In this document: positions 1-30,341 of the stretch, piece by piece
Numbering within the stretch: position 1 is the first letter of the stretch
Layout: every line of letters begins with the position of its first letter
Virus record (IMG/VR): IMGVR_UViG_3300023235_000094
Location: 1-30,341 of that record
Length of the DNA stretch: 30,341 nt
Source: a virus
Reading direction: 5' to 3' (one strand)
Notes under the pieces: model-generated
What the model was told of the DNA's origin: nothing
The model's database searches: none
What the model saw: the letters and a program-made list of their open reading frames with translations, nothing else
Translations under genes and position numbers: made by a program

Positions 1-100
1 TAATCTCGCTAATCCCGTCGTAGCGTTCAGGGTGGGGGTAGCCGTATTCTATTAGCAGCATTTTACTTTCTGGGCAAGGGCAGTTTAGTTGTTCTTTCAT
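1..100 (-). CDS. Partial small protein, probable zinc ribbon (N-terminal part)
   Basis: The reading frame opens with ATG at 98-100 and runs off the left edge, giving 33 residues. The start MKEQLNCPCPES contains a CPC pair, followed by a stretch ending YGYPHPERYDGISEI. Small phage zinc-ribbon proteins often have Cys pairs around a similar YDGISE segment, so a second Cys pair may lie beyond the edge; this is a family impression, not shown here. The start is supported by a TATAGT hexamer 8 nt upstream, preceded by a DnaA-like 9-mer. It is the last visible gene of the leftward set that begins at 2020. Confidence 0.6.
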   Translation of the reverse strand, partial: MKEQLNCPCPESKMLLIEYGYPHPERYDGISEI

Positions 101-151
101 ATCCTCTCACTATACACCTCTGGGGGAGTATTGGTAGTTAGGTTGTCCCCA
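101..151 (-). promoter_or_regulatory. Promoter with DnaA-like box for the gene ending at base 1
   Basis: Reading leftward, the 9-mer TGGGGACAA (151-143) is followed after 28 nt by TATAGT (114-109) and then 8 nt to the ATG. A copy of TAACTACCAA (140-131) fills the place of the -35. The layout matches the early rightward promoters at 4.0, 5.1 and 11.4 kb. The short distance from -10 to ATG implies a leaderless or near-leaderless transcript. Confidence 0.5.
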
Positions 152-170
152 TATAACTTATAAGTTATAT
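151..170. repeat. 20-bp perfect palindrome, possible operator
   Basis: ATATAACTTA at 151-160 is followed directly by its exact reverse complement at 161-170. The palindrome touches the stop codon of the gene at 171-398 and the DnaA-like box at 143-151. It is all A/T apart from two C/G pairs and has no following T tract, so an operator for a dimeric regulator fits better than a terminator. Confidence 0.55.
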
Positions 171-398
171 CTAAAAGACCAGATACCAGACTTCCTCAAA
201 CTTCTTATACCAGCCGTGATCTGACACATCTCCTTTGTATCTTCTTAGCTTTCGGTTGGCTTGCTTGCGATAATATTTTGCACTATGCCCGTTGCCGTAG
301 TGGAACCACGTCTTGTACTTGATTCCTAACTCGTTGACTCGATAATCTTTTCGGGGGTAATACCTTCGGTGTAGACGTCTTGCTTTTCCATAGATCAT
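171..398 (-). CDS. Small basic phage protein, function unknown
   Basis: This 75-residue protein is very rich in Arg, Lys, Tyr and Trp. The segment YRKQANRKLRRYKGD followed by GWYKKFEEVWYLVF resembles short uncharacterised proteins found in many tailed phages. The charge suggests nucleic-acid contact, which is inference. There is no clear Shine-Dalgarno. A TGC-TATAAT lies about 58 nt upstream, inside the stop region of the preceding gene, and the leader between them can form a hairpin that ends 5 nt before the start codon. It follows the HTH gene at 457-1047 in the same direction. Confidence 0.7.
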   Translation of the reverse strand: MIYGKARRLHRRYYPRKDYRVNELGIKYKTWFHYGNGHSAKYYRKQANRKLRRYKGDVSDHGWYKKFEEVWYLVF

Positions 399-402
399 TG
401 TG

Positions 403-441
403 AACTACCACAAGTGTCTTAATCGTTTGCTCTTGGTAGTT
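403..441 (-). repeat. Inverted repeat in the leader of the 171-398 gene
   Basis: AACTACCA at 403-410 and TGGTAGTT at 434-441 are exact reverse complements separated by 23 nt. In the leftward transcript they would form a stem whose 3' arm ends 5 nt before the start codon, so it could control translation. The arm sequence as TAACTACCAA also recurs on the minus strand at 140-131. Confidence 0.45.
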
Positions 442-455
442 ACATATTACCTATA

Positions 456-464
456 ATTATAGCA
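456..464 (-). promoter_or_regulatory. Extended -10 element TGC-TATAAT
   Basis: On the minus strand TGCTATAAT sits across the stop codon of the 457-1047 gene. It would start a transcript near 449, with a leader of about 50 nt ahead of the ATG at 398. No DnaA-like box was seen upstream. Confidence 0.45.
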
Positions 465-1047
465 CTATTTGCTTGTGTCTCTTATACCCCCGTTCCTTCT
501 TTATTATACGTCCGACGTACTGATTGCTAATCCGGTACATTTTGGCTATCTTACTTTGCGTCAAGCCAACATCTGCCAGCTCTCTAATATGTGCGTTGCG
601 CCCTTCCATAAATTTCATAGTAATAGCTTTCTCTGATTCTTTGTGTATGTCTATACTAGCTGGAATAAGTTTGGAACCTGTCCCAAAAAAGGCTTTCTTC
701 TTGGTCATCTTCAAATCAATTGGTGGGACTAGACCCTCATCAATAGCTTTTATCACCCTATGATAGTTCATGGTACTTAGATTATTTTCTCTACACCATT
801 CCTCTAGCACACGTTTATCCTCTTCTGGGAGTTCTGCCATAGCCACTTCCGGTACATCTCTAAGTACTATAACTTGACCTGATGAGGCTGTAAGCTTTTG
901 GGTATTATTCTTAATGAGCAAGTCTGTGATCCTTTGGATAATCGCGGCGCGTTGTTTAGCGATTTCCTTTATCTCATACATTAAAAAAGAGGCGCGAGCC
1001 ACCAATAAGTCAAAATCCTCTAAGGAATCTTCGTTTTTTTTATTCAT
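457..1047 (-). CDS. HTH DNA-binding protein with helical N-terminal region
   Basis: The 196-residue product begins with a charged helical region (about 1-50) that may form a coiled coil. It ends with a clear helix-turn-helix at about residues 153-185 (IRELADVGLTQSKIAKMYRISNQYVGRII), of the resolvase or sigma-4 HTH type common in phage proteins. The middle has no family I recognise. It probably binds DNA; roles could include transcription control or terminase accessory function, since a terminase-small-like gene lies just upstream. No Shine-Dalgarno is visible; TATAAA lies 8 nt before the ATG, again leaderless-like. The unusually long gap before it holds two strong dyads that this protein could bind. 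Confidence 0.75.
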   Translation of the reverse strand: MNKKNEDSLEDFDLLVARASFLMYEIKEIAKQRAAIIQRITDLLIKNNTQKLTASSGQVIVLRDVPEVAMAELPEEDKRVLEEWCRENNLSTMNYHRVIKAIDEGLVPPIDLKMTKKKAFFGTGSKLIPASIDIHKESEKAITMKFMEGRNAHIRELADVGLTQSKIAKMYRISNQYVGRIIKKERGYKRHKQIVL

Positions 1048-1084
1048 TTGGTAGATTTATATTTTATAATCTGTCTTATAGCCC

Positions 1085-1132
1085 CTTTAACCCTCCAAAT
1101 CCGACAGGTTTAGTGGGGGATATGGGTTAAAG
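1085..1132. repeat. 9-bp inverted repeat CTTTAACCC / GGGTTAAAG
   Basis: CTTTAACCC at 1085-1093 pairs exactly with GGGTTAAAG at 1124-1132, enclosing 30 nt with further partial complementarity. It lies 38 bp upstream of the HTH gene start at 1047 and directly beside the larger dyad at 1136-1211. Confidence 0.65.
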
Positions 1133-1135
1133 TAA

Positions 1136-1211
1136 CTATAAGATATAGGGTCGGTACGCCATATCGCTTGCAGGCTTGCAAGCAATCTGGCGTTACCCTC
1201 TAATCTTATAG
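1136..1211. repeat. 76-bp nested imperfect dyad
   Basis: The arms pair in layers from outside in: CTATAAGAT with ATCTTATAG, then AGGGT with ACCCT, then CGCCA with TGGCG, then GCTTGCA with TGCAAGC around a GGCT loop. Short unpaired stretches separate the layers. This could fold as a long stem in RNA or act as a protein-bound dyad in DNA. No T tract follows, so it is not a simple terminator. Confidence 0.7.
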
Positions 1212-1401
1212 CAACCTTACTCAAAAGTCAAGAGCTTTTTATATATTGCGCGATGCCTTAGCGCGTTTGTCAAATTACCTTTTCAAAAATTGGGAATATT
1301 TTGGCGCAGGGATATAGTATCTAGCCGCCAGAAAATAAAAAGAACACCCCCCCCACCCCCGTTGCGAGGTGCGCGGCGTGGCGTGTTTATACAGTAACTG
1401 A

Positions 1402-1419
1402 GTATAATAAGCATTATAC
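1402..1419. repeat. Inverted repeat with two divergent TATAAT hexamers
   Basis: GTATAAT (1402-1408) and ATTATAC (1413-1419) flank AAGC. Each arm contains TATAAT on one strand, so it could serve as paired divergent -10 elements or as an operator. No open reading frame with a good start follows in either direction. Confidence 0.35.
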
Positions 1420-1443
1420 CCAGTTGTATAACATGCACATAGC

Positions 1444-1475
1444 GTTAAAAACAAGGCTACATTGCGCATGTAGCC
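1444..1475 (-). terminator. Intrinsic terminator after the terminase-small-like gene
   Basis: GGCTACAT and ATGTAGCC form a perfect 8-bp stem around a 5-nt loop (1455-1475). In the leftward direction it is followed by TTGTTTTT. It lies 26 bp past the stop codon at 1502. Confidence 0.75.
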
Positions 1476-1501
1476 GTGTATTGTGTGTATGTCAATAGAT
1501 G

Positions 1502-2020
1502 TTACTCGCTTGCTTGATCCTCGATGGTGTAGACAGGCGTGTCACCTTGTGGTGTAGTGCCTAGCGCATCGCGCATCGTAGCTTGGAGCGCTTGTACTGT
1601 GTTGTCTGATACTAGCGCCACGTGCACCGTATTAAGCGCCATTTGCTTGGAAAACGTAGCCTTGCCCACAGTCTCAGCTATAAACGTAGTAGTCTTATTG
1701 CGCAGCGCGCGCATCGTAGGGCCTTCATCATCTGTTATATCCAGGTCCTTTTGTAGGTTTTCTTCAGCCTTTGCCAGCATCTTCTCATGTTTAGTAGCTT
1801 GTGCGATGATGCGATTCTCCTTCTGGCTGATTTTCTCACTAATCAACGGGACTAGCCGGCGATGCGCATGGCTTTGAGCATACGACAAAGTATATCCAGC
1901 GCGCACAGCACTTTGCACAGCGTTACTATAGGTATCGCTTGAGGGGCTGGTGTAGTTTTTGATAAAGTCGAGCTGCATTGGTTTGAGCCGTCGACGCTTT
2001 GAGTCTTGCATTTTTGCCAT
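1502..2020 (-). CDS. Putative terminase small subunit
   Basis: This 172-residue protein (from ATG 2020) starts with a basic stretch and a segment LKPMQLDFIKNYTSPSSDTY followed by NAVQSAVRAGY. This resembles the N-terminal DNA-binding helix-turn-helix of terminase small subunits, whose usual signature is an 'xFxxxY...NATQAAIRAGY' region. The rest is helical and charged. Terminase small subunits recognise the packaging site and recruit the large subunit, which is not in this window. ATG 2020 is preferred over 2032 and 2029 because a TATAAT at 2036-2031 would overlap those starts and lies 10 nt before 2020. The transcript appears monocistronic, ending at the terminator 1444-1475. Confidence 0.65.
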   Translation of the reverse strand: MAKMQDSKRRRLKPMQLDFIKNYTSPSSDTYSNAVQSAVRAGYTLSYAQSHAHRRLVPLISEKISQKENRIIAQATKHEKMLAKAEENLQKDLDITDDEGPTMRALRNKTTTFIAETVGKATFSKQMALNTVHVALVSDNTVQALQATMRDALGTTPQGDTPVYTIEDQASE

Positions 2021-2030
2021 AGTTCCCATC

Positions 2031-2038
2031 ATTATACA
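2031..2038 (-). promoter_or_regulatory. Leftward promoter of the terminase-small-like gene (-10)
   Basis: TGTATAAT reads leftward here and ends 10 nt before ATG 2020, giving a leader of only a few nt. There is no DnaA-like box at the spacing seen in the early promoters. Confidence 0.55.
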
Positions 2039-2111
2039 TCATATCAAGCGCTTACAATCGAACACAGCGCGCCACTTTCAACCAGTTGCCGGCTTTTGTG
2101 CAGCTTTTGCA

Positions 2112-2165
2112 TTGTCCACAGTTATACAGATTACCTATTGACACGCGTAACACATGCTGTATATT
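2112..2165 (+). promoter_or_regulatory. Main rightward early promoter with DnaA-like box
   Basis: TTGACA (2138-2143), a 16-nt spacer and TATATT (2160-2165) form a near-consensus sigma-70-type promoter. TTGTCCACA, a DnaA-box-like 9-mer, lies at 2112-2120, 39 nt before the -10. Transcription would begin near 2172 and run into the small membrane protein gene at 2201. Confidence 0.65.
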
Positions 2166-2200
2166 TACCTTATAGCCAGTAACAAAGCTATTCAATATAT

Positions 2201-2374
2201 ATGATTCATTACATCAACAACAAACCACACAAGAACATCCGACTACAAAAAGCCAAGCGCCATGCAATGGCAGGCTACCGGCATGACCAGCGGGTCTACT
2301 GGCTCAAAGGCGTAGCGATCTTTGCAGCGATCACAGTAGTATGTACATTAGTAGCACTAGCAATCACCGCATAA
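2201..2374 (+). CDS. Small single-span membrane protein
   Basis: The 57-residue frame runs ATG 2201 to TAA 2372-2374, and the next gene starts 2 nt later. Residues 1-36 are basic (His, Lys, Arg). Residues 37-57 are a single hydrophobic segment (GVAIFAAITVVCTLVALAITA), so it should be an inner-membrane protein with its basic N terminus in the cytoplasm. It is the first gene of the rightward arm. No Shine-Dalgarno is obvious. Function unknown; superinfection exclusion or host takeover are typical roles for such genes, but nothing here proves either. Confidence 0.6.
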   Translation: MIHYINNKPHKNIRLQKAKRHAMAGYRHDQRVYWLKGVAIFAAITVVCTLVALAITA

Positions 2375-2375
2375 C

Positions 2376-3002
2376 ATGCAAACAAAAACATACACCGTAT
2401 ACAAATACGACGAATTAACAAAAGAACAGCAGCAGAAAGCATTGGATAACTATCGAGATACAAATGTAAACTTCGATGACTGGGACTCGTGGGTATTAGA
2501 TGACAGAATCGCCAAACTAGAAGCGTACGGATTTCAAGATCCCAAAATCCTATATTCAGGCTTTTGTAGTCAAGGTGACGGCGCGTGCTTCACCGCAGAA
2601 TTAGACAATGGCGGACTGCTGGAGTTTATAAAAAAAGATAAAACACTAAAAAAGTACAAAACATTAGTCAAAGCTATAAACAATTGTGATATCTACGTGA
2701 ACATTAGAATTACTCACAATGATAGGTACATGCACGCTTATAGCACAACAATAGAAGACTATACAGAAATGCAAAGCAATGAGGAACTTGAGGGGAAATT
2801 ACTAGAAGAGTATACAGCGTGGTATGAATCATTTTTTGATCGTGACTCACAAAATGGCCGTATTGGCTGGTATATCGAAGAGTGCAACGATATCTATAGA
2901 AACCTAGAGACAGAACACGAGTATCAAACAAACGACTGCGCTGTTATTGAGTCATTACAAGCCAACGACTACGACTTTACTATTGACGGCAAAATCGACT
3001 AA
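2376..3002 (+). CDS. Conserved phage protein with YSGFxSQGDGACF motif
   Basis: The 208-residue acidic protein starts with a helical region (ELTKEQQQKALDNYRD) followed by DWDSWVLDD and the motif YSGFCSQGDGACFTAE at about residues 60-75. I recognise this as a widespread uncharacterised phage family, sometimes labelled as an antitoxin of a toxin-antitoxin system; that label has little support and is not adopted. It starts 1 nt after the preceding stop with no Shine-Dalgarno, so it is probably translated by coupling. Confidence 0.75.
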   Translation: MQTKTYTVYKYDELTKEQQQKALDNYRDTNVNFDDWDSWVLDDRIAKLEAYGFQDPKILYSGFCSQGDGACFTAELDNGGLLEFIKKDKTLKKYKTLVKAINNCDIYVNIRITHNDRYMHAYSTTIEDYTEMQSNEELEGKLLEEYTAWYESFFDRDSQNGRIGWYIEECNDIYRNLETEHEYQTNDCAVIESLQANDYDFTIDGKID

Positions 3003-3155
3003 AACGCCACTACATAGCCCACACAATCCAGTATTGTGTCGGCCATTGTGGGAACGTCCCGCCAGCACATTGACAACCTAGCAGCAAACAAAACGCGACC
3101 CCTTACACGGCGACCCGCGCGGTGTTTGCATTACTTACATATAAACTAAAGAAAA
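3003..3155 (+). other. 153-bp spacer with alternative hairpins
   Basis: ACACAAT (3021-3027) can pair with ATTGTGT (3033-3039), and the same arm could instead pair with ATTGTG at 3045-3050. TATAAA at 3140-3145 lies 10 nt before the next ATG and may be a -10 for a near-leaderless transcript. No gene is seen. Confidence 0.35.
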
Positions 3156-3551
3156 ATGATTAAGACAATTAACGTATACGATTTTAGGCAAGCGTTTAGA
3201 AATTATGAGGACAGACGCGACACGTTTAGCTACGGCGCCCTTGAATCAATTTTCGACTACCTAGAAGACACAGAAGACGAAACCAACCCGACAGAGTTAG
3301 ACGTTATATCAGTATGTTGTGATTTCACAGAATACGACAACGCATGGGACGCAATGATGCAATACCAACCAGAAGATATGCCTGTTGAGGGTGTTGAGGG
3401 TGATGACTTGCTAGAAATAGCAGAAAAAAATGAGCAAGCTGCACTTGAATGGTTACAGGAACGTACCACAGTGTTAGACGTTGAAAACATCAACCTAGAA
3501 GCGCCACTAATGGCGCCAATGCTTACAAGTATCGTAATCGCTAACTTCTAG
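3156..3551 (+). CDS. Acidic conserved phage protein, function unknown
   Basis: The 131-residue protein has the pattern DFRQAFRNYEDRRDTFSYGALESIFDYLE, then ELDVISVCCDFTEYDNAWDAMMQY. This resembles a common phage family of unknown role with a conserved 'DVIxxCCDFTEY' core. The C terminus is hydrophobic. The protein is strongly acidic, as often seen in DNA-mimic or host-takeover proteins, but that is only suggestive. It is followed 1 nt later by the gene at 3553. Confidence 0.75.
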   Translation: MIKTINVYDFRQAFRNYEDRRDTFSYGALESIFDYLEDTEDETNPTELDVISVCCDFTEYDNAWDAMMQYQPEDMPVEGVEGDDLLEIAEKNEQAALEWLQERTTVLDVENINLEAPLMAPMLTSIVIANF

Positions 3552-3552
3552 T

Positions 3553-3750
3553 ATGACTAAAAAACACTACGAAGCTATAGCAGCCATTCTAAAAAGCTAC
3601 GACATGTACACTGAGGAGGAGATGTACACCGCGCAAAGTATAGCGCGTGGACTCGCGGATTATTTTGCAACCGATAACAAGAATTTCAACCGTCGAATGT
3701 TCCTCACAGCCTGTGGGATACCCAACTACAGTTTAGACCTAGAGGAATAG
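3553..3750 (+). CDS. Small conserved phage protein, function unknown
   Basis: The 65-residue protein matches a recurrent small phage pattern: HYEAIAAILKSY at the N terminus, then ARGLADYFATDNKNFNRRMFLTACG. It is mostly helical. Its ATG lies 1 nt after the stop of the acidic protein upstream and there is no Shine-Dalgarno, so the pair is probably translationally coupled. An intrinsic terminator lies 43 nt after its stop. Confidence 0.75.
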   Translation: MTKKHYEAIAAILKSYDMYTEEEMYTAQSIARGLADYFATDNKNFNRRMFLTACGIPNYSLDLEE

Positions 3751-3793
3751 AGTTAAGCAGAACCACCCACGCGAGACGTGAAGTGAGTCAGAG

Positions 3794-3821
3794 AACCACC
3801 AACTAACATTGGTGGTTTTTT
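3794..3821 (+). terminator. Intrinsic terminator
   Basis: AACCACCAA (3794-3802), loop CTAACA and TTGGTGGTT (3809-3817) form a perfect 9-bp stem that runs into a T6 tract. It closes the transcript of 2201-3750. Confidence 0.9.
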
Positions 3822-3953
3822 GTTTGTCAAAATCACCAGCCCGGGGACTAAAGGAACTACACAGGTGAGTCATAACCCTATACTCACAGCAGAAACCATT
3901 TTTATACAATAAAAACTGAGACGGGAGTCGGACATTGCTTTACAGATCACGAC

Positions 3954-4001
3954 TGGGGATAACGCACTAGTGTAAACAGCTAAAAGGTGTATAGTAAACT
4001 T
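3954..4001 (+). promoter_or_regulatory. Early promoter with DnaA-like box; leaderless
   Basis: TGGGGATAA (3954-3962), 27 nt, then TATAGT (3990-3995) and 6 nt to ATG 4002. The region between the terminator and this promoter (3822-3953) has no gene; it holds a GTGAGT/ACTCAC stem (3865-3870 with 3882-3887). Confidence 0.65.
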
Positions 4002-4355
4002 ATGACAACATTAAAAAAAGGCTACCTGATAAAAAACCAAGATGGAGAAACTCAGAAAATTCTCGAAGTATGCGGAGAAATATTGTTTATTTCTTATTAC
4101 GGCGACAAGAATAAATATGGCTTCACCTCCGATGAACCTCGTCTAAAAGACTTGGGCTACACCTGGGACACACCAGCGTGGAAGCCTGCACTTTGGGAGA
4201 CGTACTGGTATATTGATGGACTAGGTCAAATTGTCTCGTCTATTTGGCAAAACCACCAATGCGACCATGCTCGCATAGACCTGCTAGGAACTTACCAGAC
4301 CAAAGAACTAGCCAAGGCAGCGTTATTAGAAATCAGACGTAAGCTGGGGAAGTAA
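4002..4355 (+). CDS. Phage protein of unknown function
   Basis: The 117-residue product has a beta-rich N-terminal half and a C-terminal region with ETYWYIDGLGQIVSSIW, ending in TYQTKELAKAALLEIRRKLGK. Short phage proteins with a 'YWYI...TxExAxxA' ending are frequent and uncharacterised. ATG 4002 is preferred over the in-frame GTG at 3987 because the GTG lies upstream of the expected transcription start set by TATAGT at 3990-3995. Confidence 0.7.
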   Translation: MTTLKKGYLIKNQDGETQKILEVCGEILFISYYGDKNKYGFTSDEPRLKDLGYTWDTPAWKPALWETYWYIDGLGQIVSSIWQNHQCDHARIDLLGTYQTKELAKAALLEIRRKLGK

Positions 4356-4403
4356 CCGCTAACTTATGGTAAACCGCAGTAACAATAATAACTTATAACA
4401 CCT

Positions 4404-4841
4404 ATGACACAACTAACAGACAAGATGGACTGGAGAAGTGCCCTTATCGAAGTTGGTGCAGAAATAACAACCCACCAAGACGCTGATGCTTTTCTACAGT
4501 CGTTTACTTTTAATGAAGCTCAATTACTAGCTTTTTTAGAACTAGTCAAAGCCGAAGCAGTGGTGGCGGGGGATTGGGAGGCTGAGATAGAAAAATACAA
4601 AGAGCCGACAGAATTGAATGGAACAGTTTACTATCAACTACCTATAAACAAACTTACTCACCTTCTCACCGCCGAACGTGAAGCAGGGGCTAGGGAAGCT
4701 GCAGTAGAAAAATACCAAGCAATCAGTACGATAATGAACAACTTATTATCCAGTGATGTGACTAAAATTGCTAGAGACATTTATAATTATCGGGACAGAG
4801 CTGATAGCCAGCTTGAGGTTCTAACCCCACCCACTAAATAA
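4404..4841 (+). CDS. Hypothetical acidic helical protein
   Basis: I do not recognise this 145-residue protein. It is largely helical and acidic, with a region around residues 38-70 rich in Leu, Ala and Glu. No transmembrane segment or metal-binding motif is visible. No Shine-Dalgarno precedes it; a TATAAC hexamer lies 4 nt before the ATG and a repeated TAACTTAT element occurs twice in the 48-bp spacer upstream. It is followed 2 nt later by a small gene. Confidence 0.65.
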   Translation: MTQLTDKMDWRSALIEVGAEITTHQDADAFLQSFTFNEAQLLAFLELVKAEAVVAGDWEAEIEKYKEPTELNGTVYYQLPINKLTHLLTAEREAGAREAAVEKYQAISTIMNNLLSSDVTKIARDIYNYRDRADSQLEVLTPPTK

Positions 4842-4843
4842 CT

Positions 4844-4954
4844 ATGACAGCAAAAGTAACCCTAGTCGTCCTATGTACCCTGCACAACTACATGATAAGT
4901 AATTGTGTACCGCTAGAGCTATTACCAATGGAAGTAATGACGTGTGAGTTATGA
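4844..4954 (+). CDS. Very small hypothetical protein
   Basis: A 36-residue frame fills the space between 4841 and 4951. It has a hydrophobic N-terminal stretch (VTLVVLCTL) and four Cys. Its stop overlaps the next ATG (ATGA). The packing supports a real gene; there is no homology evidence. Confidence 0.4.
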   Translation: MTAKVTLVVLCTLHNYMISNCVPLELLPMEVMTCEL

Positions 4955-5079
4955 ACAAAAAAGAGTGGAAGGAAGTCACAGAAATACGAATTAGAATACA
5001 AGAAGAAAACTTTAGTTGGTCATTTCCGATTAAATGTCCAAGGTGGCTATTTAACATTTTAAGTAAATTAGAACTATGA
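4951..5079 (+). CDS. Very small hypothetical protein
   Basis: A 42-residue frame that starts in an ATGA overlap with the preceding small gene. It is Lys, Glu and Trp rich (MNKKEWKEVTEIRIRIQEEN) with a hydrophobic end. No family recognised. The next promoter begins 10 bp after its stop. Confidence 0.45.
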   Translation: MNKKEWKEVTEIRIRIQEENFSWSFPIKCPRWLFNILSKLEL

Positions 5080-5088
5080 AACCCCACC

Positions 5089-5139
5089 TGGGGATAAAGC
5101 CGTTGACGCCAATTACTAGATAAGTTACATTAAGAACGT
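5089..5139 (+). promoter_or_regulatory. Early promoter with box, -35, -10 and leaderless start
   Basis: TGGGGATAA (5089-5097) lies 28 nt before TACATT (5126-5131). TTGACG (5103-5108) sits exactly 17 nt before the -10, and ATG 5140 follows 8 nt after it. This is the clearest promoter in the set and shows that transcription should start within a few nt of the start codon. Confidence 0.75.
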
Positions 5140-5343
5140 ATGGAAAACGAAATACAAAAATACGGGGACATGGTGCGCCAAGCGCCAGTCAAGCGGCAAA
5201 TCCGCAAAGACTGGCAAGCCGGGCGCGCCGTACAAATGGCCAAGCAATACTTCGACGAGGGCATGTCCATGCAGTCGATCGGGGATGAGCACAGCCTGTC
5301 TAGGCAACGTGTCCATAACATTATAAATAGTTTAAAGAAATAG
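5140..5343 (+). CDS. Small HTH regulator (sigma-4-like HTH)
   Basis: The 67-residue protein ends with a helix-turn-helix at about residues 36-65 (AKQYFDEGMSMQSIGDEHSLSRQRVHNIINSLKK), of the kind seen in sigma-70 region 4 and small phage activators. The first 30 residues are basic and helical. It is a good candidate for the regulator acting on the early promoters, and its own promoter carries the DnaA-like box, so autoregulation is possible; this is inference. It is transcribed together with the coiled-coil gene that starts 1 nt later. Confidence 0.75.
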   Translation: MENEIQKYGDMVRQAPVKRQIRKDWQAGRAVQMAKQYFDEGMSMQSIGDEHSLSRQRVHNIINSLKK

Positions 5344-5344
5344 T

Positions 5345-5530
5345 ATGTTCAATAAAGATTTAAAGCAGCGGATGAGTATGTTGGAGTTTCAGTTTGGGTC
5401 TGTCCTGAGGGCAACGACTGAATTGATGGAAGCCTTAGAAGAAGCGGAAGAGGAAGATGAACGAGTCGACCTGCGCATCTCGCCTCGCACCGGGAAGCCA
5501 GTGCGCGAGTATCTAAAGCGCAAAGCCTAG
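5345..5530 (+). CDS. Small coiled-coil protein, unknown function
   Basis: The 61-residue protein has a probable coiled coil over about residues 5-42, ending in a Glu/Asp-rich run (EALEEAEEEDERVD), then a basic tail (GKPVREYLKRKA). It starts 1 nt after the HTH regulator gene and is followed by a terminator, so the two form a bicistronic unit. It may be a partner of the regulator, which is inference from position. Confidence 0.65.
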   Translation: MFNKDLKQRMSMLEFQFGSVLRATTELMEALEEAEEEDERVDLRISPRTGKPVREYLKRKA

Positions 5531-5541
5531 TCCAAACGCAC

Positions 5542-5593
5542 TTATCAACACCTCGCCCAGCGCGAGGTGTTTTGTGTGTGGTAAACTTCCAGT
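5542..5593 (+). promoter_or_regulatory. Promoter of the primase operon; box overlaps the terminator
   Basis: TTATCAACA (5542-5550) overlaps the left arm of the terminator at 5548-5570. After 31 nt comes TGG-TAAACT (-10 at 5582-5587), then 6 nt to ATG 5594. The box differs from TTATCCACA at one base. Confidence 0.5.
5548..5573 (+). terminator. Intrinsic terminator
   Basis: ACACCTCGC (5548-5556) and GCGAGGTGT (5562-5570) form a perfect 9-bp stem with a 5-nt loop, followed by TTTTG. It closes the HTH and coiled-coil unit. Confidence 0.85.
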
Positions 5594-6562
5594 ATGCAAT
5601 CGAATAGTCCAAGTAACCACATGATTGACTTCATGCACCGCCGAGGCATCACTGACGAAGTGATTGCCCTTTTTAATATTAGTATCTACGACCACCCGCA
5701 GATTGGTGAGTGCATCAAGATACCTTACAGCGACGAGCATAGCAAGTACCGACGTGATCCAATGTCAGACATGAAGCCTAAGTACCTGTATGACGCCGGT
5801 GGCAAGGTGACGTTGTATGGGGCCGATGTGCTACTCGAAGGGCAGCCAGCGACAGCGCAGCCGCTACTGAAGCAATCAGTAGTCATCACAGAAGGAGAAC
5901 TCGACACCCTTGTCTGCTGGTCAGCGAACATTCCAGCCGTGTCATCTACTGGTGGAGCGATGAGCTTCCAGGAAGAGTGGGCTGTTACCCTCGCACCCTA
6001 CGATGTATACCTCTGCTTCGACAACGACGCAGCCGGGGCTGAGGGCATGGTCAAGGTCCTGAAGTACATCCCAGACGCCAAGGTCATCCTGTTCCCTAAC
6101 ATCACCGGCGTCAAGGACGTGTCGGACTACGTAGCGCTAGGCAAGGACTTCCGAGCGCTCATGCAGTCAGCTAAGAGCTACGCATCAATCGAGGAGGTGA
6201 TAGCAGACAAGCAGTCGCGTGACGCTGTTATGCTGCCGACCATCTTTCACGAGAAGTACATCGAAAAGGCACAGGAGGCACACCAGCGCGCGAATCGACC
6301 CGTGCCCACGTCTGACAAGACTGACGCCGTACTACGCGCGAAGGACTACCCGATGGACAATATCATCAAGTTCGGCAACGACAGGAAGGCTAGGTGTCTG
6401 TGGCACAGCGAGGATTCAGGAAGCCTACATTACTACAATAAGACCAACAGCTCTTATTGTTTCGGACAATGCGGCAAATCTTATGACAGCATTGATGCTT
6501 ACATGCACGTACACAACATGGGTTTTGTAGAGGCTGTAAAGGAACTAAATAAATTAGTATGA
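5594..6562 (+). CDS. DNA primase with TOPRIM before a C-terminal CHC2 zinc finger
   Basis: This 322-residue protein should make RNA primers for phage replication. A TOPRIM fold is visible at about residues 95-185: VVITEGELD with Glu100, STGGAMS, and YLCFDNDAAG with Asp143 and Asp145, then GVKDVSDYV. A CHC2-like zinc finger follows at about 250-320: CLWH (Cys268, His271) and YCFGQCG (Cys289, Cys293), then DSIDAYMHVHNMGFVEAVKEL, which matches the helical tail of CHC2 domains. In bacterial DnaG and T7 gp4 the zinc finger comes first, so the order here is reversed. The last Cys pair is CxxxC instead of CxxC. No helicase domain is fused. ATGA overlap with the HNH gene. Confidence 0.85.
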   Translation: MQSNSPSNHMIDFMHRRGITDEVIALFNISIYDHPQIGECIKIPYSDEHSKYRRDPMSDMKPKYLYDAGGKVTLYGADVLLEGQPATAQPLLKQSVVITEGELDTLVCWSANIPAVSSTGGAMSFQEEWAVTLAPYDVYLCFDNDAAGAEGMVKVLKYIPDAKVILFPNITGVKDVSDYVALGKDFRALMQSAKSYASIEEVIADKQSRDAVMLPTIFHEKYIEKAQEAHQRANRPVPTSDKTDAVLRAKDYPMDNIIKFGNDRKARCLWHSEDSGSLHYYNKTNSSYCFGQCGKSYDSIDAYMHVHNMGFVEAVKELNKLV

Positions 6563-6948
6563 TTAAATCCTGCCAACTATGCACTAAGGAGTTTAAATCA
6601 TTTCCTAGCCGGAACAGGATTTACTGTGGTAAGACCTGTAGCAATAGGGATAAAGAAGGGACTTTTGAAGTGGGTCACGAGTGGCTACCAAGGCCTCTAG
6701 TGGAGAAGAGGAAGCACAGCGCGGGTTATGTTGAGATATATACACCCTACCACCCATTCAGGAGTGTACGCAACTCGGTCTTAGAGCACCGCCTGGTTAT
6801 GGAGGAGATTTTGGGTAGGTACCTGACAAAAAAAGAAGTGGTACACCACAAGAATGAGATTAAAGATGACAACAGGATAGAAAACCTGGAGTTGTTCTCC
6901 TGCCAATCGGATCACATCAAGTACGGGCATAATAAAGCTATTATATGA
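6559..6948 (+). CDS. Freestanding HNH endonuclease
   Basis: The 129-residue protein has an N-terminal Cys finger (CQLC at 5-8, then YCGKTC at 22-27) and an HNH core at about residues 73-125: EHRLVMEEILGRYL, then VVHHKNEIKDDNRIENLEL and the closing DHIKYGH. This is the HNH_3 pattern of phage homing endonucleases, which cut intron-less or HNH-less alleles and spread by repair. It sits between the primase and ATPase genes with ATGA overlaps at both ends, an unusually neat insertion that keeps translational coupling. It could also have been recruited for a phage function. Confidence 0.85.
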   Translation: MIKSCQLCTKEFKSFPSRNRIYCGKTCSNRDKEGTFEVGHEWLPRPLVEKRKHSAGYVEIYTPYHPFRSVRNSVLEHRLVMEEILGRYLTKKEVVHHKNEIKDDNRIENLELFSCQSDHIKYGHNKAII

Positions 6949-8120
6949 CGCGCGACGAACTACACGAGCAGCTCGGTCAGCTGCTCTACATCGAAGACAA
7001 AGGTATTGTTGATGTGGTGTGTGCCTCGATTATTGCCAACAGCATGAAGCTAGGCGACCCAGTGTGGCTGACTCTCATCGGTCCTTCATCTGGCGGGAAG
7101 AGTCAAATCATCCGTCCCTTTGCTGCTGCCACTAAAATCATCACCCGTATCGACGACATGACACCCAACACGCTTATGTCGGGTACCCTTGGTGCGGAGA
7201 ACTCATTGCTCGGGAGGATTGGCGCGCACGGTATCATCTCCATGGATGACTTGACTGTGTTGTTTAGCAAGAACGCCGAGGCGCGAGGTGAGATTCTATC
7301 CCAGTTCCGTATGCTGTACGACGGGCGCTTTGCCAAGAGCTCAGGTAACAGGAAGGAGGAGATGGTATGGGAGGGCTATCTAGGTATGATCAGTGGCTCT
7401 ACCCCTAGTATTTATCGCTACTTCGCAGAGGTAGCAGACATGGGTGAACGGTTTATTAACTACCGGATGAAACCCTTTGACAAGCACAAGGCCGTAGCCT
7501 TCATCAGTAACAACAACCTAACCTCAAAGGACCTGGATGCTCGAATAGCCGTCATCCTAGAGGAGTTTCTGGCTGAACGGTTGCAGGACGACAAGCAGTA
7601 CTGTGAGCTGTCCGATGAGGTAAAGGCAGTCATTGCCAACATCAGTGAACACTCGACCCTCATGCGTACCTCTGTCCACGTTGACGAGCGCTCTGGCTTT
7701 GTTGATGAGTTCCCGGAGCCAGAGATGCCGTTCCGTGTGATGAAACAGCTGACCAAGATAGCCGAGGCGCTACAGGTAGTGAACCGAGGACCGCTAACAA
7801 AGGAGCTGATTGCCACACTAGAGTGGACTGGCTGGAGCCTAGCTAACGACAAGCGCCGGGCGTATATGCGTCACCTAGTCGGGCTAGAGGACAGCGGTAA
7901 GCCCCTAACGAGTCGCAACATCAGTGCCTGCACGGGGCTAGAGACGAGTATCGTTAAGAAAGGGTTAGACCACTTGCAGGCCTTGGACGTTATCCGACTC
8001 AAGGATGAAGATGCAGCCGGGCAGAAGCGCTGGTACATCCACAACAAGGAGATAGCCAAAGTGGTGCGGCGCTTAGACCCACCCGATTATGACCAGTTAA
8101 AACTAATTGATGACGTATGA
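6945..8120 (+). CDS. AAA+-type ATPase with C-terminal winged helix (replication)
   Basis: The 391-residue protein has a Walker A GPSSGGKS at residues 46-53 and a Walker B GIISMDDLT at about 96-104, then FRMLYDGRFAKSSG and an arginine-finger-like region MGERFINYRM. This arrangement matches a family of phage and mobile-element ATPases (sometimes annotated as ATP-binding or helicase-loader-like) with the core 'LIGPSGGGKSE...KDFTxxL...LREIYDG'. Residues 320-370 form a probable winged helix (LTSRNISACTGLETSIVKKGLDHLQALDVIRL). It may be the replicative helicase or loader that works with the primase, a role inferred from position. ATGA overlaps on both sides. Confidence 0.75.
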   Translation: MTRDELHEQLGQLLYIEDKGIVDVVCASIIANSMKLGDPVWLTLIGPSSGGKSQIIRPFAAATKIITRIDDMTPNTLMSGTLGAENSLLGRIGAHGIISMDDLTVLFSKNAEARGEILSQFRMLYDGRFAKSSGNRKEEMVWEGYLGMISGSTPSIYRYFAEVADMGERFINYRMKPFDKHKAVAFISNNNLTSKDLDARIAVILEEFLAERLQDDKQYCELSDEVKAVIANISEHSTLMRTSVHVDERSGFVDEFPEPEMPFRVMKQLTKIAEALQVVNRGPLTKELIATLEWTGWSLANDKRRAYMRHLVGLEDSGKPLTSRNISACTGLETSIVKKGLDHLQALDVIRLKDEDAAGQKRWYIHNKEIAKVVRRLDPPDYDQLKLIDDV

Positions 8121-8350
8121 TCTACTCTAAAAAAGAAACAGACGACAACTGGGCGTTCATGCAGGCTGGCGACGACAACAATGTGTACTTCGAGGATGGC
8201 ACTAAAGAGCGCCTAACCAGAGGGCATTACATGATAGACTTCGGTAGTCAGTACAAGGGCACCACCTTGGACAACCTGGACGACGAGTGGTGGCTCAAGA
8301 TGCTAGGCGAGAAGAACGACTGGTTCATTAACAAGTGTTTGAGTTTATGA
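8117..8350 (+). CDS. Small protein, weakly DUF3820-like
   Basis: The 77-residue product includes MIDFGSQYKGTTLDNLDDEWWLKML, which resembles the 'FGKYKGxxLxDIPxxYLxWL' signature of DUF3820 proteins. The match is by eye and imperfect. The N-terminal half is acidic. Function is unknown. It overlaps both neighbours by ATGA, so it is coupled to the ATPase upstream and the next small gene. Confidence 0.6.
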   Translation: MIYSKKETDDNWAFMQAGDDNNVYFEDGTKERLTRGHYMIDFGSQYKGTTLDNLDDEWWLKMLGEKNDWFINKCLSL

Positions 8351-8649
8351 AGGCAATTAGAGTTGGTAACATTCTTATAACACCCCACGCCAAGAGCCGC
8401 ATTGACGAGCGCATTGGTATATCTGATAGAAAGTTGGGTAAATTTGTGCGCAAGGCTTTGGAGCGACCCGATTCAGACTCACCTAAACTGAATCGCAAGG
8501 TGTACAACACGCAGATGCACCATAAACCTCAGTCAGTTGAGAGAGACGGAAAAAGAATCATTAAAGAATTGATGGGATTTATCTTCATCTTTTGTATGAA
8601 AACAAGAGAAGACGGTCGTACAGAATTCCACTTAATAACAGTTTTATGA
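8347..8649 (+). CDS. Small basic phage protein, unknown function
   Basis: From ATG 8347 the protein has 100 residues. It begins KAIRVGNILITPHAKSRIDERIGI, a 'HAKxRIxERxGI' pattern seen in many uncharacterised phage and toxin-like small proteins, and continues with a basic helical region. The C-terminal part (LMGFIFIFCMKTREDGRTEFHLITVL) looks like a beta hairpin. A GTG at 8335 is possible, but the ATGA overlap with the gene upstream favours 8347. It overlaps the next small gene in the same way. Confidence 0.6.
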   Translation: MKAIRVGNILITPHAKSRIDERIGISDRKLGKFVRKALERPDSDSPKLNRKVYNTQMHHKPQSVERDGKRIIKELMGFIFIFCMKTREDGRTEFHLITVL

Positions 8650-8756
8650 GCTACCCACAAATTAACGAAGATGACATGACAGCTAAGGAGTTGGCTGACA
8701 TGCACATGAATGAAGAATTATGGACAAATTACGGCCATCCAGAAAATGTGTATTAA
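8646..8756 (+). CDS. Very small acidic protein
   Basis: A 36-residue frame starting in an ATGA overlap with the gene upstream and ending at TAA 8754-8756. It is acidic and Met-rich (DDMTAKELADMHMNEELW). No family recognised. The unbroken chain of ATGA overlaps from the primase to here supports it. Confidence 0.5.
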   Translation: MSYPQINEDDMTAKELADMHMNEELWTNYGHPENVY

Positions 8757-8759
8757 ATG

Positions 8760-8774
8760 TGCTAGTATTGTCAC
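8760..8774 (+). promoter_or_regulatory. Leaderless promoter of HNH gene
   Basis: TGC-TAGTAT (-10 at 8763-8768) lies 6 nt before ATG 8775. No good DnaA-like box is present at the usual distance, so this HNH gene appears to have its own unregulated promoter. Confidence 0.5.
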
Positions 8775-9248
8775 ATGACAAATCATTCAGCTGGAGGACT
8801 CTCTAAAAAAGAAAAATTCTTTACCTTGTTTAACAACGCTAGGTGCAGAGTGACAGATCCTACAAACCCTAACTACCCTCGCTATGGCGCTAGGGGTATT
8901 AAGTTTTTGTGGACTAATTATTTAGACTTTAAAAAAGACATGTGCGATTCTTATGTTCGACACCAAGAAGAAAACGGTCCGAACAACACAACTTTAGAGA
9001 GAATAGATAACGACGGTCCCTACTCTAAAGAGAACTGTAGGTGGGCGACGTGGGCTGAGCAAGCTAAAAATCGCCGCACAAGCAGATATTTGACGTATAA
9101 GGGCGAAACAATGATAATCGCTGATTGGGCAAGGAGACTAAATACAAGTCGTCAAACCATAAGGAACCGAGTCGAGTCTGGTTGGGAAATAGAAGATATT
9201 ATCAATACTTCAATAAGTTATGCCAATAGAAAAAGTCCTAAAACTTAG
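8775..9248 (+). CDS. HNH-family homing endonuclease-like protein
   Basis: The 157-residue protein carries PRYGARGIKFLW at about residues 35-46, then TLERIDNDGPYSKENCRWATWAEQAKNRR, a signature common to phage HNH-like homing endonucleases and AP2-type proteins. The C-terminal 50 residues (YKGETMIIADWARRLNTSRQTIRNRVESGW) form a DNA-binding HTH-like module also common to this family. It breaks the ATGA chain, has its own -10, and its last 29 nt overlap the helicase gene out of frame. These features suggest a late insertion ahead of the helicase. Confidence 0.8.
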   Translation: MTNHSAGGLSKKEKFFTLFNNARCRVTDPTNPNYPRYGARGIKFLWTNYLDFKKDMCDSYVRHQEENGPNNTTLERIDNDGPYSKENCRWATWAEQAKNRRTSRYLTYKGETMIIADWARRLNTSRQTIRNRVESGWEIEDIINTSISYANRKSPKT

Positions 9249-10383
9249 ACCCCACCAACAAAGATTTATGGAGGAAAATCCAAACAAGGCTTTTCTTATG
9301 TGGGAATGTCGAACGGGTAAATCATTGCCAGGAAAGTTATGGAGCGAACACCCTATAAGGAATCGAAGTGTTGTGGTAGTTTGTCTTAAAAGCAATAAAA
9401 CTGAGTGGGAGGAGTTGTGCCCAGACGCTAAGGTCTACTCTAAAGAGGAATTTAAGAAACATATAAAGTATATTACCTCAACGAAACCTTCAGCTATTGT
9501 TGTGGATGAGGCTCACAACTTTGCTGCCCCTCTTTTCATCGCTAAAAAGCGTAGTGCTTTAGCTGAATCTTTTTATAGTCTGGTAAAAAAGTTCCCTGAG
9601 ATGCATATACTGCTACTAACAGCCACCCCTTTAACTAACGACCCGGCGTCGCTACACACACTACTCACCTATCTAGGTAAGTACAGCGAATGGAAGAACT
9701 ACCAGTCACGCTTTTATAATTTAGAATACAAACCCTTCCTACCTCGCCCTGCGTGGTTCCCTAAAGATGGATGGAGAGGAGAAGCGAACAAAATACTAAT
9801 TGAACATGCTAACATTGTTTCATTAGCTGATTGTGTAGATTTCCTGCCCCCGGTTACACACGAGGTAATAGTTATTAAGACAGGTAAGCGCCCCTATGAG
9901 GAGGATGAGGAGTACCACTGGACCAAGGACCACCTACATGAGCAGAGCAAGAAGCTACCAGAGATACGGCAGATTGGTAACGGGTTTCGTAAGGTGATCC
10001 TCGTGTGTCACTACACTGAGCAGATCGATGCGCTAGCGAAGCAATTAAAGAAGGACCGGCCAGTATTTATACTTGACGGCAGGACCAAGGACGCAGCTAA
10101 GGTGAAGCGCGAGGCGCAGGGGGCCTCTGACTGCTACCTAATTGTGCAGGCCAAAATGGGTTTGGGCTGGGACGGCTATATGTTTAGTTGTATGGTGTTT
10201 GTCTCATCTGCCCACCGCCAGATAGACTACACGCAGATGCTGGGGCGCTTAACGTCTGTCGACCATGGCAAGCCGATGCTGTACTTTCACCTGATTGGTG
10301 GTAAATGGGACAAACTCATCCATGATACACTGGTGGCAGGAGAAGACTTTAACCCCCATCGACATGCAAACCAGAATAGTTAA
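9220..10383 (+). CDS. SF2 DNA helicase (DEAH type)
   Basis: The 387-residue protein has a Q-motif-like LRPHQQRFM (9-17), Walker A WECRTGKS (28-35), motif II VVDEAHN (94-100), motif III LLTATP (132-137), and the C-terminal lobe with GLGWDGY (315-320) and motif VI QMLGRLTSV (339-347). It is a compact SNF2/UvsW-like phage helicase that would unwind or remodel DNA during replication and recombination. The start at 9220 keeps the Q-like motif, although it lies inside the end of the HNH gene. Motif VI has Gly-Arg-Leu rather than the usual Gly-Arg-x-x-Arg ending, so the second Arg finger is unclear. Confidence 0.85.
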   Translation: MPIEKVLKLRPHQQRFMEENPNKAFLMWECRTGKSLPGKLWSEHPIRNRSVVVVCLKSNKTEWEELCPDAKVYSKEEFKKHIKYITSTKPSAIVVDEAHNFAAPLFIAKKRSALAESFYSLVKKFPEMHILLLTATPLTNDPASLHTLLTYLGKYSEWKNYQSRFYNLEYKPFLPRPAWFPKDGWRGEANKILIEHANIVSLADCVDFLPPVTHEVIVIKTGKRPYEEDEEYHWTKDHLHEQSKKLPEIRQIGNGFRKVILVCHYTEQIDALAKQLKKDRPVFILDGRTKDAAKVKREAQGASDCYLIVQAKMGLGWDGYMFSCMVFVSSAHRQIDYTQMLGRLTSVDHGKPMLYFHLIGGKWDKLIHDTLVAGEDFNPHRHANQNS

Positions 10384-10504
10384 TCAGTGGACAGAAGGTA
10401 ATGAATTTTTCTTATTAGGAATAATGTTTCATAGTTGTGATTTATGCTCAGGCTTTGAATTTTTCTTTTTTGGAATAGGATTCGGTTTTCGAGTTGGGCT
10501 ATGA
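10364..10504 (+). CDS. Small Phe/Gly-rich protein with a CxxC pair
   Basis: A 46-residue frame that begins 20 nt before the helicase stop and ends in an ATGA overlap with the nuclease gene. It has HSCDLCSGFEFF, then a hydrophobic Phe/Gly run (FFFFGIGFGFRVGL). Phages often carry such tiny 'FFxxGIxF...C' proteins of unknown role. An in-frame upstream start at 10295 would give 69 residues but would overlap the helicase further. Confidence 0.5.
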   Translation: MQTRIVNQWTEGNEFFLLGIMFHSCDLCSGFEFFFFGIGFGFRVGL

Positions 10505-10833
10505 CACTACCAGAACTACCACGCAAGAATAAGCGTATCGAAGCCAAGGTGGACAGCCTGGTGGCAGCAAAGCTGGTTAAGCTACATGCGCATCGCAACT
10601 GGGCACTAGAGGTAAAGATTAAAGGTGGCAGGCTCAAACAGCATCAGATTGTTGCCTTGAAGCAAGTTGAGAATGGTATATTTAAGCCGTACAAGATACC
10701 TGACATGGGTCAAAAGAATCCGTTTGACTTCTTTTACCTTGGAGACGCCGACGCGATAGTCTGTGTTGCCGAAGGGCGAAGCGTGACGTGCGAGGTGAAT
10801 AGTGGAGTGATAAAATACGAGTTTAAGATATAA
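10501..10833 (+). CDS. RecU/Holliday-junction-resolvase-like nuclease
   Basis: The 110-residue protein has KRIEAKVDSLVAAKL near the N terminus, ALEVKIKGGRLKQHQIVALKQV at about residues 35-56, KIPDMGQKNPFDFFYLGDADAIVCV at about 65-89, and a beta-rich end. The 'LEVKxxGGxLxxHQ' core looks like the E-x-K part of a PD-(D/E)xK nuclease as in RecU-like resolvases; related short phage proteins are often labelled that way. It would resolve branched DNA before packaging. It ends inside the bidirectional terminator at 10826-10870. Confidence 0.55.
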   Translation: MTLPELPRKNKRIEAKVDSLVAAKLVKLHAHRNWALEVKIKGGRLKQHQIVALKQVENGIFKPYKIPDMGQKNPFDFFYLGDADAIVCVAEGRSVTCEVNSGVIKYEFKI

Positions 10834-10870
10834 CAAAAGGCCACCTGATAGGTGGCCTTTTGTTATATCT
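10826..10870. terminator. Bidirectional terminator, 21-bp perfect stem
   Basis: The 21-nt arms at 10826-10846 and 10850-10870 are exact reverse complements with a 3-nt loop. Each direction has a GC-rich core (GGCCACCT with its complement) followed by TTTTGTT. It separates the rightward nuclease gene from the leftward SSB gene, and the nuclease stop codon lies inside the left arm. Confidence 0.9.
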
Positions 10871-10877
10871 CTATACC

Positions 10878-11345
10878 TTAGTTAAAGGGTACGTCTTCTT
10901 TTGGTGCCTCTTCTTCGTCTCCGACTCCAAGTGCCTTCATGTCTTTCGCCTCTAGTTCCTTCACTGTCGGGTTGCCTGCATTTTCTGGAAGTGTGCCTGA
11001 TGTGAAAGTAAAGATTTTAGCGGGATGGTTTCCTTTTTCTTTTGGTTCTCGCAGTTCAGTCAGCTCAACTGACAGCAAGTCACCAATCTTTACTTCGTTG
11101 GTTGAACGAACAGCAAAGTACGGGTCACGTTTGATAGCTACATTCTTGAGTGTTCCGTCAGCCAGTTCTAGTGTGAACCCTCGCTGGTGTTTAAACTTCC
11201 CTTCTGCTGCTCGGTAGTACGCATCTTTTAGGATACCTTGGAACTTATCACCAACCTTTTCGAATGTTGCGAAGCCGTTGCCCCAAGCAGCATCCATCGG
11301 TCGAGTAAGTTCTTGTGTTTCGAATTTTGAGAAATCGTTTGTCAT
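10878..11345 (-). CDS. Single-stranded DNA-binding protein (acidic C-terminal tail)
   Basis: The 155-residue protein ends with EEEAPKEDVPFN, an acidic tail close to the conserved 'DDDIPF' tip of bacterial SSB proteins that recruits partner enzymes. The body is beta-rich with GDKFQGILKDAYYR, FTLELADGTLKNVAI and KIGDLLSVELTEL, consistent with an OB fold. It would coat ssDNA during replication and with the YqaJ exonuclease. It is the only leftward gene in the rightward arm and has its own promoter (TGC-TATACT, about 43 nt leader with a GTGCG/CGCAC hairpin). No strong Shine-Dalgarno precedes ATG 11345. Confidence 0.7.
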   Translation of the reverse strand: MTNDFSKFETQELTRPMDAAWGNGFATFEKVGDKFQGILKDAYYRAAEGKFKHQRGFTLELADGTLKNVAIKRDPYFAVRSTNEVKIGDLLSVELTELREPKEKGNHPAKIFTFTSGTLPENAGNPTVKELEAKDMKALGVGDEEEAPKEDVPFN

Positions 11346-11377
11346 GTATTGTTTATTTATTGTGCGTATCCCGCACC

Positions 11378-11426
11378 TGTGGATAGTATAGCACCTGTTG
11401 GGAGGTCAGCATGTTACTATCAACAG
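11378..11426 (+). promoter_or_regulatory. Early promoter of the exonuclease gene with DnaA-like box
   Basis: TGTGGATAG (11378-11386), 28 nt, then TGT-TACTAT (-10 at 11415-11420) and 6 nt to ATG 11427. The box overlaps the -10 of the divergent SSB promoter, so one bound protein could activate rightward and block leftward transcription. Confidence 0.6.
11385..11393 (-). promoter_or_regulatory. Extended -10 of the SSB gene
   Basis: TGC-TATACT reads leftward, with the hexamer at 11390-11385. It overlaps the DnaA-like box at 11378-11386 by two bases. The predicted transcript has a leader of about 35-40 nt. Confidence 0.55.
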
Positions 11427-12053
11427 ATGAGAATAATCAACGTAGAGCAGGGGACTGAGCAGTGGCTAAAGATGCGAATTGGCATGATTACCGGTACTCG
11501 ATTGAAAGGTGTAATGGGTAGTAAAGTGGTGCAAAAGACGCTAATGAATGAGCTTATAGCAGAACAGATGACAGGTTTACCAAAACAAATCTTTGTAAAT
11601 GCCGCGATGAAGTGGGGGACAGACAATGAAGAGTTTGCGGTCTGGGCTTACGAGCATAAGTACAAGCGCACTACACAGGAGGTAGGGTTCTGCATCAGTG
11701 ATGAATTTCCTTATTTAGGTCTATCTCCGGACCGGCTTATTATGACCAGCAACAAGTATCGACGAGCGGTTGAAGTTAAGGCGCCTATGACAGAAACCGT
11801 GGTAAAGTATATATTAGATGGAGGTATTCCCCCGGAGTACAAATGGCAAGTCGTTAATTACTTTTTAGTGTGCGAAGACCTTACTCACTTAGACTTTGTA
11901 ATCTACGACCCTAGGATCCGCGACGTAGAACGGAAGCTAACCAAGATTGAAGTGACGAGGAAGGATGTGGCCTCAGACATAGCCGCAGCCAAGGAGCGCT
12001 TAGTAGAATTTAGAATTAACTGGGAGGAAAAGTTAAAACAATTAGGACTATGA
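11427..12053 (+). CDS. YqaJ-type viral recombinase exonuclease
   Basis: The 208-residue protein has the YqaJ/lambda-exonuclease signature: VEQGTEQWLKMRIGMITGTR (residues 6-25), MKWGTDNEEFA (61-71), LGLSPDRLI with Asp102, AVEVKAP with Glu116 and Lys118, and YKWQVVNYF (138-146). These are the metal-binding and catalytic positions of a 5'-3' dsDNA exonuclease that prepares ends for single-strand annealing. The annealing partner was not identified. ATG 11427 is chosen because it follows the -10 by 6 nt and gives the usual family start. ATGA overlap with the dNMP kinase gene. Confidence 0.9.
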   Translation: MRIINVEQGTEQWLKMRIGMITGTRLKGVMGSKVVQKTLMNELIAEQMTGLPKQIFVNAAMKWGTDNEEFAVWAYEHKYKRTTQEVGFCISDEFPYLGLSPDRLIMTSNKYRRAVEVKAPMTETVVKYILDGGIPPEYKWQVVNYFLVCEDLTHLDFVIYDPRIRDVERKLTKIEVTRKDVASDIAAAKERLVEFRINWEEKLKQLGL

Positions 12054-12589
12054 TAATCGGAATCGTCGGATTTAAGCAAGTAGGCAAGAGTACTGCCGCC
12101 AAGTATTTAGAAGACAAGTACGGCTTTGCCCGTCACAACTTTAAAGACGCACTGGTGCAGGAGCTAAAAGATAACTTTCCTGATTTGCTGAAAGAAATTG
12201 CTTACACTAGAGACTGGGACAACGGAATGGAAAGCGCAATCGAAGACTTGTTTATAAAGAAGCCACCCCTCATGCGTGCCTTAATGATTAACTACGGGAC
12301 AGAGGTAAGGCGTAAAGATAATCCGCATTACTGGACAGGGCAATGGTCACAGGCTTTATGTCCTGAACTAGATACCGTAACCGATGACGTTCGTTTCTTA
12401 AATGAAGCCGAGGCAATAAAGATAGAAGGTGGCATCATCATCCGCCTCACCCGCCCCGACCTGCTCACTGGAGGCGACCACGTAAGCGAAACAGAGCAGT
12501 TAGAGATAGTAGCCGACCACACCATCGAGTGTGACCCTGGCGACCTTGTAAACTTGTACCGTCAGCTCGATGATATGGTCAGGTTTTAG
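12050..12589 (+). CDS. Deoxynucleoside monophosphate kinase
   Basis: The 179-residue protein starts with MIIGIVGFKQVGKSTAAKYL, a P-loop at residues 7-15, followed by a Phe-Lys-Asp region typical of phage dNMP kinases. RALMINYGTEVRRKDNPHYW (about 84-103) is the substrate-binding element of T4 gp1-like enzymes, and TDDVRFLNEAEAI (about 121-133) is the Walker-B-like strand and following helix. It would phosphorylate dNMPs from degraded host DNA. It overlaps the exonuclease gene by ATGA, linking host DNA breakdown to nucleotide salvage. Confidence 0.85.
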   Translation: MIIGIVGFKQVGKSTAAKYLEDKYGFARHNFKDALVQELKDNFPDLLKEIAYTRDWDNGMESAIEDLFIKKPPLMRALMINYGTEVRRKDNPHYWTGQWSQALCPELDTVTDDVRFLNEAEAIKIEGGIIIRLTRPDLLTGGDHVSETEQLEIVADHTIECDPGDLVNLYRQLDDMVRF

Positions 12590-12623
12590 GTAACGGTGCG
12601 GTCAACCAGATGTATGAAGAACC

Positions 12624-12669
12624 TGTGAATAACTCAAGAAACAACTAGCGGAGGTGGTATAGTTGTGGT
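12624..12669 (+). promoter_or_regulatory. Early promoter of the phosphoesterase gene
   Basis: TGTGAATAA (12624-12632), 25 nt, then TGG-TATAGT (-10 at 12658-12663) and 6 nt to ATG 12670. The box is TTATTCACA on the other strand, a match to the common DnaA-box consensus. Confidence 0.6.
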
Positions 12670-13920
12670 ATGTCCACATATAAAGACGAGATTGAAGCGT
12701 ACGTCAAAGCAAACCCTGGCTTATTTACCCGCCAGCAAATAGCAAAACATTTCAATAAACCCTATGACCGAGTTAGAAAAATAGCTACTGAGCGCAATCT
12801 TAGTAGCTTTTTTGATAGTGGTATAATTATGAAGGAAAGCTCATTAACACAGGAGGCTGTAATGACTGAACCAACTCGGGCGGATGTCAACAGGCTCCGT
12901 CAAATATGTGAAGAACGCGGATTACCCTTCGAGAAGTGGGGCATCTGGTGGGACAAGACCAAAGATTCTTCCATCGCTTTCTATAACAAGGAAGCGAAGG
13001 AAATCGAGGAAAAGTCCCAAGAAGAATTCTTGAAACGAATATCTAAAGCTGCACCTCGCATAAAGAAATCGCCTGTACCGACAAAGACACTGGCGATTGC
13101 AGCGAGCTTCGATGTACATATCGGCAAACATTGTGAACTGATACGTACTGGTCGCGAATATACGCCTGACATGGCCGTTAAGCAAGTCCTTGAAGGGCAA
13201 GCTGCATTGTTTGGACTCACTAAGCCGTTTGGTGTCACTGACATCTTGCTGCCAATGGGCAACGACGTTGTACACGTTGACGCTAACAACTCCAAGACTA
13301 CTGGTGGCACACCACAAGACGTATACGGGTCTATCGAATCACAGATGCTACTGGCAACTGAGATGTATATCCGTTCTATCGAAGGGTTTGCCGTCAATCA
13401 CAACGTCTGGCTGTGTCACGTACACAGTAACCACGATCGGGTAGCTGGCTGGAGCGTTAGCCAGATGGTCGCTCGATACTTCCACAACCACCCACGAGTA
13501 CATGCGGCTATTCCATCTATTGGACAGCATCACCGCAAGTACTTTGTGTTTGGTGACAGTCTTATCATGTTCCATCATGGTGAGGCGAAAGAAGAAAAGC
13601 TGCTCGGCGTAATAAAGGCAGAGGCAGGATTTGCCCTTGCTCAAACCAACCGAGTGTACGTCTACCAAGGTCACACGCATCACAAAACACTGAGTAAGCG
13701 TGGCTTAAATACCGAAATGGGTGTAGAAAAAGACCACTCATCTATGACGGTAATCAAGGCGGGTAATGGTGCAGTTAATCAAATGTATGTGGAGACTGTA
13801 CGCTCTCCATCCCCAGCAGATGATTGGCACAGTCAGAAACTGTTTCTTAACATGCCCGCTGTAGAAATGTTCATTCACAGCGACAAAGCCCAGTTTGCAA
13901 GGTTTACACACTGGATGTAA
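12670..13920 (+). CDS. Calcineurin-like metallophosphoesterase with N-terminal HTH
   Basis: The 416-residue protein begins with an HTH (LFTRQQIAKHFNKPYDRVRKIATERNL, about 18-44). The phosphoesterase domain shows FDVHIGKH (147-154), GNDVVHVD (197-204), HSNHDRV (252-258), FHHGE (301-305) and GHTHH (334-338), the five metal-binding motifs of calcineurin-like enzymes. The first motif has DxHxG and the GNHD motif is SNHD here. Phage homologues of this arrangement are common and mostly untested; a nuclease or DNA repair role (Mre11-like) is plausible. Near-monocistronic: own promoter and a terminator 7 nt after the stop. Confidence 0.8.
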   Translation: MSTYKDEIEAYVKANPGLFTRQQIAKHFNKPYDRVRKIATERNLSSFFDSGIIMKESSLTQEAVMTEPTRADVNRLRQICEERGLPFEKWGIWWDKTKDSSIAFYNKEAKEIEEKSQEEFLKRISKAAPRIKKSPVPTKTLAIAASFDVHIGKHCELIRTGREYTPDMAVKQVLEGQAALFGLTKPFGVTDILLPMGNDVVHVDANNSKTTGGTPQDVYGSIESQMLLATEMYIRSIEGFAVNHNVWLCHVHSNHDRVAGWSVSQMVARYFHNHPRVHAAIPSIGQHHRKYFVFGDSLIMFHHGEAKEEKLLGVIKAEAGFALAQTNRVYVYQGHTHHKTLSKRGLNTEMGVEKDHSSMTVIKAGNGAVNQMYVETVRSPSPADDWHSQKLFLNMPAVEMFIHSDKAQFARFTHWM

Positions 13921-13927
13921 AACTTAA

Positions 13928-13955
13928 ACCCCCCTCTTTGGAGGGGGGTCTTTAT
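13928..13955 (+). terminator. Intrinsic terminator
   Basis: ACCCCCCTC (13928-13936) and GAGGGGGGT (13941-13949) form a 9-bp stem with a TTTG loop, followed by CTTTATTT. Confidence 0.85.
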
Positions 13956-13973
13956 TTGTTTCTGATAATGGGG

Positions 13974-13988
13974 TATACTAGAGGGTAT
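13974..13988 (+). promoter_or_regulatory. Leaderless promoter of HNH gene
   Basis: TATACT (13974-13979) lies 9 nt before ATG 13989. No DnaA-like box is present; the region upstream is the terminator. Like the HNH gene at 8775, this one seems to carry its own promoter. Confidence 0.5.
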
Positions 13989-14534
13989 ATGAAATGGAAA
14001 CAAATACCACAAGTAGGAGGAAACTATGAATGTAATACAAACGGGGAAATCCGTAGGGTTCTAGGAATTGTAAAGTTCGGTAAACAAACAAGAAAAGTAG
14101 GAGGAAACGTTTTAAAGCCTAAGACTAAAAAAAATGGTTATCTTGAAGTTAACTTAACTGTAAGCAACACATCTAAAAGCTTTTACGTTCACAGGTTGAT
14201 AGCTGCGGCTTGGTTAGATATGACTACAAATAACTTGCAGGTAAACCATAAAGATGGTGACAAAAGTAACAACACAATTAGAAATCTTGAGGTTGTGACG
14301 CAGAGTCAAAACATGGTTCATGCGTATAAATTAGGTTTGATAAAACCTAGAAACTTTAAAGGTTCGAATCACCCAAACGCTAGAACTAACGAGGAAGAGG
14401 TTGTTAAAATAAGGCACGAACATACAAACCACCATAGTATAAAAAGATTGTTAATTGACTACCCGCATTTAACAAAACCTATTCTTACTAAGATAGTGTA
14501 CCGCGAAAGCTGGAAGCATGTGATAGTGCTATAA
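13989..14534 (+). CDS. NUMOD4-HNH homing endonuclease
   Basis: From ATG 13989 the protein has 181 residues. It has a NUMOD4-type start (MKWKQIPQVGGNYECNTNGE, then LKPKTKKNGYLEVNL), followed by the HNH core FYVHRLIAAAWL, QVNHKDGDKSNNTIRNLEVVTQSQNMVHAYKLG. The C-terminal part (GSNHPNARTNEEEVVKIRHEH) is the DNA-binding tail often seen with it. This is a clear freestanding homing endonuclease. Upstream in-frame starts are ignored because they precede the -10. Its end overlaps a TGC-TATAAT promoter for the next gene. Confidence 0.9.
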   Translation: MKWKQIPQVGGNYECNTNGEIRRVLGIVKFGKQTRKVGGNVLKPKTKKNGYLEVNLTVSNTSKSFYVHRLIAAAWLDMTTNNLQVNHKDGDKSNNTIRNLEVVTQSQNMVHAYKLGLIKPRNFKGSNHPNARTNEEEVVKIRHEHTNHHSIKRLLIDYPHLTKPILTKIVYRESWKHVIVL

Positions 14535-14535
14535 T
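14527..14535 (+). promoter_or_regulatory. Extended -10 TGC-TATAAT
   Basis: The hexamer at 14530-14535 overlaps the HNH stop codon. It would start a transcript near 14542 with a leader of about 20 nt before ATG 14562. Confidence 0.45.
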
Positions 14536-14561
14536 TGTAAGTTCAATCTTAATTTACTTTT

Positions 14562-14735
14562 ATGTTCATCGGCAACCGTATCAAAATCACCTCAGAAGAA
14601 ACAACTAACTACGTGATACGGGACATACAGACCCAGGACCAGCTAGACAAGTACCGAGGGTTGGAGGGTTACGGTATAGAGGTGCTGCCAGTTATCCACA
14701 ACAACATGGCAGAGTGTGAGTCTTGCTCCGCTTAG
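14562..14735 (+). CDS. Small hypothetical protein
   Basis: The 57-residue frame begins MFIGNRIKITSEETTNYVIRDIQ, a segment like short uncharacterised phage proteins, and ends with a CESC pair near the C terminus. No Shine-Dalgarno is seen. The coding sequence near its end contains TTATCCACA (14692-14700), a perfect E. coli-type DnaA box, which may instead serve the promoter at 14741. Function unknown. Confidence 0.55.
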   Translation: MFIGNRIKITSEETTNYVIRDIQTQDQLDKYRGLEGYGIEVLPVIHNNMAECESCSA

Positions 14736-14746
14736 TAGTGTATAGT
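14692..14746 (+). promoter_or_regulatory. Promoter of structured RNA 1 with DnaA box
   Basis: TTATCCACA (14692-14700), 40 nt, then TG-TATAGT (-10 at 14741-14746). The distance is about one helical turn more than in the 30-nt promoters. No open reading frame with a usable start follows before the terminator at 14924. Confidence 0.5.
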
Positions 14747-14752
14747 GTTAGT

Positions 14753-14955
14753 AACCCAGTAGTGGTGTGTTTAACAGGCGTATGATGTATTAAGTCACCG
14801 TATGGTGTGCTAACCTTTATCTCGACAAGGGAGCGCCTGTCAAGCACAGCACACGAGCTAGGAGTTCTTAAAACACAATAGAATCTACATCCGACGACAG
14901 TGTGGAAGCTGTCACTACCATAGGGTCACACATAACGTGTGGCCTTTTGGTTTTA
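14753..14955 (+). ncRNA. Candidate structured noncoding RNA 1 (about 200 nt)
   Basis: A promoter and an intrinsic terminator bracket a stretch without a gene. Paired segments: GTGTG 14765-14769 with CACAC 14850-14854; ACAGGCG 14774-14780 with CGCCTGT 14834-14840; inside that, hairpins CACC/GGTG (14796-14807) and CCTT/AAGG (14814-14830), forming a three-way junction. Further on, GACAG/CTGTC (14896-14913) and the terminator stem. I do not recognise a known family. Ends are estimated from the -10 and the T tract. Confidence 0.55.
14924..14955 (+). terminator. Intrinsic terminator of RNA 1
   Basis: GGTCACAC (14924-14931) pairs with GTGTGGCC (14937-14944) with one G-U pair and a 5-nt loop, followed by TTTTGGTTTT. 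The T tract overlaps the next DnaA-like box. Confidence 0.75.
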
Positions 14956-14997
14956 TCCCCAACTGATGAATTTATTATGAAGGTTGTCTGTTATAAT
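14953..14997 (+). promoter_or_regulatory. Promoter of the zinc-finger operon
   Basis: TTATCCCCA (14953-14961), 30 nt, then TGT-TATAAT (-10 at 14992-14997). The transcript would have a leader of about 30 nt with AAAGGAG before ATG 15035, so unlike other early units it is not leaderless. Confidence 0.6.
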
Positions 14998-15034
14998 TCA
15001 GTTAGAAGCCCTTTGACAAAGAAAGGAGACTACC

Positions 15035-15229
15035 ATGAAGACCACAGTGTGTATATGGTGCGACGCCTTTGTTAAGGTGCAAGACACTTTCGACGACCTA
15101 CAACACAAAGCAGTTTGCTCACAGTCATGTAAAGACGCTGAAACTCTGTTTAACCTGTGGATGTCGGATGAGGAAATCAACCGACGTGCTCATTACCGCT
15201 ACCTGACAACAGGAGAGGACAGTGAATAA
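15035..15229 (+). CDS. Small zinc-finger protein A
   Basis: The 64-residue protein has a CxxC (CIWC, residues 6-9) and a second pair CSQSC at about 28-32, typical of a treble-clef or zinc-ribbon fold with four Cys ligands. The rest is helical and acidic. AAAGGAG lies 8 nt before the ATG. It overlaps the next gene by 8 nt. It shares the CxxC...CxxxC layout with the genes at 15651 and 15856, suggesting related small zinc proteins. Role unknown; regulation or inhibition of host proteins is possible. Confidence 0.75.
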   Translation: MKTTVCIWCDAFVKVQDTFDDLQHKAVCSQSCKDAETLFNLWMSDEEINRRAHYRYLTTGEDSE

Positions 15230-15449
15230 GATTGCCGTTAGTTGTCGGATAAACCGATGGACAGGCGGTGAAAACGAACTGTTTTGCTATCGTGTCCACG
15301 TAAACGCTAGACTCTGGGGCGGCCTCTGGCTCGCCCTAGAGGTACTCATCAACCTACTGTTTCGGGTGATACATTCTCAACGTGAGCATGTTCGTCTGAA
15401 CTACCTACTGCAAAGGAGAAGGCATGGCCAAGCGAAAAAAGGAATGTGA
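15222..15449 (+). CDS. Small basic protein with a hydrophobic segment
   Basis: The 75-residue frame starts with GTG at 15222, preceded by GGAGAGG. It has VSCRINRWTGGENELFCYRVHVNARLWGG, then a hydrophobic helix LWLALEVLINLLFRVIH (about residues 35-51), and a strongly basic tail. The hydrophobic part may be a membrane segment or an amphipathic helix. It overlaps the previous gene by 8 nt and the next by 26 nt. No family recognised. Confidence 0.6.
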   Translation: MNKIAVSCRINRWTGGENELFCYRVHVNARLWGGLWLALEVLINLLFRVIHSQREHVRLNYLLQRRRHGQAKKGM

Positions 15450-15651
15450 GTGTCCTAAGTGTCATGAATTAAAACCCATGACAAGACACCACATTCTGCC
15501 CAAACGTATTTATGGTAGGAACCAAAACAAGCATATCTTTTTGCTTTGTCGGCGTTGCCATAATGCACTTGAGTTACGAATACCGCTGGGTCGTATCCCG
15601 AGACGTTTCTACTTCTCGATATTACTAACTTTCCTACTGGAGGAAACGTAA
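15424..15651 (+). CDS. Short HNH-type zinc protein
   Basis: The 75-residue protein has CPKCHELKPMTRHHILPKR (about 10-28), then NKHIFLLCRRCHNALE (about 35-50). The order CxxC, RHHILP, and CxxCH-N is the HNH fold in a minimal form, with the HH pair in place and the second Cys pair binding zinc. It lacks the extra domains of homing enzymes and may be a small nuclease with a phage function. Good Shine-Dalgarno (AAGGAG). TAATG overlap with the next gene. Confidence 0.75.
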   Translation: MAKRKKECECPKCHELKPMTRHHILPKRIYGRNQNKHIFLLCRRCHNALELRIPLGRIPRRFYFSILLTFLLEET

Positions 15652-15863
15652 TGAGATACCATGAATGGATACTACAACAGCTCAGAAAGGAGCGTGAAAT
15701 GGAAACAGTAACCTGTGCCAACTGTGGGAAAGTACATCACGTAAGTGTGTCAGTCCCCAAGGCCGTCTGGAACGGTAAGGAGGCAGTAACCCACCAATAC
15801 TGTGGGCAAAGCTGCTTGCAGGAGGACTATCTCAAAAAACTGGTGGTGCAACTCTATGGGTAG
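15651..15863 (+). CDS. Small zinc-finger protein B
   Basis: The 70-residue protein has CANC (about 22-25) and YCGQSC (about 50-55), again CxxC...CxxxC. An internal Met at residue 17 (METVTCANCGK), preceded by AAAGGAG, is an alternative start that would give a 54-residue finger protein. It overlaps the HNH gene by TAATG and the next gene by 8 nt. Related in layout to proteins A and C. Confidence 0.7.
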   Translation: MRYHEWILQQLRKEREMETVTCANCGKVHHVSVSVPKAVWNGKEAVTHQYCGQSCLQEDYLKKLVVQLYG

Positions 15864-16044
15864 CCGTCGGTTCACAATCCACTCCTGCTTGATATGCGGG
15901 AAGAAAGAGTTCGAGGAGAACATGCTCGAATACAACGACCATATGTTTTGTGGCCTACGCTGCAAACTCAAACAGGAAAGGAAAGACGATGAGAATCTTA
16001 ATCGCCCTGTGCCTCGCTCTGTGGGGTACTACGATAAAGGCTGA
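15856..16044 (+). CDS. Small zinc-finger protein C
   Basis: From ATG 15856, which overlaps the stop of the preceding gene, the protein has 62 residues with CLIC (about 11-14) and FCGLRC (about 31-36), then a basic and acidic tail. The finger resembles that at the N terminus of the HNH enzyme at 6559 (CQLC...YCGKTC). An in-frame start at 15802 is less likely because of the overlap pattern. Its last 56 nt overlap the secreted protein gene. Confidence 0.65.
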   Translation: MGSRRFTIHSCLICGKKEFEENMLEYNDHMFCGLRCKLKQERKDDENLNRPVPRSVGYYDKG

Positions 16045-16261
16045 GGAGCCTAACACCATACGGGACAACTATCCCTTGGTGATTGATTCACCTTGCTCAG
16101 ACAGCGAGTCTGGCCAGTCTGGTCGCTGTTATATGTTTGACCGTGGCGATGGCACTTTCTACACGGTCTTCACTCAACATGGTGAACCAGTCTTTGTTCG
16201 GCAGACACTCAAAGAGGGTGGCTACATCACCGTCTGGCGGTTTGGCGAAATCGAAGCCTGA
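15989..16261 (+). CDS. Small exported protein with signal peptide
   Basis: From ATG 15989 (AGGAAAGG upstream) the protein has 90 residues. Residues 1-18 (MRILIALCLALWGTTIKA) form a typical signal peptide with possible cleavage after Ala18. The mature part has two Cys (CSDSESGQSGRC) that could form a disulfide outside the cytoplasm and a beta-rich stretch. It is the last gene of the zinc-finger operon and is followed by a terminator. The role is unknown; an envelope or superinfection-related function is plausible. Confidence 0.7.
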   Translation: MRILIALCLALWGTTIKAEEPNTIRDNYPLVIDSPCSDSESGQSGRCYMFDRGDGTFYTVFTQHGEPVFVRQTLKEGGYITVWRFGEIEA

Positions 16262-16268
16262 ACTACAG

Positions 16269-16292
16269 CCGCCCTTTCATTAGGGCGGTTTT
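16269..16292 (+). terminator. Intrinsic terminator of the zinc-finger operon
   Basis: CCGCCCT (16269-16275) pairs with AGGGCGG (16282-16288) around a 6-nt loop, followed by TTTTCTT. Confidence 0.85.
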
Positions 16293-16296
16293 CTTA

Positions 16297-16305
16297 TGGT
16301 ACAAT
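16297..16305 (+). promoter_or_regulatory. Extended -10 of structured RNA 2
   Basis: TGG-TACAAT, hexamer at 16300-16305, lies right after the preceding terminator. No DnaA-like box is seen at 25-40 nt upstream. Confidence 0.5.
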
Positions 16306-16311
16306 ATCCGC

Positions 16312-16484
16312 ACAAGCCAGTAGACTATTGTAGTAGGTAAGCTGGCTCGGTAGTGTGTTGAGTCTGTACTACAGCACTACTTAAATACCCGTGGTTGCAA
16401 CGAAGACCACCGCCCTCTGCAATAGAAATAGCGCAAGCGTCATACAGAACCCCTCGATAACGGCTACAACCGCGAGGGGTTTGA
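16312..16484 (+). ncRNA. Candidate structured noncoding RNA 2 (about 170 nt)
   Basis: No open reading frame fits, yet a promoter and terminator bracket this stretch. Stems: AGCCAG (16315-16320) with CTGGCT (16342-16347) enclosing ACTA/TAGT (16324-16334); GTAGTG (16350-16355) with CACTAC (16375-16380); GTGGT (16391-16395) with ACCAC (16406-16410); then the terminator stem. It mirrors RNA 1 on the other side of the zinc-finger operon but shares no obvious sequence with it. No known family recognised. Confidence 0.5.
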
Positions 16485-16490
16485 TATTTA
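16448..16490 (+). terminator. Intrinsic terminator of RNA 2
   Basis: AACCCCTCG (16448-16456) pairs exactly with CGAGGGGTT (16473-16481), loop 16 nt, followed by a weak T-rich run TTTGATATTT. Confidence 0.7.
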
Positions 16491-16501
16491 GTTCGTGCCA
16501 G

Positions 16502-16554
16502 TTATCCCCAGCAGTTGCAAAATACGCAACAACTACGTGCTATAGTGGGGCAAC
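16502..16554 (+). promoter_or_regulatory. Early leaderless promoter with DnaA-like box
   Basis: TTATCCCCA (16502-16510), 30 nt, then TGC-TATAGT (-10 at 16541-16546) and 8 nt to ATG 16555. A GTTGC/GCAAC inverted repeat lies between box and -10. Confidence 0.65.
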
Positions 16555-16824
16555 ATGACAACTGACACACTAGGAAGATGGGGAGTAGATACTATTTGTA
16601 AAGACCGGGGTGTAGACATATCAGCTCCCCAACGGAAGTATTTAGACTGCCTAGTGTTAGAACACGTAGCTAGAGCTAAGAAGGACGGGACACTCCTAGT
16701 AGATGTAGCATTTGCAGACTTGGAGGAATCGTACCAGTATTTTTTATACGACCACTACCTTGGTGAAGTGTTGACTATCCCTGAAATATCTTTGGATGTG
16801 TTGGGAGATAACGGTGTGTTCTAA
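16555..16824 (+). CDS. Hypothetical protein, unknown function
   Basis: The 89-residue protein is not recognised. It is moderately acidic with a central helical part (YLDCLVLEHVARAKK, FADLEESYQYFLYDHYLGEVL) and two Cys. No membrane segment or metal motif is seen. It is a leaderless first gene with a strong box and -10, and a new box follows its stop within 2 nt, so it is a single-gene unit. Confidence 0.65.
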   Translation: MTTDTLGRWGVDTICKDRGVDISAPQRKYLDCLVLEHVARAKKDGTLLVDVAFADLEESYQYFLYDHYLGEVLTIPEISLDVLGDNGVF

Positions 16825-16825
16825 T

Positions 16826-16865
16826 TGGGGATAACGGCAATAGACAGAGCTAAATTTGGTATAAT
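16826..16865 (+). promoter_or_regulatory. Promoter of the lysis-like unit with DnaA-like box
   Basis: TGGGGATAA (16826-16834), 25 nt, then TGG-TATAAT (-10 at 16860-16865). The leader of about 80 nt contains a CTAGG/CCTAG hairpin (16873-16889), and ATTAACTAA (16864-16872) has its exact reverse complement at 16919-16927. Confidence 0.6.
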
Positions 16866-16950
16866 TAACTAACTAGGAAAAGCACCTAGCAACCCGTTTA
16901 GTTTCGACTTCCACGGTATTAGTTAATCAACGCTTATAAAACAAAACAAT

Positions 16951-17322
16951 ATGAAGAACATAATCCTAGTGGGGATTGTGGGTGCAGTACTTGGAGGTAT
17001 GACACTAATCGGATATTTGAACGAACCAACAGAGGCGATCAACGTAAAGACTGAAACTGTTATTGAAGAAGTACAGGACGAACAAGAGGAACTAGACTTG
17101 ATTGAGCGAGCCAACCTAGAGTTGGAGCGTATTAACCAAGAACTAGACGCCGAGGAAATGTTACTTGTAGGTAGTAAAGCAAGCAGTACAATTAAGTATG
17201 AACAAGAACAAGCACGACTACTTGAACTACAACAATCCAACAAACTACAGTTCGAGTTAGAACAGGAAGAACTGAACACCCAAATTGACCGTATTCAAGA
17301 GACAAGAACGTCTTTTCAATAA
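16951..17322 (+). CDS. Membrane-anchored coiled-coil protein
   Basis: The 123-residue protein has an N-terminal hydrophobic segment (residues 4-22, IILVGIVGAVLGGMTLIGY) followed by a long coiled coil rich in Glu, Gln and Leu (about 35-118). With a single anchor and a periplasmic or extracellular rod it resembles inner-membrane spanin subunits or cell-wall-contact proteins. It lies directly before a lysozyme-like gene, so a lysis role is likely but not proven. No Shine-Dalgarno is clear (ACAAAACAAT before the ATG). Confidence 0.65.
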   Translation: MKNIILVGIVGAVLGGMTLIGYLNEPTEAINVKTETVIEEVQDEQEELDLIERANLELERINQELDAEEMLLVGSKASSTIKYEQEQARLLELQQSNKLQFELEQEELNTQIDRIQETRTSFQ

Positions 17323-17339
17323 GCCCGAGGGCACACCGA

Positions 17340-17669
17340 ATGGCTGATGCCATAGTAAGTGTCGAGTCGGGCGGTAAATGCGCTCAGAAGGGCAAAACAG
17401 GCGAATGGGGATGCTTCCAGTTCATGCCTGGCACATGGGCACACTGGTCACAAACTGTTCTAGGGTACATCGCAGAGCAAACCCCAGCGACAGAGAGGTA
17501 TGTGGCGCTAAAAAAGATTCAGCAACACTTTAACCAAGGTCACGACGAAGACAACGTGGCACGCATCTGGAATCAGGGCAATGCTGGGCCATGTGTAAGA
17601 GGAATAAACAGTAGTGGAGTTGCTTATGATAGCTGCTCCTATGAACGGAAAGTAATGGCCGCGCTATAA
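17340..17669 (+). CDS. Lysozyme/transglycosylase-like (SLT-type) protein
   Basis: The 109-residue protein starts MADAIVSVESGGKCAQKG with Glu9 at the catalytic position of SLT-type transglycosylases, then GEWGCFQFMPGTWAHWS (about 21-37) and VARIWNQGN (about 79-87), all typical of the fold. It would cut peptidoglycan glycan strands. It has no signal peptide. A GAGGG Shine-Dalgarno lies 8-12 nt before ATG. The frame stays open upstream only to 17289, so a frameshift fusion to the coiled-coil protein is possible but no slippery site was found. Four Cys suggest disulfides outside the cell. Confidence 0.75.
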   Translation: MADAIVSVESGGKCAQKGKTGEWGCFQFMPGTWAHWSQTVLGYIAEQTPATERYVALKKIQQHFNQGHDEDNVARIWNQGNAGPCVRGINSSGVAYDSCSYERKVMAAL

Positions 17670-17675
17670 AAGAAT

Positions 17676-17700
17676 AAGCACCTGACAAGGGTGCTTTTCT
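17676..17700 (+). terminator. Intrinsic terminator at the end of the rightward arm
   Basis: AAGCACC (17676-17682) pairs with GGTGCTT (17689-17695) around TGACAA, followed by TTCTT. It separates the rightward and leftward arms. Confidence 0.8.
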
Positions 17701-17849
17701 TAATACTCACTATACTGCGAGTACGGCTGGTAGTCTTGACTGTCTAAATCATCAACGTCTTCCTCGTCTTCCACCTCCTCATTCATTTCAGTAGAGTCGT
17801 CAGTAAAGCGCATCCAGTTGTCATCTTCATATTTAGGTGTGCTGCTCAT
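17700..17849 (-). CDS. Small very acidic protein
   Basis: The 49-residue protein has about 40 percent Asp/Glu (EMNEEVEDEEDVDDLDSQD) and a Tyr-rich end. It has its own leaderless promoter and lies last in the leftward arm, after the terminator at 17868. Very acidic small phage proteins can mimic DNA or bind host proteins, but nothing here identifies a target. Confidence 0.6.
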   Translation of the reverse strand: MSSTPKYEDDNWMRFTDDSTEMNEEVEDEEDVDDLDSQDYQPYSQYSEY

Positions 17850-17857
17850 TTGTAATA

Positions 17858-17866
17858 AGTGTAGCA
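17858..17866 (-). promoter_or_regulatory. Leaderless promoter of the acidic protein gene
   Basis: TGC-TACACT reads leftward, with the hexamer at 17863-17858, and ends 8 nt before ATG 17849. Confidence 0.5.
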
Positions 17867-17867
17867 C

Positions 17868-17895
17868 AGAAAAAGCACCACTTTCATGGTGCTTT
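17868..17895 (-). terminator. Intrinsic terminator of the late leftward transcript
   Basis: AAAGCACCA (17872-17880) pairs exactly with TGGTGCTTT (17887-17895). In the leftward direction the stem runs into a T tract. It lies 85 bp past the metallopeptidase stop; 17900-17980 holds no gene. Confidence 0.85.
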
Positions 17896-17980
17896 CTCTG
17901 TATCAGCCGAACTGTTTGTTGAATCCCCTGTTATGGAGTGGGTTACGTCGCGGAACTCCCCCACCGCTAGGTACTATACA

Positions 17981-18697
17981 CTACTTTTTAGCTGCGCGAT
18001 TTTTCTTGTCCACAGCTAGTTGTAGCAAGCCTGCTAGCTTTGTCAGCAAAAAAACTAGTTGCTTCATTAGCCCAATATCCTTGTCGTGTTTCTCTTTACG
18101 CACGGCGTAGGCTTGTCGTAGGTAGGGCGCAATAATTTGTAAGGCTTTGGTGTTCTCTTGGTAGCGCACGTACTTCCACTCGGTTGTATTTACTTTGTCT
18201 GGTCGGCCACCGTGAACAATGAACTTGTCGTAGTTTAGTCCTAGTATTTTATTGAGGTCAATGCCTAATTCCTTGGATACCACCGCATCAAACGAGTGCA
18301 TGATTTCGTGGTTTAGCGTACCAAAGGTGTTGGCTGGGTTGTCTTTATCCCAGCGGCTTAGCTGTAGGGAAAACTTGTGATAAATATAGCTCCAGTTCTG
18401 ACCCCAGATACCTTTGTAAAGAAAGTTGTCCTCGTGTACCCACATAACTACATTGTCTGTACCGTAATCTCGGTAACGGTTGTGTACGTCTTTCATAAGA
18501 GCTGTACGATAGGCTGGTGTCGGTTTGATGTCTCCATCTGCCTCTACGTGAGTGGATACTTGGGAGAAGTCTTTGCGTTCTACATAAAACACACACTCAA
18601 TGCCGGTGTGGGTCTTCATAAAGTCAGCGTAGTCATCTAAAAGGGCAAGACATTCATCTTTATCTATCTTTAAATCAAGTTGTATTAGTGTTCTCAT
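17981..18697 (-). CDS. HEXXH zinc metallopeptidase (zincin-like)
   Basis: The 238-residue protein has TLNHEIMHSFD at residues 127-137, an HEXXH motif with an Asp three residues later, typical of zincin metallopeptidases. Before it, YRDYGTDNVVMWVHED and IWGQNWSYIYHKFSLQ are beta-strand-like. The C-terminal 60 residues are basic and helical with a hydrophobic stretch (QLVFLLTKLAGLLQLAV) that may bind membrane. No signal peptide is seen. Next to small membrane proteins it could be a lysis enzyme or a host-protein-cutting protease; I do not recognise the exact family. TAATG overlap with the gene upstream. Confidence 0.65.
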   Translation of the reverse strand: MRTLIQLDLKIDKDECLALLDDYADFMKTHTGIECVFYVERKDFSQVSTHVEADGDIKPTPAYRTALMKDVHNRYRDYGTDNVVMWVHEDNFLYKGIWGQNWSYIYHKFSLQLSRWDKDNPANTFGTLNHEIMHSFDAVVSKELGIDLNKILGLNYDKFIVHGGRPDKVNTTEWKYVRYQENTKALQIIAPYLRQAYAVRKEKHDKDIGLMKQLVFLLTKLAGLLQLAVDKKNRAAKK

Positions 18698-18948
18698 TAT
18701 ATTACTCGTGCAATTACTGTGGTCACTACCGCGATGGATACACCCCAGACGGTCATTACTTTGGTTTGAAAGGTGCCAAGGTTGTTTATCTTCTTTTCGT
18801 GGGTTGCAACCTTACTGTTGAGTTGGGTCAAGTGTCGGTCTATGTTCTCTAGGGAGTTCAACATAGCCGCTTGGGTAGCCACACTCTGTCTACTCTCTAA
18901 GCGCAGTTCTTGAACCAGCTCCTTTACTGTGTATCCGCTCTGCGCCAT
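18697..18948 (-). CDS. Coiled coil with C-terminal membrane segment (holin/XhlA-like)
   Basis: The 83-residue protein has a helical N-terminal half with a coiled coil (NSLENIDRHLTQLNSKVATHEKKINNL, about 30-57) and a C-terminal hydrophobic span (VMTVWGVSIAVVTTVIARVI, about 64-83). The layout is that of XhlA-type accessory lysis proteins. It starts 3 nt after the stop of the two-span membrane protein, so the two are coupled, like xhlA/xhlB pairs; the order is reversed here. Confidence 0.65.
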   Translation of the reverse strand: MAQSGYTVKELVQELRLESRQSVATQAAMLNSLENIDRHLTQLNSKVATHEKKINNLGTFQTKVMTVWGVSIAVVTTVIARVI

Positions 18949-18951
18949 ACT

Positions 18952-19122
18952 CTAGTACTCTTGCGAGGGATTCAGTTTGAACACTACAGCTAAAGTGCTG
19001 AGTACTCCTAATAGTGTAGTAACCACAGCTGGTGGTAGGAACGGTGCGATAGCTTCTGTGCCACCTACAACAAATGTAAGTAGGATAACCCAGACAGTTC
19101 TTGATTTGAGTGCTTTAATCAT
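18952..19122 (-). CDS. Small two-span membrane protein, probable holin
   Basis: From ATG 19122 the protein has 56 residues: a basic start (MIKALKSRT), a first span (VWVILLTFVVGGTEAIAPF), a turn with two Pro, a second span (VVTTLLGVLSTLAVVF), and a polar tail (KLNPSQEY). Small size, two spans and its position beside lysis-type genes fit a holin. The start is set by TGG-TATAAT 6 nt upstream; the longer frame beginning at 19155 would precede the -10. Confidence 0.65.
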   Translation of the reverse strand: MIKALKSRTVWVILLTFVVGGTEAIAPFLPPAVVTTLLGVLSTLAVVFKLNPSQEY

Positions 19123-19128
19123 ACGTAT

Positions 19129-19137
19129 ATTATACCA
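19129..19137 (-). promoter_or_regulatory. Late-type promoter TGG-TATAAT
   Basis: The hexamer (19134-19129) lies 6 nt before ATG 19122, giving a leaderless transcript of the lysis genes. No DnaA-like box is upstream. The same TGGTATAAT occurs at 22585 and 30177. Confidence 0.6.
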
Positions 19138-19139
19138 TG

Positions 19140-19466
19140 CTACCAAAACAACCAACTAACAAGGCGTACAAAGTAGTAGAACGTGTATCGCCTGATTACT
19201 CCTGTGCCCAGTTGTTGCATAAACTGCAAGTACTCAAAGTCTACCTGTTTACGGGTGCCAATATTAAACTCGTAGCAGTAGTCGTGGTACAAGGCAGCAT
19301 ACATATCGTAGCTAAAGGGATTTACCCAAGGGCGGAATATACTAGGAATAGAGTGACCATCAAACTGATAACCTAGCGGTACGAGGATAACCGTCCCGTC
19401 AGTTAGAGTAAACGGTTGGTCTTCTGTCGTTATCCAGTGTCTACCTGATGGGATTAGTGGGGTCAT
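19140..19466 (-). CDS. DUF1353 family protein
   Basis: The 108-residue protein contains YQFDGHSIPSIFRPWVNPFSYDMYAALYHDYCYEF at about residues 33-67, the hallmark of DUF1353 phage proteins (an 'FDGxSIP' and 'AAxxHDxxY' pair), followed by a helix with RKQVDFEYLQFMQQLG. These small proteins occur near tail and lysis genes; their biochemical role is not established. It starts 1 nt after the stop of the PLA2-like gene. Confidence 0.8.
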   Translation of the reverse strand: MTPLIPSGRHWITTEDQPFTLTDGTVILVPLGYQFDGHSIPSIFRPWVNPFSYDMYAALYHDYCYEFNIGTRKQVDFEYLQFMQQLGTGVIRRYTFYYFVRLVSWLFW

Positions 19467-19467
19467 G

Positions 19468-19677
19468 TTAGTTAATCATTGCCACTTTTGGAATAAAAGC
19501 AGTTCCTCCCCCTCCATCCCAGTCTGCTTTGAGTTTGTCTTTTAACGAGCAAGCCCTGTAGTAGTTAAAGTCATGCTGTCGGCAGTTAGCGGTGAACTGA
19601 AAGTCAGGAACCCAAGAACAGCCATCACCAAAGTTGGCTTGCTGTCCGGTGGTGAGGTCTGAGAAGTGCGGCTTCAT
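19468..19677 (-). CDS. Phospholipase-A2-like small protein, possibly shortened
   Basis: The 69-residue protein has GCSWVPDFQFTANCRQHDFNYYRA (about 19-42), which resembles the 'CRxHDxxY' active-site helix of prokaryotic PLA2-like proteins found near phage tail or lysis genes. Related proteins usually continue with another helix after 'KADWDF'; here that position reads KADWDGGGG and the frame ends soon after, so it may be a shortened or frameshifted copy. No promoter is obvious; a hairpin at 19698-19710 separates it from the tail fibre. Confidence 0.5.
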   Translation of the reverse strand: MKPHFSDLTTGQQANFGDGCSWVPDFQFTANCRQHDFNYYRACSLKDKLKADWDGGGGTAFIPKVAMIN

Positions 19678-19690
19678 GTAAGGTGTTTAA

Positions 19691-19710
19691 ATATAAAACT
19701 ACACTGTAGT
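19691..19710 (-). terminator. Weak hairpin after the tail fibre gene
   Basis: ACTAC (19698-19702) and GTAGT (19706-19710) form a short stem followed leftward by TTTATAT. It may end part of the tail-fibre transcript. The stem is short, so confidence is low. Confidence 0.3.
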
Positions 19711-19733
19711 ATTTGTTTTAAGCATTTTGTTTT

Positions 19734-22574
19734 TTACTTAGGAGTTTTACGCCACGTATTAGTATCTCCCGCAGTTGTAAGGTACAAAGAATCCAAAGTG
19801 TTCATAATCTGACTATCCCTTGTTACCTGTGCTCCTCCAACATATTGTTGAACACCACTTGAATTATATTTACGTAGAACATTCCCACCATCTATGCCGA
19901 TAAAATCACCGTTGGCAAAAGCCACGATACACTCTAAAGCTGCTGAACCTAGTGTAATTGTAGACACATATGTAAAGGTGGTTCCTGACACCGTATACTT
20001 TGCTACTTCGTATGTGTTTGATGAATTACCTGCATCATACATAAAGTAAAAGTTTGTTCCGTCTGATGTCATGTGTGGTTGGTTTTCACTATCAACCATG
20101 ACTGTACTACCGCTAAACGACATGTCTGTTGAACCAGAGGCCAAGTCCGTACGGCTATATCTTAAAACTTTTTGCACATCAGGACTGTCAGAAACTTTAG
20201 CATTAAGGTAAATATAATCACCCAACACCACAATCCCAGAAGCCAGCGTACTAACTCCCGACAAGTCGGAAGAAACAGCTCTTGACTCACCTCCCTCTGG
20301 GTCAACAGCGTTCATATAGTTAAGAGTCGTTGCGTTATACATTATTACATTCAAGCTGTCTTGGTATACCATCCTCATGTTTGAATTACCAGCTCCATTT
20401 ATTGCACCAAAACTTATTGTCTCAGGTGCCCCGCCTGCATTATCGTCGACATACTTCTTAGTAGCAACCTGATAATCAGTTGTGGGGTCTGAACTTGGAG
20501 TTACTGGAAACGCTGAAAATGTTTTTACACCTGCTACAGATTGAGCACCTGTTGTTTTCACAGTTGCATCTATTTGTGTCTGTATAGAACTAGTTACCCC
20601 GTCTACGTAGTTTAGTTCTGCGGTGGTAAGCGTTGCCCCCTCTAGGATACCTAACTCTGTTTCAGACACGTTTACTCCGCCAATACCAACTTCTCCAGTA
20701 AAGGTAGGGTTAGCGATAGGTGCTAGTCCTGATAGGTCTTGGTCGCCAGTGTTAGTGCCACTGGTATTTCCAATGACTGTCTTTTCTGCGTCTGTAACAT
20801 AGTTGTCATCTGTGCCCAGTGCTGCTGCGTAGTCTGTAGAGTCAAAGGCTTTTACTTGTGCAAGGTTAGTTATTTCATCGTCCATTACTGCTCCTGCTGT
20901 ACGTACTCGTGCTGTGTTTGTCACCTGTGCTCCAGCTTCGATACCGGCTACTTTTGCTGCGTCTGTATAGGAGACTTTAGCGGTGTTGGCATCAACCGTA
21001 CTAGTGAAGTCAGTGTTGGGTACGCTTCCCAGTCCCACCTGTGCCTTAGAAACACTGTGAGGATTGTCAGTAGCTGATACGTGTGAAAAGGCTGTCGCTC
21101 CCCTATCACCACGATACGCGGTAGAAGATGTTTCCCCTAGAGCTAGTTGAGCTGAGATGATGGAGTATGCACTACCTGTCCATCGGTAGAGGATGCCTGT
21201 GTCTTGAGCGAGGTAGAACTTATCCGCTGCACCAGTGGCCGGGAAGGCTCCGACGTTGGCGTGTTCGCTGATATTATCAAAGGCTGAGAGGTCTGGCTTG
21301 TTTGATAGGTCATCGTAGTCTCCTGTAGTTGCTACGGTTGCTAGGTCAGCAGTGTTAGCTTTGTTAGCAATATCACTCTCCATCGTGTCCAAGTTGACAG
21401 CCTGAGTGACTGTAATGTGACCAACTTTGGTAGCGTCTGCACTTGGGTAAGTAACCTTAGCGTTGTTAGCTGTCTGATTGGCTTCGCTGTAGGTGTCTAG
21501 CTTTGTTTTATCACCGTCTACAAATGCACCCTCTGATGGTGGCTGTTGTGCTGAGTCTGCCTTAGAGCCTTGTGCTGCGGTTGCGAAGTCACCAGCGTCT
21601 CCAAGTGTAGCGTCAGAGATAACACTGTTGAGTTGGGCGAGGGTAGTAGCGGCAAACTGTGACAGTGGGTCGGCTGTTTGGGCATTACCACCTCCTGTTA
21701 GAGCGACAAAAGAAGAGGTGCCATCTCCGTCTGCTTGTAGTACCCTGCCCACCGGCACACCGGTTGAAAGGATGTCCACACCTTCTACTGCACCGCCTCC
21801 GGCTGTACCTGGATACCAAGTACCATCTGCCTGCTTAATCATTGCTTGACCTGGAGTTGCTTCTTTAGTGTCAGTCAGATCGCCAGTGGAGTAGCTTTTA
21901 GAAGCCGAGATGCGGCGCTCCATAGACTGCATATTTATATCTAGCCGCTTACTTACCTCCTCACCAATCTTTTCACGGACAATAGTTTCCGTTTCTTTAA
22001 CAAGTGATTTTGTGTCAGCGTTTTTTCCTGCCTCTCCCTTAGGTCCAACATCTCCTTTGGGTCCTGCCACCTCAGAGGCAGCCCCAGTATCACCCTTATC
22101 ACCCTTTACAGAATCACCCTTGTCTCCTTTATCACCCTTTACAGAATCACCCTTAGCTCCCTTAGGACCTACAACTTTTGAATCAGCTCCGGTGTCACCC
22201 TTATCACCCTTTATGGAATCTCCTTTAACCCCCTTAGGTCCACGCAACATACCCCACAAGGCTTTGCCTGCTTCGTTTTCATTAAAATTATCGTCAGAGT
22301 CATCCTCCTGTCGTCCAGTAATTTCTACTTTCTGCACATCTTTAGGTTCAGTGTTTTTTGCGATTTGGTCTAAAGGCTCCTTTAAACTGTCGGTGTTTTC
22401 TTGGCTTTGCACAATTTGAGCCTCCTGATTTTTAGTTATTTCGTCAGTTTTCATCGCTGCCGCAGCAGTGTTACCCGCAACCTCGTTGAGCTTTTCGTTA
22501 CTGTCGATACCATTTTTAATGATAGCTTCTGTTGCTGGATCTGATCCGATTGGTTCTTGTTGTTCAGGGTTCAT
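19734..22574 (-). CDS. Tail fibre with collagen-like repeat
   Basis: The 946-residue protein has a Gln/Glu/Asn-rich helical N terminus (1-108), a collagen-like Gly-X-Y tract at residues 112-183 (GPKGVKGDS, VKGDKGDKGDS units), a long repetitive region with GDYDDLSNKPDLS and KVTYPSADATKVGHIT-type units usual in phage fibres (about 230-690), and a C-terminal 200-residue beta-rich region (VLRYSRTDL, YEVAKYTVSGTTFTY) that may be a receptor-binding beta-propeller. It should form trimers, with the collagen tract giving flexibility. It is the first gene of a leaderless late transcript (TGG-TATAAT, 10 nt before the ATG). Confidence 0.8.
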   Translation of the reverse strand: MNPEQQEPIGSDPATEAIIKNGIDSNEKLNEVAGNTAAAAMKTDEITKNQEAQIVQSQENTDSLKEPLDQIAKNTEPKDVQKVEITGRQEDDSDDNFNENEAGKALWGMLRGPKGVKGDSIKGDKGDTGADSKVVGPKGAKGDSVKGDKGDKGDSVKGDKGDTGAASEVAGPKGDVGPKGEAGKNADTKSLVKETETIVREKIGEEVSKRLDINMQSMERRISASKSYSTGDLTDTKEATPGQAMIKQADGTWYPGTAGGGAVEGVDILSTGVPVGRVLQADGDGTSSFVALTGGGNAQTADPLSQFAATTLAQLNSVISDATLGDAGDFATAAQGSKADSAQQPPSEGAFVDGDKTKLDTYSEANQTANNAKVTYPSADATKVGHITVTQAVNLDTMESDIANKANTADLATVATTGDYDDLSNKPDLSAFDNISEHANVGAFPATGAADKFYLAQDTGILYRWTGSAYSIISAQLALGETSSTAYRGDRGATAFSHVSATDNPHSVSKAQVGLGSVPNTDFTSTVDANTAKVSYTDAAKVAGIEAGAQVTNTARVRTAGAVMDDEITNLAQVKAFDSTDYAAALGTDDNYVTDAEKTVIGNTSGTNTGDQDLSGLAPIANPTFTGEVGIGGVNVSETELGILEGATLTTAELNYVDGVTSSIQTQIDATVKTTGAQSVAGVKTFSAFPVTPSSDPTTDYQVATKKYVDDNAGGAPETISFGAINGAGNSNMRMVYQDSLNVIMYNATTLNYMNAVDPEGGESRAVSSDLSGVSTLASGIVVLGDYIYLNAKVSDSPDVQKVLRYSRTDLASGSTDMSFSGSTVMVDSENQPHMTSDGTNFYFMYDAGNSSNTYEVAKYTVSGTTFTYVSTITLGSAALECIVAFANGDFIGIDGGNVLRKYNSSGVQQYVGGAQVTRDSQIMNTLDSLYLTTAGDTNTWRKTPK
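22026..22241 (-). repeat. Collagen-like repeat tract in the tail fibre gene
   Basis: Residues 112-183 are Gly-X-Y triplets with a few breaks. Two near-identical DNA units covering SVKGDKGD occur at about 22085-22155, which could vary in number by recombination or slippage. Confidence 0.7.
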
Positions 22575-22799
22575 ATGTTGACTAATTATACCACGAGGGG
22601 TATGGTGTGGGTAATGATCGGAATGATACTACTCCTCTTTTTAATGTTTGTGGGAGCTCTAATGGCTACTAATAGTTTTTGGTGGTCTGTTGCTATTGTT
22701 TTGTTCACTTGCGTCGCAGCTATATCTCCTTACTGGGCTGTTGTTATTTTAGTTCCTTCTCTGCTTTCTTTATTTCTTTTTCAATCTCATCGTCAATAA
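22575..22799 (+). CDS. Possible small membrane protein on the opposite strand
   Basis: A rightward frame of up to 74 residues fills the gap between the tail fibre and the LPD38-like gene and overlaps the end of the latter by 56 nt. It has two or three hydrophobic spans (MIGMILLLFLMFVGALMA; SVAIVLFTCVAAI; AVVILVPSLLSLFLF). GAGGGG lies just before an internal ATG at 22602. It could be a holin or a chance hydrophobic frame, since no clear rightward promoter is seen. Confidence 0.3.
   Translation: MLTNYTTRGMVWVMIGMILLLFLMFVGALMATNSFWWSVAIVLFTCVAAISPYWAVVILVPSLLSLFLFQSHRQ
22585..22593 (-). promoter_or_regulatory. Late promoter TGG-TATAAT of the tail fibre
   Basis: The leftward hexamer (22590-22585) lies 10 nt before ATG 22574. 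The 13-mer CGTGGTATAATTA around it is identical to that before the gene at 30141. Confidence 0.65.
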
Positions 22800-25700
22800 G
22801 ACTGTTAAGTTGCTTTGATATACCCGGTGGAGCATTTTTAAGCACCTCCATAGCTTGTTCCATCTTTCCTTCGTCAATTAAAGACATCACTTCTCCAGCT
22901 TCCTGATTTACAGCGTTGTCTATAAACTGAGTAGTTACTCTGTCTACGGTGTCTTCGTCTATCTGCCCCATTTCAAATGCCTGTATTGTGCTGTCTACAA
23001 ACCGGTTAATTTCTATCTGACTCATTCTTTTTGTTGCTGATCTATCTAAAGTCTCAAACACTTGTGATTGTTCACCTGTTTCAAATGGCGTGTCAATTAG
23101 TTTTCGGACAAAAGGCATCTCGTCAGGAGTAGGGATGTCTCCTTGTACTGTGCCTAGTGCGCCATCAACTGTTTGTGCTAGGAAATTACCCAAACCACCA
23201 CCAAGAGTGTCAATCATCAGATCAATTGTTTCTGGCGATATATCTACAGCTCCAGCGGTCACTTCGTTTCCTCCAGTCAGCCGGTTAAGGAACTGGGCGG
23301 TACCGACAGATATGTCCCGGGCACCACTAAAGTACCGGTTACTATCTCGTTCTGGTGGGGCAAATGCTGGTTGCTCAGGCATTACGGGTGCTCCAAACCA
23401 GTTCCTGTTTTCAAAACTTTGTACAAACGGATCAGCGACAGTAGGTGAAATATATTGCAGCGGTGTACCAGAAGACAACGGGTTAAACGCTGCGTCAGTT
23501 GCTAATAGCAGCTGTTTCATTGCTTCAGTTATTGTCTTACGTCCGCTTTTAAGGTCGTATGCTGCATCTCCAGCTACTTTAAATACGTTAAATCCATACG
23601 GTAAAGGAATTTTTACGTAGTAACCTTCCCTGGGGTCACCAGAAATACCAGGTAAGTCGTATTTATTCCCATCTAAAGGAAGCATAATAATCATCTTTCT
23701 TTCTTTTTCAAAATCTTGAATTCTGTCGTATCCCTCTGGATTGATTTTGTTGTTCAGCTCATTCATTCCGTATGCTGATGCAACAATACCGTAGGTAATA
23801 CGTCGTACCTTCGGATTTTTCTGTGCCATTAAGACTCTCGCACTACCCTGAATACCAGCGTTGGCAAACAAGTACAGTGAGTTCAACATCAAACCGAGGT
23901 TACCTCGTTTGTTAAAGTTTACGGTCATGTTTTTTGCGTAGTTGGCTGCTTTTGTGGTAGACATCCCACTATCAACAAGTTGTTTGTAAGCGGAAACACG
24001 AACTGACATTTCAGCTACCTCGTTCATGTCTGAGATTAGTTTACCTGTACTGTCTACAGCTCTCATCAAAGAGTCTGATGTCTTTGCGCTATTGTAGCGG
24101 TTAATTCGTTTTGATACTTCTGCGGTTTGCTCTGGCACAGTTAGCATGTCAAACCAGCCAGTACGACCTCCAGCTTCAACCATTTCGTTGTATGTCTTCG
24201 ACCACCCTTCGTTACTTTCTTTTCTAACTGCTTTCCAAATACCTTTAGATGCTTTGGGATAATCCCTTACCATCTTAGCTGCTACTAACGCACCCTTTTC
24301 TCCACCCGCTAGAACCACCGCTGTTTGCAAGTCGCGAATAGCGTTAGAAATCATAAACTCAGGGTTGATGACTGTGTTTACAGACCGTAGATAGTTGTTT
24401 ATTTTTTGTAGTCCGGGAATAGGTTTAGTCATTCCTTGTTCAGTAAAGACTCTTGCAAGCTGTTCATCTGCAAATACAATTTCTTTTATCTTACCTTCCT
24501 CAAAGAAAGTAATTACATTGTCGTCTCTTGAGCTCGCTGGTGCCAAGAACTCCAACTCACCAGTCTTGTCGTACTGAGGCACATGCTTTACTCCGCGTAC
24601 TTTCCAAAAAGCGTCGTCTGGAACTTTTCTAATCAGTCCAGCAAGGGCCGTCAGCGATTTATTCTTCTCAGCTAGACGGATAGCGTTTTCGTAATCATTT
24701 ACCGCCTGCATCACAGAGTTTACACGATCAGTTCTTGTTGACCCTTTAATACCTTTTACTCCTCGACTAGAAACCGAAAAGCCTTTACCTATATCAAATT
24801 TACCTTTAGGTGGGTCGATTTTTGCAGGCACATAGAATGGTTCGTACCGTGTGATGTCATCAATTTGCTTCTGTGTTAAGATACCTGCTTCCTTTAGGAG
24901 CTGTAACCTAGGTGTGATAACTGTGTCTCTAAATTCTTGAGCAAACTTCTCAATCTTTGGATTTGCTTTCCATTTATCAAGGATTTCTTGACCCTGTTTG
25001 TTTGTTATACCTGAACCCCCGTCTGGGATTTTCCCGTCTGTTTGAGTGGACACACGCGAGTTACGAGCTGAAGCGTTTTTAGCACTCATGTACTCTCCAA
25101 GATCATCAACAGTAACTCCCTCTTTACGCATACGCGGGAAAATACCTGAAGTGTTACCAGCCTGCATACCTAGTTTTCTTTGCATCTTCTCGACAGCCGC
25201 TGCTGCTCGACCAACATATGCTTCCCGTTGCATGTAAGCGTTGATGTCATCAGTGATTTCCACTCCACTTTCAGTCAACTTCTTCTGTAAGAATCCTAGG
25301 CGCGCTGCACTATCTTGAAACTGCCGTTGGAAAATCTGTAGGTACGTTTCATCAGGTAGCTCAATAGGCATCTGCTCTTTAGCAGCAAAGTTACGTGCTT
25401 TAGTTGTAGTGTTTTTGATTGGTGGTACACCCTCGACCTTTGTAGCAGCTACACTAATACCCCCTGATTCAGTCACAGTGTTGGAATATTTTGCCCCAGC
25501 TTCTGCAACAGACTCCTTGGCCTTGGCTGCTGGTGCTTTGTCCCAGGCTTTTTGCTCTACAATGTCTGATACAGCTGGGGCTTTAGCTGCTTTTGTGGTT
25601 CGTGGAGCAACCTCTTTTATTGTTTCCCATTTTTCTGTTTTGTTATTAAATCTTCCATTTACCATTCTGTCTGCTAATTCCTGGCGATTTGTTGTACCAA

Positions 25701-27192
25701 ATTTTTTCGTAGCCTTATCTAAATCTAAAATGTCACCAGCTACTTTAGATTTATCTGAGTTGTATACTACAACTTTAGTACCCCCGTTTCTACCAACTTC
25801 AAAAGACACCACTCTACTGTCTGTAACAGCTCCTGTTTCAGTCAACTCCTTCACCGGTATGCTATCATCAACAGATGATACAGATTCACGTACTGCTGCT
25901 CGTTGCCCTGGGAAGCCTTCTGGGACTCTTCCTGCAAAGCCTCCTTTTCTAAGGGCTGGGTTTTTAAGAGCTTCTGCGGCGAATGAAAATCGTCCTGGCT
26001 TTTTGATGTCAGATGCTCCAGCCCTTTGAGTTACAACTGGTGGTGTCTCAACCTTAGCAAGGTCTGCCAACACATCGTCTGCTTGCCGTCCTGATACACG
26101 CAACGCTTGAACAGCCTCGTTAAGTTGATTTAGAGTAGGGTCTGGAGTTTTCTTTAGTGTTTCTAAAGCTGTGCTAACCGCATCTGCAACGTCGTCACTG
26201 TTTAAAATAGAAGCCTGTCTTGATGCGGCCCCAACACCTGTTGTCTTGTTGTTAAGTGGGACCTCAGCTTCTAGCCGTCGAATAATAACGTCGCGCGTAG
26301 CGGCTAGGTCTGGTTGTGCGGCTTTACTAAATGAGAAGCGCTTTGGTGCTTGAGGTGCAGCAGCTTTTTGCGTAGTCTGAACAAAATTATCAATTAAAGA
26401 CTGGGCATCTTTGGCGTTACTTGTTTTTGATAAGTCATTAGAGAGTGTTGTGACATCACCTAAATTAAATACGGGGTTTGCCAACTTTAACTCACGAGCA
26501 ATGGAGATAGGGTTTGTATCTTTTAAGATTCTATTTAAGATAGAAGACTTACCTAGTTTAGCTCCCTTTGAAATAGTCACACCTACTAGAGGTAGAAAAT
26601 CTAAAGATTCTAAAGCGCCAAAAGCAAAATTTAATGTCTTTTGGGTTGAAATAGCTTTTCTTTCAGAATCAGTTAAGTCATCAATTTGCTCTTTTGTAAC
26701 TAACCGTCCAGCTAAATCTCTTGCGCGCTCTTCACTTGCTCCAGTTTTCTGTTGGAGTAGTGAAGAGAATTCATCAAATCTTTCTGAATCTGACTTTGTT
26801 AGTTCTTCAAAGTTCCAGCCAATAAAACCTGTATCACTATTTCCTCCTGGTGTGTTTGCTTGAAGCCCTGTACCGATAAAAGGCTCAGTTAGACCTTTAG
26901 GTAGATTTCTTCTAGCTCTGTCTGAAAGAGAAGGTGCTCCTTGTGAAATGGTCTGGCTTTTACCTGCCTCTAAAATAGAATTAAATTCGTTTTTGGTTTG
27001 AGATTTAGGAGCTGCGGCAACTCGTGGTGCCATAGCTAAATCTACTAAACGTTGTTTCGTGGGAAATAAGGATGAATAGCTTGGGATAGCTTCTTCAGCT
27101 TTTGTCTTTTGGCTAAAAGAAAACCGCTGCCGCTCAGGTTGTTGGGCAGCGGCATCTGTAAAGCTGAATCGTTTTCGTTGATTTGGTTCCAT
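22744..27192 (-). CDS. Large virion/ejection protein with LPD38-like region
   Basis: At 1482 residues this is the largest gene. Residues 1-450 are low-complexity and disordered-looking, with the motif RFSF four times (8, 23, 285, 401). Residues about 630-900 are helical and charged. Residues about 960-1150 (SVNTVINPEFMISNAIRDLQTAVV, then GLMLNSLYLFANAGIQGSARVL) match the large polyvalent protein domain LPD38 seen in giant internal or ejection proteins of short-tailed phages. Such proteins enter the host with the DNA. The start is 2 nt after the stop of the upstream gene, no Shine-Dalgarno, so coupled translation is likely. Confidence 0.75.
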   Translation of the reverse strand: MEPNQRKRFSFTDAAAQQPERQRFSFSQKTKAEEAIPSYSSLFPTKQRLVDLAMAPRVAAAPKSQTKNEFNSILEAGKSQTISQGAPSLSDRARRNLPKGLTEPFIGTGLQANTPGGNSDTGFIGWNFEELTKSDSERFDEFSSLLQQKTGASEERARDLAGRLVTKEQIDDLTDSERKAISTQKTLNFAFGALESLDFLPLVGVTISKGAKLGKSSILNRILKDTNPISIARELKLANPVFNLGDVTTLSNDLSKTSNAKDAQSLIDNFVQTTQKAAAPQAPKRFSFSKAAQPDLAATRDVIIRRLEAEVPLNNKTTGVGAASRQASILNSDDVADAVSTALETLKKTPDPTLNQLNEAVQALRVSGRQADDVLADLAKVETPPVVTQRAGASDIKKPGRFSFAAEALKNPALRKGGFAGRVPEGFPGQRAAVRESVSSVDDSIPVKELTETGAVTDSRVVSFEVGRNGGTKVVVYNSDKSKVAGDILDLDKATKKFGTTNRQELADRMVNGRFNNKTEKWETIKEVAPRTTKAAKAPAVSDIVEQKAWDKAPAAKAKESVAEAGAKYSNTVTESGGISVAATKVEGVPPIKNTTTKARNFAAKEQMPIELPDETYLQIFQRQFQDSAARLGFLQKKLTESGVEITDDINAYMQREAYVGRAAAAVEKMQRKLGMQAGNTSGIFPRMRKEGVTVDDLGEYMSAKNASARNSRVSTQTDGKIPDGGSGITNKQGQEILDKWKANPKIEKFAQEFRDTVITPRLQLLKEAGILTQKQIDDITRYEPFYVPAKIDPPKGKFDIGKGFSVSSRGVKGIKGSTRTDRVNSVMQAVNDYENAIRLAEKNKSLTALAGLIRKVPDDAFWKVRGVKHVPQYDKTGELEFLAPASSRDDNVITFFEEGKIKEIVFADEQLARVFTEQGMTKPIPGLQKINNYLRSVNTVINPEFMISNAIRDLQTAVVLAGGEKGALVAAKMVRDYPKASKGIWKAVRKESNEGWSKTYNEMVEAGGRTGWFDMLTVPEQTAEVSKRINRYNSAKTSDSLMRAVDSTGKLISDMNEVAEMSVRVSAYKQLVDSGMSTTKAANYAKNMTVNFNKRGNLGLMLNSLYLFANAGIQGSARVLMAQKNPKVRRITYGIVASAYGMNELNNKINPEGYDRIQDFEKERKMIIMLPLDGNKYDLPGISGDPREGYYVKIPLPYGFNVFKVAGDAAYDLKSGRKTITEAMKQLLLATDAAFNPLSSGTPLQYISPTVADPFVQSFENRNWFGAPVMPEQPAFAPPERDSNRYFSGARDISVGTAQFLNRLTGGNEVTAGAVDISPETIDLMIDTLGGGLGNFLAQTVDGALGTVQGDIPTPDEMPFVRKLIDTPFETGEQSQVFETLDRSATKRMSQIEINRFVDSTIQAFEMGQIDEDTVDRVTTQFIDNAVNQEAGEVMSLIDEGKMEQAMEVLKNAPPGISKQLNSLIDDEIEKEIKKAEKELK

Positions 27193-27194
27193 AG

Positions 27195-28562
27195 TTAGTT
27201 TGTAGTTGATCGCAAATTGATTAGGTTTTGGATACTAGCGGCAGTTTCTTCGGCGTCTGTCATGGCTGCTTCAGCTGGAGTTTTCTTCATCTCAGCCTGC
27301 AAAAAAGAGCGCGTCTCATCTGCTGGGTTAATGTAAATGTTTGGGTCGTATTCTTTTAAGAAGTCCTTAGGGTCGCCTCCTAGTGCAACAAAGCTATTAA
27401 ATTCATCCATGTACGCTCCTGTGTCAGCGTAGCCATCAGCGCCTCGCGTTTCATTAAGAACTTGGTGTACGTCGGCAACAGCTTCTTGCGTTAGGGTACC
27501 TCCACCGAGACTAAGTCCACTAGCAGAACCTGGCTTATATGTCTTTGGGTTCTTGAATGTCTCACCTGTACTTGGATTGTACAACATTGTACCTTCGCCT
27601 AATGTAACGAGTTCACCTGAAGCAATATCAGCGTCAATCTTCCTAATCTCTGCTTCTGTCTTGCGTGTCTCTAGTCCAGCTGCTGCACCTTGTGCGTCTG
27701 CCTGTGACTTATAAACAGCATATCCATTCCGTAGTTCGTCTTCAGCGATACCTGACTCAGTTGCAAAGGCGTTAAGTTCCTCTGGTGATAGGTCCTCGAT
27801 GTCGATACCTTGTGCTAGTAGCGATTCTGCAAAGGCGTTGATGTTGTTCTGTCGTCGTTCCTTCTGTCCCTTGATGTCTGCTAATACAGCCTCAGCGTTA
27901 GTGCTGTATGCGAGCCGTCGTTGCTCTACGTCAGCTAATGCTGATGAACGCACCTCGCCCATAATGTTACCAATCTTTGCTTGTCGTTCAGCCTGAATAC
28001 CACGCTGTTCTTGCGTGTTAGCTCCAATCTGTGCTTGCTTCTGTGCTCCTGCAAAGTCACTTCCTAGAATACCTCCTCTAGCACCGATAGCTCGTGTTGA
28101 ACCAATCCGGCCTTGACCTTGGACTCGCGCTTCATTTAAAAGTTGGTCGTATACTTGGTTAGTTGCATCAATCTCGGCTTGGTGCAATTTAAGCTGTGCA
28201 CGTTGCGATCGGCGCTGTTCTGCTTCTACATCAAATGGATCTGTTGTTGTCCCTTGCTCCACACCAGGTGCGGCAAAGCCTGAGCCTTCTTCACGCTGAT
28301 TTAAGATATCTTGGATACGTAGAGCTTCTGTCTTGATGCCTTGCAGCGTCTCCATATTAGTTGGCGCTGGTTCAGCAACAGGCTCACCAGTTACTACTGA
28401 TTGTGCTGGGGCTGGGGCTGGTGCTGGTGCGGGTGCTGGGGCTGCAACAGGTGCTGGTACGTTGTCTAAGATTGGGTTTCGCCCAGTAGCAACACCGCCG
28501 TCAATTGTTGACATTCCTGCTGGTGCGTTTCGCTCTGCGTCTGTTAGGTTGAAGGGATCCAT
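27195..28562 (-). CDS. Probable internal virion protein, Ala/Gln-rich helical
   Basis: The 455-residue protein has an Ala-Pro repeat (residues 36-53) in a flexible N-terminal part, then long charged helices rich in Ala, Gln, Glu and Arg (about 115-235; RRSQRAQLKLHQAEIDATNQ, ARGGILGSDFAGAQKQAQIG). Such features are typical of smaller internal or ejection proteins that sit beside a giant one, as T7 gp14 beside gp15 and gp16. The assignment rests on composition and neighbours, not on a recognised family. It lies 1 nt after the adhesin gene stop. Confidence 0.55.
   Translation of the reverse strand: MDPFNLTDAERNAPAGMSTIDGGVATGRNPILDNVPAPVAAPAPAPAPAPAPAQSVVTGEPVAEPAPTNMETLQGIKTEALRIQDILNQREEGSGFAAPGVEQGTTTDPFDVEAEQRRSQRAQLKLHQAEIDATNQVYDQLLNEARVQGQGRIGSTRAIGARGGILGSDFAGAQKQAQIGANTQEQRGIQAERQAKIGNIMGEVRSSALADVEQRRLAYSTNAEAVLADIKGQKERRQNNINAFAESLLAQGIDIEDLSPEELNAFATESGIAEDELRNGYAVYKSQADAQGAAAGLETRKTEAEIRKIDADIASGELVTLGEGTMLYNPSTGETFKNPKTYKPGSASGLSLGGGTLTQEAVADVHQVLNETRGADGYADTGAYMDEFNSFVALGGDPKDFLKEYDPNIYINPADETRSFLQAEMKKTPAEAAMTDAEETAASIQNLINLRSTTN
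28404..28457 (-). repeat. Ala-Pro dipeptide repeat tract
   Basis: A run of GCTGGT/GCTGGG-type 6-nt units encodes about nine Ala-Pro pairs (residues 36-53) of the internal protein. It would form a stiff extended linker and may vary in length. Confidence 0.65.
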
Positions 28563-28563
28563 A

Positions 28564-30141
28564 TTATGAGTAGTATTCAGTTACTATTACCTGACCGTTA
28601 CCTCCATTCCCAGCTGTTGCTGTGGAGCTACCTCCACCGCCACCTCCTGGAACAGAACCATCCTCGTCTTCATCTCCACCTGCCCCTCCATGTACAGAAG
28701 TTCCGCCAACACCTCCATCAGAAGCACCTCCTCCTCCTCCTCCATAAATCGAAGCGCCTCCATCGAAGCTATAAGACCCCCCTCCTGCACCATAAAAAGC
28801 GTCTTCAGCGTTTTCAGCGTTTCCACCATCACTTGCAAAAATTCCAGACGTTCCTCCTGTGCTTGTGTTGGCATTATTGCCAGCCCTATCTGCACCCCCA
28901 CCACCTCCTCCATTTGATTCGGATGACGAAGAACGACCTAATCCTCCTCCTCCTCCCCATGCAGTTAGTAGGGTTCCAAAGGTTGTGTTTCCTCCGACAT
29001 TGAATCCCCCTGAAGCTCCCGCTCCTCCTGCCCCGATTGTGACAGTTTCAGTTGCTCCCAATTCGGAAGCTTCAAACCAGTGGTCAGAATATCCACCACC
29101 ACCACCACCGCCACCATGGTCTGTATCCCTTGCTCCACCTGATCCTCCACCCCCCCAAGCCTGAACACGAATACGTTTTAGACCAGTGTCTTTTGTCCAT
29201 GTACCACTAGCTGCAAAAGTAACAACATCAGAAAAACGCGAGCCTACATAGGCCTCTGTAATAAGCTTATTGTCTGCATCTGGTGTACCAAAGGCACCAC
29301 CACCAGCTAATGCAGCTTTTTCATCAGTCGTTAGTGATTCTGGAGTTACTGGTACTATCAACAACTCTGTTGTACTAAGCGCTACACCAATTACTCGGTT
29401 AGTTGTTCCAGCTGTTGTCCCAATTGTTCCTGCTGTATCTGTTGCGTAGTAAGTCGCTCCAGCTGTTAGACCAGTAGTTGTGTACGACCCTGAGATTTGT
29501 ACACCTCCTGTAATAGCTGCTCCATCTGTACCTGCACCTAATGCTATACCCATATGCACGCCGTTTACTTCCGCTGCGACACTTGCGTCTGCTAGGTACC
29601 ATTCTTGGTCTGAAGTCTTGAAATATACTAATTCACCTGCTGCCACTGTCTCTCCTGCGTTTACTCCGGTGACAATTTGACTATCAAAAGCTACTGTACC
29701 TCCTGTAATGTTATCTAAAACGTATGCTACTGTTGCTAGCTCCTTTCGGTCTGTTAGAGTTGGCTCTGCATCGTATGAAATTGGATTGGCTCCATCTACT
29801 GTTTCCTGTCCACGTAGGATGTCCACTACTCGTTGAATAGCGGCAAAGTCTGAGAGGATCGCTGGAGCACCTACACGGTGTGCTCGGGCAGCACCACTTG
29901 ACTCAACACCTTGGCGAGATACAGATACAACTGATGTAAGATTTGTACCATTAAGCTGTCCCAGGAGATACTCTTTGTTGCTTGACCCGTTATCAACAGT
30001 AAAGCAGTACTTACCAGCTGGCAGGGCGTTACCATCGTCGTCATTTGCTGATGACAATGTGATTGATGTGTCGCCGATAGAGATAGCGGCAGCTAATTGT
30101 AATTCGACGTCAGCGTAAGCTAGAGGGATTTTATTGGCCAT
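28564..30141 (-). CDS. Tail adhesin with C-terminal glycine-rich domain
   Basis: From ATG 30141 the protein has 525 residues. The N-terminal part (about 1-115; SIGDTSITLSSANDD, LSDFAAIQRVVDIL) is like the base domain of phage tail proteins. A beta-rich middle follows, with GLTAGATYYATDTAGTIG. The C-terminal 210 residues are a Gly-rich domain (RIRVQAWGGGGSGG, TVTIGAGGAGASGG, GGNGQVIVTEYYS), a fold known from phage adhesins that forms polyglycine-helix sandwiches at the receptor-binding tip. ATG 30141 is chosen over a TTG at 30156. The promoter is 36 nt upstream, so this unit is not leaderless. Confidence 0.75.
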   Translation of the reverse strand: MANKIPLAYADVELQLAAAISIGDTSITLSSANDDDGNALPAGKYCFTVDNGSSNKEYLLGQLNGTNLTSVVSVSRQGVESSGAARAHRVGAPAILSDFAAIQRVVDILRGQETVDGANPISYDAEPTLTDRKELATVAYVLDNITGGTVAFDSQIVTGVNAGETVAAGELVYFKTSDQEWYLADASVAAEVNGVHMGIALGAGTDGAAITGGVQISGSYTTTGLTAGATYYATDTAGTIGTTAGTTNRVIGVALSTTELLIVPVTPESLTTDEKAALAGGGAFGTPDADNKLITEAYVGSRFSDVVTFAASGTWTKDTGLKRIRVQAWGGGGSGGARDTDHGGGGGGGGYSDHWFEASELGATETVTIGAGGAGASGGFNVGGNTTFGTLLTAWGGGGGLGRSSSSESNGGGGGGADRAGNNANTSTGGTSGIFASDGGNAENAEDAFYGAGGGSYSFDGGASIYGGGGGGASDGGVGGTSVHGGAGGDEDEDGSVPGGGGGGSSTATAGNGGNGQVIVTEYYS

Positions 30142-30176
30142 ATATTGTTTAAACAAACCCCCGCCTGTTTCATATA

Positions 30177-30185
30177 ATTATACCA
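30177..30185 (-). promoter_or_regulatory. Late promoter TGG-TATAAT of the adhesin operon
   Basis: The leftward hexamer (30182-30177) follows the stop codon of the gene to the right. It shares CGTGGTATAATTA with the tail-fibre promoter. A transcript from here would cover the adhesin and both internal proteins. Confidence 0.6.
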
Positions 30186-30188
30186 CGT

Positions 30189-30341
30189 TTAATAAGCTGG
30201 GGAGTTCTCGTCGGTTGTGGCTCCATCGAGAGATACATTTTGTTTTGTTCGGAATTTCTTTGGTAGTTTATCCTCGTACGTCCAGATGTCTTGGTCAGTC
30301 AATTGCTGGATAGCACAGTACCCGTAGCCCAGCGCTTCTAG
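30189..30341 (-). CDS. C-terminal end of an unidentified protein
   Basis: The frame enters from the right edge and ends with TAA at 30191-30189, giving 50 residues. It reads LEALGYGYCAIQQLTDQDIWTYEDKLPKKF and ends in a polar tail (SLDGATTDENSPAY). Its place before the adhesin suggests a tail or head-tail gene, but no family can be named from this fragment. Confidence 0.6.
   Translation of the reverse strand, partial: LEALGYGYCAIQQLTDQDIWTYEDKLPKKFRTKQNVSLDGATTDENSPAY

Follow-up and report, generated by a model that had tools for sequence, protein, structure and literature searches.

A candidate structured small RNA gene with a conserved core in an IMG/VR virus and four related phage contigs

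The locus and its relatives

The stretch of DNA analyzed here, referred to as the window, is the 30,341-base virus record IMGVR_UViG_3300023235_000094. The candidate RNA sits between two small genes, in a small-gene region that comes after genes for a primase, a helicase, a recombination exonuclease, a nucleotide kinase and a metallophosphoesterase-type nuclease, and it directly follows a small ORF that served as a fixed landmark (Table 1). This ORF ranges from 57 to 61 residues across the RNA-bearing phages. Between the nuclease gene and the small ORF the window also carries an HNH endonuclease gene (13938-14534), which is absent from that place in contigs L003, L004, L006 and L013 and is probably a mobile insertion.

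Relatives were gathered by searching IMG/VR with the nuclease protein. Two of the contigs found, L001 and L002, are near-identical. Four others reach the same region, with nuclease proteins that are 94% (L003), 76% (L004), 64% (L006) and 35% (L013) identical to that of the window. No nucleotide relative of the window was found among 50,697 phage records, and the nuclease is less than 60% identical to that of every phage record. Genes downstream of the RNA vary among the relatives, while the RNA and its terminator remain side by side.

Table 1. Features of the RNA locus in the window and of its homologues in related contigs
Record	Feature	Position	Strand	Evidence or remarks
Window	Nuclease (metallophosphoesterase) gene near the RNA	12670-13920
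Window	Small ORF, 57 amino acids, C-terminal CxxC	14562-14735	+	Directly upstream in every homologous locus
Window	Compact gene-free transcription unit	14739-14954
Window	Predicted promoter, -10 box TG-TATAGT	14739-14746	+	Motif count and shuffles; box identical in L013 and L003; TATAGT in L004
Window	Proposed small RNA transcript, about 200 nt	14751-14954	+
Window	5' strand of P1 (CCCAG) and outer P2 (GUGGUGUGUUU)	14755-14772	+	Folds, consensus
Window	Variable arm tip: stem ACAGGCG/CGCCUGU with two hairpins	14773-14841	+
Window	3' strand of P2 and P1, invariant CGAGC	14842-14863	+	Consensus
Window	Linker	14864-14895	+	Window: AAAACACA...UCUACAUCCGA, drifted; relatives: GAAGCACA...UUACCUCCGA
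Window	Hairpin P3, hexaloop GUGGAA (GURGAA in relatives)	14896-14913	+	Two compensatory pairs
Window	Intrinsic terminator	14922-14954	+	Same place in L004/L013 and L006, different stem sequence
L003	Small-ORF homologue	7325
L004	Small-ORF homologue	4483
L006	Small-ORF homologue	2975
L013	Small-ORF homologue	4909
L004	RNA homologue, same plan as window	4672-4900		Fold z = -3.68
L006	RNA homologue, same plan as window	3172-3292		Fold z = -1.33, not significant alone
L013	RNA homologue, same plan as window	5098-5380		Fold z = -4.08

Promoter, terminator and fold of the RNA

An earlier note on this sequence had described about 200 nt without a gene, bracketed by a "box plus -10 promoter" and an intrinsic terminator. 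The interval indeed contains no ORF and the terminator is present at its 3' end; hairpins followed by a T-run also end the RNA in L004, L013 and L006. The promoter claim stood in part. The -10 element is there, but the upstream box could not be confirmed, as no -35 sequence could be recognized ahead of the RNA and a sigma-70 scan made no promoter call there. The motif TG(N)TATA(A/G)T occurs at 16 sites in the window, compared to 4.6 on average and never more than 9 across 30 shuffles, and most of these sites lie a few to about 35 bases ahead of a start codon. This excess and placement argue that the motif is very likely a promoter class of the phage that lacks a -35 box, and the phage thus seems, judging from its sequence, to use (extended) -10 boxes alone. 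A member of the class also stands ahead of the small ORF, and another ahead of the nuclease gene. Many stand so near the ATG that the messages look leaderless, and the class may help to identify the host group. From the usual spacing of a -10 box, the RNA is predicted to start at about 14751-14753, at the base of stem P1, and the anatomy of the region points to transcription from the TATAGT box to the terminator.

The RNA (14746-14955) folds at -70.8 kcal/mol, compared to -54.1 +/- 4.2 kcal/mol for shuffled sequences (z = -3.96), and none of 200 shuffles folded as low. Two long-range stems enclosing two hairpins, with two further stems behind them, had been proposed. The stem ACAGGCG/CGCCTGT pairs as described (14774-14781 with 14833-14840). 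GTGTG is also paired, but with GCACA (14842-14848) rather than CACAC, a small shift in register. Both hairpins of the arm and the terminator stem after it were recovered; the other 3' stem, P3, is supported through the relatives, since the window folded by itself pairs 14896-14913 differently at minimum energy. The window copy has a P3 that competes with another fold, as well as one mismatch in P1 and a linker without CCUCC.

Homologues and the conserved core

Homologues of the RNA were identified in four other phage contigs (L003, L004, L006 and L013), in each case directly after the same small ORF. In L004, L006 and L013 the RNA follows the plan of the window: a long P1/P2 arm, the invariant CGAGC, a linker, P3 closed by its GURGAA loop, and last the terminator. 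The 5' arm is gone from L003, whose remaining RNA is no better folded than shuffles (z = -0.7). The P1 strand, the linker and the hexaloop hairpin make up a core of 66 nt, from which we built a covariance model, R1 (66 positions), using the window and these four contigs. R1 scores 73.9-87.9 bits in these five distinct phages, which are its own training set, and nothing else exceeded 11 bits. Each whole contig searched holds one copy of the core; the L001 contig ends inside the RNA. In L008 the small ORF is present and no core was recognizable before the contig ends. A more distant relative with a small-ORF homologue, L012, gave no R1 match. After its small ORF L012 has a short promoter-terminator stretch (7640-7720) that lacks the core and may encode another RNA or a reduced one.

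Across the homologues the linker varies in length by 1-5 nt and no reading frame is shared in the core, and a coding reading was therefore rejected. A reading frame kept in the relatives, which the earlier note had named as evidence against a functional RNA, was not found. Compensatory changes, for their part, are present in both P3 and P2. P3 is fully paired (100% of cells) in the five sequences; two of its pairs differ on both sides and a third on one side. Slid controls of P3 gave no pair changed on both sides, and 26 of 500 shuffles reached the observed covariation counts, which are small because the distinct homologues number just five and are in part connected through recombination. In P2, the helix at the foot of the tip, several pairs are changed on both sides among the window, L013 and L004. 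The arm likewise varies in sequence but stays paired: four phages have it, and in each the 5' strand pairs best with its own 3' strand (window -29.9, L013 -36.4, L004 -30.5 and L006 -15.3 kcal/mol), all its mixed pairings with 3' strands from other phages being weaker. Small as these numbers are, they agree in direction.

The three-way junction named in the earlier note exists in the window but is not a conserved feature of the RNA. Its tip is the least conserved part: L004 has about 90 nt of unrelated structure in its place, L013 about 150 nt, and L006 nothing. The tip being unrelated or missing among the phages, the junction is the variable part of the RNA. In L003 a tip 97% identical to that of the window has been relocated about 200 bases downstream, onto a stem of about 26 bp in the leader of the next gene. 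This long branched hairpin (L003 7715-7855; z = -9.4), in the leader of a zinc-finger-like gene, could have been made by a template switch. L006 has a comparable long, branched hairpin within the leader of the same downstream gene (3545-3735; z = -3.5).

The comparison for selection was limited to L006, the sole homologue with clearly diverged surroundings. The L006 core shares 60-72% identity with the other cores, compared to 38-50% for the adjoining small ORF and 34-46% for fourfold sites of the nuclease gene. A similar comparison with L013 was dropped: its nuclease is the most divergent, yet its accessory region is close to those of L004 and the window, so that recombination explains its likeness. 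In L013, L004 and L006 most of the linker is unpaired; in L003 part of it is paired, and in the window it has drifted and is also partly paired. As it is mostly unpaired in those three, helices do not explain its conservation, which suggests that the linker is a contact site. Between the window and L003 the small ORF is 95% identical and the cores only 74%; the window RNA may be drifting or may have switched to another partner.

No known family was matched in the Rfam covariance-model search that the earlier note had put forward as a check. At the gathering threshold there was no match in the window or L013, and at relaxed E-values the window, L013 and L006 regions gave only chance-level matches (E of at least 1). 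ARAGORN predicted no tRNA or tmRNA genes in the window, and blastn against phage and plasmid records returned no real match. Degenerate patterns of the core, scanned against IMG/VR, yielded apart from the known relatives only unrelated sequences, with no backing from the covariance model or from inspection. Neither the nuclease protein nor the core pattern gave a match among 85,000 prokaryote genomes in GTDB.

Possible roles of the RNA

The promoter, the terminator, the homologues in four other phages, the compensatory changes and the lack of an ORF give good support to a dedicated structured noncoding RNA, as the earlier note had proposed, and we regard it as highly probable that this is a real, structured phage RNA gene. 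As to its working, we tentatively favor, at somewhat less than an even chance, a stand-alone small RNA gene whose product acts in trans through the conserved linker; the trans action is our inference. Transcription would begin just past the TATAGT box and end at the intrinsic terminator, giving an RNA of roughly 200 nt. The P1/P2 arm, with a tip free to vary, would secure the 5' end in a stable stem and would be followed by the linker, single-stranded in most relatives, the GURGAA hairpin and the terminator. The linker, perhaps together with the GURGAA loop, would make the contact with the partner, either an mRNA, through base pairing, or a protein; the CCUCC core of the linker could pair with ribosome-binding sites. 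Arm and terminator would supply stability, and the tip would be under weak or diversifying selection. When the linkers were compared with 22 start regions of phage genes, none performed better than its shuffles (18-96 of 100 shuffles were equally good).

Trans-acting small RNAs are in general short transcripts with their own promoter, an intrinsic terminator, no ORF and a single-stranded conserved stretch. Phage- or prophage-encoded examples are the Pas small RNAs of E. coli prophages (PMC13192938). Judging from its sequence, the candidate has the promoter, the terminator and the lack of an ORF in common with such RNAs, together with a conserved stretch that is mostly single-stranded in L013, L004 and L006; it differs from them in its large variable arm and in having no sequence match in Rfam. 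In size and in its junction of helices it also resembles the phi29-type pRNA, a phage RNA. Unlike that RNA, however, the candidate has no Rfam match, ends in a terminator and lies among small accessory genes; the analysis of packaging genes in the window, which is a partial genome, covered a weak match to a small terminase. GOLLD and ROOL are ornate structured RNAs of unknown role associated with phages and known from environmental and phage sequence (PMC12286853); they are far larger than the candidate, which again has no Rfam match. The RNA is a new family within a known class. Little is known about small RNAs of phages whose hosts are uncultured. The present one is a clear family, with its anatomy and homologues described and its core defined, and it has a second RNA as neighbor; it provides a case that can be tested and as yet settles no question.

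The RNA might instead be a structured 3' UTR of the 57-amino-acid gene, on an mRNA that runs from a promoter at 14527 through the ORF to the terminator, and there protect or regulate the message. The RNA always stands directly behind the small ORF, a promoter stands ahead of that ORF, and ORF and RNA are common to L006, L003 and the window despite changes in their other neighbors. However, a second TATAGT box lies between ORF and RNA in the window, L013, L003 and L004, with the predicted 5' end at P1, and L012 has a homologue of the small ORF without such an RNA. We consider the 3' UTR unlikely, at perhaps half the weight given to a separate small RNA, although the two products are not mutually exclusive.

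The variable tip invites another reading, in which the core is a scaffold and the phage-specific tip meets a host factor, as a decoy or anti-defence RNA. A host-targeting or anti-defence role had been raised in the earlier note and may hold. The tips have no relation to one another among the phages and are nevertheless structured, the same tip recurs almost unchanged in L003 on the long hairpin ahead of the next gene, and the RNA is located in a variable region of small genes. L006, however, keeps the core without any tip, and neutral drift explains a freely varying tip equally well. It is accordingly improbable that the RNA is a decoy, and just as improbable that the family has a fixed core and an exchangeable tip by which each phage shows the host a different structure, for example a decoy for a nuclease or defence protein. 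If the tip is functional, the RNA would be modular, with parts that phages swap.

A separate small RNA acting through its linker could have the nuclease message as its target, the linker pairing with the start region of that gene and repressing its translation. In L003 the nuclease start is the best linker site near a gene, and this pairing is striking, extending over 18-19 positions at -31.9 kcal/mol and matched by only 2 of 1000 shuffled linkers; L006 and L004 show a weak advantage over their shuffles (13 and 20 of 1000, respectively). It was not reproduced in the window or L013, where the linkers do not surpass their shuffles (223 and 179 of 1000). Moreover, the stretch that would pair includes the -10 box of a gene that looks leaderless, and may itself lie outside the mRNA; shuffles of the L003 linker reach a nearly equal site somewhere in 13 kb (mean best -29.3 kcal/mol); and the target was chosen after the fact. 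We therefore regard this target as quite improbable. Regulation of the adjoining operon, another suggestion of the earlier note, likewise found no steady support, the pairing of the L003 linker with the nuclease start not being kept in the relatives. Least likely is a DNA element, such as a recombination or replication site of inverted repeats: the tip and arm of L003 are rearranged into an almost perfect long hairpin, but the core is conserved on one strand and in an unpaired linker, promoter and terminator flank it in the same orientation, and the changes in P3 are of the kind that keeps pairs.

A second promoter-terminator unit without a gene lies nearby in the window (16297-16484). It has no match in Rfam, and its fold has a z of -2.2. 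Its predicted promoter box, TGGTACAAT, is a close variant of the TG(N)TATA(A/G)T class; it ends in a strong terminator and is 86-94% identical in L003, L004 and L013.

Follow-up and report, generated by a model that had tools for sequence, protein, structure and literature searches.

A predicted stand-alone RNA gene of about 170 nt, with candidate loop-loop contacts, in a group of related phages

The window analysed here, i.e. the whole stretch of DNA under study, is one virus record of 30,341 bases and probably represents an incomplete contig. Proteins encoded around the site of interest match phage helicase, primase, RecE-like exonuclease, tail-fibre and tail-chaperone families. The feature in question, RNA 2, is located between a zinc-finger/periplasmic-peptide operon and a block of small ORFs and lysis-type genes, the 109-aa protein of which bears a weak resemblance to transglycosylases. 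The predicted transcript begins near 16312 and ends within the U-rich tail 3' of its terminator stem, while the core recognised by a covariance model in the window spans 16315-16480 (188 bits). The original prediction had placed four stems plus a terminator at 16312-16484; both the coordinates and the count of stems are right, the terminator being found at 16449-16480 and followed by the U-rich tail (Table 1).

Table 1. Predicted features of the RNA 2 locus (window coordinates unless a relative is named)
Feature	Position	Strand	Basis
Intrinsic terminator of upstream zinc-finger/periplasmic-peptide operon	16267-16290	+	terminator scan
Extended -10 promoter TATGGTACAATA, without recognisable -35	16295-16306	+	sequence, spacing in members
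RNA 2 transcript, predicted ~170-178 nt	16312-16489	+	covariance model and member comparison
P1 hairpin, AGCCAGU (16315-16321) with GCUGGCU (16341-16347)	16315-16347	+	both-side changes
P1 upper helix	16324-16327/16334-16337	+	part of P1 hairpin
P1 hexaloop UUGUAG, proposed loop-loop partner of terminator loop	16328-16333	+	conservation
P2 hairpin, GUAGUG-UG-UUG/CAGCACUAC, 11-nt loop AGUCUGUACUA	16350-16380	+	near-invariance in all five members
UCUGUA in P2 loop, proposed pseudoknot partner of 16443-16448	16363-16368	+	invariant
P3 hairpin, GUGGU/ACCAC	16391-16410	+	pair change in L032
P4 helix, sequence-variable, GNRA-capped	16411-16439	+	several both-side changes
Linker UACAGA, proposed pseudoknot partner of P2 loop	16443-16448	+	alignment of members
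Terminator stem ACCCCUCG/CGAGGGGU, AUAA bulge, inner CGG/CCG helix	16449-16480	+	compensatory change
Terminator hexaloop CUACAA, proposed loop-loop partner of 16328-16333	16464-16469	+	invariant
TTATCCCCA boxes	14953-14961, 16502-16510; L004 9879; L005 5907; L012 4230; L032 696 and 2284

Searches with the neighbouring proteins, followed by DNA-pattern searches, located RNA 2 in four further contigs of uncultured phages in IMG/VR (L004/L019, L005, L012/L027 and L032), which were accepted as members on their sequence identity (85-96% pairwise) before any model was made. The covariance model trained on the five members scores these homologues at 186-198 bits, and the scores are for that reason not independent. 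RNA 2 of the window is 85% identical to that of L032, the most distant member, whereas the flanking proteins of the same two phages share 36%, 27%, 41% and 48% identity; the RNA thus appears to be under much stronger constraint than the genes beside it. Horizontal transfer could partly explain the low divergence in L032, but constraint is favoured, since the variable sites lie mostly outside the core and include compensatory pairs. The distribution is narrow, as more distant phages that keep the neighbouring 238-aa gene (L007, L081 and L083) have no RNA 2. A DNA search of annotated phages and plasmids returned only a 27-nt piece at chance level. Furthermore, the pseudoknot pattern occurred in 33 stretches of viral contigs and a similar pattern in 11 stretches of the genomes of 84,980 species, none of which, beyond the known members, scored with the RNA 2 model. 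With Rfam 15 at the gathering threshold, no family was reached by the window or the members, GOLLD/ROOL and pRNA included, and lowering the Rfam thresholds produced no hit within the RNA 2 body. RNA 2 is a new RNA family of a known kind. Around the RNA, the upstream terminator is kept in L005 and changed in L012 and L004, and a homing-endonuclease-like gene of the window (HNH_3 and NUMOD4; 13938-14534) is missing from the same place in L004. In L032, a degenerate tRNA-like gene (395-465; CAU anticodon by eye) lies a short way before RNA 2 and has a terminator on either side; it scores 22.1 bits with the Rfam tRNA model, under the 29-bit cut-off, and ARAGORN reported no tRNA there.

The fold, comprising P1, P2, P3, P4 and the terminator, was chosen by inspecting the five members with RNAalifold as a guide, and base pairs were counted on a plain MAFFT alignment made without reference to that fold. 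Under the proposed fold, 96.5% of the cells in the five-member alignment pair. Covariation in relatives, named in the original prediction as a check, was borne out by eight base pairs with changes on both sides (mean of 2.9 in shuffled alignments; 0 of 500 shuffles as high), although five members offer few independent changes for such a count, and the fold being scored had itself been drawn from them. As a control, shifting the pairing partners 1-3 columns along left 0-2 such pairs. Both-side changes in P1 include U-G/C-G/G-C at columns 7-28 and C-G/U-A at columns 11-22; P3 has a U-A to C-G replacement in L032, and the terminator stem carries a compensatory U-A to A-U change. P2 is nearly invariant in the five members, with U-G becoming C-G in L032. 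P4 is the most variable helix, with several both-side changes and two mismatched central pairs in the window and L019, and is capped by a GNRA tetraloop in every member (GAAA at 16425-16428 in the window; GUAA, GCAA and GUAA in others). Apart from this, G-U pairs are present at several positions of the + strand sequence, in keeping with transcription in this orientation, and no reading frame is common to all five members. The fold z-score, another of the suggested checks, is -2.6 for RNA 2 with the terminator (3 of 200 shuffles fold as well) but only -0.33 without it; across the five members the terminator-less values range from -0.2 to -3.0 and are ordinary in several. Thermodynamic stability alone is weak evidence for RNA 2, since in most members it stands out only when the terminator is included.

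By sequence, RNA 2 has its own promoter as well as its own terminator. The arrangement described in the original prediction, an upstream terminator followed by TGG-TACAAT, is real: the stem at 16267-16290 precedes TATGG-TACAAT at 16295-16305. Lacking a -35 hexamer, this promoter was missed by the promoter scan, and extended -10 matches in the window are as frequent as chance predicts (3 found, 2.8 expected). The candidate is raised above chance by a constant spacing, the end of the -10 hexamer lying exactly 9 nt from P1 in all five members, together with the covarying fold. As had been predicted, the RNA 2 promoter has no box of its own: TTATCC(A/C)CA does not occur just upstream of it in the members, and the nearest box (16502-16510) is downstream and belongs to the next promoter. 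The original prediction called the box DnaA-like and took its absence as a hint of different timing; either would be conjecture. The motif occurs six times in the window against 0.4 expected. Its form TTATCCCCA is located 39-40 nt (start to start) before the extended -10 elements of small-gene cassettes and looks like an activator box for a class of phage promoters. The gene after RNA 2 has such a promoter of its own in the window, L004, L005 and L032, with TTATCCCCA starting 39 nt before the extended -10. Genes downstream of RNA 2 are mostly non-homologous, the 89-aa protein of the window matching only L004. In L004, an RNA ligase gene (PF09414; 8987-9616) has entered the gap separating the upstream terminator from the RNA 2 promoter and has left that promoter intact. 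The differing downstream genes with their own promoters and the intact promoter in L004 point to RNA 2 as its own transcription unit. Further downstream, the leader of a 123-aa gene (16860-16950 in the window) has differing hairpin-like sequences in the relatives after a TATAAT-like element, and ends there in AACAACATGAA or AACAATATGAA.

The arrangement had also been said to mirror that of RNA 1, which holds for the layout (promoter, structured region, terminator) and not for descent: the RNA 2 model scores no other copy in the window, so RNA 1 is no homologue of it. In the RNA 1 region (14692-14946), TATAGT follows TTATCCACA at 49 nt, a distance 10 nt longer than at the other boxes; L005 and L012 share this arrangement. 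The outer stem is conserved and encloses an inner part that differs in length among L005, L012 and the window and appears as a separate copy in L004; a terminator follows. RNA 1 is probably a second structured RNA, not related to RNA 2.

Two tertiary pairings are newly proposed here as candidates for RNA 2. The P1 hexaloop UUGUAG and the terminator hexaloop CUACAA are exact reverse complements; the latter is invariant in the members, and the former is invariant at five of its six positions, the sixth being G instead of U in L032, a change that leaves 5 bp and is predicted to weaken the kiss. UCUGUA of the P2 loop and UACAGA of the linker are invariant and can form six Watson-Crick pairs in all five members. 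Variable columns number 1 of 24 in these pseudoknot segments, versus 15 of 50 in unpaired and 22 of 89 in stem positions. At least two complementary 6-nt segment pairs arose among unpaired stretches in 0.13% of trials (0.0013), a value that is indicative only, as the shuffle test was devised after the matches had been seen and used mononucleotide shuffles. The pairings are thus supported by conservation and complementarity, and not by covariation, of which neither has any in the five members. RNA 2 is also rich in GUAG/CUAC repeats, making alternative pairings possible, and the P1 hexaloop is only 30-93% unpaired in the nested ensemble. On balance, both pairings are judged somewhat more probably real than spurious.

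Taken together, the stems kept in relatives with compensatory changes, the promoter, the terminator and the absence of a shared ORF make it very likely that RNA 2 is a structured RNA gene, in line with the original prediction. The best explanation as a whole, given a probability of roughly 0.55, is a stand-alone phage gene for a structured noncoding RNA of ~170 nt that has tied ends and acts in trans. Its stand-alone character is suggested by the conserved promoter spacing, the five helices with compensatory changes, the non-homologous downstream genes, the constraint and the lack of a common frame. In the proposed mechanism, the P1 loop would kiss the terminator loop, the P2 loop would pair with the linker preceding the terminator, and the two contacts would tie the transcript ends into a compact, stable particle. 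As the least supported step, this particle may work by its shape, either scaffolding a protein or machine of the phage or host or acting as its decoy. Such a protein- or machine-binding role is put forward tentatively, at somewhat under even odds, and is favoured over antisense action, given that the loops conserved best have candidate partners inside the molecule and that the scan of phage DNA returned no recurrent antisense target.

The strongest competitor is a trans-acting antisense sRNA that would pair with phage or host mRNAs via exposed loops. Its size, promoter and terminator would be typical of bacterial sRNAs, and unpaired invariant stretches (UUAAA after P2 and the P2 loop) are available. 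Nevertheless, complementary stretches of 10-12 nt in the phages' own DNA are scattered in the member sequences, with none beside a Shine-Dalgarno and start; no two members have such a stretch at the start of the same orthologous gene (phage DNA, perfect pairing), and the most conserved loops are already engaged internally, so this reading is considered unlikely, at about one chance in four. Less probable still are arrangements in which the perfectly complementary hexaloops of one molecule kiss those of another. By analogy, they might close RNA 2 into homo-oligomers, a miniature RNA assembly built from a unit of ~170 nt, which is improbable; if true, it would be a small counterpart of the GOLLD/ROOL cages or of the pRNA ring. 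Slightly more doubtful is a packaging or assembly RNA forming oligomers through such contacts in the manner of phi29 pRNA, given that no Rfam family matched, pRNA included. A 5' leader, riboswitch or attenuator, in which the loop-loop contact would control readthrough past a regulated terminator, has an attractive switch geometry in the terminator loop complementary to an upstream loop; it is very improbable, as the next gene is non-homologous in most members, has its own promoter in four of them, and leaves no consistent downstream gene to be controlled. Finally, a DNA-level recombination or packaging site with merely RNA-like inverted repeats, which conserved repeats in a region of gene-cassette turnover might suggest, is hardly credible in view of the + strand G-U pairs, the GNRA tetraloops and the strand-specific promoter and terminator.

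The reading of RNA 2 as a stand-alone structured RNA with tied ends can be set against known systems. Bacterial sRNAs with intrinsic terminators resemble it in having their own promoter and terminator and in its length of ~170 nt, but RNA 2 is very strongly conserved over its whole length, its loops have internal partners, and the phage DNA scan found no target. The phi29-type pRNA (RF00044) is comparable in length and oligomerises by intermolecular loop-loop contacts; such contacts are possible in RNA 2 as well, although no covariance-model match links the two. RNA 2 itself is a compact phage RNA, apparently more constrained than the surrounding genes; the proposed link from its first hairpin to the loop of its own terminator is unusual, and its size would suit rapid structural and genetic work. 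It would be a further family among the few structured RNAs of phages without a known function. Among these, the nearest in kind are GOLLD and ROOL, phage-encoded stand-alone RNAs of unknown function with pseudoknots and kissing loops, often found near tRNA genes, which form RNA-only nanocages by cryo-EM (PMC12286853). These are several times longer than RNA 2 and have been seen as cages, whereas RNA 2 is known from its sequence, and with no Rfam model match the two are not the same family. RNA 2 is likewise phage-encoded and stand-alone, with a candidate pseudoknot and kissing loops, and in L032 the degenerate tRNA-like gene just upstream recalls their proximity to tRNA genes.
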